Positions 1-64,000 of a DNA stretch of 64,000 bases are shown here, one piece after another. The DNA comes from Tropicimonas sp. IMCC34043 (GTDB lineage: Bacteria; Pseudomonadota; Alphaproteobacteria; Rhodobacterales; Rhodobacteraceae): contig NZ_QMEK01000001.1 of assembly GCF_003390845.1 (NCBI RefSeq), forward strand, positions 1,488,001 to 1,552,000, read 5' to 3'. The position numbers and the translations under genes are program-made. Under the pieces are notes generated by a model. That model worked only from the letters and a program-made list of their open reading frames with translations. It made no database searches and had not been told where the DNA came from. Every line of letters starts with the position of its first letter. Position 1 is the first letter of the stretch.

Positions 1-318
1 GACGACCGCGAGGCCGCATACGAGGCAAGGTTCGTGCGCGACGCCGAACTGGAATTCATGGCGCAGGCGTCCCGGAACAAGCATCTCGGATTCTGGGCTG
101 CCGCGATCATGGGAATGAACGCCGAAGAGGCGGTGCGTTATGCCAAGGACATCATCCGAACCGATCTGCAGGAGGGCGGCGAGGAGGCCGTGGTGCGCAA
201 GATCGGCAAGGATATGGGCGATTTGCGCAACGAGGCGCGGATCCGCGAGCGGATGGCCGAGTTCCTTGTCGAGGCGCGCAAGCGGGCCAAGGCGGGCGAT
301 CTGGTCACGTTGATCTGA
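1..318 (+). CDS. ATPase inhibitor subunit zeta (DUF1476), 5' end cut by window
   Basis: The reading frame is open from base 1 and ends at TGA 316-318. It gives 105 residues, so only the first two or three of the usual ~107 are missing. The visible start DDREAAYEARFVRDAELEFM, followed by ASRNKHLGFWAA, is typical of the DUF1476 family. The family was first characterised as the zeta subunit of Paracoccus F1Fo-ATPase, a small helical protein that blocks reverse rotation and ATP hydrolysis. The sequence is charged and helical, with no signal peptide. Family membership is clear. The inhibitory role in this organism is inferred. Confidence 0.9.
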   Translation, partial: DDREAAYEARFVRDAELEFMAQASRNKHLGFWAAAIMGMNAEEAVRYAKDIIRTDLQEGGEEAVVRKIGKDMGDLRNEARIRERMAEFLVEARKRAKAGDLVTLI

Positions 319-325
319 GCGCAGC

Positions 326-356
326 CCCTGACGGGCGCCTCGCGCGCCCCTCAGGG
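326..356 (+). terminator. Hairpin after the ATPase inhibitor gene
   Basis: The inverted repeat CCCTGA..TCAGGG encloses GGGCGC..GCGCCC, with one C/C mismatch and a 5-nt loop. It begins 8 nt after the stop of the zeta gene. There is no T-tract, so it could be a terminator or an mRNA 3'-end stabiliser. Confidence 0.5.
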
Positions 357-495
357 AACCGCACCAAGGGTGCATGTTCTGGCCCGGCTCGCCCGCGCCA
401 ATTGCTCCTTGGGTCTGCACCTGGCGGGATTTGTAATCCGGGCCTGCGGGCAGGCGCGGGCCTCGGCAGATCGGTAACGAAGGTATGTGCACAAG

Positions 496-1506
<1,011 letters not shown>

Positions 1507-1557
1507 GCGCCGCGGGCCGGATCGGCCGCGGTCCCCGGCGCAGCGACACGGCGCGGC

Positions 1558-2649
1558 TCAGAACAGGCTGAGCTGGTCGCCCGGCTTGGGCGGGATGGCG
1601 AACAGGTCGCACCGCAGCGCCGGCCCCGGCCCGTCCATCCCCAGTCGCCGGCGCCAAAGGCGAAAGCGCTGGTGAATCATCTCGGCATAGCTTCCCTGCC
1701 CGGTCATGCGCTGGCCCCAGGTGGCGTCGTAATCGGCCCCGCCGTGGGTCTCGCGCACCCGCGCCATGACCCGCGCCGCGCGGCCGGGCTGGCAGGCCTG
1801 CAGCCATTCGCGGAACAGCCCCGACACCTCCAAGGGCAGACGCAACAGGATCATCGAGGCATGGCTGGCACCGGCATCGCGGGCGGCGCGCAGGATCGCC
1901 TCGATTTCGGAATCGGTGAGGCCCGGGATCACCGGCGCGACCGACACGCCCACCGGGCAGCCGGCCTTTGCCAGCGCCTCGATCGCCTTCAGCCGGCGGG
2001 CCGGCGCCGGCACCCGCGGCTCCATGCTGCGCGAAAGCTCCGGGTCAAGCGTGGTGATCGAGATCGCCACCTGTGCCAGCCCCGCCTGCCCCATCTCGCC
2101 CAGAATGTCGGCGTCGCGTTCGACCAGCGTCCCCTTGGTGGTCACGGTCAGCGGGTGGCGGAACGCCTGCAGCACCTCGAGGCAGCCGCGGGTGATGCGG
2201 TGCTCACGCTCGATCGGTTGATAGGGATCGGTGTTGGTGCCAAAGGCAATCGGCGCCACCCGGTAGCGCGGACGCGAGATTTCGGCCTGCAGCAGCACCG
2301 GGGCGTCGGGCTTGGCCTTCAGCCGCGTTTCGAAATCGAGCCCCGGCGAATGCCCCAGAAAGGCGTGGCTCGGCCGGGCAAAGCAATAGATGCAGCCGTG
2401 TTCGCAGCCGCGATAGGGGTTGACCGACCTGTCAAAGCCGATGTCGGGCGACGTATTGCGGGTGATGATGCTGCGCGGCCGTTCCAGCGCCACCTCGGTG
2501 CGCAGCAGCGGCAGATCCTCGATATCCCGCGCCCAGCCGTCATCGACGGCAGCCCGGACATGCGGTTCGAACCGCCCGGGGCGGTTCGATTGTGCGGCAC
2601 GGCCCTTCACCCGGGCCTCGGGCAGATTGCGGGGATCGTCCTGTTCCAT
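1558..2649 (-). CDS. PA0069-family radical SAM protein
   Basis: 363 residues with the radical SAM 4Fe-4S motif CX3CX2C: CEHGCIYC, Cys 82, 86 and 89. It follows the VNPYRG lead-in and precedes FARPSHAFLG, a combination typical of the PA0069/Rv2578c group related to spore photoproduct lyase. The enzyme should bind an iron-sulfur cluster and cleave S-adenosylmethionine, but the substrate of the group is not established. The gene is convergent with bmt, with 51 bp between the stops. It is divergent from the small membrane ORF at 2757. Its C-terminus ends in a compact SLF tail and looks complete. Confidence 0.88.
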   Translation of the reverse strand: MEQDDPRNLPEARVKGRAAQSNRPGRFEPHVRAAVDDGWARDIEDLPLLRTEVALERPRSIITRNTSPDIGFDRSVNPYRGCEHGCIYCFARPSHAFLGHSPGLDFETRLKAKPDAPVLLQAEISRPRYRVAPIAFGTNTDPYQPIEREHRITRGCLEVLQAFRHPLTVTTKGTLVERDADILGEMGQAGLAQVAISITTLDPELSRSMEPRVPAPARRLKAIEALAKAGCPVGVSVAPVIPGLTDSEIEAILRAARDAGASHASMILLRLPLEVSGLFREWLQACQPGRAARVMARVRETHGGADYDATWGQRMTGQGSYAEMIHQRFRLWRRRLGMDGPGPALRCDLFAIPPKPGDQLSLF

Positions 2650-2756
2650 CGCACGAGATTAGAACAAAACAGGAACAAAAGACAAGCGGCGCGACGCCTC
2701 CCCTTGGCACATGCCGTAGCGGTGGCCATATCGGGACAGGAAGGAGGGATCGTCCC

Positions 2757-2945
2757 ATGCCCTTGAATCGACTTGTTCTGCTCGTCCTGACGGTGATGGC
2801 CGCAGCGGGCGCCACGGTGCTTGCAGGCGCCGTTCTTGCCACCAGATTCGATATGCCCGCGAGCGTCCTTGGCATTGCGATACCACTTGCCGCGATCGCC
2901 TATCTGCTGTGGCGGGTGATCGCCGCGCGGATGGTCAAAAAGTAG
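2757..2945 (+). CDS. Small two-helix membrane protein, probably the front part of a split gene
   Basis: 62 residues after a strong ribosome site (AGGAAGGAGG, 2739-2748). There are two hydrophobic segments (about 5-27 and 34-56) and the chain ends RMVKK before a TAG at 2943-2945. The same frame continues for 51 more codons and encodes a recognisable YbjQ-like C-terminal half (next entry). The intact ancestor was therefore probably a 114-residue membrane-anchored protein. It is either a short functional peptide or the first half of a pseudogene. No specific function is assigned. Confidence 0.6.
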   Translation: MPLNRLVLLVLTVMAAAGATVLAGAVLATRFDMPASVLGIAIPLAAIAYLLWRVIAARMVKK

Positions 2946-3101
2946 CGGGACGACTTCACCCAGATTACCGAGGATGCCCGCAGGCTTGGCGCCGACGCAA
3001 TTGTCGCGGTGCGGGTGCAGACGACGACCGTTCAGATCGTCGCGTCTGAGGTTATATGGTATGGCACAGCGGTGCGGCTTGGCCAGAAGTCCATGACCTG
3101 A
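2946..3101 (+). pseudogene. YbjQ-like (UPF0145) domain remnant behind an in-frame amber codon
   Basis: Directly after the TAG of the preceding ORF, and in the same frame, the codons read RDDFTQITEDARRLGADAIV and later WYGTAVRL before a TGA at 3099-3101. The pattern A.xLGADAIVxVR ... YGTAV is the C-terminal half of YbjQ/UPF0145 proteins, which were once proposed as heavy-metal-binding domains. No start codon with a ribosome site lies between TAG and this stretch, so it can be made only by readthrough or not at all. A point nonsense mutation (for example from CAG or AAG) is the simplest explanation. Confidence 0.6.
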
Positions 3102-3129
3102 CCGAACCGGCCCCTTGCGGCGCGCAGCT

Positions 3130-3555
3130 TCAGGCCGCCGCCTTTTCGGACAGCACCCGGATCCGCTGAACCATGGCGCGCAGCCCGTTCGAGCGTTGTG
3201 CCGACAGGTGATCGTCAAGCCCGAGGCGCGCAAGCTCTGCCAGGGCATCGACCTTCAGAACCTCGGCGACCGAAAGACCGGAATAAAGCGCCTTCAGAAC
3301 CGCGACGAGGCCGCGCACGATCATCGCATCGCTGTCGCCCTTGAACGTGAACCTGGCCCCTGCGCCTTCGCCCTCGATCTCGGGCACCAGCCAGACCTGG
3401 CTGACGCAGCCATCGACCTTGGTTGCGGGCATCTTCAGCGCTTCGTCAAGCGGCGCCATCGCCTTGCCCAGTTCGATGACATGGCGATAGCGTTCCTCCC
3501 AGTCATCCAGGAACTCGAACGTATCGACGATGTCTTCGAAATCCGGCTGTGCCAT
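3130..3555 (-). CDS. sufE: SufE family sulfur acceptor for cysteine desulfurase
   Basis: 141 residues. The conserved VDGCVSQVW places the sulfur-accepting cysteine at position 50. The start MAQPDFEDIVDTFEFLDDWE is the family N-terminus. ATG 3555 is preferred to the longer upstream frame because it has AAGGGAG just before it and matches the family length. The protein takes persulfide sulfur from a SufS-type desulfurase and passes it to the SufBCD scaffold for Fe-S assembly. No suf genes are adjacent, so this is a stand-alone copy, as is common in alphaproteobacteria. Confidence 0.92.
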   Translation of the reverse strand: MAQPDFEDIVDTFEFLDDWEERYRHVIELGKAMAPLDEALKMPATKVDGCVSQVWLVPEIEGEGAGARFTFKGDSDAMIVRGLVAVLKALYSGLSVAEVLKVDALAELARLGLDDHLSAQRSNGLRAMVQRIRVLSEKAAA

Positions 3556-3706
3556 GGGCTGCTCCCTTGCTGGCCCCCTGTCCCTTTGCGTGATAGGTCG
3601 CCCCCGTCCCGAGGTCCAGTCCCCGGTCACGCGATGGCACAGGCTTTTCATCCCCGCTGCTTTTCGCTAATCGGAACCACGACGTCTTCGACGCTGGGGA
3701 GAACCT

Positions 3707-4189
3707 ATGAAGATCTACAGGCTTGCCGGGCTACTGGCTCTGGTTCTCCTTGCCGGATGCGGCACGAGGCTCAACCCCGGCAACTGGGGCTGGTTCGGCG
3801 GCGGCCGCGACCGGACGCCGACGCTGGAACCGAAGAAAGGGTACGAGGACACAACCGACTATCGCCCGATGGTCGCCCGCGTCGTTTCGGTGCAAGTGGA
3901 GCCGGTGGCCGGCGGCGTGATCGTCACCGCCGTGGGCCTGCCGCCGACACAGGGCTATTTCGCAACCGACCTCGTGCCGACCTTCACCTCGGAAATCGGC
4001 AAGCCCGCACCGAAGGACGGCGTCATGGCGCTCGAGTTCCGGATCGTGCCGCCGCCGCGTCCCTGGCCTGCCGGCAGCCAGGCCTCGCGCGAGGTCACGG
4101 CAGCGCTGTACCTGACCGACCAGAGCCTCGGCAACACGCGCCAGATCACCGTTGCGGGCAGCCAGAACAAGGTCAGCGCCAGACGCTGA
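3707..4189 (+). CDS. Predicted lipoprotein of unknown function
   Basis: 160 residues with a clear lipoprotein signal: positive MKIYR, a hydrophobic core, then lipobox LLAGC with the acylated Cys at 18. A GW-rich linker (NWGWFGGG) and a TPTLEPKKGYEDTTDYRPMV stretch follow, then a probably beta-rich body to the C-terminus. It should be anchored in a membrane facing the periplasm. The gene is monocistronic, facing rnd convergently. I do not recognise a characterised family. The pattern resembles hypothetical lipoproteins often seen in Rhodobacterales, but that is memory and not a search. Confidence 0.8.
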   Translation: MKIYRLAGLLALVLLAGCGTRLNPGNWGWFGGGRDRTPTLEPKKGYEDTTDYRPMVARVVSVQVEPVAGGVIVTAVGLPPTQGYFATDLVPTFTSEIGKPAPKDGVMALEFRIVPPPRPWPAGSQASREVTAALYLTDQSLGNTRQITVAGSQNKVSARR

Positions 4190-4307
4190 CCGCCCGACCT
4201 GCACGGCGCCGCGACGGGGACCGGAGCGCCCCCCGGGCCACCGGCAAGGCCCATCGCCTGTTTGATTGTCAGCCTGTCACAGGATGCCGGCCGCGATTGA
4301 GCCGGGC

Positions 4308-5465
4308 CTAGAGCTCTATGATCGCGACGTCAGATCCCTTAGCCGCCAGCGCGATCTTGCCTTCACACAGCCGCAGTGCGTCGCTGCCAAAGACTTCGCC
4401 GCGCCAGCCGCGCATCACCGCACCGTCAAGCTGACCGGCCGCGATCTCGTCGAGATCGGACGACGTGGCGATCAGCTTCTGGGCCACACCGGCCTTCTCG
4501 GACTTTGCCTTCAGCAGCACCCGCAGCAGATCGGACAGCGCCGGATTGACCTGCAGCTTGTCGCGGCTGGTATCGGCGGCGGGACAGTCGGCTGTGGGCG
4601 TCGCAAGCCCGGCCTCGATTGCCGCCAGAATCCCGTCGGCGACCGGCCCCTTGCGGCCTTCGCGCATCAGCATCCGCGACTTGGCCAGATCCTGCAGGCT
4701 GCGCGGCTTGGTCGAGGCAAGCTCCAGCAGCGCATCGTCCTTGAAGACCCGGCTGCGGGGAATGTTGCGTTCCTGGGCATAGACCTCGCGGAACTTCGCA
4801 AGTTCGCGCACGATGGCCAGAAACTTGCCCGAATTTGTGCGGGTCTTGACGCGGCGCCAGGCTTCGTCGGGTTCGACCACATAGGTCGCGGGATCGGTCA
4901 GGACCGACAATTCTTCCTCGACCCAGTGCTTGCGCCCGGACCGCGCCAGCTCGGCGGCAAGAAATTCGTAGACCGACCTCAGATGCGTGACGTCGGCGAG
5001 GGCATAGGTCTTCTGGGCATCGGTCAGCGGCCGGCGCGACCAGTCGGTAAAGCGCGAGGTCTTGTCGATCACCCCGCGCGAGATCTTGCGCACCAGCGTC
5101 TCGTATCCCACCTGCTCGCCGAAACCGCAGACCATGGCGGCGACCTGGGTGTCAAACAGCGGCACGGGAAAGACATTGCCCTCGTGGAAGAAGATCTCCA
5201 GATCCTGCCGTGCGGCATGGAACACCTTGACCACCGACGGATCGCGAAACAGCTCATAGAGCGGTTCAAGCGACAGCGCATCGCCGCCCTCGATCGGATC
5301 GACCAGCACCGCCTCGCCCCCGTTCGGCAATGCCATCTGCAACAGGCAGAGCCTGGCCCAGTAGGTGCGCTCGCGCAGGAACTCGGTGTCGATTGTCACA
5401 TAGGGGAAAGAGCGGGCCGTTGCGCAATACTCGGCCAGATCATCGGTCGTGATAAGTGTTCGCAT
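4308..5465 (-). CDS. rnd: Ribonuclease D
   Basis: 385 residues, the usual RNase D length. The DEDD 3'-5' exonuclease signatures are in order: TIDTEFLRERTYW near the N-terminus (Exo I), VFHAARQDLEIFF (Exo II) and YALADVTHLRSVYEFL (Exo III). A HRDC-type helical C-terminus includes RNIPRSRVFKDDALLELA. It trims 3' ends of tRNA and other small RNAs. The start is ATG 5465. A pair of 19-bp repeats lies just upstream, between this gene and the purN stop. It is read in the same direction as purM-purN but separated by 105 bp. Confidence 0.93.
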   Translation of the reverse strand: MRTLITTDDLAEYCATARSFPYVTIDTEFLRERTYWARLCLLQMALPNGGEAVLVDPIEGGDALSLEPLYELFRDPSVVKVFHAARQDLEIFFHEGNVFPVPLFDTQVAAMVCGFGEQVGYETLVRKISRGVIDKTSRFTDWSRRPLTDAQKTYALADVTHLRSVYEFLAAELARSGRKHWVEEELSVLTDPATYVVEPDEAWRRVKTRTNSGKFLAIVRELAKFREVYAQERNIPRSRVFKDDALLELASTKPRSLQDLAKSRMLMREGRKGPVADGILAAIEAGLATPTADCPAADTSRDKLQVNPALSDLLRVLLKAKSEKAGVAQKLIATSSDLDEIAAGQLDGAVMRGWRGEVFGSDALRLCEGKIALAAKGSDVAIIEL

Positions 5466-5501
5466 CCAGTCGGTTCTTCTTGTTGTTGGCGGAATGGCGC
5501 G

Positions 5502-5540
5502 TCTGCCTGTTTGGTCAGTCTTCTGCCTGCTTGGTCAGTC
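5502..5540. repeat. Two tandem 19-bp repeats upstream of rnd
   Basis: TCTGCCTGTTTGGTCAGTC (5502-5520) and TCTGCCTGCTTGGTCAGTC (5522-5540) differ at one base and are spaced 20 bp start to start, about two helical turns. They lie between the purN stop and the rnd start. They could be paired protein-binding sites or a small tandem duplication. Confidence 0.7.
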
Positions 5541-5570
5541 TATAGACAAAAATCCCGCATCGGGAAAGCT

Positions 5571-6164
5571 TCAGGGCAGGAACAATTGCGTCCGGTCGCC
5601 CGCTGCAAATCGGCGCAGCACTGCGGGATAAAGCCTGTGTTCCATGGTCAGTACCCGGGCGGCCAGAGTCTCGGGCGTATCGCCTTCGATGATCGGCACC
5701 CGCGCCTGACCGAGGATCGGTCCGTCGTCAAGCTCGGGCGTGACCTCGTGGACGGTGCAGCCGTGTTCGGCATCACCCGCCTCAATGGCGCGCGCATGGC
5801 TGTGCAGCCCGCGATATTTCGGCAGCAAGGAGGGATGGATGTTCAGCATCCGCCCCGACCAGGGGGTCACAAAACCCGCGGTCAGCACCCGCATGAAGCC
5901 CGCCAGACAGATCATGTCAGCGCCGTGATCGGTGATGATCCTGTGCAGTTCGGCCTCGAACGCCGGGCGATCCTTGCCAAAGCGCCGGTGGTCGAGCGCA
6001 GCCGTGGCGACGCCCCTTTCGGCCGCCCGGGCAAGCCCCGAGGCCTGCGGATCGTTCGAGGCAACAAGACAGGGCATCCCGCAATGTCCCGGCTCGGCCA
6101 TGCTGTCGAGCAGCGCCAGCATGTTCGACCCGCCGCCCGAGATCAGGATTGCGACGCGCTTCAA
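5571..6164 (-). CDS. purN: Phosphoribosylglycinamide formyltransferase
   Basis: 197 residues. It shows the formyltransferase fold markers ISGGGSNM near the N-terminus, [16 protein letters not shown] (catalytic Asn and His) and [10 protein letters not shown] (catalytic Asp region). It transfers a formyl group from 10-formyl-tetrahydrofolate to GAR in de novo purine synthesis. Its ATG overlaps the purM stop by 4 bp (ATGA), so the two genes are translationally coupled in the order purM-purN. The product of this step goes to PurL, whose gene starts at the far right of the window. Confidence 0.96.
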
Positions 6165-7228
6165 GTCAAGGCGCCCCGATAGCTGACGCCCTGCCCTTCG
6201 GTGACGGTGCCGATGCGGTGCACGGTCTCGCCAGCCTCGGCCAGCAGCGTGGCAATCGCCTCGGCGCGATCCGCCGCAACCACCACGACCATGCCGATCC
6301 CGGAATTGAAGGTCTTCAGCATCTCGGCCTCGGCCAGCCCGCCCGCCGCGCCGAGCCAGGCAAAGACCGGCGGCAGGGTCCAGGCCCCGAGGTCGATCTC
6401 GGCCCCCAGCCCCTCGGGCAGGACCCGCGGCAGGTTTTCGGTCAGACCGCCGCCGGTGATATGGGCCAGCCCGTGCACCCCGCCCGCGCGGATCGCTGCC
6501 AGCGCCGGGCGAACATAGATCCGGGTCGGCGTCAGCAACGCCTCGCCGAGCGTTCCTTCGGCAAAGGGCGCCGCGGCATCCCAGCCAAGGCCCTGCAGCT
6601 CGACGATGCGGCGCACCAGCGAATAGCCGTTGGAATGCACCCCCGAGGACGCCAGCCCCAGCAGCACGTCGCCCTCGCCCACGCCCGCGGGCAGCGCCGT
6701 GCCGCGTTCCATCGCGCCGACGGCAAAGCCTGCGAGGTCAAAGTCCTTGGCCGCATACATCCCCGGCATTTCGGCAGTCTCGCCGCCGATCAGTGCGCAA
6801 CCGGCCTGCCGGCAGCCCTCGGCAATGCCCTCGACCACCTGCGCCGCGCCATCGACGTCGAGCGCACCGCAGGCATAATAGTCGAGGAAGAACAGCGGCT
6901 CTGCCCCCTGACACACCAGATCGTTGACACACATCGCCACAAGGTCGATGCCGACGCCCGCGACCACCCCGGTATCGATGGCGATCTTCAGCTTGGTTCC
7001 GACGCCATCGGTTGCCGCCACCAGCACCGGATCGGTGAAGCCCGCCGCCTTCAGGTCAAAAAGCCCGCCGAAGCCGCCAAGCCCGCCGGCAACGCCGGAC
7101 CGGTCGGTCGATTTCGCCGCCGGCTTGATGCGGTCGACCAGCGCGTTGCCCGCGTCGATGTCCACACCCGCCTCTGCATAGGTCAGTCCGTTCTTGCCCG
7201 CGCTCACCGGCCCGCCCTTTCGTGCCAT
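6161..7228 (-). CDS. purM: Phosphoribosylformylglycinamidine cyclo-ligase (AIR synthetase)
   Basis: 355 residues. [20 protein letters not shown] at the N-terminus, [34 protein letters not shown] and [19 protein letters not shown] are the standard PurM signatures for the ATP and FGAM sites. It closes the imidazole ring of aminoimidazole ribotide. ATG 7228 (MARKGG) fits the family start; the open frame runs further upstream but is GC-rich noise. First gene of the purM-purN pair, with divergent spacing to tRNA-Ile on the right. Confidence 0.96.
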
Positions 7229-7403
7229 GAAATCTGTTGGCGGGGTAGCAAGCCCCGCAGCCGGTGTCCATGACGAGAAACGGAGGCCGGCACGCGATGC
7301 TGCCCGTCCCCGATTTGGATCGAGCGTTTTTTCGGGGCGGCGGAGAGCCCTTCGCGACCGCCCTTCGCCTGTCGACGCCCCCGGGGAGGGACGGCAGAGC
7401 CGC

Positions 7404-7431
7404 TTGACGCCGGGACCGAACATGCTAGGCA
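7404..7431 (+). promoter_or_regulatory. Likely promoter of tRNA-Ile
   Basis: TTGACG (7404-7409), 16 bp, then TAGGCA (7426-7431) inside GCTAGGC. The tRNA starts 10 bp downstream. The strong -35 with a weak -10 is typical of alphaproteobacterial stable-RNA promoters. Confidence 0.5.
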
Positions 7432-7440
7432 AATGCGCGG

Positions 7441-7517
7441 GGGCCTGTAGCTCAATTGGTTAGAGCAGAGCGCTCATAACGCTTTGGTTGCGGGTTCAAG
7501 TCCTGCCGGGCCTACCA
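7441..7517 (+). tRNA. tRNA with CAT anticodon, probably tRNA-Ile2
   Basis: A full 77-nt cloverleaf with encoded CCA. Acceptor GGGCCTG pairs with CGGGCCT (one G-T at the top). D-arm GCTC/GAGC, anticodon stem GAGCG/CGCTT with loop CTCATAA, T-arm GCGGG/CCTGC with loop TTCAAGT. Anticodon CAT could be Met or lysidine-modified Ile2. The acceptor and T-arm resemble the Ile2 type and not the alphaproteobacterial elongator Met (GGCGGAG start), and initiator features are absent. I lean to Ile2. Confidence 0.9.
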
Positions 7518-7609
7518 GTTCCCCCAGATTTTCCGAACCGGACGCCGGAGCGAAGATCTTTCGCCGCCGCGCGATGTTCCGGGCCCTATCTTGGCCCGCC
7601 CGAATTTGT

Positions 7610-7625
7610 ATTCAATATATTGAAT
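7610..7625 (+). promoter_or_regulatory. SqrR/BigR-type operator, perfect palindrome
   Basis: ATTCAATATATTGAAT is a perfect 16-bp palindrome that matches ATTC-N8-GAAT, the consensus described for the persulfide-responsive repressor SqrR of Rhodobacter capsulatus. It overlaps a possible -35 (TTGAAT, 7620-7625), with TATATC at 7642-7647 as a possible -10. It lies 75 bp before the DUF2892 start at 7701. Confidence 0.65.
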
Positions 7626-7700
7626 TTTTCCCCGAAAGCGGTATATCCATCGCAAAGGTCCCGGGCTGCGGGGCCGGTCGGTTCGGGAAAGGACCCTGCC

Positions 7701-7904
7701 ATGTCGCTTGATCGCGCGGTGATGATGTTCGCCGGTTTCATGATCCTTCTGTCGCTTGCCCTCGGCACCTGGGTGTCGGGTTGGTGGTATCTTTTCACCG
7801 CTTTCGTGGGCGTGAACCTGATGCAAAGCTCGGTGACCGGTTTCTGCCCGGCGGCAATCGTGTTCCGGAAGCTCGGGATCAAGAGCGGACCCGCCTTCGA
7901 ATAG
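7701..7904 (+). CDS. DUF2892 (YgaP-type) small membrane protein
   Basis: 67 residues with two hydrophobic helices (about 6-25 and 27-45). The C-terminal SSVTGFCPAAIVFRKLGIK is characteristic of DUF2892, the membrane domain that in E. coli YgaP is fused to a rhodanese sulfurtransferase. ATG 7701 is chosen because the upstream frame runs through the tRNA. The SqrR-type operator 75 bp upstream suggests induction by sulfide or persulfide. This fits a family often associated with sulfur-handling genes. The actual transport or sensing role is unknown. Confidence 0.85.
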   Translation: MSLDRAVMMFAGFMILLSLALGTWVSGWWYLFTAFVGVNLMQSSVTGFCPAAIVFRKLGIKSGPAFE

Positions 7905-8011
7905 CCCCCGGGGCACCCCGGAAAATTCGCCTGACCCTGCGGCGGCGCGCTTGTCGCGGCGCCGGCTTTGGGGTTTCCATGGCGCGACCACAGCAGCGCG
8001 GGAGAGGCGAG

Positions 8012-8854
8012 ATGAAGTTTTGCAGGATCAGGACGGCCGACGGAATCGTGCCGGCGGCTGTCGATGACGCGGGTGTGCTGCGCAGCCTTGCCGGTCATAT
8101 CGGGGACCTCACCCGCGACTCGGTCGCCTATGGCGGGCTCGCGCCGCTCGAGGGGATCGAGCTCTCCACCCTGCCCGCCCTGTCCGAGCGCGACTATGCC
8201 CCGGTGCTGGCGGACATCAGGCGGATCTTCTGCATCGGGCTGAACTATGTGGAACATGCCGCCGAAAGCGGCTCGGCCGTGCCCGACCAGCCGCTGATGT
8301 TCATGAAGGTCTGTCCGCCCAGCGGTGCGACCGACCCGGTGATCATCCCCAAGGGGTCCGAGAAGACCGACTGGGAGGTCGAGCTTGGCGTGGTGATCGG
8401 GCGCAAGGCCGCCCATGTGACGGTCGACCAGGCGCTCGACCATGTTGCCGGATACTGCGTCGTCAACGACGTCTCGGAGCGGCACTTCCAGAAGGACTGT
8501 GGCGGGCAATGGGTCAAGGGCAAGTCCTGCGACAGCTTTGCCCCTGTCGGCCCCTGGCTGGTGACCCCCGACGAAGTGCCCGACCCGCAGGCGCTCGACC
8601 TGTTTCTCGACGTCAACGGCGTGCGGCGCCAGACCGGGCACACAAGCTGGATGGTGTTTCCGGTGGCCGAACTGATCGCCCATATCAGCCGGTTCATCAC
8701 GCTGCTGCCGGGCGATCTGATCGCAACCGGCACGCCGCCCGGCGTCGGCATGGGGATGACCCCGCCGCAATACCTGAAACCGGGCGACCGGATGCGGCTG
8801 GGGATCACCGGGCTTGGCGAACAGGACCTGGCAGTCGAGGCCTATGCGCCGTGA
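8012..8854 (+). CDS. Fumarylacetoacetate hydrolase family protein
   Basis: 280 residues of the FAH superfamily. IFCIGLNYVEHAAE, DWEVELGVVIGRKA, GYCVVNDVSER and LPGDLIATGTPPGVGMGM carry the metal-binding acidic residues and the catalytic loop. Members hydrolyse or decarboxylate C-C bonds of acylpyruvates and related catabolic acids; the substrate here is not known. ATG 8012 follows GGAGAGGCG. The TGA overlaps the GTG start of the aminotransferase by 4 bp, so the two are made together. A catabolic pair is plausible. Confidence 0.9.
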   Translation: MKFCRIRTADGIVPAAVDDAGVLRSLAGHIGDLTRDSVAYGGLAPLEGIELSTLPALSERDYAPVLADIRRIFCIGLNYVEHAAESGSAVPDQPLMFMKVCPPSGATDPVIIPKGSEKTDWEVELGVVIGRKAAHVTVDQALDHVAGYCVVNDVSERHFQKDCGGQWVKGKSCDSFAPVGPWLVTPDEVPDPQALDLFLDVNGVRRQTGHTSWMVFPVAELIAHISRFITLLPGDLIATGTPPGVGMGMTPPQYLKPGDRMRLGITGLGEQDLAVEAYAP

Positions 8855-10038
8855 GCGGCGCGGCCTTGCAGACCATCCCGGGGTTCGACCGGATCGGTGA
8901 GGAGAACGCCTTTGCCGTTCTGGCGCGGGCCGCAGCGCTTGCGGCCGAGGGGCGCGAGATCATCAACCTCGGGATCGGCCAGCCCGATTTCGCGACCCCC
9001 GAGCATATCGTCGAGGCGGCGGTGAAGGCGCTGCGCGACGGCCACCACGGCTATACCCCCGCGGCCGGATTGCCGGACCTGCGCGAGGCGGTGGCAGCCG
9101 ATCTGTGGCGGCGCCACGGGGCGCAGGTCGATCCGGGCCATGTGCTGGTGGTGCCGGGCGGCAAGGTGACGATGTTCGCCGCAATCCTGATGTTCGGCGC
9201 CCCCGGGGTCGAGATCCTCTATCCCGATCCCGGGTTCCCGATCTATCGCTCGATGATCGAATTCACCGGTGCACGCCCGATCCCGGTGCCGGTCCGCGAG
9301 GAAAACGGCTTTGCCGTCTCGGCGGACGAGATCCTCGGTCTGATCACGCCCCGGACCCGCCTGCTGATCCTGAATTCGCCGGCAAACCCCTGCGGCGGCG
9401 TGACCCCGCGGGACGAGGTCGCGCGGCTGGTCGCGGGGCTCGACGCGCATCCGCAGGTGGCCGTGCTGTCGGACGAGATCTATGACCGGATCCTCTATGA
9501 CGGCGAAGAACATGCGAGCCTGCTCGGATACCCCGAGATACGCGACCGGCTGATCGTACTGAACGGCTGGTCGAAGACCTATGCCATGACTGGCTGGCGG
9601 CTGGGCTATGGGGTCTGGCCCGCGGAACTGATCGACAAGGCGCGAAAACTTGCGGTCAACTGCTGGTCCTGTGTCAACGCGCCGGCGCAATACGCCGCCA
9701 TTGCAGCGCTCGACGGCCCGCAGGAGGCGGTTGCGGCGATGGTGGCCGAGTTCGACGCCCGCCGGCAGATCATCGCAGCCGGGCTGAACGCGCTGCCGGG
9801 TGTAAGCTGTTCGGTGCCAAAGGGCGCCTTCTATGCCTTTGCCAATATCTCGGCCACCGGCTGGAAGGCGAAGCCGCTTGCCACCGCCCTGCTGGAGCAG
9901 GCCGGGGTCGCGACCGTCGGGGGACCCGATTTCGGTACGCTGGGCGAGGGATTCATCCGGCTGAGCTATGCCGCGCGCCGGGACCAGATTGCCGTGGCGC
10001 TGGAGCGGATGGCGGCGTTTCTGGCCCGGTCGGCCTGA
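8851..10038 (+). CDS. Class I/II pyridoxal-phosphate aminotransferase
   Basis: 395 residues of fold type I. INLGIGQPDFATPEHI is the substrate-binding start, YTPAAGLPDLREAVA follows, NSPANPCGG (175-183) is the nucleotide-handle Asn-Pro, and Lys242 in GWSKTYAMTGWRLGYG is the PLP lysine. It resembles aspartate or aromatic aminotransferase-like enzymes; specificity is not predictable. The GTG start at 8851 overlaps the upstream FAH stop (GTGA). The long upstream open frame is a shadow of that gene. A 3'-UTR repeat and a hairpin follow the stop. Confidence 0.92.
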   Translation: MSGAALQTIPGFDRIGEENAFAVLARAAALAAEGREIINLGIGQPDFATPEHIVEAAVKALRDGHHGYTPAAGLPDLREAVAADLWRRHGAQVDPGHVLVVPGGKVTMFAAILMFGAPGVEILYPDPGFPIYRSMIEFTGARPIPVPVREENGFAVSADEILGLITPRTRLLILNSPANPCGGVTPRDEVARLVAGLDAHPQVAVLSDEIYDRILYDGEEHASLLGYPEIRDRLIVLNGWSKTYAMTGWRLGYGVWPAELIDKARKLAVNCWSCVNAPAQYAAIAALDGPQEAVAAMVAEFDARRQIIAAGLNALPGVSCSVPKGAFYAFANISATGWKAKPLATALLEQAGVATVGGPDFGTLGEGFIRLSYAARRDQIAVALERMAAFLARSA

Positions 10039-10096
10039 TCCCGTGAGGAGCCGGTGGCGCGCTGTTCCGGCGGCGGTGCCGCGTCGCGTGCGGGTG

Positions 10097-10128
10097 CCTC
10101 CGGCGGGGATATTTTTGAACAGAAGAAA
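10097..10128 (+). repeat. Copy 1 of a 3'-UTR repeat (GGATATTTTTG-GAAGAA type)
   Basis: CCTCCGGCGGGGATATTTTT plus GAACAGAAGAAA lies 58 bp after the aminotransferase stop in sense orientation. It matches the element at 23657-23687, read on the minus strand after ribE. I remember the same motif from many Rhodobacteraceae intergenic regions. Function unknown. Confidence 0.6.
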
Positions 10129-10137
10129 TCGGCAGTT

Positions 10138-10163
10138 GCGCCCGGCGGTTTTTGGCCGGGCGC
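10138..10163. terminator. Hairpin between convergent genes
   Basis: GCGCCCGGC and GCCGGGCGC form a perfect 9-bp stem with an 8-nt T-rich loop. It sits between the aminotransferase (+) and the AspT-type transporter (-), so it may serve both strands as a terminator. Confidence 0.6.
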
Positions 10164-10172
10164 GGCGATGGG

Positions 10173-11858
10173 TCAGAATGTGCCGGTGGCGTATAGCAAC
10201 AGCACGATGACCTGTGGGGCAAAGATCCTCAGCCCCATGACCAGCGGATAGACCGCGGCATAGGCCACCGAAGCGGCCGGGCTTTCGTTCTGTGCATTGG
10301 CGAAGGCCAGTGCCGGCGGGTCGGTCATCGAGCCTGCCAGCACGCCGCAGAGCGTGAGATAGTTGAAGCCGAAGACGAAGCGCGCGACGAAGCCCACCAC
10401 CATCAGCGGGATCAGAGTGATCATCACGCCATAGGCCATCCAGTGCAGGCCCTCGCCGTTCAGCAGCGTGTCGAGGAACTGATCGCCCGCCTTGATCCCC
10501 ACCACGGCGAGAAACAGGATGATGCCGAATTCCCGCAGCGCGTGGTTGGCCACCGGCGGCATGAACCACATGAAGGGTCCCCAGCGGCCGAGCCGGCCGA
10601 GCAGGATCGCCACCACCAGCGGGCCGCCGGCCAGCCCGAGTTTGAGCGGGGCGGGCAGACCCGGCAGCGCGATCGGGATCGAGCCCAGCAGGATGCCGAG
10701 CGCGATACCGATGAAGACGCCGGGAAAATCGACCAGATCGAGGCGTTTGGACTGGTCGCCCAGCACGCCGCGGGTCTCCTCGATGGCTTCGGGTGTGCCG
10801 ACAACGGTGACGATGTCGCCGAATTCGAGGGTGCTGTCGGCCTGCACCGGAAGTTCGATCCCTGCACGCATGATGCGCGAGATCGTGGCGCCGTGGCTTT
10901 CCTCGAGCCCGAGCGAGCGCAGGCGATGGCCGAGCACCGATCGCTCTGTCACCACCATGCGGGCCCAGGTCAGCTTGGTGCCCTTGGTGGTCAGTTGCGT
11001 GTCGGTTTCCTCGCCCAGCACAAGGCGGATCGCGTTCAGCCGGTCGGGCGCACCGACAAGGTGCAACATGTCGCCGTCGTTCGCCACGGTGTCACGTCTT
11101 GGTACAAAGAGATCGCTGCCCTTTTTCATCCGCGAGGCCACCACGCCCTGATCGAACAGGCCCGGCACCTCCGACAGCTTCAGGCCGTCGAAGTTCGGGT
11201 TCCGGATCACGACGTTCAGCGACGGCAGCGCGCCCGAGCCGCCGCGGCGTTCGGTGTCATAGGCCCCCGCTTCACCGGCTACGTCGACGCGGGCGAGAAA
11301 GCGGATGCTCAGCATGGTCAGCAGGATGCCGAGGATGCCGAAGGGATAGGCGACAGCATAGCCGAGCGAGGGTTGCGCCACCGCATCGGTACCGGCGCCG
11401 ACATCGCGCAGCGCCTGGGTGGCGGCACCGAGGCCGGGCGTGTTGGTCACCGCCCCCGACATCAGGCCGACCAGCGCCGGCACCGGGACATCGAAGGCAA
11501 AATGGATCGCAACGGTGACCAGGACCCCCAGCACCACGATCATCGCGGCCGCGATGTTCAACTGCAATCCGGTCTTGCGCAGCGACCCGAAAAACCCGGG
11601 GCCGACCTGGATCCCGATTGTGAACACGAAGATGATCAGCCCGAATTCTCGAATGAACTCGAGCATTTCCGAGCTGAAATGAAGCCCGACGCGGCTGGCG
11701 AGGTCGCCGACCAGAATGCCTGCGAAAAGCACGCCGCCAATCCCGAGGCCGACGCCGCGATAATTCAGCCGGCCCAGCAACAGGCCGAGCGCGCCCGCAA
11801 GCGACAGCGCGATCGTGGTCAGGGCCACGCCGCTCATGGTTGGAAGGAACGGTATCAT
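10173..11858 (-). CDS. AspT/YidE family transporter
   Basis: 561 residues in the aspartate:alanine exchanger layout. An N-terminal block of hydrophobic helices (about 1-180) contains IGIQVGPGFFGSLRKTGLQL. Two TrkA-C (RCK-C) domains in the middle contain VVASRMKKGSDLFVPRRDTV and LGLEESHGATISRIMRAGI. A second block of membrane helices ends near ATGTF. Family members exchange small carboxylates across the inner membrane; the substrate here is unknown. ATG 11858 follows GAGGGAT and starts at the first membrane helix. The longer frame adds a non-homologous leader. Confidence 0.88.
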   Translation of the reverse strand: MIPFLPTMSGVALTTIALSLAGALGLLLGRLNYRGVGLGIGGVLFAGILVGDLASRVGLHFSSEMLEFIREFGLIIFVFTIGIQVGPGFFGSLRKTGLQLNIAAAMIVVLGVLVTVAIHFAFDVPVPALVGLMSGAVTNTPGLGAATQALRDVGAGTDAVAQPSLGYAVAYPFGILGILLTMLSIRFLARVDVAGEAGAYDTERRGGSGALPSLNVVIRNPNFDGLKLSEVPGLFDQGVVASRMKKGSDLFVPRRDTVANDGDMLHLVGAPDRLNAIRLVLGEETDTQLTTKGTKLTWARMVVTERSVLGHRLRSLGLEESHGATISRIMRAGIELPVQADSTLEFGDIVTVVGTPEAIEETRGVLGDQSKRLDLVDFPGVFIGIALGILLGSIPIALPGLPAPLKLGLAGGPLVVAILLGRLGRWGPFMWFMPPVANHALREFGIILFLAVVGIKAGDQFLDTLLNGEGLHWMAYGVMITLIPLMVVGFVARFVFGFNYLTLCGVLAGSMTDPPALAFANAQNESPAASVAYAAVYPLVMGLRIFAPQVIVLLLYATGTF

Positions 11859-12035
11859 GCGATATCCCTCACTTGGCCGTTTGGGGTCGCCACCTGTGTA
11901 GCGTGCCACCTCGCAGGGCCGCAATGGGCTGCTATGGCGCTCGGTCAAGATCGTCACAGGTGTCGCGTATTCGCAGACATTGCCGGGGTCCGCCATGCGT
12001 GGGCCGCCAAGGACGGTGCAGGGCGTTCTCTCCGC

Positions 12036-13358
12036 TCAGCGCGCCAGAACGAGGCTGGCCTTGAGACCACCGAGCCGCGCGCTTTCCTCCAGCCGCAGGG
12101 TGCCACCATGACGGCGGGCAATGTCGCGCGCGATCGACAGGCCAAGGCCCACCCCCGACCCGCGATTCTGGTTGCGCGCCGGATCGAGCCGGGTGAAGGG
12201 GCGCATCGCCTCTTCGCGGCGCTCGGGCGGAATGCCGGGGCCGTCGTCTTCGACGCAGAAAGTCACCGTGCGCCGACCGAGGCTGACTGTGACCTCGGCC
12301 CGGGTGGCATAGCGCAGCGCGTTGCCGATCAGGTTGCCAAGCGCACGCTCCACAGCCTGGCCGCGCAGGACGACCGGTTGCTCGGTACCCGGCCCGAGGG
12401 TCAGCACCACCTCACCGCCGCTGCGCAGCGCCTTGTCCACCACGTCCCGGGCAAGCAGCGACGGCGCCACCGGCTCGGGATCGTCCAGTTGATCGCCGCG
12501 GGCGAAGTCGAGAAAGCCGTTGATCAGCGCCTCCATCTCCTCGACATCGCCCAGCATATCCGCGACATCGCCGTCGGGCGGCATCATCGACAGCGCCAGG
12601 CGCATCCGGGTCAGCGGCGTGCGCAGGTCATGACTGACCCCCGACAGCATCTGCGTGCGCTGTTCGATCTGCCGTTCGATCCGTGCCCGCATGTCGAGAA
12701 AGGCCCGCCCTGCGGCCCGCACCTCGATCGCTCCGGCCGGACGGTAGGACACGATCTGACCCTTGCCGAAGGCCTCGGCAGCATCCGCAAGCCGCGTGAT
12801 CGGCCGCAGTTGATTGCGCAGGTAGAGAAAGGCGATGCCGGTCATCAGCGCCCCGATCGAGATCATCAGCACGAGAAACTGATGTGGGTTCGAGGCCGAG
12901 GCGCGTTTGCGGTCGATCACCGCGTCCACGAGCCCGTGTCTGGTCTGGATCTGGACCAGAAGCTTGCGGCTCGACCCGGCCAGATCGACGGCGTGAACCT
13001 GATGAAGCCCTTCGCGCAGGGTCCGGATGATCATCCGCCCCGAGACGTCATAGAACTCGCGCCGGTCGCCGGGCAGTTCCTCGCCCGACGGCGACAGCTG
13101 CACGCCGAGCGTATTGGCAATCGGCGCCGCCGAGAGAAGCCCGCGGTGCAGGTTGTCCACCGCGTCGATCTGTTTGACGATCTCGCGCAGCTCCAGCACG
13201 ATGCCGCGGGTCAGCTGCTGGGTCACGTCTTCGAAGTGCCGCTGGATGAAGACCATCGACACCACCAGCATCAGCACCGTCACCGGCACGATCAGGATCA
13301 GCGCCGCGCGCCCATAGAGGCCGCGGGGCATGGATTGTTTGAGCCAGTCGAAATTCAT
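12036..13358 (-). CDS. EnvZ-like sensor histidine kinase
   Basis: 440 residues. TM1 is at about 18-38, a periplasmic loop spans about 40-160, and TM2 about 161-181. A HAMP segment (NQLRPITRLADAAEAFGKG) follows. His243 is in GVSHDLRTPLTR, and the ATP-binding boxes are LGNLIGNALRYA (N), EDDGPGIPPE (G1) and GSGVGLGLSIARDIA (G2). The layout is that of the EnvZ/OmpR class. No response regulator is adjacent, which is unusual for this class. It is divergent from the MBL-fold gene with only 34 bp between starts. Confidence 0.92.
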   Translation of the reverse strand: MNFDWLKQSMPRGLYGRAALILIVPVTVLMLVVSMVFIQRHFEDVTQQLTRGIVLELREIVKQIDAVDNLHRGLLSAAPIANTLGVQLSPSGEELPGDRREFYDVSGRMIIRTLREGLHQVHAVDLAGSSRKLLVQIQTRHGLVDAVIDRKRASASNPHQFLVLMISIGALMTGIAFLYLRNQLRPITRLADAAEAFGKGQIVSYRPAGAIEVRAAGRAFLDMRARIERQIEQRTQMLSGVSHDLRTPLTRMRLALSMMPPDGDVADMLGDVEEMEALINGFLDFARGDQLDDPEPVAPSLLARDVVDKALRSGGEVVLTLGPGTEQPVVLRGQAVERALGNLIGNALRYATRAEVTVSLGRRTVTFCVEDDGPGIPPERREEAMRPFTRLDPARNQNRGSGVGLGLSIARDIARRHGGTLRLEESARLGGLKASLVLAR

Positions 13359-13392
13359 GGCAGAAGGCTAGCGCCGCCATGGTGCGAGAGGA

Positions 13393-14328
13393 ATGACCAA
13401 ATTGCCCGAGCCCGCCTTCAGTTGCGTCACGATCCCGGAACCGGGCCTGCGCCGGGTGCTGGCGCCGAACCCCTCGCCAATGACCGAACGCGGCACCAAC
13501 ACCTATCTGGTGGGCAAAGGTGCTGTGGCCGTGATCGACCCCGGCCCCGACGATGCGTCCCATCTTCAGAAGATCCTCGGCGCGCTCGGCCCCGAGGAGC
13601 GGATCAGCCATATCCTCGTCACCCACGCCCATAAGGATCATTCGCCACTCGCCCGGCGGCTCGCCGCGCGCACCGGCGCCCCGGTGCTGGGATTTGGTCC
13701 GCACGATGCCGGGCGCTCGGCGCTGATGGAACACCTGGCCGCCGAGGGGCTTGGCGGCGGCGAGGGCATCGACGCGGACTTCCTGCCCGATCATGCGCTG
13801 GCCGACGGCGCCGTCATCGAAGGCGCGGGCTGGCGGATCGAGGCGGTCTGGACACCGGGGCATCTGTCGAACCACCTGTGCTTTGCCTGGCAGGGCGCGC
13901 TCTTTACCGGCGACCACGTCATGGGCTGGGCCTCCTCGCTGGTCTCGCCGCCCGATGGCGATCTGACCGCCTTCATGGCCTCCTGCGACCGGCTCGCGGC
14001 ACGGTCTGACCGGGTCTACTATCCGGGCCACGGCGCCCCGGTTCAGGACCCGGCCGAGAGGATCGGCTGGCTGATCGCCCACCGCAGGGCGCGCGAGGCA
14101 CAGATCCTCGCAGAGCTCGATGCCGCGCCGGCCGATGCCGCCACACTGGCGCACCGCATCTATCGCGACACCCCTGCCCCGCTGTTGCCGGCTGCGGAGC
14201 GTAACGTGCTGGCGCACCTGATAGATTTGTCCAGCCGCGGAATGGTCGCCCCGCTCGGCCCGCTCGGCCCCGGGACTGTCTTTCGCCCCGTCGCGGACGG
14301 CGACGGGATCATTGCGACAAAATCGTGA
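13393..14328 (+). CDS. MBL-fold metallo-hydrolase (LACTB2-like)
   Basis: 311 residues. The metal motif HAHKDH is at 78-83 (His78, His80, Asp82, His83). The later ligands are in WTPGHLSNHLCF and FTGDHVMGW, and in YYPGHGAPVQDP. The C-terminal part (about 215-300) is a helical winged-helix-like domain, as in LACTB2-type enzymes. It likely hydrolyses an ester or phosphodiester with two zinc ions; the substrate is unknown. It shares a very short divergent region with the histidine kinase. The tRNA-Asn gene follows 48 bp downstream. Confidence 0.87.
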   Translation: MTKLPEPAFSCVTIPEPGLRRVLAPNPSPMTERGTNTYLVGKGAVAVIDPGPDDASHLQKILGALGPEERISHILVTHAHKDHSPLARRLAARTGAPVLGFGPHDAGRSALMEHLAAEGLGGGEGIDADFLPDHALADGAVIEGAGWRIEAVWTPGHLSNHLCFAWQGALFTGDHVMGWASSLVSPPDGDLTAFMASCDRLAARSDRVYYPGHGAPVQDPAERIGWLIAHRRAREAQILAELDAAPADAATLAHRIYRDTPAPLLPAAERNVLAHLIDLSSRGMVAPLGPLGPGTVFRPVADGDGIIATKS

Positions 14329-14337
14329 AATCCCCTC

Positions 14338-14366
14338 TGGACGCCCCCGAGAGCCATTGCTATACG
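14338..14366 (+). promoter_or_regulatory. Likely promoter of tRNA-Asn
   Basis: TGGACG (14338-14343), 17 bp, then TATACG (14361-14366), placed 10 bp before the tRNA start. Confidence 0.55.
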
Positions 14367-14376
14367 CGCCCCGTGT

Positions 14377-14451
14377 TCCGGCGTAGCTCAGCGGTAGAGC
14401 AGTTGACTGTTAATCAATTGGTCGTAGGTTCGATCCCTACCGCCGGAGCCA
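14377..14451 (+). tRNA. tRNA-Asn (GTT)
   Basis: 75 nt with encoded CCA. Acceptor TCCGGCG/CGCCGGA, D-arm GCTC/GAGC, anticodon loop CTGTTAA with anticodon GTT, T-arm GTAGG/CCTAC with loop TTCGATC. All stems pair. The accessory region begins right after this gene, so its 3' end is the likely integration target. Confidence 0.97.
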
Positions 14452-14485
14452 AAAATCCCAAAGATTTCAGCTACATACGAAAAGA

Positions 14486-14500
14486 CCCGCCACTGGCGGG
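14486..14500 (+). terminator. Hairpin downstream of tRNA-Asn
   Basis: CCCGCC-ACT-GGCGGG, preceded by GAAAAGA and followed by CCTTG. It lies 34 bp after the tRNA and is a plausible terminator of the tRNA transcript. Confidence 0.55.
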
Positions 14501-14517
14501 CCTTGCCGTTTGGCTCT

Positions 14518-14537
14518 GGGGGAACACCGGGGGAACA
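14518..14537 (+). repeat. Direct repeat GGGGGAACA x2 near the tRNA-Asn junction
   Basis: GGGGGAACA at 14518-14526 and 14529-14537, 11 bp start to start. Short direct repeats of this spacing beside a tRNA 3' end are what integrase or excisionase arm sites look like. That reading is inference. Confidence 0.4.
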
Positions 14538-15098
14538 GATTCACCCCCCTCTTGGCGGTCTATCCCCTATGGCGCGGCGTGCGTAATTGGCGGGGAATGA
14601 GCGCGTAGTTGAACTATGGGGCTATGTTCCGGCAAGGTGCGAGTCGGCAAGCCATACCTCTGCAACATGACCGTTTTGGGTAGTTTCAGGGGAGCCACGT
14701 CGCAAAGCCTGCACTCGGACCGAAATCCCGATCAGATACGCGATAAGCAGAATCCGGAGGACGAGTTCGGGACCGCTTGTGTGTCGTCCAGTAGAGCCGG
14801 TTGAAAGTCAGCGATGCGCAAGGAGCGTTCGCTGCAAAGTTGCGAACCGAGGTCGGCCCAGACGACGTGACCGGCCCGAAGCCGCCGTCCGATGCCCAAC
14901 CTCGGTGTCGCGCTACGGCACGTCATTGCGGACCTTCGCCGCAACTGAAAAAATTAGGTGACGGGCGAACTCACACGTTGTGGGGCAGAGCTGTCGTTTC
15001 TAGTCTCGGGATCAATGACCAAGGCTTTTCGGGCTCATCCTTGGTTGCCCGAGCGGTCAATATGTTCTCGACACGAGGGGCGTTATCGGAGGGAAGTG

Positions 15099-15782
15099 AT
15101 GATCAACCTGAGTGTGGGCGAACGAGATGCCATTGAAGACATGGATGTGGATGCACTTCGAAATGCCATCGAGGAAGCACGGAAAGCGCACAGCTCGACT
15201 GCAGTGACCCGCCTACAGCTTTATCGCCTTGGCGCTTACGTTCAGGAAGCCGAACGGCGGTTCAACTTGGCATTGGCCAACCTACGCAAGGCGAAGGCCG
15301 CGGCAAAGATTGCAAGTGCTGAGCAAGAAGCCATTCGTGCCGGATGGGATCTCGCCTCAGCAGTCGATCAGATGAAGAATCGGGCAAGACAGGAGAGGCG
15401 CGATGGTGAGCGCTTTTGTGTCGATGACCACATCCACGAACCCTTCACGTTCCGACCAGAGATGACTGTCTCGGTTTCGTACCGCTGGCGGACCATGGAA
15501 AACGACGACTGGTCTTATGGTCGGATAATCTTCCATCACCAGCATGTTGCCCGGCCCCAGCTCGGGGCTTTCGCTGATCGGCGCAAGCTCACTGCGCGTC
15601 AGCGCGAGAACGAGCTATCGGAGGCGCTCCGCCGGGAGTGGTATCACATGCGCGATTTGGCACTTTTCAGCGTGAGGGATTTTTTCCGCGATGGTGGCAA
15701 CGGGGCCGACATCCCGGAGACGTTCGATGCCATCACTGATCGCGGCAGCTTGAATAACTTCAGTCTGAACTTCTGGGCATGA
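15099..15782 (+). CDS. Hypothetical protein, coiled-coil N-terminal half
   Basis: 227 residues after a clear GGAGGG site. Residues about 8-100 are Ala/Glu/Arg-rich and helical, probably a coiled coil, with LANLRKAKAAAKIASAEQEA as the densest part. The C-terminal half looks globular with aromatics (SYRWRTMENDDWSYGRIIFH). There is no signal peptide, membrane helix or recognised domain. It lies in the island behind tRNA-Asn, with lower GC than the flanking core, and converges with the OLD-ATPase pair. Function unknown. It may be cargo or a defence-related accessory gene. Confidence 0.7.
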   Translation: MINLSVGERDAIEDMDVDALRNAIEEARKAHSSTAVTRLQLYRLGAYVQEAERRFNLALANLRKAKAAAKIASAEQEAIRAGWDLASAVDQMKNRARQERRDGERFCVDDHIHEPFTFRPEMTVSVSYRWRTMENDDWSYGRIIFHHQHVARPQLGAFADRRKLTARQRENELSEALRREWYHMRDLALFSVRDFFRDGGNGADIPETFDAITDRGSLNNFSLNFWA

Positions 15783-15915
15783 CAACCTCGCAGCTGCCGA
15801 TCTCCACAGTGCAGCGTTTCGTGGGGCCATATTCGGGTAAATCCGTTGTTCACGGCCCAGACCGGACCTTCGCCGCCCAGTAAAATGCTGCAATGCAGCA
15901 GATCGAAAGCGGACA

Positions 15916-16329
15916 TCAAACCTGCTTTGATTTGCTACAGCTTTCGAGCCAACCAGCGATTGCGTCATGGAGCATCCATGGGGACGGGGCGCTGCACGTG
16001 ATATCTGAAGCTCCATTTGCAGTGAAGTGACACCACTCTTCGTCATCTGACACCCATTCGCCGATGATTTCGCCATCGACCAGCAACACGTCTCCTTTGA
16101 ATGCTTTATTGTGGTAGCCGAGCATTACGATGCCATGACGAACCATGCCGCCACTGTCGATCAAGTGGCAGATAGCTGCAAACAGAGCACGCAAATCGTC
16201 TTGCGAGCGCCCTGCAATTTGGCCAACCTCGAAGGAGCGGAATTTTAGTTTCCCAGTGAGTTGCTCGCTGCTATTGCCTTGTTCAACCTCACATGACAAA
16301 TCGCCTTGGCTCAACGTCTCAATGTGCAT
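15916..16329 (-). CDS. Hypothetical protein, partner of the OLD-family ATPase
   Basis: 137 residues, acidic, with alternating hydrophobic strands (GIVMLGYHNKAFKGDVLLVD and GEIIGEWVSDDEEWCHF) and a helical end (MLHDAIAGWLESCSKSKQV). No domain is recognised. It starts 11 bp after the stop of the OLD/TOPRIM gene on the same strand, and its ribosome site (AGGA) overlaps that intergenic stretch, so the two form a two-gene operon. The arrangement suggests an accessory or regulatory subunit of the ATPase. This is inference from position only. Confidence 0.72.
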   Translation of the reverse strand: MHIETLSQGDLSCEVEQGNSSEQLTGKLKFRSFEVGQIAGRSQDDLRALFAAICHLIDSGGMVRHGIVMLGYHNKAFKGDVLLVDGEIIGEWVSDDEEWCHFTANGASDITCSAPSPWMLHDAIAGWLESCSKSKQV

Positions 16330-16340
16330 ATTCCTGACGC

Positions 16341-18266
16341 CTATGCCAACGTTTCGTTGATACGCTTGAACAGCGCCTCGAAGGCATTCAACGTCTCGTC
16401 CGACAATGCGGCAACCCGCTTCGCGCGTTCTCGCAGCAAAACCTCCGCTGGGGCATTGTGGTCATATCGATCCACGCCTTCTTGGCGGGCGATCTGCCGC
16501 ACAATTGGGTCAGTGCCCTTAAGCTCCGCAGCCTTGAGCTTCTTACCGAACGCGGCGTTGTAGAGCGCCACATAGTCATCCTTGGCGAACAGGTCCTCAA
16601 TGTCGGCCATCTTCCGGTCGGCAACCTCACCGATGGTGACGATCCGCTTCTCCCCGAGGAAACCAGCCTTGGCGAGGGCAGTCAGCTTCTGGTGGCCCTC
16701 CTTGCGAGAATCCACCACGACCGTAACATCAAGGTGGTTGCCCAAGAGCGCGACAAAGGCAGGGATCACGTCAGCGCCTCCCAGCGGCATGATCGACCAG
16801 CGCTTGTCGAGCCCCTCGCGCCCGTCCTCAATCAGCCGCTCCGAAATGGTCTGCATGAACAGGAAGTCAGACGGCCCCTCAACCACGAGGTTGTCCTTGG
16901 CGATAAAAAGGTGTTGGGCGATGTCGTATCCGAGCGCTGCCTGTAGCGGGAACAGTGTGTCGCTGTCGGTGGTCAACACGTCTGAAGTAGTCACGGAGCC
17001 ACGGTCACGTCCCTTATCCTCAACAAGCCGCGCCCGCTCAAGGTGGTCTGGCTGGATCATGAAGGGCGAGTGCGTCGTGTAGATCACCTGACAGCGTTTC
17101 GACAACCGCTCCTCTATGAAGCGCAGGAAGTCGCGTTGAGCGGTTGCATGGAGCCCCAAGCCGGGTTCATCAAGGAGGATAATGATGGGGGTATCGTCAA
17201 ACTCATAACGGGAGAAGGCAGTCAGGAAGGAAAAGAACCAGCGAAACCCGGAGGAGCGTTCATCAAAGCGCAGGGAAAGTTTGTGCTGGTCGTCCCACAT
17301 TCTGATGTGGAGTTCATCAATGACAGTTGTTTGCCCGTTGTTGGCGGGCTGCTTCGTCAGCGTAAGGTCCATCTCCACGCGAAGGTGTTGATTGGTCGTC
17401 CAATAGTCTAGGACCTGTTCGCCCAACTCATTCGCTACATTCTGAAGTTCCCTTTTCCTGGTTTCATAGTCGGTATCAAGAAGATGGTCCTTCTCAAACT
17501 CAGCCAATTGGAGCAAGGCAAGCGCCGTTTGCTTATCGTCTTCAAGTTTGTCTTCATCGGCTTCCAGCAGTTCGCGGATTGGAACGGTGCTCGGGAGGCT
17601 GCTGTATTCCGAGAAGTAGAAGAATTGGGGCACCCGGGCGAACAACACACGCCAAACGGACTGCCAAAGTGTCGTGTCCTCCGGCAGCAATTCGTTGATG
17701 GCCTTCGTGACCTCCGCCAATGCGAGGGTGGTTGCGCTCGCCTCGCCTCCATCTGGCGAGAGGCTTGCGACTTTGGCGCGGAGGGTACTGAATGTCTCAC
17801 ACGAGTTGAGTGGTTCTAGGACCGTGGGAAGTTCAATATCTGCGAGCAGATTGACAACTGCTTTGGCCTCATCGACCTCAAAAACACCGGCGTATTTATT
17901 GGTGTATTTCCGCTCGATCGTAACCGTATCTGACAGCAACACATCTTCGCCAAACCTAGCTTCGACTGCCGCAACGTCCTCTGGCTCTATGGTGAAGGTC
18001 GCATTGATGGGGGACTTTTCGTCAAGGTCGCGTCCCTTCGCCTTCGCCTCCCGGCGATGCCTCTTCTCCAGCCAGGCGGGGTAATGTGTCGGTGAGGAAA
18101 AACTCGCTGCGCCCTGAGCAGGCTTGAGCCGTCGTAGCGCTTCAAGGAAGGCGCTCTTGCCGCTTTCGTTCTTGCCGACAAGGCAGGTGATGTCCGGCTG
18201 GATGGCAACCTCAGTCGAATCTAGCACGTGCTTGAAATGATCTATCCTAACTGTCTTGAGCTTCAT
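16341..18266 (-). CDS. OLD-family endonuclease: ABC-type ATPase plus TOPRIM
   Basis: 641 residues. ATPase: Walker A GKNESGKS (31-38), signature-like ERSSGFRWF (336-344), Walker B IIILLDEPGLGLH (361-373) and switch His in TTHSPFMI (398-405). The long insert at about 40-335 is helical. TOPRIM nuclease: Glu463 in VVEGPSD, Asp519 in VVVDSRKEG and Glu557 in ADIEDLF. The usual second Asp of the DxD pair is Arg521, which should be checked. Such proteins cut DNA and act in phage defence (P2 Old, GajA). No UvrD-like helicase is adjacent, so it is not a Gabija pair. ATG 18266 fits the family start MKLKTVRIDHF. It is lower in GC than its neighbours and in an island. Confidence 0.88.
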   Translation of the reverse strand: MKLKTVRIDHFKHVLDSTEVAIQPDITCLVGKNESGKSAFLEALRRLKPAQGAASFSSPTHYPAWLEKRHRREAKAKGRDLDEKSPINATFTIEPEDVAAVEARFGEDVLLSDTVTIERKYTNKYAGVFEVDEAKAVVNLLADIELPTVLEPLNSCETFSTLRAKVASLSPDGGEASATTLALAEVTKAINELLPEDTTLWQSVWRVLFARVPQFFYFSEYSSLPSTVPIRELLEADEDKLEDDKQTALALLQLAEFEKDHLLDTDYETRKRELQNVANELGEQVLDYWTTNQHLRVEMDLTLTKQPANNGQTTVIDELHIRMWDDQHKLSLRFDERSSGFRWFFSFLTAFSRYEFDDTPIIILLDEPGLGLHATAQRDFLRFIEERLSKRCQVIYTTHSPFMIQPDHLERARLVEDKGRDRGSVTTSDVLTTDSDTLFPLQAALGYDIAQHLFIAKDNLVVEGPSDFLFMQTISERLIEDGREGLDKRWSIMPLGGADVIPAFVALLGNHLDVTVVVDSRKEGHQKLTALAKAGFLGEKRIVTIGEVADRKMADIEDLFAKDDYVALYNAAFGKKLKAAELKGTDPIVRQIARQEGVDRYDHNAPAEVLLRERAKRVAALSDETLNAFEALFKRINETLA

Positions 18267-18929
18267 ACCCCTATCCCTCGAGCCTATTGCGCGCATTGAT
18301 ACGACATCGTGTGCCTGCCCGTCTTTAGGTTCAAGCTCAAATGGTGAAAATAGCGCGGCGCATACAACAGAAGCGGTCGCTGAAGCTCTGCTAAATTGTT
18401 GTCTACTTGCGTGCCGCTCAGGAGACCCACGGTTCATTGTACAAACGTTCAGCCCTTGCACTCGCGGCGAACGACCTCTTCCCTGAAGATCTGTCCCAAA
18501 ACAAGATCAACCAGAACTCTCGGTGTCGAAGGTCCGTTTTCGCGGTTTCTTCACATCCTCGCTGCGGCGCGGCGAGTTCAAACTTTCCGGCCGCCCTCCA
18601 CGTGTCGCGGCTGGACGTTGGTGCCCGCGAAGCGAACGGCAAATTTGGGCTGGCTCCGGACCTCCACCGCAATTCGTGCGAGGGTCCGGTCAGGGCCGTT
18701 CGCTCTGGTTGGGACAGCGCCCGAAGATGCCTGAAGCATCCTGCGCGTTGCCCGCCTGCGGCTGATCCGGAGCCTCGGAACGCCGAGGTCTCGGGGAACC
18801 CGGAAATCGCGCGAGATCTCGGCGACCGGGCTGATCGGCTTCCCTGCACTGAGGCGCCCTGCGTTACAGCAGGATTACAGGGCCGAGTTTCGTGATCGTC
18901 CCCCCACATGCGCCCCGCCCCACTTCACT
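18267..18929. other. Gene-less stretch inside the accessory region
   Basis: About 660 bases between the OLD-family gene and the phage-linked regulator. Open frames occur on both strands, but none has a ribosome site, a domain or a plausible protein composition. The part from 18,540 onward looks like degraded sequence. The OLD promoter should lie at its left end. Confidence 0.5.
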
Positions 18930-19748
18930 TCACAGCCATTGATGATGTCCGCCCCGCAAGACCCTGGCAGCCTGATCCAGCGCCTCCGGATCCTGCGTTT
19001 CGGCGGTGCGGTTGACGCTCCGCATGACGGTCGAGGCGTGGACGCCCGACGCGGCGGCGATCTCGCGAAAGCTTTTGCCCTCGTAGACGTGCTGCACATA
19101 CCAGGACAGATCGCGCTCCCCCGGCGCCTGCAGCTTGACCAGCCGGTAGCCGACCCCGTGTTCGGTCTCGATCCGACAGGGCGCGCCGTCGAGCTTTTTC
19201 CGGATCTTGCAGACAAAGACGTCGAGGATCTTCTGGTCGGGGGTATCGAGGGGGCGATCGGCATAGAGCCGTGCGAGCAGCGTCTCCTTGCCGATGCAAT
19301 TCCCGGCCGAGCGTTCGAGAATGCGGAACAGACGCGCCTCGCGCTGGGTAAACCCGAACCGCTCCATCAGCGGGATCAGATCGCGCGCGTCGTCTGCCAT
19401 AAGGAACGCGACGGTCTCGCGCGCGCTGGCGTCATCCTCGCCTGCCTCCTCGTGCGATCCCTGCATTTCCTGCAGCGCGTGCAGGATCAGGCCGACGATG
19501 GCCTTGGCCGACCGGGCGGGCCAGCCGCGCCGCTTCTCCATCGTCTCGAGCGGCTCGTCCCGCAGGATCGCGTCGTGCAGGACGCGATAGAGCGTCGGCG
19601 CGACGACGAAGGCGTTCGGGTTTTTCGAGAACCTGTGGGCGGCGAGGACCTGCTGTTCGGTCAGCAGACCCTTCCGCTTGAGCGCCACGATGTTCTGCAA
19701 GGGCTGCCGACGCACCATTCGAGCGCCTCCATTGTCCTGTTGCGGCAT
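18930..19748 (-). CDS. Phage-linked regulator: DUF6456-like module, CtrA-like winged helix and C-terminal HTH
   Basis: 272 residues. The N-terminal part ends YRVLHDAILRDEPLETMEKR then RGWPARSAKAIVGLILHAL (about 54-92), which looks like the closing motif of DUF6456. Residues about 133-204 are an OmpR-type winged helix. TPDQKILDVFVCKIRKKL and HGVGYRLV are very close to the DNA-binding domain of the cell-cycle regulator CtrA. Residues about 222-250 (GKSFREIAAASGVHASTVMR) are a further helix-turn-helix. There is no receiver domain. ATG 19748 follows GAGGATCC; Met11 is an alternative. Read in the same direction as the tail-fibre genes upstream. Confidence 0.75.
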   Translation of the reverse strand: MPQQDNGGARMVRRQPLQNIVALKRKGLLTEQQVLAAHRFSKNPNAFVVAPTLYRVLHDAILRDEPLETMEKRRGWPARSAKAIVGLILHALQEMQGSHEEAGEDDASARETVAFLMADDARDLIPLMERFGFTQREARLFRILERSAGNCIGKETLLARLYADRPLDTPDQKILDVFVCKIRKKLDGAPCRIETEHGVGYRLVKLQAPGERDLSWYVQHVYEGKSFREIAAASGVHASTVMRSVNRTAETQDPEALDQAARVLRGGHHQWL

Positions 19749-19758
19749 CGGATCCTCG

Positions 19759-20271
19759 TCAGGCCGCGGGCATCGTGCCGAGGACGCGGTCATAGAGAGC
19801 GTCGATCCAAGCGTCATCGACGCCGGTCGCGGCCGAGAACAGCGTTGCGGTGTCCGCGTCGCCGCGCACGAAGCGGGTCGCATATTCCCAGATCACCGCG
19901 GCCGGATCGTCGGCGGGCAGTGTCGCGACATGGCGCTGGACGAGGTCGAGCAGATTGCCCGCCTCGGGGAAGGCTGCGGCGAGCGGCGCCATCTCGGCAA
20001 TGTCTGCACGCCCGCGCAGGGCGAGCCGCAGCTGCACGGAAGACAGCTCGGCCGTGGTCCGCCAGCGCGCCAGCCGTTCGTCGTATGGATCGACGATTGG
20101 ATCTTCGAGCACCGGAACGCCGCCCGCCCCGGCGACGATCCGCTGGCCTGCGGCCTGTCCGGCCAGCAGGGCCGCATGCGTCTCGACAGAGATTTCGACT
20201 GCATCTTTGGGCAGGACGTCGGTGATCCGGCTGTCGTAAAAACCGCCGGTCGAAGCAGAGTAGCTGATCAT
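19759..20271 (-). CDS. Phage tail-fibre assembly-like protein
   Basis: 170 residues. The start MISYSASTGGFYDSRITDVL followed by VEISVETHAALLAGQAAGQ and GVPVLEDPI is the recurrent N-terminal pattern of caudoviral tail-fibre assembly (chaperone) proteins. The C-terminal half is helical and acidic. It sits one base after the tail-fibre ORF stop, the normal fibre-then-assembly order. No capsid, portal or terminase genes are near, so this is a remnant or a tail-only cassette. Family identity comes from pattern memory. Confidence 0.72.
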   Translation of the reverse strand: MISYSASTGGFYDSRITDVLPKDAVEISVETHAALLAGQAAGQRIVAGAGGVPVLEDPIVDPYDERLARWRTTAELSSVQLRLALRGRADIAEMAPLAAAFPEAGNLLDLVQRHVATLPADDPAAVIWEYATRFVRGDADTATLFSAATGVDDAWIDALYDRVLGTMPAA

Positions 20272-20272
20272 G

Positions 20273-20845
20273 TCATTTTCCCACTGCGAACCAGGTGAAC
20301 GGGACGGTTTTGTTGATCGTCGTGAAATGCAGCACGTCGCCTGTGAACAGGATCTGGGTCAGGGTGTTCGAAATCGACCCCATCACCGGCCAGCCGCCGG
20401 CGGCCGTGTTCACACCGTTCCGGGCGGTCGCCACGGCCGCAAACATGGCGCTCGGCCAGGCGGTCGGGAAAATCACCGCGACGGTCGACACCGTGTCGTT
20501 CGAGACCGGCAATGTGCCGGACCCCCATTGCAGGATCAGGCCGCCCAGCCACGACGGGAATTTGATATACCCATTTCCGTTCAGGACGGCGGCAAAGCCG
20601 GCCTTCACAGCCAGTGCGCCAAGCGCGGTATAAAGCCGGCCCGGCGACACCGCCTTCTCCGTTACAACCCCGGCATCGGCCTCGGCCTGCGTCGCAAAAT
20701 CGACCGCGAGCGTCCGGTTCTGGCTCAGATCGCCGCCGCCGGTCAGGCCGGATCCGGTGTCGACGTGCCGCTCGGCCGGCACGAACGCATTGACGCTGTC
20801 GATCCGGATCACGAGGTTTTCGAGGGTCGAGAACGCCACGATCAT
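20273..20845 (-). CDS. Phage tail-fibre fragment, probably cut at its 5' end
   Basis: 190 residues from ATG 20845. It contains HVDTGSGLTGGGDLSQNRTL, a widespread phage fibre motif, and a glycine-rich C-terminal domain of the gp53-like receptor-binding type (FPSWLGGLILQWGSGTL ... VPFTWFAVGK). There is no ribosome site before the first Met, and the frame runs upstream to about 20,872 and then stops abruptly next to the RND remnant. It is therefore likely the distal end of a longer fibre gene truncated by recombination. Confidence 0.65.
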   Translation of the reverse strand: MIVAFSTLENLVIRIDSVNAFVPAERHVDTGSGLTGGGDLSQNRTLAVDFATQAEADAGVVTEKAVSPGRLYTALGALAVKAGFAAVLNGNGYIKFPSWLGGLILQWGSGTLPVSNDTVSTVAVIFPTAWPSAMFAAVATARNGVNTAAGGWPVMGSISNTLTQILFTGDVLHFTTINKTVPFTWFAVGK

Positions 20846-20906
20846 GTCGGCGGCCGGACAACGACCGTGCAATGGCAGCGTGCCCAGGCCCGCCGGTCAG
20901 CCATCG

Positions 20907-21307
20907 ATGGAGGCCGCCGACGAGATCGGGATGGCGGTCATCGGCCTGCTCTTGCTGATGGGGATCGTCTCGAAGAACTCGATCTTGTTGGGGATTACGC
21001 GCGGCTCGCGCGCAAATTCGGCATGAATCGCTTCGATGCTCTGGTGGATGCCTGTCACCGATGCGCGCGGCCGATCGTCATGACAACGGTTGCCATGTCC
21101 GACGGGATGTTGCCCGCTGCATTCAGCCTCATTGAGGGGGATTCAAGCTTCCGCCAACCAACGGCCACTGTGGTGATCGGCGGACTGATGACGGCGACGC
21201 TGCTGCGCCTGCTCGTCATCCCCGTGGTCTGCACCCTCGTCGACGATTTTGAACGCTTCGTGACAGGGCAATTCCGCGCGCCGTCCAAACAAGGGCCCGC
21301 AGAGTGA
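20907..21307 (+). pseudogene. C-terminal remnant of an RND efflux permease, frameshifted
   Basis: Two frames together spell the last membrane helices of an AcrB/CzcA-type permease. Up to about 20,995 the frame reads DEIGMAVIGLLLLMGIVSKN and SILL. After a one-base loss the next frame continues DYARLARKFGMNRFDALVDA and later RPIVMTTVAMSDGMLPAAF and ATVVIGGLMTATLLRLLVIP to TGA 21305-21307. The first ~900 codons are missing. The left edge abuts the phage fibre fragment, so a deletion or recombination removed the rest. It is not functional. Confidence 0.8.
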
Positions 21308-21606
21308 CCTAGAAGCGGTGAAAGCCGCTCTCTCCAAACGGAATCGCAACGTGCCAGGCCTGCGGTTTCAAACCCCGGGCTGACGGAGAGAGCGCCCACG
21401 AAAGAGGTCCGCCGCCCGGCTTCGGACAACGTCCCAAGGCAGTACTATGGCGCAGGCTGCGTGGCGCCAAGCGATCAACGCGAACATGATCCTTGCCGGT
21501 CGCGCATCCCTCACCCTGCGCTCAAGGCCGAACCGACGAACACGGCGCGCACTTGCGCCTGTTCCGGCTGCGCGGCACTCACACGCGCCCCTCGGCCGCC
21601 GCCTGC
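21308..21606. other. Gene-less stretch at the right edge of the accessory region
   Basis: About 300 bases between the RND remnant and pepF. No credible gene, repeat of the tRNA-Asn end, or hairpin with T-tract was seen. The right border of the island probably lies here. Confidence 0.4.
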
Positions 21607-23430
21607 CTACCCTTCCATCGCCTCCAGTTCGTCGATCATCCCCGAGATCATGCTAAGCCCCTTGTCCCAGAACGCCGGGTCCGAGGCATCGAGGCCGAAG
21701 GGGGCCAGCAGCTCCTTGTGGTGCTTCGAACCGCCGGCACGCAGCATGTCGAAATACTTCTCCTGGAACCCCGGATCGCCCTCCTCATAGACGGCATAGA
21801 GCGCATTCACCAACCCGTCGCCAAAGGCATAGGCATAGACGTAGAACGGCGAATGGACGAAATGCGGGACATAGGCCCAGAATGTCTCGTAGCCCTCCAT
21901 GAAGGCAAAGGCAGAGCCGAGGCTCTCGCCCTGCACCGACATCCAGAGCGCGTTGATGTCATCCGAGGTCAGCTCGCCCGCCCGCCGCGCCGCATGCAGC
22001 TTGCACTCGAAATCATAGAAGGCGATCTGACGGACCACGGTATTGATCATGTCCTCGACCTTGCCGGCCAGCAGCACCTTGCGCTGACCCGGGTCCTTGG
22101 CGCCGGCCAGCAGCTTGCGGAAGGTCAGCATCTCGCCGAAAACGCTCGCCGTCTCAGCGAGCGTCAGGGGCGTCGAGGCCAGAAGCTCGCCCTGCCCCGC
22201 CGCCAGCACCTGATGCACGCCATGGCCAAGCTCGTGGGCCAGCGTCATCACGTCCCGCGGTTTGCCAAGGTAGTTCAGCATCACATAGGGATGCACATCG
22301 ACGACCGTCGGATGCGCAAAGGCGCCCGGCGCCTTGCCGGGCTTCACCCCGGCGTCGATCCAGCCCCTGGTGAAGAACGGCGCGGCGATCTCGGCCATGC
22401 GCGGGCTGAACCCGGCATAGGCCTCGCTGACCGTCGCACAGGCCTCGTCCCAGCCGATGGTCCGGGTCTCCTCCAGCGGCAGCGGCGCATTGCGGTCCCA
22501 GACCTCCATCACCTCAAGCCCCAGCCACTTGCGCTTCAGCTCGTAATAGCGGTGGCTCAGCCGCGGATAGGCCGCCACCACCGCATCGCGCAGCGCCTCG
22601 ACCACCTCGGGCTCGACATGGTTCGACAGATGCCGCCCGGTCTGGGGCGTCGGCATGCCGCGCCAGCGATCCTCGATCTCCTTTTCCTTGGCCAGAGTGT
22701 TGTGCACCCGCGCGAACAGCTTGATGTTGGCCCCGAAGACCCGCGCCAGTTCCCGCGCCGCCGCCTCGCGCAAGGATCGGTCCTGATCGGTCAGAAAGTT
22801 CAGCGTCGATTCCAGATTGTGCGGCTCGCCCTGAACCTCGAATTCCAGCGCCGCGGTCGTCTCGTCGAACAGCCGGTTCCAGGCGGCCGCCCCCACGGTC
22901 GACTGATCGTGCAGGAACTTCTCCAGCTCGTCCGACAGCTGATAGGGCTTCATCGCCCGCAGCCGGTCGAAGATCGGGCGGAACCGGCCAAGATCGGCAT
23001 TCGCGTCCAGCAACGCATCAAGCTTGGCATCCTCGATCCGGTTCAGCTCCAGCGAGAAGAACACCAGCGGGGTCGTGAAATTGGTGATCTTTTCCTGACA
23101 ATTGCCAAAGAACTGCGCCCGCTCGGCATCGACCGTGTTCTGGTAATAGCGCAGCCCGGCATAGGACATGATCCGGCCCGAAACCGTCTCGATCCGCTCA
23201 TAGCGCAGCACACAATCGAGCATCCCTGCCGCATCGAGCGTCGCAAGCCTGCCCTCGTAGTCGCCGGCAAAGCCGATGCAGGCAGCCTCGAGCCAGTCGA
23301 GGTCGCGCTTCAGTTCGGGCGCGTCAGGGGCGGGATAGAGGTCGCTCAGGTCCCAATCGGGCAGCGCGCCAAGGCCCTTGCCGCCGGCGGGATCGGCATC
23401 GAAGACGGGATGAGACTGGGCAAAGAGCAT
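21607..23430 (-). CDS. pepF: M3-family oligoendopeptidase F
   Basis: 607 residues. The zinc site is HELGHGVH (His399, Glu400, His403), with the third ligand Glu427 in TLAETASVFGE. WDLSDLY near the N-terminus and the DIEDRW-type middle helices are usual for the PepF/PZ-peptidase group. It is cytoplasmic with no signal peptide, and degrades short peptides. ATG 23430 follows AAGGAACC and gives the usual ~600-residue length. The upstream open frame has no homology. Monocistronic; first core gene to the right of the accessory region. Confidence 0.94.
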   Translation of the reverse strand: MLFAQSHPVFDADPAGGKGLGALPDWDLSDLYPAPDAPELKRDLDWLEAACIGFAGDYEGRLATLDAAGMLDCVLRYERIETVSGRIMSYAGLRYYQNTVDAERAQFFGNCQEKITNFTTPLVFFSLELNRIEDAKLDALLDANADLGRFRPIFDRLRAMKPYQLSDELEKFLHDQSTVGAAAWNRLFDETTAALEFEVQGEPHNLESTLNFLTDQDRSLREAAARELARVFGANIKLFARVHNTLAKEKEIEDRWRGMPTPQTGRHLSNHVEPEVVEALRDAVVAAYPRLSHRYYELKRKWLGLEVMEVWDRNAPLPLEETRTIGWDEACATVSEAYAGFSPRMAEIAAPFFTRGWIDAGVKPGKAPGAFAHPTVVDVHPYVMLNYLGKPRDVMTLAHELGHGVHQVLAAGQGELLASTPLTLAETASVFGEMLTFRKLLAGAKDPGQRKVLLAGKVEDMINTVVRQIAFYDFECKLHAARRAGELTSDDINALWMSVQGESLGSAFAFMEGYETFWAYVPHFVHSPFYVYAYAFGDGLVNALYAVYEEGDPGFQEKYFDMLRAGGSKHHKELLAPFGLDASDPAFWDKGLSMISGMIDELEAMEG

Positions 23431-23656
23431 GCAAGGTTCCTTTCGGGATGGATGGCGCCCAATAAAGGCCGTGGCGGCGCAGACTGCAAGCGCCGGTTCG
23501 GCCGATCCGTGCCCCTGCAGCTTGCGATCCGAAGGCCAGGTGCCGAAGGACCGGGATCGCCATCCGGCAAGGGCTGGATCGGTTGTGGCGCGGCGCCCTC
23601 TGGCGCCCAAAACCGGCGGCCCCCGCGCTACCTGTGCCCGATGAAACCACCCCCCA

Positions 23657-23722
23657 GTTCTTCTTGGTCAAAATACCTCGGGGGAGTCGCGGGCACCCGC
23701 CCGCGACGGGGGCAGCGCCCCC
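23657..23722 (-). repeat. Copy 2 of the 3'-UTR repeat with two preceding hairpins
   Basis: Read on the minus strand after the ribE stop: GGGGGC-GCT-GCCCCC, then GTCGCGGGC-GGGT-GCCCGCGAC, then ACTCCCCCGAGGTATTTTGA and CCAAGAAGAAC (23657-23687). The core matches copy 1 at 10097. Both copies lie in sense orientation within about 120 bp after a stop codon. The rest of the 347-bp gap 23431-23777 shows no gene. Confidence 0.65.
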
Positions 23723-23777
23723 TGCCACCGCCACAGCCCGAGTCCCTCCGTCAGAACAAAGCCGACCGACCCAGGCC

Positions 23778-24371
23778 CTACCCGGCCTCGTTCAGCCGCG
23801 CGACATAGCGGGCGAGCGTGTCGATCTCGAGATTGGCGAAATCACCGACCGCGATCCCGCCCCAGGTCGTCACTTCCTTGGTATGGGGGATGAAGTTCAC
23901 GCCGAATTCTGCCCCCTCGACCTCGTTCACGGTCAGCGAGGTGCCGTTCAACGCGACCGATCCCTTCGAGGCGATAAATTTGGCCAGTTGCTCCGGGGCA
24001 CGGAACCGGACCCGGGTGCTGTCGCCCTCGTCGGCGATGCCGATCACCTTGGCCACGCCGTCGACATGGCCGGTCACGATATGGCCGCCCAGTTCGTCGC
24101 CCACTTTCAGCGCCCGCTCCAGATTGATGCGCCGGCCCGCGCCCCAGGAATTGGCGCCGATGGTCGTCATCGACACCGTCTCGGCCGAGGCATCGACGGC
24201 AAACCAGTCCGGACCCTTGTCGACCACGGTCAGGCAGACCCCGTCGCAGGCAATCGAGGCGCCGATCTCGACGCTGTCCATGTCATAGCCTGTGCCAATC
24301 CGCAGCCGCAGATCGCCGCGCTGCTCGATCTGCCTGATCTCGCCGATGTCGGTCACGATGCCGGTGAACAT
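23778..24371 (-). CDS. ribE: Riboflavin synthase alpha chain
   Basis: 197 residues made of two lumazine-binding repeats. The first runs MFTGIVTDIGEI to about 95, with ACDGVCLTVVDKG. The second runs about 96 to the end, with LNGTSLTVNEVEGAEF. It dismutates two lumazines to riboflavin. The start is the invariant MFTGIV. It is 93 bp downstream of ribD on the same strand and belongs to the nrdR-ribD-ribE cluster common in proteobacteria. No FMN riboswitch structure was seen before it. Confidence 0.95.
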   Translation of the reverse strand: MFTGIVTDIGEIRQIEQRGDLRLRIGTGYDMDSVEIGASIACDGVCLTVVDKGPDWFAVDASAETVSMTTIGANSWGAGRRINLERALKVGDELGGHIVTGHVDGVAKVIGIADEGDSTRVRFRAPEQLAKFIASKGSVALNGTSLTVNEVEGAEFGVNFIPHTKEVTTWGGIAVGDFANLEIDTLARYVARLNEAG

Positions 24372-24464
24372 GAGGGGCCTCCTTGAGTTTCCTCAGGACG
24401 TAGCCCCGGTGGGGCGGCTCGGCAAGAGCCCGGCTGCGGCTGGCCCGTCCACCCGGCCGCCAGA

Positions 24465-25577
24465 TCAGGGCGTCAATGGCCGCCAGCAGGCCATCATGTC
24501 CGGCCCGATCTGCGCCACCCGGTCGAGCGCGAACCGCGGCGCCTCGGCCAGACGGTCGATGCCCATCGCGCCGAGCCCCGGCTGGCCCTCGGCGCCGAGC
24601 CCGAGACCGGCGGTGAAGGTGACCAGCTCGTCCACCAGCCCCGCCGACAGCAAGGCCGCGGCCAGCATGCCGCCACCCTCGCAGAACACCCGTGTCAGCC
24701 CCTCGGCTCCAAGCGCGGACAGCATCGCGCCCGGGTCAAGCTGGCGGTCGCTTGCGGTCGCGACCTCGATCGGATGCGCACCGCGCGCGCGCCAGACCGC
24801 CACCCGTTCAAGTGTTGCATCGGGCCCATGGCAGAGCCAGACCGGTGCCTCCGAGATCTCGTCAAACAGATGGCTGGCAGTCGGGATCTCCAGCCGCCGC
24901 GAGGCCACGATGCGCACGGGCTGGCGGTCGATGCCAAGGCCGCGGATTGTCAGCGAGGGGTCATCGGCGCGCGCCGTGCCGGCGCCAACCAGAACCGCAT
25001 CGTGACTGGCCCTCAGCGCATGGACCTGGCGCCGCGCGGCCAGCCCGGTGATCCACTGGCTCTCGCCCGTCGCGGTGGCGATCCGCCCGTCGACCGAGGT
25101 CGCAAGTTTCAGCGTCAGATGCGGCCGCCCGCTCGTGACCCGCCGCAGAAAGCCCTCGTTGGCGCGCCGCGCCTCGGGTTCCAGCACACCGGTCGTGACC
25201 GCAATCCCGGCCCGGCGCAGGATCGCATGGCCGCCGCCCGCAACCCGTGGATCGGGATCTTCAAGCGCCGTGACGACCCGGGCGACCCCTGCGGCGACCA
25301 GCGCCTCGGCGCAGGGCGGGGTGTGCCCGTGATGCGCGCAGGGCTCGAGCGAGACATAGGCCACAGCCCCCCGCGCCGCCGCGCCCGCCTGTGCCAGCGC
25401 GATAACTTCGGCATGGGGCCGCCCGCCATCCTGCGTCCAGCCGCGGCCGACGATGCGGCCGTCCCGCACGATCACGCAGCCGACGGCCGGATTGGGCCAG
25501 ACACGGCCCAGCCCGCGCCGCCCGAGCGCGATTGCCAGCGCCATGAACCGGCGGTCCGCCTCCGGTCCGACGCTCAC
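24465..25577 (-). CDS. ribD: Bifunctional riboflavin deaminase/reductase
   Basis: 370 residues. The N-terminal deaminase domain (1-~145) has zinc ligands His55 and catalytic Glu57 in [11 protein letters not shown], and Cys80 and Cys89 in [12 protein letters not shown]. The C-terminal reductase domain (~150-370) starts [20 protein letters not shown] and has the NADPH loop [12 protein letters not shown]. It carries out the second and third steps of riboflavin synthesis. Its start overlaps the nrdR stop by 4 bp, so the two are coupled. Confidence 0.95.
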
Positions 25578-26041
25578 TCCTTCGGGGGGTCCTTGGGCCG
25601 CAACTCGCTGACAAAGCGGTCGAAATCGCCGGCCTCCTGGAAATTCTTGTAGACGCTGGCGAAGCGCACATAGGCAACGGTATCGATCCGCGCCAGGCTC
25701 TCCATCACGATCTCGCCAATGACCTTCGAAGGGATGTCGGTCTCGCCCATGCTTTCGAGCCGGCGCACGATGCCCGAAATCATCTGATCCATGCGCTCCG
25801 GCTCCACGGGGCGCTTTTGCAGCGCGATGCGGATCGAGCGTTCCAGCTTGTCACGGTCGAAATCCTCGCGCCGACCGTTCGACTTGATCACCACGAGGTC
25901 GCGCAGCTGCACGCGCTCATAGGTGGTGAAACGGCCGCCGCAGGCCGGACAGAACCGGCGCCGCCGGATTGCAACGTGATCTTCCGCGGGTCGCGAATCT
26001 TTCACCTGGGTGTCGACGTTTCCGCAAAACGGGCAGCGCAT
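25574..26041 (-). CDS. nrdR: Transcriptional repressor NrdR
   Basis: 155 residues. The N-terminal zinc ribbon has Cys3, Cys6, Cys31 and Cys34 ([18 protein letters not shown] ... [13 protein letters not shown]). An ATP-cone (about 49-139, starting [17 protein letters not shown]) follows. It represses ribonucleotide reductase genes in response to bound ATP or dATP. ATG 26041 gives the invariant MRCPFC start. It is the first gene of the cluster with ribD and ribE. No clear NrdR box was seen in this window. Confidence 0.96.
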
Positions 26042-26178
26042 GGACCCCTCTTTCGTTGCTGATCTTGGGCCTCGTCCCTGGCCCCTCACGACGACTATAG
26101 GGAAGCCTCCACGCCTTGGGTAGGGGATTTATCCACATACCCTATCTGGGTCCAACGGACGTTGCGGCTGCGCTACCG

Positions 26179-26595
26179 TCACGCCAGATGCGCCACCACG
26201 TGGCGCCGGTGCATCGCCCGGCGGTGTTCGAACAGATAGATCCCCTGCCATGTTCCCAGCGCCATGCGACCGCCCGACACCGGGATCGACAGGCTGACCG
26301 GCATCAGCGCGGCCTTGATATGGGCCGGCATGTCGTCGGGTCCTTCGAAGGTATGGCGCAGATAGCTCATCGCCGGGGTGTCGGCCGGTGGCACCAGCCG
26401 GTCGAAGAACGCTTCCAGATCGGCCCGCACCTCGGGGTCGGCATTCTCCTGGATCAGCAGGCTGCAGGAGGTGTGGCGCACGAACAGCGTCAACAGCCCC
26501 TCGGCAACATGCAGCCCGGCGACCCAGACCGCGACCTCGTGGGTGAACTCGTACAGCCCGGCGCCGGAAGTCCGGATGGAAAACTCGGTCTGCAT
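26179..26595 (-). CDS. YjbQ family protein (UPF0047)
   Basis: 138 residues. VRHTSCSLLIQENADPEV and GTWQGIYLFEHR are the hallmark motifs of the YjbQ/UPF0047 family, a small trimeric beta-rich fold. Members have weak thiamine-phosphate synthase activity and are annotated as secondary thiamine-phosphate synthase, but the true role is unsettled. Monocistronic on the minus strand between nrdR and ubiV, with a strong hairpin just upstream. Confidence 0.9.
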   Translation of the reverse strand: MQTEFSIRTSGAGLYEFTHEVAVWVAGLHVAEGLLTLFVRHTSCSLLIQENADPEVRADLEAFFDRLVPPADTPAMSYLRHTFEGPDDMPAHIKAALMPVSLSIPVSGGRMALGTWQGIYLFEHRRAMHRRHVVAHLA

Positions 26596-26621
26596 CGCCT
26601 TGCTCCTTTCGGGACGACAGG

Positions 26622-26648
26622 AAGGCGCCCGCAGCTGGCGGGCGCCTT
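26622..26648 (-). terminator. Strong hairpin after ubiV
   Basis: AAGGCGCCCGC and GCGGGCGCCTT make a perfect 11-bp stem with a 5-nt loop. It lies 53 bp after the ubiV stop and 26 bp before the YjbQ start. It is likely the terminator of the ubiTUV operon. Confidence 0.65.
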
Positions 26649-26701
26649 ACGTGTCGCGCGGATCCTGCCGGCCGTTTCCGGATCCGGTCAGGCAGTTTCT
26701 G

Positions 26702-27607
26702 TCAGGCCGGCACTAGGGTATCGCCCGGCACGCCGTGGTAGAAGCCGTTGACGAACGGCGCCGCGATGCCGAGCGCGCCCAGCCGCGCCGCGCCCTCGGC
26801 CGCCTCGATCCGGCCCTGCAGCACGTCGTCAAAGGCCTTCGTCACCTCGATCATGTCGCAGGAATGCGGCATGACCCGGAAGTGGCTGACCCCCATGTCC
26901 CGCATCTCGTGCATCTCGGCCATCATCTCGAGATAGCCATAGCTGAGGGTCTGGATGCCGTTGACCGCCAGGAACGGCTTCTCGTCGAGCGTGGACAGGA
27001 CCATCCCGTCGTCATCCTCGCCACAGACGAACTGGCAACTGTCCTTGATCCGGCCGTGCGCCCGCGCGTGATAGCAGCGCGCCGACAGCGCCAGCGAGGC
27101 GCGTCCGAAGACCTGCACCTCGACCCCGACGCCAAGCCCGCGCGCCGCTTCGGCAAGCCCTGCGACGGCCGGTTTCGGCAGTTCGGCCAGCAGGCTGAAA
27201 TGGGTTGCGCCGCGACCGGCCAGATAGGCCATGGTGTCTTCGTTATAGACATTCAGCAGCGCGCCGATCCGGTGCGGCCGGTCCTTGAGATGCAGCAACG
27301 CGGCGGTGTTGTTCACCTCCAGATCGCGGCCCTGCTGCTGCGACCACTCCATCAGCAGCTTGCGCTCGCGTTTGATCACCACCTCGGCGAGCGAGGAATA
27401 CACCACCTGCTTGCCCGCGCGTGTCAGCCGCTCGGCGACCTCTTCGAGATGACGATCGTCGAAGAACGGCGTGCGTTTCGAGCAGACGACCTCGCCCAGA
27501 TATACGGTGCCCACAGGGCTTTCATCGGCAATCCGGCGATAGAAATCGAGCTTCCGCTCGGGGGCCCAGTGAAACAGGTTCGGGCCCAGGGTCAGTTGCG
27601 CGTCCAT
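26702..27607 (-). CDS. ubiV: O2-independent ubiquinone hydroxylase subunit UbiV (U32 family)
   Basis: 301 residues of the U32 peptidase-like family. Four cysteines match the 4Fe-4S ligands of UbiV in spacing: Cys42, Cys178, Cys191 and Cys195 (VVCSKRTPFF; ARCYHARAHGRIKDSCQFVC). UbiV forms a heterodimer with UbiU and hydroxylates the ubiquinone ring without oxygen, with prephenate as oxygen donor. It starts 5 bp after the ubiU stop, third gene of ubiT-ubiU-ubiV. It implies ubiquinone synthesis during anaerobic growth. Confidence 0.94.
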   Translation of the reverse strand: MDAQLTLGPNLFHWAPERKLDFYRRIADESPVGTVYLGEVVCSKRTPFFDDRHLEEVAERLTRAGKQVVYSSLAEVVIKRERKLLMEWSQQQGRDLEVNNTAALLHLKDRPHRIGALLNVYNEDTMAYLAGRGATHFSLLAELPKPAVAGLAEAARGLGVGVEVQVFGRASLALSARCYHARAHGRIKDSCQFVCGEDDDGMVLSTLDEKPFLAVNGIQTLSYGYLEMMAEMHEMRDMGVSHFRVMPHSCDMIEVTKAFDDVLQGRIEAAEGAARLGALGIAAPFVNGFYHGVPGDTLVPA

Positions 27608-27612
27608 CGCCG

Positions 27613-28611
27613 TCACCTCCACGTCTTGGTTTTCAGCGCGCCTTCGGTCTGTTTCTGCCCCTCGGTCAGGGCGACCAGATCGGCCAGCACAGGTTCTTTC
27701 CCGGCGACGATGGCATCGACTGCCGAACGGAAGGTCGACACCACTTTCTTGACATAGGCGCGGCTGCGCTGCCGCCCCTCGATCTTGAAGGCATGGACCC
27801 CGGCCGCAATCAACTCGGGCAGGACGGTCGCGGCATTCAGGCTCACCGGCTCCTCGAAGGCATAATATCCGCCCTCGCGCGAGTCGGTCAGATAGCGTCC
27901 CTTGCAGATCGTCGGATATCCCGCGGTCTCGTTGGCGCCGAAGCGGTCGATGGTATATCCGCCGAGCCGCGTCGACAGCGTTCCGTCGGGCGCCGACTGA
28001 TAGCTGACATTGGCCGCCGGCGAACAGGCGCCGTCCATGTTGGTCGACTGGCCGGTGACATAGCACGACAGCGAACAGCGCCCCTCGACCATCAGGCCAT
28101 GGTTGCCGAAGATGAAGGTCTCGACCTCGCAGGGGATCTCGGCGACCAGCCCGCCGATTTCGCTGACCGTCATGATCCGCGGCAACACCACACGCTTCAC
28201 CCCGAATTCGCGGACATAGAAGTCGATGGCCTCGGGGCTCGAGGCTGCGGCCTGCACCGACAGGTGGATGCGCAAGTCGGGATACATCCGGCAGATATAG
28301 TCGGCGACCGAGATGTCGGCGACGATGCAGGCATCGGCCCCCAGTTGCGCCGAAAGGTCGACCGCCTGTTTCCACAGCGCCACCTTGCCCGAGGGCGGGA
28401 ACGTGTTCAGCGTGATCAGCACCTTTGCGCCGTGATCGTGGGCATAGGCGATGGATTGCTCCATCTCGGCGGGAGTAAAGTTCAGCCCGGTGAAGTTCCG
28501 CGCATTGGTCGCGTTCTGATAGCCGCAATAGACCGCGTCTGCCCCGGCATCGACGGCGCTGCGCAGCGCCGCTGGCGTGCCGGCGGGACAGATCAGTTCG
28601 GGTTTTCTCAT
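27613..28611 (-). CDS. ubiU: O2-independent ubiquinone hydroxylase subunit UbiU (U32 family)
   Basis: 332 residues. MRKPELICPAGTPAALRSAV and DAVYCG at the start and the U32 signature EGRCSLSCYVTGQST are typical. Candidate Fe-S cysteines are 179, 183, 196 and 236 (TICKGRY). It is the partner of UbiV in anaerobic ring hydroxylation. Its ATG overlaps the ubiT stop by 4 bp. The order and coupling (ubiT, ubiU, ubiV) support one transcript started upstream of ubiT. Confidence 0.94.
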   Translation of the reverse strand: MRKPELICPAGTPAALRSAVDAGADAVYCGYQNATNARNFTGLNFTPAEMEQSIAYAHDHGAKVLITLNTFPPSGKVALWKQAVDLSAQLGADACIVADISVADYICRMYPDLRIHLSVQAAASSPEAIDFYVREFGVKRVVLPRIMTVSEIGGLVAEIPCEVETFIFGNHGLMVEGRCSLSCYVTGQSTNMDGACSPAANVSYQSAPDGTLSTRLGGYTIDRFGANETAGYPTICKGRYLTDSREGGYYAFEEPVSLNAATVLPELIAAGVHAFKIEGRQRSRAYVKKVVSTFRSAVDAIVAGKEPVLADLVALTEGQKQTEGALKTKTWR

Positions 28612-29171
28612 GACGGGTTGTCCTCCTTGCCTGTATTTCTGCTGGCTGCCCCTGCCCGTCTGAGCGCGTCGAGCGCAGCCTTGCCGGGCCGGCCCAACAG
28701 GCGGGCCACCGATTCCGCAATCGGTTCATCGACGTCGTCGAGCGCATTGCGCAGGCAGACCACCGCCTCGGTGTCGCCGCTGACGGTCAGCGCACGCGAA
28801 AAGAACAGCGCATCGCCGTCCTGTTCCCCGTCCATCAGGGCCAGCAGGTCGAGGAAACGCCCCGAGATCCGCGCCGCGTAGACGGGCATGTGGCGCCGGT
28901 CGAGGACCCGGAAATCGAGCGCGTCGGGGTCCGGGCGCAGGTACAACACGACCGGCAGGTCTGTCGGGTCGATCAGGAAGTAGACGTGCCGGTGCGGCCC
29001 CAGACGGTCGAACATCTCGGGGTTTTCAGCCGCGATCGCGGCCGCGATCCGCTTCAGGATCGGGGTCAGCAGGAAGGTCGGCAGCGGCGGATGCGGCAAT
29101 GACCGCAACAGCGATAGGGGAAACCTCCCCGTGGCGCCGGATGGGCGTGAGGAACTGAGGTCGATCGTCAT
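28608..29171 (-). CDS. ubiT: Anaerobic ubiquinone accessory factor UbiT (SCP2 domain)
   Basis: 187 residues with an SCP2 sterol-carrier fold: MFDRLGPHRHVYFLIDPTDL, VLYLRPDPDALDFRV and RISGRFLDLLALMDGEQDGD. UbiT binds the lipid intermediates for the O2-independent pathway, as UbiJ does in the aerobic one. ATG 29171 is preferred; the upstream in-frame Met (29252) adds 27 residues with no family match. The first gene of the operon. No TTGAT-N4-ATCAA FNR box was found, but a long AT-rich hairpin lies 100 bp upstream. Confidence 0.88.
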   Translation of the reverse strand: MTIDLSSSRPSGATGRFPLSLLRSLPHPPLPTFLLTPILKRIAAAIAAENPEMFDRLGPHRHVYFLIDPTDLPVVLYLRPDPDALDFRVLDRRHMPVYAARISGRFLDLLALMDGEQDGDALFFSRALTVSGDTEAVVCLRNALDDVDEPIAESVARLLGRPGKAALDALRRAGAASRNTGKEDNPS

Positions 29172-29271
29172 TGCACTGGAAAAACCGTATCGGGAAAGGA
29201 CACCCCGGTCATAAAGCAGATCGCCGTCGATGTCCGCGGAACGTATTGTCACAAGCAGCAGGACAGGCCCT

Positions 29272-29312
29272 CAGCAACACATTAAAATAAGAATTATTTC
29301 AATGTGTTGCTG
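29272..29312. repeat. 41-bp AT-rich near-perfect hairpin upstream of ubiT
   Basis: The outer arms CAGCAACACATT and AATGTGTTGCTG (12 bp, perfect) enclose AAATAA-GAA-TTATTT, with one A/C mismatch between the two blocks. In all, 18 of 19 positions pair around a 3-nt loop. It lies between the stop of the secreted-paralogue operon (29355) and ubiT (29171), both on the minus strand. No T-tract follows it, so it may be an operator or an RNA structure as well as a terminator. Confidence 0.75.
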
Positions 29313-29354
29313 TGCACACCGGGGCAACCGCCCCGGGGGGTGCCTGCCGGCGCC

Positions 29355-29807
29355 TCAGAACCCGATCTGCCGCATCTTGATCCGGCTGTCGCGGCACAGC
29401 GCCCAGCCGTGGGCTGCAGAATAATTCTGCCCGATCCGCGTGGCATTCATGTCCATCCCCTGCGGATCAGCCGCACCCTTGGCCACCGGGCCCGACGGAT
29501 CGATGGTGAACACGACCGAGCGGCTGCGTTGCTGCGTCAGCGACGGCCCCAGCGGTCGTTCGAGATAGACCCGCGTGGTGCCGGACTGGTTGACGAATCG
29601 GCGGGTGAAATCCCCTGCCGCGCACCAGAAATCGGTGTCCACCGCGCGCGGCTTGTAGATCACCTCGAACGCGCCTTGCCGCCCCGGGATCTCGTTCACC
29701 ACGAGAGTGTTATAGGCCCAATAGGCATTTGCCGGCGCCATGCCGGCAAGGCTTGCCGCCGCCGCGATCATCGCCCCGGCAAGCCGTTTTCCGATGTGTC
29801 GTTTCAT
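29355..29807 (-). CDS. Secreted hypothetical protein, paralogue 3 of 3
   Basis: 150 residues with a Sec signal (MKRHIGKRLAGAMIAAAA then AGMAPANA, cleavage near residue 28). The mature part has the shared pattern FEV..., WCAAGDF, TRVYLERPLGPS, VVFTIDPSGPV and a late Cys in HGWALCRD. The two cysteines could form a disulfide. It is the last gene of a three-gene operon of diverged relatives. I do not recognise a characterised family, but the pattern recurs in hypothetical Rhodobacterales periplasmic proteins. Function unknown. Confidence 0.8.
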   Translation of the reverse strand: MKRHIGKRLAGAMIAAAASLAGMAPANAYWAYNTLVVNEIPGRQGAFEVIYKPRAVDTDFWCAAGDFTRRFVNQSGTTRVYLERPLGPSLTQQRSRSVVFTIDPSGPVAKGAADPQGMDMNATRIGQNYSAAHGWALCRDSRIKMRQIGF

Positions 29808-29843
29808 CGCCCTTCTCCCCAAGTTGACTACCCCGCCGGCCCG

Positions 29844-30281
29844 TCAGATCTGTCCGGGCTCGACAACAAACGAACTCACGCACCCCGCCTGCGCGTGCGA
29901 GGCGCCATAGCTGTGGCCAACGGATTTTACGCTCATCGCATGGCCCTGTTCCGCCGCAGCAGCAGCGCCCGAGACCTCGGTCGAGGGGCGAACCGTGAAG
30001 GTGACCGAACTGCGCCCGGGATTGATCGCGCTTTTGCCGACAGGAGCGGCAACATAGATCCGTGTGTCACGCGGCAGGCCGAGACCCCGGATCGCATGGT
30101 CGCCGGCCGCACACCAATAGTCCTTGGCCCCCGCACCGGACATCCGGAACACCTCGAAGACACCCGGCCGCGCCGGATCGTCGATCACGATCATCCCGTT
30201 CGCCGCCCGATCCGCCAGCGCCGCAACCGACATCAGCGACAGCGCTCCGGCAGCTATCACAGATCCGAACCGAAGACGCAT
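29844..30281 (-). CDS. Secreted hypothetical protein, paralogue 2 of 3
   Basis: 145 residues with a signal peptide (MRLRFGSVIAAGALSLMSVA then ALA, cleavage near 23). It aligns by eye with its neighbour at 29355: FEVFRMS, YWCAAGDH, TRIYVAAPVGKS, VTFTVRPSTEV and a C-terminal Cys in AQAGCVSS. It starts 8 bp after the stop of the gene at 30290 and ends 36 bp before the next start, so all three are co-transcribed. Function unknown. Confidence 0.8.
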   Translation of the reverse strand: MRLRFGSVIAAGALSLMSVAALADRAANGMIVIDDPARPGVFEVFRMSGAGAKDYWCAAGDHAIRGLGLPRDTRIYVAAPVGKSAINPGRSSVTFTVRPSTEVSGAAAAAEQGHAMSVKSVGHSYGASHAQAGCVSSFVVEPGQI

Positions 30282-30289
30282 TTCCCCCC

Positions 30290-30724
30290 CTAGGACGACG
30301 ACGACGTTGCGTTCGGGACGTTGCAGAACGACAGCGAATGCGCGACCGAACGGTTCATGCCCACCCTGCGTGGCGTGACCAGCACCCCGCCACCCCAGGG
30401 CGAGCGCACATCGCGTCCGACAAGCGCAAAGCTCACGCTGTAGCGGGTTGCGACCGTCGGGCTCGGACCGAGGGGGCGGATTATCACCAGCCGGTCGGTC
30501 ATCCGGGCATTGAGCGGGCCATCGGCATAGCGCGCGGCATTGCAGAAAAAGACCGACCCTTGCTGGGCCCCGCCACCGGCAAACACCTCGATATTGTCAG
30601 GAGTGCCTCTGGTCAGAAGCCGCGGCGCATTCCCGTTGCGCGCAAGTGCCTGCCCCGCAGACAGCGCCAGTGTCACCGACACTGCCGCCGCCACCCCGAA
30701 AGCCATCAATCCGCGCCGTACCAT
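30290..30724 (-). CDS. Secreted hypothetical protein, paralogue 1 of 3
   Basis: 144 residues with a signal peptide (MVRRGLMAFGVAAAVSVTLA then LSAGQALA). It is the most diverged of the three. IEVFAGGG, VFFCNAARYA, RLVIIRPLGPS, YSVSFALVG and a late Cys in SLSFCNV keep the frame of the family, but the WCAAGD motif is reduced to FCNAA. It ends in a Ser-rich tail. First gene of the operon; about 210 bp upstream are free of genes. Confidence 0.78.
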   Translation of the reverse strand: MVRRGLMAFGVAAAVSVTLALSAGQALARNGNAPRLLTRGTPDNIEVFAGGGAQQGSVFFCNAARYADGPLNARMTDRLVIIRPLGPSPTVATRYSVSFALVGRDVRSPWGGGVLVTPRRVGMNRSVAHSLSFCNVPNATSSSS

Positions 30725-30936
30725 GCGTCGTTCCTTCCACAGCAGTTATTCTGGGCCGCCGCACGCCTCCAGACAATTCACGTCTGCGCGCCCGGACCCC
30801 CGATGCCCGACCCTAGCCCGCCGGCATGGCGCCTGCCAGACCGGCCCGGCAACGCGGGCAAGCCGACAGGGACCAAAGATAGATGGTATGCAGCCCCTGG
30901 GTTTGCCAGCCCCGCCCCCGTCGCCGCCGGCGGCTC

Positions 30937-31464
30937 TCAGGCCGGATGGATGGCGCCGGATACGGCGCGGCTGCCGCCCGGATCGGGCATGTGCAGAAAC
31001 CGGGCAAAGGCGCGCCAGACCTCTTCATCCCAGCTTCCGCTCGCGGCGCCCGAGGTTGACGGCAAAATCCACATCGCCATGCCTCCGACCTCGATCGGAC
31101 CATAGTCGACATGACGCCGTTGCAGAAATCTCTTGGCGGCGTTCTTGCCGTTGAAGGCAAAGCTCTGCGGGCGGTGCTGGCGCAGGAAGGCGGCAAGACG
31201 GCCCGGATCATAGGCTGCGGCCGGTATCGCGGCATCTGCGCCCGACACCCCCTTGGCAAGATCGGTCAGACCGATGCCAAACCCCAACAGCCGCAACTCG
31301 TCGCCCACCGACAGCGGCTCCGGGACCAGCCCGGCCCGAAACAGCACCGGCCAAAACTTGTTGCCCCGCCCGGCGTAATAGGCGCCAATTTCGCCGGACC
31401 TGCGCCCCGCGGCTGTGCCGCAGATCACGCTGCGGAGATTTGGGGCAACATGGTCCGGCAGCAT
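30937..31464 (-). CDS. mug: Mug-type mismatch-specific uracil-DNA glycosylase
   Basis: 175 residues of the Mug/TDG group. CGTAAGRRSGEIGAYYAG and GNKFWPVL (about 15-41) form the active-site strand and loop, and LPSTSGAA (134-141) is the DNA-intercalation motif. E. coli Mug has Asn-Pro (GINPG) where this protein has Thr-Ala-Ala (GTAAG), so the catalytic Asn is absent at that place. The Met is right for the family, but it lies 7 bp after the rpoD terminator stem and has no ribosome site. It may be a leaderless or readthrough gene. Confidence 0.85.
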   Translation of the reverse strand: MLPDHVAPNLRSVICGTAAGRRSGEIGAYYAGRGNKFWPVLFRAGLVPEPLSVGDELRLLGFGIGLTDLAKGVSGADAAIPAAAYDPGRLAAFLRQHRPQSFAFNGKNAAKRFLQRRHVDYGPIEVGGMAMWILPSTSGAASGSWDEEVWRAFARFLHMPDPGGSRAVSGAIHPA

Positions 31465-31471
31465 GGCAAAA

Positions 31472-31490
31472 CGCCCCCGAACCGGGGGCG
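31472..31490 (-). terminator. Rho-independent terminator of rpoD
   Basis: On the minus strand CGCCCCCG-GTT-CGGGGGCG is followed by TTTTGCC. It lies 7 bp after the rpoD TGA. The T-run leads directly into the mug start codon. Confidence 0.85.
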
Positions 31491-31497
31491 CCTTTCG

Positions 31498-33507
<2,010 letters not shown>

Positions 33508-33651
33508 CCAGATCTCCTGTCTCGCGGGAGCTGATTCGAAAAGGTACGGATCCCTGATTCCATACCCCACGAATCGCGCAGTTTCACCCGCCATAGTCGC
33601 AAGCACCGGTGATTCCAATCCCCACCGCTCGCATGGTTTAAAGCTCTGCCG

Positions 33652-35661
33652 CTAAGTCTTCTTCGGGGTTCCTAACCCGATCAAAGACAGCAGCGCATCC
33701 AGATCCGAGCGTTCGTCCCGGTCGATCCGGGCACCGTTCTCGGCAATATCAAAGTCCGCCCTGTCCCCGTCGTGGTTGCGCGAAACCTGCTCGCGCGCCC
33801 GCGCCGAAAGGCTCAGGCGATGGTCTATCCACTCTTCGGGCGTCTCGGCGAAGCCGGCAACCGCTTCCTCGATCTCGCGCCTCGTGCCGCTCTCGGCGGC
33901 CAGCTTGGCGATTTCCTCGGTCAGGCACATGCGGGCCAGGTCAACGTCGCCGGGATGACGCACCGACGGGGCGAGCGAGACATGGCGCCCCTTGAGAAGC
34001 CTTTCAAGTACCTCGGGGCCGAGTGAGTCGCGAATCTGTGATTCGATTCGCTCGGCCGTGGCATCCGCATCGCATCTGAGCAGCGCAGAGGCCAGAGCCG
34101 CGTGGCCGGCGCCGACAAAACTCATCTCCTCCAGCGCATGGCCGAACTCCTCCAGCAGCGCCGGGATCTGCGTCAGCGTGACAAGGATCACCGCCTCGCG
34201 CAGCACGGTCGCCGCGCCGTCGTCGGACGAGGCCAGAAGCGAGGCGCGCGTGCCCGCGGTCGGAACGGCAGATCGGTCCGACCGCTTGCTGCCCCAGTCG
34301 CGACCCCGCCCCTTGCCCTTCCCCTTGGCGTCCCAGGGCCGGAACGGCCGGTCGCCGCGATCCCCCCCCGCAGCCCCGAAAAGCCCGGCCCTGAGCCGGC
34401 CGATCTCATCGGCATAATGCGCCCGGATGCCCGGGTCGGCGATGCCGCGGATCACGGCGCGCAATTCCTTGTCGAAGGCCGCCCGCCGTTCGGGACTGTC
34501 CAGCACCTTGCCTTCGGTCTCGCGCTCCCACAGCAGGGCGATCATCGACACGGCCGTATCGAGCGCCGTCTGCATCGCATCGGGCCCGCGGCTGCGGATC
34601 AGTTCGTCAGGGTCGAGCCCGCCCGGCAGCAGGCAGAACCGCAACGACTGGCCGGCCTGAACCAGTGGCAGCGCGGTGTCGATGACCCGCATCGCCGCCC
34701 GCCGGCCCGCCTCGTCGCCGTCGAGCGCGATCACCGGCTCGGGATGGGTGCGCCACAAAAGCTGCAGCTGGGCGGGCGTGATCGCGGTGCCGAGGTTGGC
34801 GACGGCGCCGCCAAACCCCGCCTCGACCAGCGCAATGGCGTCCATATAGCCCTCGGCCACGACCAGCGGCGTGCCTTTGCGTCCGGTCGCCTCGCGCGCC
34901 GGGCCAAGGTTGAACAGGTTGTTGCCCTTGTCGAAGATCTCGGTCTCGGGCGAATTCATGTATTTGGCGCGGTCGGCCGGGTCCATCGCTCGGCCGCCAA
35001 AGCCGATGGCGCGGCCACGGGCGTCGCGGATCGGGAACATGATCCGGTTGCGAAAGATGTCATAGGGCTCGCGCCCCTTGTCCGAGGGCCGGGCAAGCCC
35101 GGCGGCAAGGATCAGGTCGGGGGCGATTCCCTTGGCAGTCAGGTGTTGCCACAGCCCGTGCCAGTCTGCCGGCGCAAACCCCAACTGCCAGCGCTCGATC
35201 GCCTCGGGCGACAGCCCGCGGGTGCCGGAAAGATAGGCACGTGCCGCACCGGCGGCCGACGTCTTCAGCTGCAGGCGGAAGAAACGCACCGCCTCCTCCG
35301 TCACCTCGATCAGCCGGCTGCGGCGGTCGGTGGTTTCCTGGGCCCGCGGGTCGCGTTCGGGCATCGGCAGTCCGGCCTCGCCGGCCAGAAGCTCGATCGC
35401 CTCCATGAAGCCGAGGTTCTCGGTCTCCTGCACGAATCGGATGGCGTCGCCCTTGGCGTGGCAGCCGAAGCAGTAATAGAATCCCTTGCGGTCATCGACG
35501 TGGAACGAGGCAGTCTTTTCCTGATGAAACGGGCATGGCGCCCACATGTCGCCCTTGCCGGGGATCGAACGACGCGCATCCCACGTCACCTTGCGCCCGA
35601 CCACCTGGGCAAGCGAGAGGCGCGAACGAAGCTCGTCAAGGAATCCGGGGGGCAGCGACAT
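33652..35661 (-). CDS. dnaG: DNA primase
   Basis: 669 residues. The CHC2 zinc-binding domain is at the N-terminus with Cys43, His46, Cys64 and Cys67 (CPFHQEKTASFHV; FYYCFGCHAKGDA). The TOPRIM core has VVAEGYMDAIALVEAGF (Glu) and VIALDGDEAGRRAA (Asp-x-Asp). A C-terminal helicase-binding region follows. It makes RNA primers at the replication fork. ATG 35661 starts MSLPPGFLDELRSRL, the family start. It precedes rpoD as in the classical macromolecular-synthesis operon, but rpsU is not here. Confidence 0.97.
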   Translation of the reverse strand: MSLPPGFLDELRSRLSLAQVVGRKVTWDARRSIPGKGDMWAPCPFHQEKTASFHVDDRKGFYYCFGCHAKGDAIRFVQETENLGFMEAIELLAGEAGLPMPERDPRAQETTDRRSRLIEVTEEAVRFFRLQLKTSAAGAARAYLSGTRGLSPEAIERWQLGFAPADWHGLWQHLTAKGIAPDLILAAGLARPSDKGREPYDIFRNRIMFPIRDARGRAIGFGGRAMDPADRAKYMNSPETEIFDKGNNLFNLGPAREATGRKGTPLVVAEGYMDAIALVEAGFGGAVANLGTAITPAQLQLLWRTHPEPVIALDGDEAGRRAAMRVIDTALPLVQAGQSLRFCLLPGGLDPDELIRSRGPDAMQTALDTAVSMIALLWERETEGKVLDSPERRAAFDKELRAVIRGIADPGIRAHYADEIGRLRAGLFGAAGGDRGDRPFRPWDAKGKGKGRGRDWGSKRSDRSAVPTAGTRASLLASSDDGAATVLREAVILVTLTQIPALLEEFGHALEEMSFVGAGHAALASALLRCDADATAERIESQIRDSLGPEVLERLLKGRHVSLAPSVRHPGDVDLARMCLTEEIAKLAAESGTRREIEEAVAGFAETPEEWIDHRLSLSARAREQVSRNHDGDRADFDIAENGARIDRDERSDLDALLSLIGLGTPKKT

Positions 35662-35812
35662 TTCGCGACTATCGCCCCGGACGCAGTTGCTGTCTAGCGG
35701 CCGCGACCTGCCAAAGGCCCGCGCCGCGACAAGACCTTCTCCGGCATCTGTGCTAGTCTGGCAGCAGGCAGAGAACATGCCATCAAAAAAACAGACCATC
35801 GGAGCAGGCAAG

Positions 35813-36142
35813 ATGCGAAACGGATTCAGGCGGGCGGGCCGCGGCCGCCTCCTCATTCTGGCGATAGTGGCAGCGCAGGCAATCCCCGTGGCGGCGCTGG
35901 CCGCGGGACCTTCGGGGCGCACGTCCATGGTCGAGGTGACCGGGGTCGAGGACGAGGACATGCTGAAGATGCGTGCCGGTCCAGGCACCGGCTATCGCGT
36001 GATTGTCGGGCTGCCGAACGGAACCGTTCTGCGCAATCACGGTTGCAACCGGGTCGGCGGGACGCCGTGGTGCAAGGTCTCGCTGCGCGAGGCGCGCGGG
36101 CTGACGGGCTATGTCTCCGGGCATTATCTGACCGGCAACTGA
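35813..36142 (+). CDS. Secreted bacterial SH3-domain protein
   Basis: 109 residues. A signal-type N-terminus (RRAGRGRLLILAIVAAQAI, ending ALAA near 30) is followed by one SH3b domain: DMLKMRAGPGTGYRVIVGLP, NGTVLRNHGC and TPWCKVSL..GLTGYVSGHYL. Two Cys in the domain could pair. It probably binds peptidoglycan in the periplasm. ATG 35813 has GGAG eight bases upstream; ATG 35777 in frame is an alternative with a weaker site. It is divergent from dnaG. Confidence 0.83.
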   Translation: MRNGFRRAGRGRLLILAIVAAQAIPVAALAAGPSGRTSMVEVTGVEDEDMLKMRAGPGTGYRVIVGLPNGTVLRNHGCNRVGGTPWCKVSLREARGLTGYVSGHYLTGN

Positions 36143-36267
36143 GCCGGACCGGCAATCGACGCCGCCGCGGCGGCACGGGCGCACCCCGGCCAGACGGAAG
36201 GGTGCGCCGCATGCCGCCGGAGACAGGGCGGGAACCCGCACCGGGCCCGCCGCTCCTTGCGCGCCGG

Positions 36268-37713
36268 TCAGAGCCCCTTTTCGCGATAGCTCAGGGCAAC
36301 CCGCTGGATCGCCACGATATAGGCCGCCATCCGCAGGTCGGGCACGTCCTCGCGGGAATGCCAGACCTCGCGCATCGCCTGATAGGCGATCCGCATCGTG
36401 TCATCGAGGCCCGAGCGCACCAGTTCCAGCTCGTCGGCGCCGCGCAGATAGCGTTCCTTGAAGGTCGGGGTCATCGACCAGCTGTCGCCCAGATAGCGGT
36501 CCAGCCGTTCGAGTTCGTTCACCACCAGCCGGTGCCGCGCCTCCTCCTGGCGCCGCTGCATCCGGCCGAACCGGATATGGCTGAGGTTCTTGACCCATTC
36601 GAAGTAGGACACCGTCACACCGCCGGCGTTGGCATAAAGATCTGGGATCAGCACGACGCCGCGGCCGCGCAGGATCTCGTCGGCGCCCGCCGTCACCGGG
36701 CCGTTCGCCGCCTCGATGATCAGCCGCGTGTTGATCCGCGCCGAGTTTTCGCGGTTGATCACGCCCTCCATCGCCGCCGGGATCAGGATGTCGCATTCCT
36801 TTTCGAGCACCCTGGCGCCGTCGCTCACATAGCTGCCTTCGGCATAGCCTTTCACCCCGCCATGAGAGACGATCCAGTTGTGCAGTGCCTCGACGTCGAT
36901 CCCGTTGTCATCGATGATCGCCCCGTCGCGTTCGACGATGGCGGTGACCTTCGCCCCGTCCTCCTCGCTGAGAAACTTGGCGGCGTGATAGCCGACGTTG
37001 CCAAGCCCCTGCACGACAATCCGCTTGCCTTCGAGCCCGCCGTCGAGACCCGCGACCGCGCAATCCTCGGGATGGCGGAAGAACTCCTGCAGCGCGTATT
37101 GCACCCCCCGCCCCGTCGCCTCGACCCGGCCGTGGATGCCGCCGGCGTGGATCGGCTTGCCGGTCACGCAGGCCATGGCGTTGATGTCGGTGGTGTTCAT
37201 CCGGTGGTATTGATCGGCGATCCAGGCCATCTCGCGTTCGCCGGTGCCCATGTCGGGGGCCGGCACGTTCTGGCTGGGATGGATCAGGTCGCGCTTGGCC
37301 AGTTCATAGGCAAAGCGGCGGGTGACCAGCTCCATCTCGTGTTCGTCGTATTCCCGCGGATCGATGCAAAGCCCGCCCTTCGATCCGCCGAAAGGCGCTT
37401 CGACCAGCGCGCACTTGTAGGTCATCAGCGCCGCAAGCGCCTCGACCTCGTCCTGGTTGACGCTGAGCGCATAGCGGATGCCGCCCTTCACGGGCTCCAT
37501 ATGTTCGGAATGGACCGAGCGGTAGCCGGTGAAGGTCTGGATCCTGCCGCGCATCCGCACGCCGAAGCGCACGATATAGGTCGCGTTGCAGACCCGGATC
37601 TTCTCTTCGAGTCCCGGCGACAGGTCCATGACCGCGACCGCGCGGTTGAACATCAGATCCACCGATTCCCGGAAGGAACGCTCTCTTACACGCCCTGTCG
37701 TGTCGTTTGCCAT
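36268..37713 (-). CDS. gdhA: Glu/Leu/Phe/Val family dehydrogenase, likely glutamate dehydrogenase
   Basis: 481 residues. The substrate domain has GGIRYALSVNQDEVEALAAL and the catalytic-lysine loop APFGGSKGGLCIDP. NVPAPDMGTGEREMAWIADQ follows, and the cofactor Rossmann motif is VVQGLGNVGYHAAKF. It interconverts glutamate and 2-oxoglutarate. Cofactor preference cannot be settled here. A long C-terminal helix-rich part ends SYREKGL. ATG 37713 begins MANDTT. It is convergent with the SH3 gene and in line with the membrane gene at 37830. Confidence 0.92.
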   Translation of the reverse strand: MANDTTGRVRERSFRESVDLMFNRAVAVMDLSPGLEEKIRVCNATYIVRFGVRMRGRIQTFTGYRSVHSEHMEPVKGGIRYALSVNQDEVEALAALMTYKCALVEAPFGGSKGGLCIDPREYDEHEMELVTRRFAYELAKRDLIHPSQNVPAPDMGTGEREMAWIADQYHRMNTTDINAMACVTGKPIHAGGIHGRVEATGRGVQYALQEFFRHPEDCAVAGLDGGLEGKRIVVQGLGNVGYHAAKFLSEEDGAKVTAIVERDGAIIDDNGIDVEALHNWIVSHGGVKGYAEGSYVSDGARVLEKECDILIPAAMEGVINRENSARINTRLIIEAANGPVTAGADEILRGRGVVLIPDLYANAGGVTVSYFEWVKNLSHIRFGRMQRRQEEARHRLVVNELERLDRYLGDSWSMTPTFKERYLRGADELELVRSGLDDTMRIAYQAMREVWHSREDVPDLRMAAYIVAIQRVALSYREKGL

Positions 37714-37829
37714 CACACTCTCCCTGTCCCCTGGATGCTCCGGCCCGGCGCACAAATGCGCCGCTCCCTGAAACAAAGCCTAGGCGGAAAGCACGAAAAA
37801 AACACGGATAATCTCAGTCAGGGGCAGCG

Positions 37830-38342
37830 TCATTCCGGCTCGACCCGCCCCTGCGCTGCCTCGGCCTCGACCAATGCGGCAAGGATCTCGGCCATGCCGC
37901 GCGCTTCGGCGGCAGAAGCAAGGCCGCCGACCCCGACCCGCCGTCCGATACGCCACCACAGGCCCGGCGCCCAGGCGATGCCGCCCGGCTCGGGCTCTGA
38001 CAGGTGCAACAAAAATCCGTTCGAGGGTTTGAGCGCCAGCGCGCCGCGGTCGACCGCCGCAATCCGCGCAACGGACGCGATCCGCCGTCCCGATGCCTCG
38101 CGCAGTTCCTCTGCCGTCAGCTCGAGCCCCCGTCCACCGAGCAGGGCGAGGCGCGTACCCAGCCAGATCACAAGCGCGCCGAGCCCCAGCATGCCGCCCC
38201 GGATCACAAGCGACACGGGATCGAGCAGCGCCAGCGCACAAAGCAGCCCGCCAAGCCCGAATACAATCACGACCCCCAGCCAGCGACGGGGCGGCGAGAC
38301 GTGCAGCCGGGCGAGAATGCCATCAGAATCGGGATTTCCCAT
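37830..38342 (-). CDS. Hypothetical membrane protein
   Basis: 170 residues with two membrane helices (about 21-41 and 46-68), then a cytoplasmic tail with beta-strand pattern (LELTAEELREASGRRIASV, FLLHLSEPEPGG). The layout, with two helices and a PH-like tail, resembles many small proteobacterial membrane proteins. I do not recognise a named family. The gap to gdhA is 116 bp and they may be transcribed together. Divergent from the pirin gene. Confidence 0.78.
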   Translation of the reverse strand: MGNPDSDGILARLHVSPPRRWLGVVIVFGLGGLLCALALLDPVSLVIRGGMLGLGALVIWLGTRLALLGGRGLELTAEELREASGRRIASVARIAAVDRGALALKPSNGFLLHLSEPEPGGIAWAPGLWWRIGRRVGVGGLASAAEARGMAEILAALVEAEAAQGRVEPE

Positions 38343-38507
38343 CCTGACTGTCTAGCGTTTTACGGAGAGACCGGCGAGTCCCGGCGGCCGTTGTTCAAAA
38401 ATGCACAGGTTGGCGCAGTTTCATCGAGATTCCGCGCATTGCCGCAAGGTCGCAGTCCCCCTACTTTCATCAGCAACGGACATTTCCAGCGCGAAAGGAG
38501 AGCTTCC

Positions 38508-39419
38508 ATGTCTCTCAGACCCATAGAACGTCTCAGCCATGCCCGCCCGACCATGGAGGGCGCCGGCGTCAAACTGCACCGTGCCTTCGGCTTCGGCGAT
38601 CCAAGCGAGCTCGACCCCTTCCTGTTGCTCGACGATTTCCGCAACGAGCGGCCCGAGGACTACCTGGCCGGCTTTCCCTGGCACCCGCACCGCGGGATCG
38701 AGACCATAACCTATGTTCTGTCCGGCTCGGTCGAACACAGCGATTCGCTCGGCAACAGCGGCCGGCTTGGCGGTGGCGACGTGCAATGGATGACTGCCGG
38801 ATCCGGGATCCTGCATCAGGAGATGCCGACCGGCAATAAAAAGGGCCAGATGCACGGCTTTCAGCTTTGGGCCAACCTGCCCGGATCGCTGAAGATGACC
38901 GCGCCGCGCTATCAGGACGTCTCCGGTGGCGAGATCCCCGAAGTGATCGACGACGACGGCACGCGGGTGCGGGTGATCGTCGGCAGTTTCTGGGGCAAGA
39001 CCGGCCCGGTGGACGGCATTGCGGCCGAACCGCAGTACCTCGACATCTTTGTCCCTGCGGGCGTGAAAAAGACCTTCCCGGTCGACACCTATCGCCGTGC
39101 CTTCGCCTATGTCTTCGAAGGCGCCGGCGCCTTTGCCGACGCCTCGAAACCGACCGGCGTGCTGCTGGAAAAGGAGGTCGCGGGCCGCGAGGTGAATATC
39201 CGCGACATGTCAGGCGACCGGACGCTGATCCGCTTTGGCAGCGGCGACGAGGTGACGGTGCAGGCAGGACCCGAGGGCATCCGGTTCCTGCTGATCTCGG
39301 GCGCGCCGATCCAGGAGCCTGTTGCCTGGCACGGTCCTATCGTGATGAACACCCAGGCCGAGCTGGCACAGGCGTTCAGCGAGCTGCGCAACGGCACCTT
39401 CATTCGCCCGGCGCACTGA
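38508..39419 (+). CDS. Pirin family protein
   Basis: 303 residues with the two cupin domains of pirins. The metal ligands are in FPWHPHRGIETITYVLSGSV and HSDSLGN, and in GSGILHQEMP. The C-terminal cupin contains FDLWANLPGSLK-like FQLWANLPGSLKM and WHGPIVMNT. Related bacterial pirins have quercetinase or regulatory activities; the role here is unknown. ATG 38508 follows GAAAGGAGAGC. Monocistronic. Confidence 0.93.
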   Translation: MSLRPIERLSHARPTMEGAGVKLHRAFGFGDPSELDPFLLLDDFRNERPEDYLAGFPWHPHRGIETITYVLSGSVEHSDSLGNSGRLGGGDVQWMTAGSGILHQEMPTGNKKGQMHGFQLWANLPGSLKMTAPRYQDVSGGEIPEVIDDDGTRVRVIVGSFWGKTGPVDGIAAEPQYLDIFVPAGVKKTFPVDTYRRAFAYVFEGAGAFADASKPTGVLLEKEVAGREVNIRDMSGDRTLIRFGSGDEVTVQAGPEGIRFLLISGAPIQEPVAWHGPIVMNTQAELAQAFSELRNGTFIRPAH

Positions 39420-39537
39420 TCGGGCCTTGGCGGATTCGTCCCCTTGCCGGCGCTCTTTTCGTGCGCCTGCGAGGGGCGGTCGGCCGGGTTACGACCCGTC
39501 GTCGACGCGGACAACGGCCGTCTGCGTGCTTCCAGCC

Positions 39538-40152
39538 TCATGTGCCATCGGAAATTCCGACGGTGCGGCGCGTCATGTCCCAATAGATGTTCTCGACATC
39601 CGTCCGGCTCAACCGCCCTCCATCGCGAAACCAGGTGCTGGCACCGGTCAGCATGGCGATCAGTCCGCGGGTCATCACCTTGGCGTCACCAATGACAAAG
39701 ACCCCTGCGGCAGCGCCCTCGGCAAGAATCGTTCCAAGTTCCAGCTCGTAGCGCCGGCGCATTTCCTCGATTGCCGCGAAATTCCCCGGTTCGAGGTTGC
39801 GCAACTCCATGTAGGAGACAAAGACCTCGTCCGGCCGGTCGAGGTGATAGCGGATGTGAAACCGGGTGAAGCTTTCCAGCCGACCCTCGGGCCCCTGCCC
39901 GCGCGGCTCTGCCTGCCAGCTTTCAAGCAGGTGTTCCATATGCGCGGCCATCAGGTCGAACAGCAACGCCTGCTTGTCGGCGGTATAGGTATAAAGCGCG
40001 CCCGCCTGCACTCCGACCTGGTTCGCGATCTGGCGCATGGACACCGCGGCATAGCCATGGCGCGCGAACAGGCGCAACGCGGCCTCCCGGATCCGGGGGC
40101 CGGTGATCTCTGCGTGGGATCCGGTCTTGCGCGCCATGTCACGAATTGGCAT
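39538..40152 (-). CDS. TetR/AcrR family transcriptional regulator
   Basis: 204 residues from ATG 40152, or 199 from ATG 40137. An N-terminal HTH (IREAALRLFARHGYAAVSMR then QIANQVGVQAGALYTYTADK) is typical of TetR. The C-terminal ligand-binding part is helical, with no recognised effector site. A perfect 18-bp palindrome covers the upstream start, which suggests autoregulation and favours Met at 40137, or a leaderless mRNA. It is divergent from the lipoprotein at 40243, the obvious first target. Confidence 0.9.
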   Translation of the reverse strand: MPIRDMARKTGSHAEITGPRIREAALRLFARHGYAAVSMRQIANQVGVQAGALYTYTADKQALLFDLMAAHMEHLLESWQAEPRGQGPEGRLESFTRFHIRYHLDRPDEVFVSYMELRNLEPGNFAAIEEMRRRYELELGTILAEGAAAGVFVIGDAKVMTRGLIAMLTGASTWFRDGGRLSRTDVENIYWDMTRRTVGISDGT

Positions 40153-40168
40153 TGAACAATTGTTCAAT
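40151..40168. promoter_or_regulatory. Perfect 18-bp palindrome, likely TetR operator
   Basis: ATTGAACAATTGTTCAAT is fully self-complementary. It lies at the 5' end of the TetR gene, in the 90-bp region it shares with the divergent lipoprotein gene. This is the usual place for an autoregulatory operator. Confidence 0.65.
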
Positions 40169-40242
40169 TCAAGGCCCATCGCCAGCCTTGCTCGATTCCG
40201 TCGCATCGCGATAAGGTGCGCGCGATCCTTCTGGAGCCCCGG

Positions 40243-40779
40243 ATGCGCACCGCCCCCCCACTGTTTTGCCTCCTTCTTGTCGCCATATCCCCGGGCTGCG
40301 CGCGGTTTCCCCAGCTTGATGCCAAGCTGACCGAAACCGGGCGGCAGGCGCCCTCGCCGGTTCTGACCGACATTCGCCCGATCCTCGCCGGGGCGCCCAA
40401 GGTCACAGCGAACGAGACCGAAACCGACATGATCGAGCGGGCCGACGCGCTCAGGGCATCGGCTGCGGTGATCAGCCTGCCGGTCATGACCGAAGACGAA
40501 CGCACGCAGCTTGCCTCTGCGCGCGGCCTTGGGCCGGATGCGGACGCCGCCGCCATCGACGCGGCCGAGCGCGCGCGCCTTGAGGACGCCCATGCCCGCC
40601 TGCGTGGCATCGCCGATGCGGCCGCGACCGGCGATGCGGCCGCAAGCGATGCGGCCGCCGCCACGGACCCGACCGCCCCCGCCGATGAGGGCGACCAGCA
40701 ACGGCTGGAGGATGCCGCCGCCCGGCTTCGAAAGCTCATGCAGGATGCCCAGACCGGCGTCGTTGCGCCCGACCCGTGA
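40243..40779 (+). CDS. Predicted lipoprotein or secreted protein, Ala-rich
   Basis: 178 residues. The signal-like start MRTAPPLFCLLLVAISPGC ends in a Cys at 19, a weak lipobox with Pro-Gly before it. The rest is Ala/Asp/Glu-rich and helical (ERARLEDAHARLRGIADAAA; QRLEDAAARLRKLMQDA), which suggests a coiled coil in the periplasm. No domain is known. ATG 40243 has GGAG seven bases upstream. It shares the TetR operator region. 68 bp before hom. Confidence 0.75.
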   Translation: MRTAPPLFCLLLVAISPGCARFPQLDAKLTETGRQAPSPVLTDIRPILAGAPKVTANETETDMIERADALRASAAVISLPVMTEDERTQLASARGLGPDADAAAIDAAERARLEDAHARLRGIADAAATGDAAASDAAAATDPTAPADEGDQQRLEDAAARLRKLMQDAQTGVVAPDP

Positions 40780-40847
40780 ACAGGATAAGTCACGCCGGCC
40801 GGACGATTTCGAGCGGCAGACATCCTACCTGAACCGGAGGCGCGACC

Positions 40848-42134
40848 ATGACCGACCCCCTTCGCCTTGGCATTGCAGGGCTCGGCACCGTCGGCACCGG
40901 CGTGGTGCGGATCGTGCGGCAAAAGGCGAATCTGCTGGCCCGCCGCACCGGCCGCGCGATCGAGATCTCGGCCGTCTCCGCCCGCTCGCGCACCAAGGAT
41001 CGCGGCGTGTCGCTGTCGGGCTATGCGTGGGAGGATGACCCCGTGGCGCTCGCCACCCGCGACGACATCGACGTCTTCGTCGAACTGATGGGCGGCAGCG
41101 AAGGCCCGGCCCGCGCCGCGACCGAGGCCGCACTCGATGCCGGCAAGGACGTGGTGACCGCGAACAAGGCCTTGCTGGCCCTGCACGGCCAGGAACTGGC
41201 CGAACGCGCCGAGGCGATGGGCCACGTGATCCGGTTCGAGGCCGCCGTCGCCGGTGGCATCCCGGTCGTCAAGGCCCTGACCGAGGGCCTTGCCGGCAAC
41301 GAGATCTCGCGGGTGATGGGGGTGATGAACGGCACCTGCAACTATATCCTGACCCGGATGGAAGAGACCGGCCAGGGCTACAACGCGCTGTTCGAGGAAT
41401 GCGCGCAGCTCGGCTATCTCGAGGCCGATCCCAATCTCGACGTCGGCGGCATCGATGCCGGCCACAAGCTGGCGCTGCTCGCCGCCATCGCCTTCGGCAC
41501 CCGGGTCTCGTTCGGCGCGGTCGAGCTTGAGGGGATCCAGCAGATCTCCCTCGACGACATCCACCATGCCGCCGACCTCGGTTTCCGGATCAAGCTTCTG
41601 GGCGTGGCCCAGATGACCGGCCGCGGACTGGAACAGCGGATGTCGCCCTGCCTGGTGCCGGCCGACAGCCCGCTTGGCCAGTTGCAGGGGGGCACCAACA
41701 TGGTCGTCCTCGAAGGCGACAGCGTCGGCCAGATCGTGCTGCGCGGACCCGGTGCGGGATCGGGTCCGACGGCAAGTGCTGTGATGAGCGACGTGATCGA
41801 GATCGCGCGCGGAACCCGGCTGACCACCTTTGGCCAGCCCGCCGCCGGGCTGATCCATCCGACCCCTGCCCGCGCCACGGCGCCCGCGCCCTATTACCTG
41901 CGGCTGCGTCTGTCCGACAAACCGGGCGCACTGGCCAAGGTCGCGGCCGTACTGGGCGAGGCCGGCATCAGCATCGACCGGATGCGCCAGACCCGGCACG
42001 ACGAGATCACCGCCCCGGTGCTGGTCGTCACCCACAAGACCAGCCGCGATGCGCTCGACCGCGCGCTCGAAGCCTTCCCGGCGACCGGCGTTGTGGTGGA
42101 CGAGCCCATCGCGATCCGGATCGAATCGATCTGA
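40848..42134 (+). CDS. hom: Homoserine dehydrogenase
   Basis: 428 residues. The NAD(P) Rossmann motif is GIAGLGTVGTGVVRIV and the catalytic region is GIPVVKALTEGLAGNEIS then RVMGVMNGTCNYIL. EADPNLDVGGIDAGHKLALL follows. A C-terminal ACT domain (about 350-428: YYLRLRLSDKPGALAKVAAV) binds a feedback effector, usually threonine. It makes homoserine for threonine and methionine. GGAGG lies 8 bp before ATG 40848. glpX follows 125 bp later, after a TTGACG at 42166 that may be part of a glpX promoter. Confidence 0.96.
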   Translation: MTDPLRLGIAGLGTVGTGVVRIVRQKANLLARRTGRAIEISAVSARSRTKDRGVSLSGYAWEDDPVALATRDDIDVFVELMGGSEGPARAATEAALDAGKDVVTANKALLALHGQELAERAEAMGHVIRFEAAVAGGIPVVKALTEGLAGNEISRVMGVMNGTCNYILTRMEETGQGYNALFEECAQLGYLEADPNLDVGGIDAGHKLALLAAIAFGTRVSFGAVELEGIQQISLDDIHHAADLGFRIKLLGVAQMTGRGLEQRMSPCLVPADSPLGQLQGGTNMVVLEGDSVGQIVLRGPGAGSGPTASAVMSDVIEIARGTRLTTFGQPAAGLIHPTPARATAPAPYYLRLRLSDKPGALAKVAAVLGEAGISIDRMRQTRHDEITAPVLVVTHKTSRDALDRALEAFPATGVVVDEPIAIRIESI

Positions 42135-42259
42135 CGCATCACTTTCGGCGCCGGCGCGAGGCCCTTTGACGCTTTAGCGCAAACACCAGTTGCATCCTCC
42201 CACGCCACGCCGCTACCCCGTTTCAGGCCTTGATCCAATTAACCGCAGGAACCTCTCCG

Positions 42260-43231
42260 ATGTCGACGATTCACACCCCTCCCGAATTTCACGACCGTTT
42301 GCTCTCGCTCTCCCTCGCACGGGTGACCGAGGCCGCCGCCATGGCTTCGGCCCATCTGGTCGGGCGCGGCGACGAAAAGGCGGCCGACCAGGCTGCCGTG
42401 AACGCCATGCGCGTGCAGCTCAACAAGATGGAAATTCGCGGCGTCGTGGTGATCGGTGAGGGCGAACGCGACGAGGCGCCGATGCTGTTCATCGGCGAAG
42501 AGGTCGGCATGGGCGAAGGCCCCGAGGTCGACATCGCGCTCGACCCGCTGGAGGGCACGACCCTGACCGCGCTCGACAAGCCGAACGCGCTCTGCGTCAT
42601 CGCCATGGGTCCGCGCAATTCGATGCTGCACGCGCCCGACGTCTACATGGACAAGCTGGCGATCGGCCCGGGCTATCCGCTGGACGTCGTGACGCTGAAG
42701 ATGTCGCCGGCCGAGCGCGTCCATGCGCTGGCCAAGGCCAAGGGCTGCGCGCCCGAGGATATCAATGTCTGCGTGCTGGAACGGGACCGTCACATCGACA
42801 TGATTGCGGAAATCCGCAAGACCGGCGCCGCGGTTCGGCTGATCCAGGACGGTGACGTCGCCGGTGTCATGCACTGCGCCGAGCCTGAGCTGACCAACAT
42901 CGACATGTACATGGGTGCAGGCGGAGCGCCCGAGGGCGTGCTGGCCGCCGCGGCGCTGAAGTGCATGGGCGGCCAGATGTACGGCCGGCTGCTGTTCCGC
43001 AACGACGATGAAAAGGCGCGCGCCGCCAAGGCCGGGATCGACGATCTCGACCACATCTATACCCGCGACGAGATGGTGACCCGCGACGTGATCTTTGCCG
43101 CCACCGGCGTGACCGACGGCAGCATCCTTCCCGGCGTCAAGCGGACGCCGCACCGCTATACCACCGAAACGATCCTGATGCGGTCCAAGACCGGCTCGGT
43201 TCGGCGCGTGATCTATTCGAACCCCGTCTGA
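42260..43231 (+). CDS. glpX: Class II fructose-1,6-bisphosphatase GlpX
   Basis: 323 residues. IGEGERDEAPMLFIGEEVG and DIALDPLEGTTLTALDK are the metal-binding and lithium-sensitive phosphatase motifs of GlpX. MYMGAGGAPEGVLAAAALK and CMGGQMYGRL follow. It removes the 1-phosphate of fructose-1,6-bisphosphate in gluconeogenesis, and of sedoheptulose bisphosphate in autotrophs. ATG 42260 is preferred to Met in the leader at 42230. recJ starts 7 bp downstream, so the two may be co-transcribed. Confidence 0.96.
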   Translation: MSTIHTPPEFHDRLLSLSLARVTEAAAMASAHLVGRGDEKAADQAAVNAMRVQLNKMEIRGVVVIGEGERDEAPMLFIGEEVGMGEGPEVDIALDPLEGTTLTALDKPNALCVIAMGPRNSMLHAPDVYMDKLAIGPGYPLDVVTLKMSPAERVHALAKAKGCAPEDINVCVLERDRHIDMIAEIRKTGAAVRLIQDGDVAGVMHCAEPELTNIDMYMGAGGAPEGVLAAAALKCMGGQMYGRLLFRNDDEKARAAKAGIDDLDHIYTRDEMVTRDVIFAATGVTDGSILPGVKRTPHRYTTETILMRSKTGSVRRVIYSNPV

Positions 43232-43238
43232 TCGCGGG

Positions 43239-44984
43239 ATGGTGGCTGCGTTCCTTGGCGTCGAACATTCCCTGACCGGCCGCAGATGGGTCGGTCCGGG
43301 CGTCGACCGGGAACGTCAGGCCGAAGCACTGGCACAAGCGACCCGGCTGCCCGGGCCGCTTTGCCACATTCTCGCGCAACGCGGGGTCGCCCCCGAGGCG
43401 GCCGCGTCATTTCTCGCCCCCGCCCTGCGCGACCTGTTGCCCGATCCGCTGACGCTGAAGGACATGGGCCTTGCCGCCGAACGGCTGCTGGCCGCGGTCG
43501 AGCGCACCCAGCGGATCGCGATCTTTGCCGATTACGATGTCGATGGCGGCAGTTCGGCCGCGCTGCTGATCTGGTGGCTGCGCGCGCTGGGGCGCCGCGC
43601 CACGCTTTATGTCCCCGACCGCATCGACGAGGGCTATGGCCCGAACCCGCCCGCGATGGCCCGGCTTGCCGCCGACCATGACCTGATCATCTGTGTCGAT
43701 TGCGGCACGCTCAGCCACGAGGCGCTGGCGGCGGCGGCCGGCACCGATGTGCTGGTGATCGACCATCACCTGGGGGGCGAAACGCTGCCGCCCGCACTTG
43801 CCGTCGTCAACCCGAACCGGCAGGACGAGTCGGGCGATCTTGCGCATCTATGTGCCGCCGGGGTGGTGTTTCTGGTACTGGTCGAGGCCGGGCGCAGGAT
43901 CCGCGCCGCGGGCGGCAGGCAGCCCGACCTGATGGGCTTGCTCGATCTGGTGGCACTGGCCACGGTCGCCGACGTTGCGCCGCTGGTGGGCGTCAACCGG
44001 GCGCTGGTGCGCACAGGGCTGAAAGTGATGGCCCGCCGCGACCGGCCCGGTCTGCGCGCGCTCGCCGATGTGGCAGGACTGAACGAGACGCCGCGCGCCT
44101 ATCACCTGGGCTTTCTGCTCGGGCCGCGGATCAACGCCGGCGGCCGGATCGGTCAGGCCGATCTTGGCGCGCGGCTGTTGGCGACCGAGGACCCGGCCGA
44201 GGCGCAGGCGCTGGCCGAACGGCTCGACACACTCAACCACGAACGCCGCGAGATCGAGGCCGCCGTGACCATCGCCGCCATGGCGCAGGCCGAGGCGCGC
44301 GGCACCGACGGCCCGCTGGTCTGGGCGGCGGGCGAAGGCTGGCACCCCGGTGTTGTCGGCATCGTCGCCTCGCGGCTGAAAGAGGCCACAAATCGCCCTG
44401 CCATCGTGATCGGTCTGGCGGGCGGCGAGGGCAAGGGATCGGGCCGCTCGGTCACCGGTGTCGATCTTGGCGCCTCGATCCAGAAGCTCGCCGCCGAGGG
44501 GCTGCTCGTGAAGGGCGGCGGTCACAAGATGGCGGCCGGACTGACCGTCATCGAAGCGCAGCTTGAACCCGCGATGGAGCGGCTGGCCGAGTTGCTGGCA
44601 CGCCAGGGCGCAGGTGCCGGGGGGCCGCGGGATCTGAACCTCGACGGGCTGTTGATGCCCGGTGCCGCCTCGATCGAACTGATCGAACAGGTCGAGGCCG
44701 CCGGCCCCTTCGGCCAATCCGCTCCGGCCCCGCGTTTCGCACTGCCGGACGTCGCGATCCTGCACACCCGGCGGATGGGCGAAAGCCATCTGCGGGTGAC
44801 CATTGGCGACGGGCTTGGCGCACGGCTCGAAGCGGTGGCCTTTGGCGCCTTCGACGGCCCGATCGGTCCCCGGCTCGACGCGCACGGCGGTGCCAGGTTC
44901 CATCTGGCCGGAAAGCTCGAAATCAACGACTGGAACGGTCGGCGCAGCCCGCGACTGCGGCTGGACGATGCCGCCGAGGCCTGA
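43239..44984 (+). CDS. recJ: Single-strand-specific exonuclease RecJ
   Basis: 581 residues. The DHH phosphoesterase core shows ADYDVDGGSSAALLIWWL (most RecJ read DYDVDGAT), IICVDCGT and VIDHHLGG. DHHA1 contains KGGGHKMAAGLTVIE, and an OB-fold C-terminus contains EINDWNGRRSPRLRLDDA. It degrades single-stranded DNA 5'-3' in recombination and mismatch repair. The ATG at 43239 overlaps no other gene. The length matches alphaproteobacterial RecJ. Confidence 0.95.
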   Translation: MVAAFLGVEHSLTGRRWVGPGVDRERQAEALAQATRLPGPLCHILAQRGVAPEAAASFLAPALRDLLPDPLTLKDMGLAAERLLAAVERTQRIAIFADYDVDGGSSAALLIWWLRALGRRATLYVPDRIDEGYGPNPPAMARLAADHDLIICVDCGTLSHEALAAAAGTDVLVIDHHLGGETLPPALAVVNPNRQDESGDLAHLCAAGVVFLVLVEAGRRIRAAGGRQPDLMGLLDLVALATVADVAPLVGVNRALVRTGLKVMARRDRPGLRALADVAGLNETPRAYHLGFLLGPRINAGGRIGQADLGARLLATEDPAEAQALAERLDTLNHERREIEAAVTIAAMAQAEARGTDGPLVWAAGEGWHPGVVGIVASRLKEATNRPAIVIGLAGGEGKGSGRSVTGVDLGASIQKLAAEGLLVKGGGHKMAAGLTVIEAQLEPAMERLAELLARQGAGAGGPRDLNLDGLLMPGAASIELIEQVEAAGPFGQSAPAPRFALPDVAILHTRRMGESHLRVTIGDGLGARLEAVAFGAFDGPIGPRLDAHGGARFHLAGKLEINDWNGRRSPRLRLDDAAEA

Positions 44985-45040
44985 TGTCCCGCGCTGACGA
45001 TCAGGGTCCGAGAAATTCTCCCGCGAACCCGAAAAACCGC

Positions 45041-45069
45041 TTGCACGCTGCGGCAGCGTTTCATAAGTA
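45041..45069 (+). promoter_or_regulatory. Likely promoter of tRNA-Glu(TTC)
   Basis: TTGCAC (45041-45046), 17 bp, then TAAGTA (45064-45069). The tRNA starts 20 bp downstream. Confidence 0.6.
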
Positions 45070-45088
45070 ACGCCGCACTGATTGCTGC

Positions 45089-45163
45089 GGTCCGTTCGTC
45101 TATCGGTTAGGACGTCAGGTTTTCAACCTGAAAAGAGGGGTTCGACTCCCCTACGGACTGCCA
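45089..45163 (+). tRNA. tRNA-Glu (TTC)
   Basis: 75 nt with encoded CCA. Acceptor GGTCCGT/ACGGACT (G-T at the top), position-8/9 TC and GTCT D-stem as in bacterial tRNA-Glu. The anticodon stem TCAGG/CCTGA holds loop TTTTCAA with anticodon TTC. T-arm AGGGG/CCCCT. Confidence 0.96.
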
Positions 45164-45278
45164 CTTTCAGCATATCCCACGTATCAGGACAGGGTGTCGC
45201 AGCCACACCCGGCCCGGCAGGAATACCAGGATCGTGGGTCGATGCGCCAATGCCGGATGGCGCGACACTCGTGGTTTG

Positions 45279-45353
45279 GGTCCGTTCGTCTATCGGTTAG
45301 GACGCTAGGTTCTCAACCTGGAAAGAGGGGTTCAACTCCCCTACGGACTACCA
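45279..45353 (+). tRNA. tRNA-Glu (CTC)
   Basis: 75 nt with encoded CCA, nearly identical to the upstream tRNA-Glu in acceptor, D-arm and T-arm. The anticodon stem CTAGG/CCTGG holds loop TTCTCAA with anticodon CTC. It lies 115 bp after the TTC gene and probably arose by tandem duplication. Confidence 0.95.
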
Positions 45354-45498
45354 ACCACACCACCGCTTCAAGTGTTTTCAATGGATTGGCGGCTATAACC
45401 AGGCGGTTTTGGCGCGCGCCTGACGGGCAACGCCGTCCAGGGCGCCGTGCCCGGCGCCCACCCTTCGGCTCAGCATTCCGCCCTCCGGCGACAGGCCC

Positions 45499-48400
45499 TC
45501 AGGCTTCGACGCCGGGAGGAAGGGTTTCGCCAGTCCCGGACTCCGCCCGCCCCGTGCGCAACACTCCGAAGTCATTCAGGATCAGCAGCATCGCCGGTGT
45601 GACGAACAGCGACAGGATCGTGGCGCTGGTCAGGCCAAAGGCGAGGCTGGCCACGATGGGGCGCAGAAACTGCGCCTGGGTCGACGGCTCGAACAGCAGC
45701 GGCCCAAGCCCCACCAGCGTCGTCAGCGAGGTCAGAACGATGGCGCGGAACCGGTCGCGCACCGCTTCGCGCGCGGCATCGGCAAGCTCGGCACCCTCGG
45801 CATGACGGTCCTTGATGAACCCGACCAGCAGGATCGAACCGTTGACGACCACACCGGCAAGCGTGGCGAGGCCCACGAGGCTCGGCAGCGAGATCTGCAG
45901 GCCAAGCGCCATATGCCCCCAGACAACACCGATCAGCGACAGCGGGATGGCGGCAATGACGACCACCGGCAACAGGAAGCTGCGGAACTGGAAGGCGAGG
46001 ATGAGATAGACGCCGATCAGCCCGATCGCCATGTTGCGGCCAAGCGAACTGCCCGTGGTCGCGGTATCCTTCGCCTCGCCGACGATGACGACCCGCACGT
46101 CGGGGCGTTTGTCGGCCAGCCCGGGCAGGAAATCGCGGCGTAGCGCCGCCATCAGTTCGCGGGAATTGGCGATGGCGGGGTTGATCGAGCCTTGCACCGA
46201 AACCGTGCGCTGGCCGTCGATGCGCTGGATCGTGGCATAGTCGCGCGATTGCCGGATCTCGGCGACGGCCGACAGCGGCACCAGCGCCCCGTTCGCCCCC
46301 GCGACGCGGATTGCCGCCAGATCGGCCGCCGTGGCGCGGTCGGCGCCGGTCAGCCGCGCCGTGATGTCGAGACTGCCCAGATCGTCGCGCACCTCGAGCC
46401 CGGTGTCGCCGCGGAAGGCCGCGCGCAGCGCAGTCGCGATCCCTTGTGCGCTCACGCCGAGCGCGGTCGCCGCCGAAGGGCGGATCGCGATCAGGTATTC
46501 CGTCCGGCCGGGCTGCAGGTCATAGGTCACTTCGCGCACACCGGCAAAGCCGCGAAAGAACTTGCGCATCTCCTTTGCCGTGACCGCCAGGTCCGCCAGA
46601 TCTGGACCCTGCAGGCGAACGTCGATCGGCTTGCCACCGGCGCCGCGCTCCTTATCGGTGATCCGGAAGGCAGCCATGTCGGGCAGCGGTCCGGTCAGCT
46701 TCTTCCAGGTATCGAGGACCTCGGTCACCGAGGTTCTGCGCTGCCCCGCAGGCAGCAGCGCCGCACTGACCGTCGCCAGGTGGGGTCCCGTCTCGGGCGT
46801 GTCGGCGTTGCTGCCATAGGTGACCGTATAGCCCTGCACCAGCGGCTGGCCGTCAGGCTGGGCGGGCGATAGATCGGCGTTCATCTGGTTGAGCGCCGCC
46901 ACGACCTTGTCCACCCGCTGCTCGGTGCGGGCCAGCGGCGATCCCTGCACCAGCAGCAGGCGCGCCTCGACCGTGTCGCTTTCGAGCGTCGGGAAGCTTT
47001 GATACTTGATGAAGCCGCCGGTGAAGGGCGCAATCGACACCAGCACCAGAAACGCCGCAATCCCGACCGTCAGGTAACGATAGCGCAGCGCAAGACCGGC
47101 GAAGGGCACGACCACCCGGTCGCGCAGCCGGTCGAAGCCGCCGTTCACCGCCCGGCCCACCATCCCCGGTGAAAGATCCCGGTCGAGCGCGCGCAGCATG
47201 TGATGCGGCAGGATCAGGAACGCCTCGATCAGGCTGACCACCAGCGTGATGACCAGCACGATGGGGATGTATTTCAGCACCGCCCCGATGTTGCCGGCCA
47301 TGAAGCCGAGCGGACCAACGATCATCACCGTGGTAAGAAACGAGGCGATGACACCGGGGCCGACCTCGGTCGCCCCGTTCACAGCCGCGTCGATGGCGCT
47401 CTCCCCGCCCTGACGGCGGCGCACGATGTTTTCCGAAATCACGATGGCATCGTCCATCAGCAGGCCGACCGCCACCAGCAGCGCCACCATGGTCATCATG
47501 TTGATCGTCAGGCCGAAAAGCTGCATGGCAAAGACCGTGCCCAGAAACGACACCGGCAACCCCATCGCCACCCAGAACGAGACCCGGACGCCAAAGAACA
47601 GCCACATGGTGACGAGCACCAGCGCCAGCCCCTGCAGCCCGTTCACACCGATGATCCGCAGCCGGTCGCGAATGTTCGAGGTCGAATCCTGCGAGATCGC
47701 CAGTTCGATATTGCCCGGCGCCTCGGCCTGCGCCACGGCGATCTGGCGCTGTAGCGCCGCCATCACCTGCAGGGCATCCTGGGTCTCGGTCTTGCTGACC
47801 GCGACGATGGCCGCCCGCCGCCCGTTGTACCACGCGGCGACGGACGGGTCGGAAAAGGTCGTGGCAATGGTCGCGATATCGCCGAGCAGAACCTCGCTGC
47901 CGGTATCGGTTCCGGCAACCGGGATGCGGGCCAGTTCGGCGGGGCTGCGCCGTTCGCCCAGAAAGCGGATCGCGGCATCGCCGCCCGGTCCCTCCATGGT
48001 GCCCGCCGGCATGTCGATCGATTCACGTGCAAGCGCTGCGCCGACGTCCCCCAGCGTCAGGCCGAAGCGCAACAGCGCCACGGCGGGCACGTCGATGGCA
48101 ATCTCGCGGTCGGAAAAGCCGTTGATCGCGACCTTGCTGATCGCCGGATCGGCCCGAAGGCGTTCGGCAAAGGCATCGGCATAGGCCAGCAGGACGGCCG
48201 GGTCCTCCGGCCCGGTGATGGCGACCGAGGCAACGCTTGCCACCCGCTCGACCACCTGAACCACCGGATCCTCGGCCTTGTCCGGGAACGTTGTGATCCC
48301 GTCGACGGCGGCCGAGACATCGGCGGCAAAACGGGTCATGTCGGCGCCTTCGACCATCTCGGCCGTCACGACCGCCATGCCGTCCCGGGACAGGCAGACG

Positions 48401-48633
48401 AGTTCGGCAAGGTTGTCGACTTCGCGGATCGGGTCCTCGACCTCGCGACAAATTTCGGCCTCGACCCCGGCGGGCGTGGCCCCCGGATAGGCGATGCGCA
48501 CCTCGACATCGGTCGGCGGCACGGCGGGAAAGGTGTCGCGCTGCAGGGTCGGCGCGGCGGCCAGCCCCAGAACGATGAAGGCCAGCATCAGGATGTTGGC
48601 GGCGGTCGGGTGGGTGGCAAACAGCCGGATCAT
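45499..48633 (-). CDS. RND efflux permease
   Basis: 1044 residues, the usual AcrB/MexB length. There are twelve membrane helices in two repeats with large periplasmic loops after TM1 and TM7. TM4 contains VALLVAVGLLMDDAIVISEN, with the Asp pair of the proton relay. The N-terminus is MIRLFATHPTAANILMLAFI. It exports hydrophobic or cationic compounds with the adaptor encoded just upstream (4-bp ATGA overlap). No outer-membrane channel gene is beside it. The C-terminus is a short acidic tail. Substrate unknown. Confidence 0.94.
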   Translation of the reverse strand: MIRLFATHPTAANILMLAFIVLGLAAAPTLQRDTFPAVPPTDVEVRIAYPGATPAGVEAEICREVEDPIREVDNLAELVCLSRDGMAVVTAEMVEGADMTRFAADVSAAVDGITTFPDKAEDPVVQVVERVASVASVAITGPEDPAVLLAYADAFAERLRADPAISKVAINGFSDREIAIDVPAVALLRFGLTLGDVGAALARESIDMPAGTMEGPGGDAAIRFLGERRSPAELARIPVAGTDTGSEVLLGDIATIATTFSDPSVAAWYNGRRAAIVAVSKTETQDALQVMAALQRQIAVAQAEAPGNIELAISQDSTSNIRDRLRIIGVNGLQGLALVLVTMWLFFGVRVSFWVAMGLPVSFLGTVFAMQLFGLTINMMTMVALLVAVGLLMDDAIVISENIVRRRQGGESAIDAAVNGATEVGPGVIASFLTTVMIVGPLGFMAGNIGAVLKYIPIVLVITLVVSLIEAFLILPHHMLRALDRDLSPGMVGRAVNGGFDRLRDRVVVPFAGLALRYRYLTVGIAAFLVLVSIAPFTGGFIKYQSFPTLESDTVEARLLLVQGSPLARTEQRVDKVVAALNQMNADLSPAQPDGQPLVQGYTVTYGSNADTPETGPHLATVSAALLPAGQRRTSVTEVLDTWKKLTGPLPDMAAFRITDKERGAGGKPIDVRLQGPDLADLAVTAKEMRKFFRGFAGVREVTYDLQPGRTEYLIAIRPSAATALGVSAQGIATALRAAFRGDTGLEVRDDLGSLDITARLTGADRATAADLAAIRVAGANGALVPLSAVAEIRQSRDYATIQRIDGQRTVSVQGSINPAIANSRELMAALRRDFLPGLADKRPDVRVVIVGEAKDTATTGSSLGRNMAIGLIGVYLILAFQFRSFLLPVVVIAAIPLSLIGVVWGHMALGLQISLPSLVGLATLAGVVVNGSILLVGFIKDRHAEGAELADAAREAVRDRFRAIVLTSLTTLVGLGPLLFEPSTQAQFLRPIVASLAFGLTSATILSLFVTPAMLLILNDFGVLRTGRAESGTGETLPPGVEA

Positions 48634-49940
48634 CGGGCCTTCCCCGCACCGGCGGCGGTCTTGCCACCCGCAGCCGTCTGGGCGATGCGGGCTGCCGTGG
48701 CCTTGTCCTCCATGGCCTTGACGCCCATCCCCGGCACCGCGATGGCGGGATCGGTCACGACCAGCCGGTCACCGGCCGCCAGCCCCTCGGCAACCACGGC
48801 GATCCCCTCCATCGTGTAGCCGAGCGTCACCTCGCGCGGTTCGAGCGTGCCCTCGGGCGAAACGACAAGCGCGCGGCCATTCACCACCGCCTCCTGCGGG
48901 ACAACCAGCACCTCGACCGGCGGGGCGCTGAGAATGACCTCGACAAAAGTGTTGCGGCGCAAGGGCGGCCGCAACCCGGCCTGTGCGCGGTCGAGAGGGT
49001 TCTCGACCCGAACGACCAGTGTGCTGCTCTGGGTCGCGACATCGACCGCCTCGCCGACGCGAACGACCTTTGCGTCCCATGTTACCGAATGATCGGCCGC
49101 GGGCAGCCGGACCCTGGCCTTCAGGTCGGTCACCTGGCCGCTGGCCAGCATCCGCACCAGCGGGCCGACCTGACCGATGGGGAACCGGGCCGCGATCTCG
49201 ACCGCCTCCGTGCCCTCGGCCGCGATCATCTGCTGACCGTGGCTGACCACCTGCCCCAGTTCGGCCGAGACATCGGTCAGGCGAACATCATAGGGGGCGA
49301 CGACCGTGGTGAACTCGAGGCTGCGTGCCTCGAGCGCGCGCCGCGCTTCCAGCACCCGGCGTTCGGCGAGGTTAAGCGCAAGCTGGTTTTCCAGATCGAC
49401 CACCTTGGCCCGGGCCACCAGTTCCTGACGCCGCGACTGTTCCAGCGTCGCCCGCGTGGCGACCCCCTGATCTGCGAGGTCCTGCTGGCGTTGCATCTCG
49501 GACCGGCTGAGCTCCAGATCGGCGCGGGTGATTTCAAGGCTCGCCGCCAGTGTCTGGTCCTTGACCGCCAGGGCACCAAGACTCGCGTCGATCTCGGCGA
49601 GCGACAGCCGCAGGTCGGTATCGTCGAGCCGCAAAAGCTCGGTCCCGGCCGGGACAATCTCGCCCGGCGAAAGCTGGTCCGATGTCTCGACCACCATACT
49701 CTCGATCCGCGCGATCGCCCGCCATTCGCGGGCAGGCTCTGCGGTTCCGTGCCCGATGACCCGCGGCGTCAGCGTGACGGGGGCCAGCGTGATCGTGCGC
49801 ACCGGCGTCGCGGGCGGCGTGCGTTCGGTCCCCGCAGGCGCCTGTTTCAGATCTGCGGAATAGCCGATTGCCAGCAACCCCAGGGCCACCGGAAGCGAAA
49901 CCGCCAGGGCGCGCAAAAGAACCTTCCCGGGTCCGGCCAT
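48630..49940 (-). CDS. RND efflux periplasmic adaptor (membrane fusion protein)
   Basis: 436 residues. An N-terminal membrane anchor (ALAVSLPVALGLLAIGY) is followed by a biotinyl-lipoyl half, then a coiled-coil hairpin (about 110-200: SLEITRADLELSRSEMQRQQ; ATLEQSRRQELVARAKVVDL). A second lipoyl half and a beta-barrel lie before the Ala-rich C-terminus (ATAARIAQTAAGGKTAAGAG). It links the permease to an outer-membrane channel. GGAGATCACG precedes ATG 49940. Operon of two with the permease. Confidence 0.93.
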   Translation of the reverse strand: MAGPGKVLLRALAVSLPVALGLLAIGYSADLKQAPAGTERTPPATPVRTITLAPVTLTPRVIGHGTAEPAREWRAIARIESMVVETSDQLSPGEIVPAGTELLRLDDTDLRLSLAEIDASLGALAVKDQTLAASLEITRADLELSRSEMQRQQDLADQGVATRATLEQSRRQELVARAKVVDLENQLALNLAERRVLEARRALEARSLEFTTVVAPYDVRLTDVSAELGQVVSHGQQMIAAEGTEAVEIAARFPIGQVGPLVRMLASGQVTDLKARVRLPAADHSVTWDAKVVRVGEAVDVATQSSTLVVRVENPLDRAQAGLRPPLRRNTFVEVILSAPPVEVLVVPQEAVVNGRALVVSPEGTLEPREVTLGYTMEGIAVVAEGLAAGDRLVVTDPAIAVPGMGVKAMEDKATAARIAQTAAGGKTAAGAGKAR

Positions 49941-50091
49941 CGTGATCTCCTGATATTTGTCGAATGGAACGCGTCCGCGGCACGTTCATATCACGCTATC
50001 AGAATATATCCTATGCGCCCTGACGCACCATCCCCGGTCGGGCCTGCCATTGCGGCGCAGTCTTCGAAGCGGCGATCCGGGTCGCGGGACC

Positions 50092-52179
50092 TCAGGGAAG
50101 GGTCACGACGATGGCCTGATGCCGGGGGGGATCGGGCATGGCCCCCTCTGGCACTTGCGTGGCGGCTCGCAGATCCAGTCGGGTCGCGAGTGTCGCGCCA
50201 GAGGCAAGCAGGTCGCTGACAAGCCGGTCGCGGGCGGCAAGGTCGCCCGCGACCGTTGACCCCGCCTCGGCGCCCTCATCGACGCCAACCGCCCCCGCAA
50301 AGACCCGCAGGCCCTGCGAAGTGACATAGTCTGAAGCCCAGAACCGCGCCCGATAGGCTTGCCCGAGCGGCATGCCTGCCGGCCCCTGCCCGGTCTGGAA
50401 GGCGATGTCGTTTGGCTGGCCGCGCCAGAAATGGGCGACGATCTCGGCCGTTGGATCTTCGCGCCCCTCAAGGGCTGCAAACATCGCATCGAACACCATC
50501 CCGGGCGACGGCCTCGCCGCCGCGGTCCAGCCTGCATCGACAAGCGCTCGGGTCACCGTGCCCGTATCTTTCGCAAGCACGATCACGCCAATCGGCTGAA
50601 GCTCTGACCCGAGCAGCGATTCCGTGCCCGCCGGAAAATCCTCGGCCACGGCAAGGCCCCCGATATCGCTGAGGGTCCAGTCGGCGGACGCAACCACCGA
50701 AAGGTTCAGCGGATGGTCATAGCGCCAGGCGCTGACGACCGCGAGGCACAGCAGCATGGCAGCCGCGCCAAGGCAAAGCGGCCGCAGCCATGCCCGCGCC
50801 GGCGCGACCGGCATCGCGGGCGCGTCGCGCGCAGACAGCCATTCGGTGACCGCGATTGCGACCAGCACCCAGAGGCAGCCGACAAGCCACCCGTTCACGA
50901 CATCGCTCAGATAATGCTCGATCAGATAGATCCGGCTGACGCCGATGGCAAAGGCCGCCAGACCCGCGCCAAGCAGCGCTGTCTCGGCGCGCAGCCGGCC
51001 GGCCCGCCAGAGTACAAACATCAGCATGCCATAGAACCCGACCGAGGCCGCCGCATGGCCAGAGGGAAAGCTGTTCGAGGTTTCGAGGAAATAGCCGAGC
51101 GGAGACCGTGGCCGCTGAAACACCATCTTGAGCAGGGCGACCGAGAGCGTGCTGCCCAGGACCGAGACCACAAGCCCCAGCGCCAGGGCGCGACGACGCG
51201 CGCTCAGCAGCCACAGCACCGCTGCCGCCATCAGAGGCCAGACCACCTGCCAACTGCCCAGGGCCGTGATCCGCGTCGCCAGCCGGATCGGCCCCGGCGA
51301 CTGGAAATGGTGGATCAGTTCGGCCAGCCGCATGTCGAGCTGCCGCACCGGGTCGTCGAGCAGGAAATCGACGATCGAATCGAGCCACACCGAGGCGATA
51401 TAGACAAAGACGAGGCCGAGGACCGTCAGCGGCATGCCGGTGAAACTTGCGCGATCGAAGCGGGCCCTGACCCACCCGGCGATGCCGCGATGCGCCCCGA
51501 TCCAGCCCGCAACCGCCGGCCGGTCGGCGATGGCGTGCGCCGCATCCTCAAGGATCGACCAGGTCAGCGGCATCAGCCGGACCACGCTGAACAACAATCC
51601 CCACACCACGACCAGCAGGAATGCGACAACGCCGGTCAAAAGCGCGATGCGGGTGAACGAGCCGCTGATGCGCCCCGCAACGTCGCCAAGGAAATACCCG
51701 ATCCCTACGTGGACCAGCGCATAGGGGATGCTGCCCGCAAGGTTCCAGATCAGGAACCGGCGCCGCTCCATCCCCGCCGCTCCCGCCACCAGCGGCACAA
51801 GCCCGGCGAGCGGGCCAAGAAACCGTCCGAGGACCAGCGCCAGACCGCCGCGCCGCTGGAACAGCGCCTCGGCGCGGGCGAACGCCTTTGAGCGCTCGAT
51901 GCGGCGCGTGCCGGGCACCCGGTGCATGGCCAGCCGTCCGGTCCAGTAGCCGGCCTCTGACCCCAGCACAGAGCCGAGTGCCACGAACCAGGCGAGATCG
52001 AAGAAATCGAGCAGCCCGCGCTGGACCAGAACGCCCCCGGCATCGACGATCAAGGTTCCCGGCACGACAACGCCGGTAAGGAAATAGGCCTCGAGCGCCG
52101 AGGCAAGGCCGATCAGCCAATAGCTTCCGACACCGAACGCCTGAAGGGAGGGCAAGATCTGGTCGATGGAATGGGGCAT
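50092..52179 (-). CDS. DedA - PAP2 phosphatase - LssY C-terminal fusion protein
   Basis: 695 residues with three modules. DedA/SNARE-associated domain at about 1-200 (LTGVVVPGTLIVDAGGVLV; FLGPLAGLVPLVAGAAGM). PAP2 lipid phosphatase at about 280-480, with the acid-phosphatase motifs KMVFQRPRSP, SNSFPSGHAAASVGF and SRIYLIEHYLSDVVNG. An LssY-type C-terminal domain at about 500-695. There are many membrane helices. It likely acts on membrane phospholipid or undecaprenyl pyrophosphate. It lies 4 bp after the MFS gene. ATG 52179 starts at the DedA part. Confidence 0.88.
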   Translation of the reverse strand: MPHSIDQILPSLQAFGVGSYWLIGLASALEAYFLTGVVVPGTLIVDAGGVLVQRGLLDFFDLAWFVALGSVLGSEAGYWTGRLAMHRVPGTRRIERSKAFARAEALFQRRGGLALVLGRFLGPLAGLVPLVAGAAGMERRRFLIWNLAGSIPYALVHVGIGYFLGDVAGRISGSFTRIALLTGVVAFLLVVVWGLLFSVVRLMPLTWSILEDAAHAIADRPAVAGWIGAHRGIAGWVRARFDRASFTGMPLTVLGLVFVYIASVWLDSIVDFLLDDPVRQLDMRLAELIHHFQSPGPIRLATRITALGSWQVVWPLMAAAVLWLLSARRRALALGLVVSVLGSTLSVALLKMVFQRPRSPLGYFLETSNSFPSGHAAASVGFYGMLMFVLWRAGRLRAETALLGAGLAAFAIGVSRIYLIEHYLSDVVNGWLVGCLWVLVAIAVTEWLSARDAPAMPVAPARAWLRPLCLGAAAMLLCLAVVSAWRYDHPLNLSVVASADWTLSDIGGLAVAEDFPAGTESLLGSELQPIGVIVLAKDTGTVTRALVDAGWTAAARPSPGMVFDAMFAALEGREDPTAEIVAHFWRGQPNDIAFQTGQGPAGMPLGQAYRARFWASDYVTSQGLRVFAGAVGVDEGAEAGSTVAGDLAARDRLVSDLLASGATLATRLDLRAATQVPEGAMPDPPRHQAIVVTLP

Positions 52180-52183
52180 CAGA

Positions 52184-53410
52184 TCACTTCCCGGCCTCCT
52201 GCGGGTCCCTGCGGCCCAGTCGTTGCCGGAGCGGCAGCAGGCCCAGAATGGAGACCGCGGCAAAGACGGAGCCTGCCAGGAACGTCGCCTGCGGTCCGAA
52301 ACCCTGCCATAGCGCGCCCGCAAGCACGCTTGCCAGCAGCAGCATGACGCCGGTGACAAGGTTGAACATGCCAAAGGCCGTGCCGCGCAACTCGGGCGGC
52401 ACCGCCTCGGCCACCAGCGCCGCGATCAGCCCCTGGGTGAACCCCATGTGCAAACCCCAGAGCAGTATGCCGATCCCGAATCCGGCAAGACCGTGCGTCA
52501 GCGCAAGGAACAGATCGGCCGCGATCAGCAGGACAATTCCCGCGATCAGAAGCCCGAAGCGATCCACCCGGTCCGACAGCGCGCCCACCGGATAGGCCGA
52601 CAACGCATAGACCGCGTTCATCGCGACGAAAACGAGCGGCACGAGCATCAGCGGCACGCCCGTCACCTCGGCGCGCAGGATCAGAAACGCCTCGCTGAAC
52701 CGCGCCAGCGTGAACAGCGCCGCGACGGCAACCACCCACCAATAGACCGCACCCAGCAGGCCGAGTTCGCGGCGGCTGAGCGGATTGCGCACCTTGCGCA
52801 GGCCCGCAGGCCGGGCGGGCTCGTGCACCGCAAACAGGATCAGCGCGAGGGCCAGAAAGGCCGGGATCACCGCGACCCAGAACACGCTCCGGAAATCGTC
52901 GGCAAACAGCCACATCAGCGCGATGGCGGCAAGCGGCCCAAGAAAGGCCCCGAAGGTGTCGAGCGACTGGCGCAGGCCAAAGGCCGCCCCGCGAAGCCCC
53001 GCTGGCGTGATGTCGGCGATCAGCGCATCGCGCGGGGCGCCGCGAATGCCCTTGCCGACCCGGTCGACAAACCGCGCAGCGACCAGCCAGCCGATGCCGG
53101 GGGCCAGCGGAAACACCGGCTTGGTCAGCGCCGCCAGACCATAGCCGAGCGCGGCCAGTTCCTTGCGCCGCCCGATCCGGTCCGAAAGCGCGCCGGAAAA
53201 GACCTTGGTGATCGACGCGGTTGCCTCGGCGATCCCCTCAATGACACCGACGGCCAGCACGGTCACGCCGAGCCCGACGGTCAGATAGACCGGCAGCAGC
53301 GCGTGGATCATCTCGGACGAGACATCCATCAGCATCGAGACGAACCCGAGCGCCCAGATCCCCGCGGGCAAGCGTGGCCACTGCTGTCGGGTCGCGTGGT
53401 TTTCCGTCAT
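52184..53410 (-). CDS. MFS transporter
   Basis: 408 residues with twelve predicted membrane helices. The N-half motif is DRVGKGIRGAPRDALIADIT after TM4, and GVIEGIAEATASITKVFSGA precedes it. The C-half contains LAGFGIGILLWGLHMGFTQG. It is a drug- or metabolite-efflux-type MFS carrier; the substrate is unknown. It runs into the DedA-PAP2 gene with a 4-bp gap, so the two form an operon. About 235 bp free of genes separates it from hxlR. Confidence 0.9.
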   Translation of the reverse strand: MTENHATRQQWPRLPAGIWALGFVSMLMDVSSEMIHALLPVYLTVGLGVTVLAVGVIEGIAEATASITKVFSGALSDRIGRRKELAALGYGLAALTKPVFPLAPGIGWLVAARFVDRVGKGIRGAPRDALIADITPAGLRGAAFGLRQSLDTFGAFLGPLAAIALMWLFADDFRSVFWVAVIPAFLALALILFAVHEPARPAGLRKVRNPLSRRELGLLGAVYWWVVAVAALFTLARFSEAFLILRAEVTGVPLMLVPLVFVAMNAVYALSAYPVGALSDRVDRFGLLIAGIVLLIAADLFLALTHGLAGFGIGILLWGLHMGFTQGLIAALVAEAVPPELRGTAFGMFNLVTGVMLLLASVLAGALWQGFGPQATFLAGSVFAAVSILGLLPLRQRLGRRDPQEAGK

Positions 53411-53646
53411 CCCGTCTTTCCGCCGCTCGCCGCTCCATCAGCCTTGCCGAGGGCCTTGGTCATTCCCGTTGACGCCGGCGCTCAACCCGGTCGGAGCACG
53501 CTACTGCAACGCGTCGCTGCCAGCCATGTCAAGCGCGCTCCCCCACCCGACGTGGATGACGCCGTGAGGATCCGGGCTGCAGCGCCCGTCCAGCGCCCTT
53601 CGATGGGTGAGTTCCGGAAAACGTCGGATCGCGGTGCCGGGATGGC

Positions 53647-54021
53647 TCAGGCGGCGTCCCGCGGATCGTGACCGTTCGGCTTGCCATAAAGGCCGATGTT
53701 CGCGTCGCCCCAGTCTTTCAGCGCCCGCAGGATCGGCTCCATGCTGCGGCCGAGATCGGACAGCGAATATTCCACCTTGGGCGGCACCTGGGCATAGACC
53801 TTGCGGGTCACAAGCCCGTCGGCCTCCATCTCGCGCAACTGGTTGGTCAGCATCCGGGGGGTGCAGTTTTCCACATTCCGCCGGATTTCGCTGAAACGCA
53901 GCGTGCCGGACAGCAATTGCCACAGGATGATCGACTTCCACTTGCCGTCGATCAGGCCGATGGCGGCCTCGACCGAACAGCCGGGCGTACAGTCGAACCG
54001 CGAGTGCCGTGGCTTGGCCAT
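53647..54021 (-). CDS. HxlR family transcriptional regulator
   Basis: 124 residues, winged-helix HxlR/DUF24 type: CTPGCSVEAAIGLIDGKWKS, ILWQLLSGTLRFSEIRR and NQLREMEADGLVTRKVY. The conserved N-terminal Cys (residues 11 and 15 in CTPGC) is a common redox sensor in the family. It is divergent from an alcohol dehydrogenase with an operator-like palindrome between them. The C-terminus is complete (GKPNGHDPRDAA). Confidence 0.93.
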   Translation of the reverse strand: MAKPRHSRFDCTPGCSVEAAIGLIDGKWKSIILWQLLSGTLRFSEIRRNVENCTPRMLTNQLREMEADGLVTRKVYAQVPPKVEYSLSDLGRSMEPILRALKDWGDANIGLYGKPNGHDPRDAA

Positions 54022-54026
54022 TTTAC

Positions 54027-54043
54027 AGTATCCTTTTGATACT
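54027..54043. promoter_or_regulatory. Likely HxlR operator
   Basis: AGTATC-CTTTT-GATACT, perfect 6-bp arms around a 5-bp spacer. It begins 6 bp before the HxlR start codon, in the 106-bp divergent region shared with the dehydrogenase. HxlR-type regulators bind short inverted repeats in such places. Confidence 0.6.
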
Positions 54044-54127
54044 ATGTGCAGCGTTTGTACGTATTGCACATGTTTGAATGTAGGCCCAGTTTCCGTACAG
54101 CGCAACGGACCCTCAGGAGCGACGACC

Positions 54128-55141
54128 TTGAAAGCCATCGGATACAGAAACGCCGGAGACATCGCGCGCCCGGACGCGCTGGAAGACATCGAGTTGCCGC
54201 GCCCCAGCGCCAGCGGCCACGACCTTCTGGTCGAGGTGGCGGCGGTCTCGATCAACCCGGTCGATACCAAGGTGCGCCGCAGCGCCGCGCCCGGGCCGGG
54301 GCAGTTCAAGGTGCTGGGCTGGGATGCCGTCGGCCGGGTGGTTGAACTGGGCGAGGCCGCGACAGGCTTTGCCGTGGGTGACTCGGTGTTCTACGCAGGG
54401 TCGATTGCCCGGCCCGGCGCGAATGCCGAATTCCATCTGGTCGACAGCCGCATTGTCGGTCACAAGCCCGCCTCGCTTGGCAATGCCGAGGCGGCCGCGC
54501 TGCCGCTGACCGCGATCACCGCCTGGGAGACGCTGTTCGACCGGATCGACATCCGCCGCCCGGTTCCGGGGGCCGCGAATGCCATCGTGATCGTGGGCGG
54601 CGCCGGCGGAGTCGGCTCGATTGCCATCCAGCTTGCCCGCGCGCTGAGCGATGTGACGGTGATCGCCACCGCCTCGCGCCCCGAGACGCAGGCCTGGGTC
54701 CGCGAGCTTGGCGCGCATCATGTCATCGACCACTCAAGGCCACTGGCGCCACAGGTCGACGCGCTGGGGATCGGCGCGCCCGCCTTTGTCTTCTCGACAA
54801 CGCAGACCGACCGGCACATCGACGAGATCGTTGCCTTGATCGCCCCGCAGGGCCGCTTTGGCCTGATCGACGATCCCGAAGGCCTGAGCATCATGGGCTT
54901 CAAGCGCAAGGCCGTGTCGATCCACTGGGAATCGATGTTCACCCGCGCGGTGTTCGGCACGCCCGACATGGCGGAACAGGGCAAGCTGTTGAACGAGGTG
55001 GCGAAACTGGTCGACGCGGGCCGCATCCGCACCACGCTGACCGAGACCCTGTCGCCGATCAATGCCGCAACCCTGAAACGGGCCCACGCCCTGATCGAAA
55101 CCGGCACGGCGCGCGGCAAGATCGTCATCGAAGGCTTCTGA
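54128..55141 (+). CDS. Zinc-type alcohol dehydrogenase family protein (quinone oxidoreductase-like)
   Basis: 337 residues of the MDR superfamily. GroES-like N-domain (SINPVDTKVRRSAA; LGWDAVGRVVELG), then the NADP Rossmann motif VGGAGGVGSIAIQLARALS. The zinc-ligand Cys set is not present, so it is closer to the zinc-independent quinone reductase branch. TTG 54128 is taken as the start: AGGAG lies 8 bp upstream and no ATG fits. Divergent from HxlR, a common pairing in quinone or electrophile stress. Confidence 0.85.
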   Translation: MKAIGYRNAGDIARPDALEDIELPRPSASGHDLLVEVAAVSINPVDTKVRRSAAPGPGQFKVLGWDAVGRVVELGEAATGFAVGDSVFYAGSIARPGANAEFHLVDSRIVGHKPASLGNAEAAALPLTAITAWETLFDRIDIRRPVPGAANAIVIVGGAGGVGSIAIQLARALSDVTVIATASRPETQAWVRELGAHHVIDHSRPLAPQVDALGIGAPAFVFSTTQTDRHIDEIVALIAPQGRFGLIDDPEGLSIMGFKRKAVSIHWESMFTRAVFGTPDMAEQGKLLNEVAKLVDAGRIRTTLTETLSPINAATLKRAHALIETGTARGKIVIEGF

Positions 55142-55312
55142 GGCGGCAGGGCACCTGAGCCACCTTGCCCCCTTGCGGGCATCGTGGCGGCCGGCCGGTG
55201 CGTGGGTTTTCAGGCGGCCGGACGATCCGCCGGCCGTCGGTTCCCGCGCCCGACGACGCGCGTCACGACATGGCTGCAACCGTCCGGGAGCCGAGGTTCC
55301 GCAACCATACCT

Positions 55313-56503
55313 TCAGCCCGGATCGCCTGCGCCCGCCCCGCGCGCGGCGATCCCCTCCAGCACCGCGCGCGCCGCGCGCAATCCCGGCGGTTCGGCGCCG
55401 CGGCCGAGCCGTTCCATGGTCAGCGCCATCGCCTCGCGCTGATTGCCCGGATCCTGCAGCACCTTCAGGAGCGCAGGGGCAATCGCCTCGGCCCGGCACG
55501 CCTTGCCGACAAACTCGGGCACCACGCGGGTCTCCGAGACCAGATTGACCAGCGTCACCGTGTCGACCAGCAGCATGCGGGTGACATAGACCCGCGCCAG
55601 CCAGGACGCGTCATAGGCGATCACCATCGGGGTATCCGCCGCCGCCAGTTCCAGCGACACGGTGCCCGAGGCCGCAAGCGCCACATTGGCGGCCCGGAAG
55701 GCCGCGCGCTTGGCCGCCAGCGCCTGCGCGGCATCGCAATCGCGCGGATCGAGAAGGATCGGCTCTCCGGGCCAGGCGGCGACCACCTCGCGCGCCAGAT
55801 CGGCGCGTGCCGCCACGGTCGGCACAACGATCCGCGCCTCGGGCCGCACCGCCAGAACCTGCGCCAGCGCCTGGCCAAAGACCGGACCGAGCCGCGAGAT
55901 CTCGCTGCCGCGCGATCCCGGCAGGGCAAGGATCAGCGGCGCGGCGGGATCGATGCCGTGGGCTGTGCGAAACGCCGCCGCCTCGGCCGCGCTTGCCTGC
56001 GGCTCCGACACCACCGGGTGGCCGACGAAATCGCAGCGCATGCCTGCAGCTTCCATATAGGGCGGCTCGAACGGCAGCAGCGCCAGTACCTGGTCGATAT
56101 CGGGCGCCATCTTGGCGGCCCGTCCCGGACGCCAGGCCCAGACCGTGGGCGCCACATAGTGGACATTGTGCTGCGCCGGATTGCGCTCGCGCACGAGGTG
56201 CGCCAGCCGCAGGCTGAACTCTGGCAGATCGATGGTGATCAGCGCGTCGGGCCGCTGTGCCAGCACGTCTTCGGCCGTCTCGAACAGCCGCCGCCGCAGC
56301 GCCGGATAGTGGCGCAGGATGTCGACAAGCCCGACGACGGACAACTCCTCCATCGGAAACAGGGACACCAGCCCTTCGGCTTCCATCAGCGGGCCGCCGA
56401 TGCCGACGATCTCGACCCCCGGGACAAGCTGTTTCAGACCGGCCATCAGTGCCGCCCCAAGCCGGTCGCCCGAAGGCTCGCCTGCCACAAGATAAAGCCG
56501 CAT
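55313..56503 (-). CDS. lpxB: Lipid-A-disaccharide synthase
   Basis: 396 residues. MRLYLVAGEPSGDRLGAALM and IVGIGGPLMEAEGL start the GT19 fold, and ALPGSRGSEISRL and ASGTVSLELAAADTPMVIAY are the UDP-sugar loops. It joins lipid X to UDP-diacylglucosamine. Its ATG shares one base with the lpxI stop (TGATG), so the two are coupled. It is the last gene of the bamA-skp-fabZ-lpxA-lpxI-lpxB series. Confidence 0.96.
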   Translation of the reverse strand: MRLYLVAGEPSGDRLGAALMAGLKQLVPGVEIVGIGGPLMEAEGLVSLFPMEELSVVGLVDILRHYPALRRRLFETAEDVLAQRPDALITIDLPEFSLRLAHLVRERNPAQHNVHYVAPTVWAWRPGRAAKMAPDIDQVLALLPFEPPYMEAAGMRCDFVGHPVVSEPQASAAEAAAFRTAHGIDPAAPLILALPGSRGSEISRLGPVFGQALAQVLAVRPEARIVVPTVAARADLAREVVAAWPGEPILLDPRDCDAAQALAAKRAAFRAANVALAASGTVSLELAAADTPMVIAYDASWLARVYVTRMLLVDTVTLVNLVSETRVVPEFVGKACRAEAIAPALLKVLQDPGNQREAMALTMERLGRGAEPPGLRAARAVLEGIAARGAGAGDPG

Positions 56504-57309
56504 CAGCCCGCCTCCCGCACCCAAAGGAACAGCCCGGCCGCGTCAGCAGCCGCGATCACCGCCCGATGGTCCAGAACCATGACGCCCGCCGCCTCGATCA
56601 CAACGCCAGAGAGCCCCGCCGTGGCCGCGCCTTCGATGGTCTCGGGCCCGATCACCGGCAGATCGACGCGCCGGTCCTGCCCCGCCTTCGGCGCCTTGTA
56701 GAGGATCCCGCCCTCGGGCAACCCCGCGCGGTCCCGCGCGAGCGACGCAAGCATCCGGTCGGTTCCGGGCATCGCCTCGATCGCCAGCGCCTGGCGCCGG
56801 GCCACCACGCAGGCCTGCCCCACATCCGCCACGCTCAGCGCCGAAACAATGGCCTCGGCGCGCGCGGCATCGGCCTTCGCCGCCTCGTCGGGCTGGGCGA
56901 TGGTCGGTACGCCCGCCTGGGGCAGCAGTTCGGGCAGGATCTGATGCGCGCCACGCACCGTCATGCCGCGCGATTCGAACAGCTCCAGAACCACGCGCAA
57001 GGCGCCGTCGTCACCCTTGCCAAGGGCGGACAAAAACCGCGGCACCAGTGGCGCCGTGGCAAGATCGAGCTTTTTCGGGTCGAACTTCGGCCGCCGGATC
57101 GCGCCGGCAAAGCAAACCTCGGTCGCACCGCGTTTCTGCAGTTTCTTCAGAAGGCTGCCCAGGGTTTCGAGCCGGAATGCCAGATCGGCGCCTTCGGGGA
57201 CCCCGCCCTCGGGCGCATAGGCGCAGACCGCCATGTCCCGGCCCTCGGCGCGCAGCCGCTCGGCCAGTATCTGCGGCAACCGCCCCTCGCCCGCGATCAG
57301 CGCCAGCAA
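56503..57309 (-). CDS. lpxI: UDP-2,3-diacylglucosamine diphosphatase LpxI
   Basis: 268 residues. LALIAGEGRLPQILAERLRA at the start and FAGAIRRPKFDPKKL, GAHQILPELLPQAG and QDRRVDLPVIGPETIEGAA match the LpxI family, the alphaproteobacterial alternative to LpxH. It hydrolyses UDP-diacyl-GlcN to lipid X. The start is TTG 57309: a GGAG in the lpxA tail lies 8 bp upstream and the family begins MLALIAG. The longer frame runs through lpxA and is a shadow. Confidence 0.9.
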   Translation of the reverse strand: MLALIAGEGRLPQILAERLRAEGRDMAVCAYAPEGGVPEGADLAFRLETLGSLLKKLQKRGATEVCFAGAIRRPKFDPKKLDLATAPLVPRFLSALGKGDDGALRVVLELFESRGMTVRGAHQILPELLPQAGVPTIAQPDEAAKADAARAEAIVSALSVADVGQACVVARRQALAIEAMPGTDRMLASLARDRAGLPEGGILYKAPKAGQDRRVDLPVIGPETIEGAATAGLSGVVIEAAGVMVLDHRAVIAAADAAGLFLWVREAG

Positions 57310-57314
57310 GCGCG

Positions 57315-58112
57315 CTACTCCGGGGTCAGGAAATGCCGGTCGCTCGGGCCGGTGATGAACTCGACAACCTGACGGACAGGCTCGCTCTCGGTCGCCGCGC
57401 CGATTGCGCGCGCGCGTTCCTGGAATGTGCCATCGTCGGATTTCAACGCCTTGTAGGCGGCCATCAACGCCGAAATGTCGGCCCGGTCCATGCCGCGCCG
57501 TTTCAGCCCGATCAGGTTCAACCCGACCAGACCGCCCGGCACCGCCTGCACCATGCCAAAGGGGATCACGTCCTTCTCGACCTTGCAAAGCCCGCCAATG
57601 ATGGCGCCCTGGCCGATCCGCACCCATTGATGCACGCCCGAGAGCCCGCCAAGGATGACGTCGTCGCCAATGTGGCAATGACCTGCCATGCCCGAGTTGT
57701 TGACCATGACGACCCGGTTGCCGACGTGGCAGTCATGCGCCACGTGAACCCCGGCCATCAACAGGCAGTCGTCACCAACCGTGGTGACCCCGCCGCCACC
57801 GGCGGTGCCGGGGTGGATCGTGACATGCTCGCGGATCCGGTTGCGGGCGCCGATCACCAGCCGGGTTTCCTCGCCGCCGAACTTCAGGTCCTGCGGAACC
57901 TCGCCGATCACCGAGAACGGAAACAGCACCGTCCCGGCCCCGATCTCGGTCCGGCCCGAGATCACGACATGGGACTTCACCTCGACGCCTTCGGCCAGCA
58001 CCACCTTGGGGCCGATCACCGAAAACGGCCCGACCGTGACGCCCGGGCCCAACACGGCGCCGTCTTCGACCAGAGCCTGGGGGTGAACATGCGCCGTCGC
58101 ATCGATTGTCAT
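57315..58112 (-). CDS. lpxA: Acyl-ACP--UDP-N-acetylglucosamine O-acyltransferase
   Basis: 265 residues of left-handed beta-helix hexapeptides (VHPQALVEDGAVLGPGVTVG, VGPFSVIGPKVVLAEGVEV) with the catalytic His in VHVAHDCHVGN. It performs the first acylation of lipid A. It is 5 bp after fabZ and 5 bp before lpxI. The C-terminal helical domain ends FITGPSDRHFLTPE. Confidence 0.96.
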   Translation of the reverse strand: MTIDATAHVHPQALVEDGAVLGPGVTVGPFSVIGPKVVLAEGVEVKSHVVISGRTEIGAGTVLFPFSVIGEVPQDLKFGGEETRLVIGARNRIREHVTIHPGTAGGGGVTTVGDDCLLMAGVHVAHDCHVGNRVVMVNNSGMAGHCHIGDDVILGGLSGVHQWVRIGQGAIIGGLCKVEKDVIPFGMVQAVPGGLVGLNLIGLKRRGMDRADISALMAAYKALKSDDGTFQERARAIGAATESEPVRQVVEFITGPSDRHFLTPE

Positions 58113-58117
58113 CGGGG

Positions 58118-58639
58118 TCAGCCTTCTGTCTTCTCGATGGACGCAGCGTCCCGGGGCGTCGCGTCCTCGGTCTCGGGCTCTTTCGGCATCTGCATCATTG
58201 CCGAGAATTCGGCTTCGGCCGCAAGCTCGCCGCGGACCATTGCCCGGCCTTCAAACTTGCCGATCCGGGCGCCGGCCCGTTTCACCGTGATGTAGAGTTC
58301 GAGCACGTCGCCCGGCACCACCGGACGGCGGAACTTTGCCTTGTCGACGGTGGCAAAATAGATCATCAGCTCGCGCTCGATCCCGCGCGACGCGCCAATG
58401 AGCACCGCCCCCGTCTGCGCCATGGCCTCGATCACCAGAACCCCCGGCATCACCGGATGGCTCGGGAAATGGCCCTGGAAATGCGGCTCGTTGAAGGTGA
58501 CGTTCTTGATACCCACCGCGCTCTTGTCCGGAACGATGTCGATCACCCGGTCGATCATAAGGAACGGATAGCGGTGCGGCAGGATTTTCAGGATCGTGGC
58601 ATAGTCCGCTTCCAGCAGCGGGCCCGGTGTCTCGGTCAT
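58118..58639 (-). CDS. fabZ: 3-hydroxyacyl-ACP dehydratase FabZ
   Basis: 173 residues. [19 protein letters not shown] and [19 protein letters not shown] hold the hot-dog fold catalytic His and Glu (His in PHF, Glu in [10 protein letters not shown]). It dehydrates 3-hydroxyacyl-ACP in fatty acid synthesis and feeds hydroxyacyl chains toward lipid A. ATG 58639 (MTETPGPLL) is chosen; the 88 upstream in-frame codons have no homology. Confidence 0.96.
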
Positions 58640-58987
58640 GGATCTCAGCGCCTCATCTTTCTCCGACGGGTCACGGCCGCGCCCGCCACGCGCCGCTCCT
58701 ACACGCCAAGTGACGGTTCGGCAAGCGATGGGCCCTGCCCCCGACGTCGGTCGCGGTCGCGCCGGGGCCAATGCAGCAGCGCGGCGCCGGACCGGATTGC
58801 GCCCGCGCCGCGCAAGATCCGACCGCGTCCAAGCGTTGCCGGACCGAACCCGGAGGGCCCGCCCGAAGGGCGGCGTGCACCTGCGGGTGCCGCCGGCCTG
58901 CATTCGGGCCAGATCCTGTTCGGTCCGGATTGCCTTTGGCGGCGTTGGCTAACACGGCTTCCTCGCGTCTGCGTCACGGGCGAAATG
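58640..58987. other. Gene-less stretch between skp and fabZ
   Basis: 348 bases where many proteobacteria have lpxD. The frames on both strands are Arg/Pro-rich GC noise with no recognisable product. No clear promoter was found. lpxD is not in this window. Confidence 0.5.
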
Positions 58988-59707
58988 TCACGGCCGGGCG
59001 ACCCCGGGGTCCGGCACCGCCAGCGGCGTATTCCCCGAACCGGGCTGCGTCCCGGCATTTCCGGCCGCACCCGCGCCAATCCCTGACCCGTCCGGTGCCG
59101 GCGCGTCCGCCGGTCCGGTATCTTCGGCCTCGGCGGGTCCGAACTGCGCGCCGTCGCCCAGGCGCTCGTCGATCTGCGCAATCGCCCGGTCGGTGATATC
59201 GATCTGATCGGACGCAAGGATCACCGCACGCTCGTCAAGAATGGCAAGCCCGCCGACCTCGGCCACGATGTCGCGCAGGATCGGCAGGATCCGCACCGAA
59301 AAGGCGTGCCGCTCCTGGTCGCGCTGGCGCTGCAAGGCGACGATCTTGTCGTCCTGCTCCTTGCGCAGCCGTACGACCTTTTCGTCGAAGGCATCGGCCA
59401 GCGGACGAAACTGTTGAAGCGTCATCTGCTTGCGCTGTTCGGTCAGGTCCTTTTCCTCGGCCGCAAGCTCGGCGCTGACGTCGCGGTTGCGCTGCGCCAG
59501 CTCCTCCGAAACCCGTTCGACCTCTGACACCAGCCGCTTGCCATAAAGCGTTTCGGAAAACAGCCGTTCCTGGTCGAGCGTCAGGATCTGCGGCGGTACG
59601 GCGACGGTCGCCTGCTGCGCGCTTGCCGGACCGCCCGACGGAACGCTTGCCGCGAAGGCCAGCGCCATCCCGATCAGACCCGCCCGAACGGCCCCCCGGA
59701 CAAGCAT
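58988..59707 (-). CDS. skp: OmpH/Skp family periplasmic chaperone
   Basis: 239 residues. A signal peptide (GAVRAGLIGMALAFAASVPS then GGPASAQ) precedes the helical tentacle region (about 60-140: RVSEELAQRNRDVSAELAAE; QFRPLADAFDEKVVRLRKEQ). The C-terminal tail is Pro/Ala/Gly-rich and longer than E. coli Skp. It shields unfolded outer-membrane proteins on the way to BamA. It begins on the last base of the bamA stop (TGATG). Confidence 0.9.
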   Translation of the reverse strand: MLVRGAVRAGLIGMALAFAASVPSGGPASAQQATVAVPPQILTLDQERLFSETLYGKRLVSEVERVSEELAQRNRDVSAELAAEEKDLTEQRKQMTLQQFRPLADAFDEKVVRLRKEQDDKIVALQRQRDQERHAFSVRILPILRDIVAEVGGLAILDERAVILASDQIDITDRAIAQIDERLGDGAQFGPAEAEDTGPADAPAPDGSGIGAGAAGNAGTQPGSGNTPLAVPDPGVARP

Positions 59708-62067
59708 CAGAACCGCGTCGAAACGGTGAATTCGAAGTTCTGCTCCTGGTCGTAATCCTCTTTCAGGATCGGACGCGAGAAGTTGAACCGCAATGGCCCG
59801 ACCGCTGTATCCCAGAAGATCGAAATACCGGCAGCCGAGCGCAGATGGAATGCGTCGTCGACCGGATCCTGCCCGTCCGGGCCGCCGTTGATGTTGTTCA
59901 GGTCCCAGACCGAACCGATGTCCCAGAACAGGCCGCCGAGGATGCCATATTCCTCGGGCAGGCCGAGCGGGAAGTCGGTCTCGAACCGGGCGACGGCATA
60001 GTAGTTGCCGTTCAGCACATCTTCGTTCTCGACGTTCAGGTCGCGCGGGCCGACGCCGTTCGACTTGAAGCCGCGGATCTTGTTCGACAGCGAGAAACGG
60101 TCGACGATCAGGCTGTCGCCGCCGAAGTAGTTCAGCGCCCCGCCCTCCAGTTCCGCCCGCAGGTTCACCTGTTCGTTCCAGATTGCTTTCTTGGCACGCA
60201 GCGACGCTTCGGTCTCAACCCAGGTTGCGCTGTCGCTGCGATATCCGAAGTCCTGGCTGAACGACGCCTGAAAGCCGGACGTCGGATCAAGCGAGGAGCG
60301 CAGAGTGTTGTAGGACAACGTGTAGCCGGCCAGCACCGATGTCAGCCCGCCCATCTCCTGTTCGACCCGCAGGATATCCGAGGATCGATCGTCGACACCG
60401 TGTACCTTGCCGTATTGTACGCCGACACGCAGGCCGAACCGGCTCTGCTCGGTGATCGGGAACGAAAAGCTCGGTTGGAACAGCCCGCGGTCGGTGCTGT
60501 AGTCCGAGTTGTCGTCCTCGGTCGTGCGGTAGAACGCGTTGAGGCCAAAGTTGACATCGCGGCCCAGGAACGCCGGTTCGTTGAAGCTGAACGCCAGGTT
60601 CTGGCTCGACGAAGTGGCGGCAATCGTCGCAGACAGTCCCTGGCCGCGGCCAAGGAAGTTGCGTTCACTGAAGGTGATGCTGACGCCAAGACCGTCATTG
60701 GTCGAATAGGTACCGCCAAAGCCCAGCGATCCGGTCGGCTGTTCCTCGACGTTGACGTCGATGATGACCTCATCCGATGACGTTCCCTCGCGGGTCTGCA
60801 CGTCGGCATCCTTGAAGAATCCCAGCGCCCGGATCCGGTCGGCACCCTCGCGCACCATCCGCGGGTTGAACGGGTCGCCCTCGACCAGATCGAACTGGCG
60901 CCGGATGACCTGATCGAGCGTGGTCACGTTGCCCTCGATGTCGATCCGTTCGACAAAGACCCGCGGCCCCTTGCTGATCACATAGGTCACGTTCACGGTC
61001 AGGCCGCGGTCGTTGCGAGTGATCCTCGGTTCGATCTGGATGAACTGCAGCCCCTCCTGCACCGCCAGCCGCTCCATGCGTGCGACGTCGGTGTCGATCG
61101 GAACCGGGGAATAGATCGCGCCCTTGCGCAGCTTTGCTGCCCTCAGGAACTTCTGGGCATCGACCTCGGGCAGATCCGAGGCAACCGAAACCTCGCCGAT
61201 CCTGAACCGCTGTCCCTCGCGCAGGTTGAAGGTCAGGATGAAACCGCGACGGTTGCGGTCAAGCTCGGAACTGACGCTGAGCACCTGGAAATCGATGAAG
61301 CCGCGCGAATTGTAGAAATCGGTCAGCAGTTGCCGGTCATAGGCGATGCGATCCTCGATCAGCGTATCGTTGGAAAACACCCGATGCAGCAGGCCGGCCT
61401 GCTTGGTCGCCAGCACCCGACGCAGCCGGCCGTCCGAATAGGAGCGGTTGCCCACAAAGGACAGCCGCTCGATCTCGCTGACCTGGCCTTCCGAGATTTC
61501 GAACACCAGATCGACGCGGTTTTCAGACCGGCGAATGATCTTGGGCTGGACCACGGCCGCGATCCGGCCGGACTGGCGGTACGCATCGGCGATGATCTGG
61601 GAATCCGCCTCGGCCATCGACGGCGAATAGACCCGGCGCGACTGGGACTGGATCAGCCCCTGCAGCATCTCGTCCTTCAGCCGCTTGTTGCCCTCGAACG
61701 AGATCACGTTGATCGTGGGAAATTCCTGGACGTTGATCTTGAGTGTGTTGCCCGACGGCACCAGTTCGACGGTTTCGAACAGGCCGGTCCCGGCCACCCG
61801 CTGATAGGCATCGTTGAGCTCGGACGCCGTCACCGGCTGGCCTTTGCCGATTCCCGCATAGGTCAGGATCGTGGCGCCATCCACCCGGATGTTGCCGTTG
61901 ATGTCGACATTGCTGAAAGTATAGGTTTGCGCGAATGCCCGATCCGGGAAAAATCCGGCCGGAACAGCTATCAAGCAGATCGCAAGCAGCATGGCGTGAA
62001 GCCTTGCGGCAACGCCTCCCCCGAATAAACTCCGCACTTGCGCGCCTGCCCTGCGTCCATGACCCAT
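59707..62067 (-). CDS. bamA: Outer-membrane assembly factor BamA
   Basis: 786 residues. A signal peptide (LLAICLIAVPAGFFPDRAFA) is followed by five POTRA domains (about 45-440, from YTFSNVDINGNIRVDGATIL) and a C-terminal 16-strand barrel ending in the signature NFEFTVSTRF with terminal Phe. ATG 62067 is preferred over TTG or GTG further up. It inserts beta-barrel proteins in the outer membrane. First gene of the series to lpxB, behind a good sigma-70 promoter. Confidence 0.96.
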   Translation of the reverse strand: MGHGRRAGAQVRSLFGGGVAARLHAMLLAICLIAVPAGFFPDRAFAQTYTFSNVDINGNIRVDGATILTYAGIGKGQPVTASELNDAYQRVAGTGLFETVELVPSGNTLKINVQEFPTINVISFEGNKRLKDEMLQGLIQSQSRRVYSPSMAEADSQIIADAYRQSGRIAAVVQPKIIRRSENRVDLVFEISEGQVSEIERLSFVGNRSYSDGRLRRVLATKQAGLLHRVFSNDTLIEDRIAYDRQLLTDFYNSRGFIDFQVLSVSSELDRNRRGFILTFNLREGQRFRIGEVSVASDLPEVDAQKFLRAAKLRKGAIYSPVPIDTDVARMERLAVQEGLQFIQIEPRITRNDRGLTVNVTYVISKGPRVFVERIDIEGNVTTLDQVIRRQFDLVEGDPFNPRMVREGADRIRALGFFKDADVQTREGTSSDEVIIDVNVEEQPTGSLGFGGTYSTNDGLGVSITFSERNFLGRGQGLSATIAATSSSQNLAFSFNEPAFLGRDVNFGLNAFYRTTEDDNSDYSTDRGLFQPSFSFPITEQSRFGLRVGVQYGKVHGVDDRSSDILRVEQEMGGLTSVLAGYTLSYNTLRSSLDPTSGFQASFSQDFGYRSDSATWVETEASLRAKKAIWNEQVNLRAELEGGALNYFGGDSLIVDRFSLSNKIRGFKSNGVGPRDLNVENEDVLNGNYYAVARFETDFPLGLPEEYGILGGLFWDIGSVWDLNNINGGPDGQDPVDDAFHLRSAAGISIFWDTAVGPLRFNFSRPILKEDYDQEQNFEFTVSTRF

Positions 62068-62112
62068 GCTCACGCCCCCCAAGGCGCCGTCTGTTTATAT
62101 TCTTTGTGCCCT

Positions 62113-62141
62113 TAGCTAGCGATCATCGCAAATGTTGTCAA
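62113..62141 (-). promoter_or_regulatory. Sigma-70 promoter of bamA
   Basis: On the minus strand TTGACA (62141-62136), 17 bp, then TAGCTA (62118-62113). Predicted transcription starts near 62106, giving a leader of about 40 bases before the bamA ATG. Confidence 0.75.
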
Positions 62142-62360
62142 AACTCCAAAGCAGCGCGGGTAAAAACCAATGCCGAAGCCGCGGAGTGTTGCGCTCAGGG
62201 CGCGCGCGGCGGGCCACCTGCCTGATCCTTGACCGATCCATGCCCGATGGGCCCGGCCAAGGTGCCCGGGGACTGCAACACCACCTCGTCTATCAGCAAT
62301 TTCTGGAGGTGGCAGGCGCGCGGATCGACCGCCGGTGGCGCGGCGGGACCGCGCCCCGCC

Positions 62361-62957
62361 TCACGCTGCCGCGCGCTCGTGCTGGATCTTGATCCGCGCC
62401 AGCATCCACAGGCTGAGCACCAGAACGATGATCTCGCCCGTCAGCGCCAGAACCACCGTCATCAGGCTCAGGATATCCACCGCCGAGATCCACGAGGCCG
62501 TGGCCTCGGCCGTCTGAATCACCGGTACGCCGGCCTGGGGCGCCTCCAGAAACCGGATCAGCAGATAGGTCATCTCGCTCAGCAGGACGACGACCGAAAG
62601 AACGATCCCCGTCGAGGTCAGGAACAACCCCATCCAGATGACCTTGATCAGCTTGGTCAATGTCGTCGCGCTGCCGCCAAGAAGCTTCTGCCCGAGCTTG
62701 CTGTAGTACCAGCACCAATAGGTCGTCGCCAGCAGCAGCAAAAAGCTGATCAGCGAAAGCAGGCCGAGGAACCCGGCCGAGTTGACCGGCGACTGAACCC
62801 CATAGGCCAGCGTGAACGCGATCGTAATGACAATGACCGGAACCACGGAGATCACGATCTGGGTCCAGAATCCGATTGAGCCGAAGCGTCTCAGCATTCG
62901 GCCGGTCTGGAGGGGAACGCTGGTCTTGCCGGGCTTTGCGTCGGGTGCGTTTTCCAC
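62361..62957 (-). CDS. DUF3611 family membrane protein
   Basis: 198 residues. RMLRRFGSIGFWTQIVISVV is the DUF3611 opening. Four hydrophobic segments follow (about 35-57, 65-85, 103-123, 165-190), including LLSLISFLLLLATTYWCWYY. The family is known from cyanobacteria and plastids and from alphaproteobacteria; its role is not settled. GTG 62957 is taken as the start; ATG 62897 would remove the first 20 residues. Divergent from purL. Confidence 0.82.
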   Translation of the reverse strand: MENAPDAKPGKTSVPLQTGRMLRRFGSIGFWTQIVISVVPVIVITIAFTLAYGVQSPVNSAGFLGLLSLISFLLLLATTYWCWYYSKLGQKLLGGSATTLTKLIKVIWMGLFLTSTGIVLSVVVLLSEMTYLLIRFLEAPQAGVPVIQTAEATASWISAVDILSLMTVVLALTGEIIVLVLSLWMLARIKIQHERAAA

Positions 62958-63108
62958 AGAACCATCTTTCTGAAGACTGTTTTGCCCCTCTATAGGTAGC
63001 GCAAACCCATTCCGCCCCACATGAGATATCTCGACACAGCAAGCCGCGCCGGACCCTTCCGTTTTCCGCGGCTCTGCTCTAGACACCCCTTGCACAACGG
63101 GGGTGCCC

Positions 63109-64000
<892 letters not shown>

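Follow-up and report, generated by a model that had tools for sequence, protein, structure and literature searches.

OLD proteins have been sorted into classes in a scheme laid out in sections of a 2023 review (PMC10568477). Class 1 members, such as P2 Old, Thermus scotoductus OLD (TsOLD) and E. coli YbjD/OldB, are fusions of an ATPase and a TOPRIM domain, and whether isolated Class 1 proteins defend alone was given as an open question in the part of that review that deals with them (PMC10568477). YbjD has since been reported with anti-phage phenotypes; in the parts of that report drawn on here, the phenotype does not require its TOPRIM domain, and tRNA cleavage by P2 Old is cited (PMC13261556). 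HEC-04 and IbfA, which are single ATPase-TOPRIM proteins, are described as anti-phage in the relevant part of PMC12111858. In Gabija, the OLD protein GajA is accompanied by a helicase, and Class 3 OLD proteins of retrons by an adjacent reverse transcriptase and a retron RNA. In PARIS, the ATPase and TOPRIM are products of separate genes, and AriAB fusions are also mentioned in a section of PMC10568477.

The locus described here lies within a 64,000-nucleotide stretch of DNA, analysed as a whole and referred to as the window, and consists of a gene for an OLD-like protein followed by a gene for a small acidic protein. The original prediction took these as a two-gene OLD/TOPRIM defence candidate; a tightly linked, recurring pair was confirmed, and a fixed system was not, since OLD relatives of 69% identity stand alone and the small gene is also found next to other defence-type genes or with none recognised.

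The OLD-like protein and its described relatives

The OLD-like gene (16341..18266, minus strand) is an ORF of 641 codons with an ATG at 18266, and its start and whole length are common to relatives of 69–97% identity. The small gene (15916..16329, minus strand), encoding 137 aa, begins 11 nt after its end on the same strand. ORF calls agreed with the original prediction on both reading frames, their coordinates, strand and gap, and the predicted ATPase motifs and TOPRIM core were also recovered. At the N-terminus is an ABC ATPase (Pfam AAA_15, 1.5e-25; AAA_21, 5.3e-19) with Walker A (K37), Walker B (D366/E367) and an H-loop (THSPF motif), as in the OLD family. A fused C-terminal TOPRIM domain, likewise as in the family, contains the core residues E463, D467, D519, D555 and E557; the OLD-like_TOPRIM model (PF20469) scored 21.8 bits, just under its cut-off of 23.2, and sequence support for this domain is at the level of the conserved motifs (E463/D467, D519, D555/E557). 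By profile, the nearest solved chain was TsOLD (6p74, 1.6e-12), with 528 residues in the chain compared with 641 aa for the window protein. The AlphaFold2 model was of moderate quality (pLDDT 74, pTM 0.54), and its matches in the PDB (SMC, Rad50, PtuA and GajA chains) were significant by E-value but low in TM-score (0.2–0.5).

The metal ligands of TsOLD, as listed in the part of PMC7049728 used here, are E377, D431 and D433, and D381, S478 and E480. Their counterparts, matched by spacing, motif and conservation, are E463, D519 and Arg521, and D467, D555 and E557, so that five of the six expected ligands fit. The residue that does not fit, Arg521 (codon at 16704..16706, minus strand), occupies the position of D433, where the TOPRIM DxD has its second Asp. 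A one-base change had been proposed here, which proved incorrect: the codon is CGC, two substitutions from Asp, and the second Asp is absent from 10 of 11 compared proteins (window's own included, exception L008), in a chosen set that includes L021 and leaves out L009–L013 (E 1e-31 to 1e-45). Read from the alignment, the absent Asp is a subfamily trait, and damage to the TOPRIM domain was rejected as an explanation. Nuclease activity is uncertain because one TOPRIM metal ligand is missing, and one metal site may work in another way in this subfamily, or its nuclease activity may be weak.

The OLD-like protein was matched in PADLOC by AriA, Old and GajA models. The top match was AriA (3.2e-27, to the ATPase part), with 94.3 and 70.1 bits for the AriA models, 68.6 for Old and 50.9 for AriAB, and 1.8e-15 for GajA. 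Membership in PARIS, Gabija and retrons was rejected. For PARIS, ATPase and TOPRIM are here in one 641-aa ORF instead of separate genes; the original prediction had relied on this fusion, which alone is not a strict argument since fused AriAB proteins exist (section of PMC10568477), but Old outscores AriAB, which is not the best model here. For Gabija, excluded by the prediction for want of a UvrD helicase, the exclusion was upheld, as no helicase was found in the two downstream genes by Pfam, PADLOC or NCBIfam, other neighbours being judged from the ORF list. For Class 3 OLD and retrons, reverse transcriptase (RVT_1, PF00078) was absent from the whole genome at E ≤ 0.001, and the sole Rfam match within 13000–21000 was a tRNA. 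The locus is most like Class 1 OLD, in its domain fusion, in having neither a helicase nor a reverse transcriptase partner, and in having relatives of 69% identity that stand alone; it differs from that class in its small partner gene, and from TsOLD in having Arg521 where TsOLD has D433. HEC-04 and IbfA, likened by description, share the arrangement of ATPase and TOPRIM in one protein.

Genomic setting and recurrence of the pair

Between 15001 and 18000, GC content was 0.54–0.57 per 1-kb bin (three bins), against 0.61–0.72 in bins outside 14–19 kb of the window, which agrees with the island of lower GC that had been predicted. A tRNA-Asn was found by Rfam at 14377..14451 (plus strand), and DNA comparison showed that similarity to a same-genus genome (G007) extends to 14454 and then ends, which fits an insertion behind the tRNA-Asn; the lower-GC stretch probably starts at this point. 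No integrase was recognised among the ORFs of 12–23 kb (ORF list, by eye), a search of the window for a repeat of the tRNA end gave nothing, and no sigma-70-type site was found in a promoter scan of 15700–18600. The upstream 317-aa ORF (18930–19883) matched no PDB sequence at E ≤ 0.001. A pair of 22-nt inverted repeats around the locus (15852–15873 and 18678–18699) was set aside as probably due to chance (BLAST E 0.07 within the window).

The pair was found in three other records, with the small gene 3–15 nt downstream of OLD as in the window. On the conjugative plasmid pow41 of Octadecabacter sp. SW4, the pair is 97/86% identical (OLD/small protein), has a gap of 15 nt, and is flanked by type IV secretion genes on one side and an IS66 element on the other; the block common to pow41 and the window (15852..18594, minus strand) is in two pieces, of 94% and 89% identity, split in pow41 by the IS66 element. 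In Rhodobacteraceae UBA6213, the pair is 70/69% identical with a gap of 3 nt. In Roseibium aggregatum, it is 79/65% identical, also with a gap of 3 nt, and the OLD gene is broken at its 5′ end, its remaining part being preceded on the contig by another coding sequence and a stop. The coding sequence at the start of this contig resembles what we take to be an IS3-family transposase. Compared with Octadecabacter, UBA6213 and Roseibium respectively, dN/dS was 0.10, 0.11 and 0.08 for OLD (480 aligned residues of the open part for Roseibium) and 0.33, 0.15 and 0.12 for the small gene, with synonymous sites near saturation in all comparisons except that with Octadecabacter. Both genes are under purifying selection, and the pair is thus not one of chance ORFs.

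OLD relatives were searched for in 295 family genomes, 367 class genomes, and a further 9 and 40, and were sparse: 9 of 295 same-family genomes at E ≤ 1e-30, and 4 of 367 class genomes at E ≤ 1e-60, own genome included in each. Three non-self relatives had at least 60% identity; one (G049, with the same match coordinates as on the Octadecabacter plasmid) has the small gene, and two (G534 and G328, 69%) do not, as judged within 1.5 kb on either side. The small gene was also absent from all five actinobacterial plasmid loci that were fetched (42–44% identity by tblastn), and in this respect OLD stands alone in G534, G328 and these five. The genome search called for by the prediction thus returned a recurring pair, with the small gene next to OLD homologues in three other records, that is not obligate; with two of three relatives of at least 60% identity lacking the small gene, OLD does not need it, and an obligate two-gene system was rejected.

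The small protein family and its neighbours

The small protein belongs to an undescribed family, as had been predicted: no Pfam, NCBIfam or PADLOC family was above cut-off (best Pfam DUF6820, E 0.024), and no TOPRIM match was found. Among 18 family members the best Pfam match, Phage_Gp84 (E 0.00091), was also below cut-off. The best PHROG and PDB sequence matches had E-values of 0.0013 and 0.62. An AlphaFold2 model of the protein, with strands and two long helices, was confident (pLDDT 90.8), and Foldseek searches with it against the PDB and viral models gave no match at E ≤ 0.001; the top match, a PUR-repeat, was rejected as too weak (E 0.02, TM 0.23). An internal duplication was rejected after profile comparison of the two halves gave nothing, and a phage origin was rejected after phage records gave no match at E ≤ 0.1 and viral contigs no confirmed relative. 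Among the titles and abstract openings listed in literature searches, none was on the OLD/small-gene pair or on the small family.

Relatives of the small protein were found at 15 genome loci and in 8 plasmid records, all alphaproteobacterial, from Rhodobacterales and Rhizobiales-type families. The genome loci came from 48 matches to two peptide patterns in 84,980 species genomes, a search by which others were possibly missed; L005 (36% over 64 residues) and L036 were regarded as possible distant relatives and excluded from counts. The gene was present in 4 of 295 same-family genomes (own included, one match weak and partial), 1 of 385 class genomes (own) and 2 of 299 phylum genomes (own, and a weak match in G831, 6e-4). 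Since profile searches of these class and phylum genomes gave no further good member beyond the own genome, the family looks rare. All 18 aligned proteins have a pI of 4.2–4.8, and in a tree of these 18 the OLD-linked members were not resolved as one clade.

Neighbours were compared across 23 records: the window itself, all 15 genome loci, and the plasmid records other than H7 (7 of 8). G049 and G270 were equated with L014 and L031 and add nothing to the count; the small gene is truncated in L028, L034 and L049. In 8 of the 23, a same-strand defence-type gene lies within 100 nt of the small gene: OLD in four, a PDC-S06-type gene in two, a STAND-like gene with SIR2 in one, and RosmerTA in one. 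The PDC-S06-type ATPases (L032 and L033) overlap the small gene by 4 nt, that of L032 matching PADLOC PDC-S06 at 1.2e-285 and both containing AAA_13 (1.6e-20 in L033, for which the Pfam scan only was run). In L024, the small gene lies 12 nt after the gene of a 1339-aa protein and overlaps, by 4 nt, a downstream SIR2 gene (PDC-S65, 8.4e-209). The 1339-aa protein was matched neither by Pfam (E ≤ 0.01) nor by PADLOC (E ≤ 0.001); read by eye, its sequence has a P-loop, a GLDE motif and an ExK-like motif at the C-terminal end, which give it the look of a nuclease-bearing STAND ATPase. RosmerTA in L025 is 86 nt upstream of the small gene (RmrA 2.7e-88). The same small family adjoins members of PDC-S06 and PDC-S65, which are candidate systems in PADLOC, and of RosmerTA; these effectors are unrelated.

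A defence-like gene on the opposite strand was seen in 4 of the 23 records: a PD-T4-5-like gene (5.6e-16) in L022, with a near-identical gene by eye in L028, AbiEi/AbiEii in L023, and a weak SIR2 match (6e-8) in L016. No recognised defence gene was an immediate neighbour in 11 of 23. The small genes of L029 (20-nt overlap) and L030 border integrases, the latter identified by eye, and in L031 a cytosine methyltransferase lies 350 nt downstream. None was recognised among the neighbours scanned in L015 (one gene, Pfam only), L017, L026 and L027, or in L034, L047, L048 and L049, the neighbours of which were outside the PADLOC scan. As a control, 10 of the 15 genome loci were sampled for one gene more than 2.5 kb away, namely the leftmost ORF with 200 aa or more; in this small sample, one of ten was a clear defence gene (a DRT reverse transcriptase, L025) and one of ten had a weak HTH match, so that life in defence islands explains part of the association. 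Plasmid records at E ≤ 1e-40 numbered 815 for PDC-S06 relatives and 35 for PDC-S65 relatives, as against 8 with the small gene; on plasmids these effectors are mostly without it, and do not need it.

Readings of the small gene

The explanation favoured here, at about an even chance, is that OLD acts as a Class-1-like effector and that the small gene, from an undescribed family of Alphaproteobacteria, is a linked but optional accessory to it. Going by what is known of OLD proteins, the ATPase would respond to infection and the TOPRIM domain would then cut nucleic acid. The small protein, to judge from its linkage, purifying selection and change of partners, would adjust the output of the OLD operon, most likely by restraint or sensing, and would not itself be the nuclease; in Alphaproteobacteria, members of its family would have become linked with several defence effectors that are unrelated to one another. 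We infer an anti-phage function, nuclease activity and co-transcription for the pair, and OLD and the small protein would presumably be in physical or regulatory contact. A wider proposal, put forward tentatively and with some doubt, is that alphaproteobacterial immunity draws on the small family as a general plug-in accessory, which would sense a common infection signal or restrain unrelated effectors, and would serve the OLD ATPase-TOPRIM, the PDC-S06 ATPase, the STAND-like protein with SIR2, and RosmerTA at the operon level. A fixed two-gene system is too narrow a reading, and the small family is itself of more interest; as its neighbours include defence genes of four kinds or more, it may be a marker for unrecognised defence operons. 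An OLD subfamily with and without the small partner at ~70% identity is also a natural experiment on the partner's contribution.

The chief rival, to which a substantial but smaller probability was assigned, has the small gene travelling autonomously, as a passenger of mobile elements and defence islands, with a defence, counter-defence or plasmid function of its own and no role in the action of its neighbours, its adjacency to OLD, PDC-S06, SIR2 and RosmerTA reflecting the collection of genes in defence islands. On Rhizobium plasmids and elsewhere, some copies have no defence partner that was recognised; these fit this reading, as do the integrases adjoining it in L029 and L030, the relatives of OLD, PDC-S06 and SIR2 that mostly lack it, and the uniform acidity of the family. 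The spacing argues in the other direction, with same-strand gaps of 3–15 nt or 4-nt overlaps for OLD, PDC-S06 and SIR2 (86 nt for RosmerTA), as does the retention of the OLD pair down to ~70% protein identity, and the evidence separates autonomous cargo weakly from the favoured linked accessory.

A role for the small protein as antitoxin or as immunity protein, silencing the neighbouring effector until infection, was considered unlikely: tight linkage and a small acidic product are in keeping with it, and one partner, RosmerTA, is a toxin-antitoxin defence (in the part of PMC10440598 concerned), but RosmerTA has its own antitoxin RmrA, the partner effectors are structurally unrelated, and close OLD relatives (69%) manage without the small gene. 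Least probable, and very improbable in itself, is a housekeeping role for the OLD protein, as proposed for archaeal Cran1, with the small gene incidental; against it are the sparse distribution of OLD in the family and class genomes, its presence on a conjugative plasmid, where IS66 and type IV secretion genes flank it, and a GC content lower than that of its surroundings.

The small gene at other loci

Homologues of the small gene, which encodes a 137-aa acidic protein in the window, lay near defence-type genes at the following two loci. At a locus of an uncultured Litoreibacter (L024:1942-8195), three genes were found in a row, encoding a 1339-aa protein, the small protein, and a SIR2 protein assigned to the PADLOC type PDC-S65. 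Scans of the 1339-aa protein against Pfam and PADLOC returned no match; judging from its sequence, it may be STAND-like and may have a nuclease motif at the C-terminus. The three-gene run is a candidate for an unrecognised defence operon. In Shimia, a defence island (L025:205-7924) included the small gene, a DRT UG13-type reverse transcriptase (5.9e-126), RosmerTA (RmrA, 2.7e-88; RmrT, 6e-7), and a 461-aa protein without a match in Pfam or PADLOC.

On three Rhizobium plasmids (L017, L047 and L048), a conserved gene for a 104–116-aa protein was located upstream of the small gene, with the two separated by a gap of 25–26 nt or overlapping by 11 nt. Downstream of the small gene in L047, L048 and a further locus, L016, were genes for an SOS-associated peptidase and a DNA ligase.

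OLD relatives in other genomes

On the Octadecabacter plasmid pow41 (L014:3503-5837), an IS66 element was inserted upstream of the OLD gene, and the block common to this plasmid and the window was therefore split. In Roseibium aggregatum (L021:1-1641), the contig starts within the pair, where the 5′ end of the OLD gene was disrupted; the small gene behind it was intact. An OLD protein gene at L007:1501-4353 (36% identical) adjoined a convergent PD-T4-5/AbiD-like gene (4.7e-21), of the same kind as the gene facing the small gene at another locus, L022.

Surroundings of the pair in the window

Convergent on the OLD/small-gene pair was a gene for a 228-aa protein (15096-15782, + strand), with relatives in 26 plasmid records, including those of Serratia, Pseudomonas and Roseibium, matching at 36–40% in the eight matches listed. 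Two segments of ~120 and ~150 bases, at 14567-14684 and 14729-14878, were found again on another contig of the same genome (C13), at 93% and 89%, respectively, and are perhaps remnants of a mobile element. Outside the lower-GC stretch, to its right, was a 199-aa ORF (20273-20872, − strand), which may resemble a phage tail or fibre protein.
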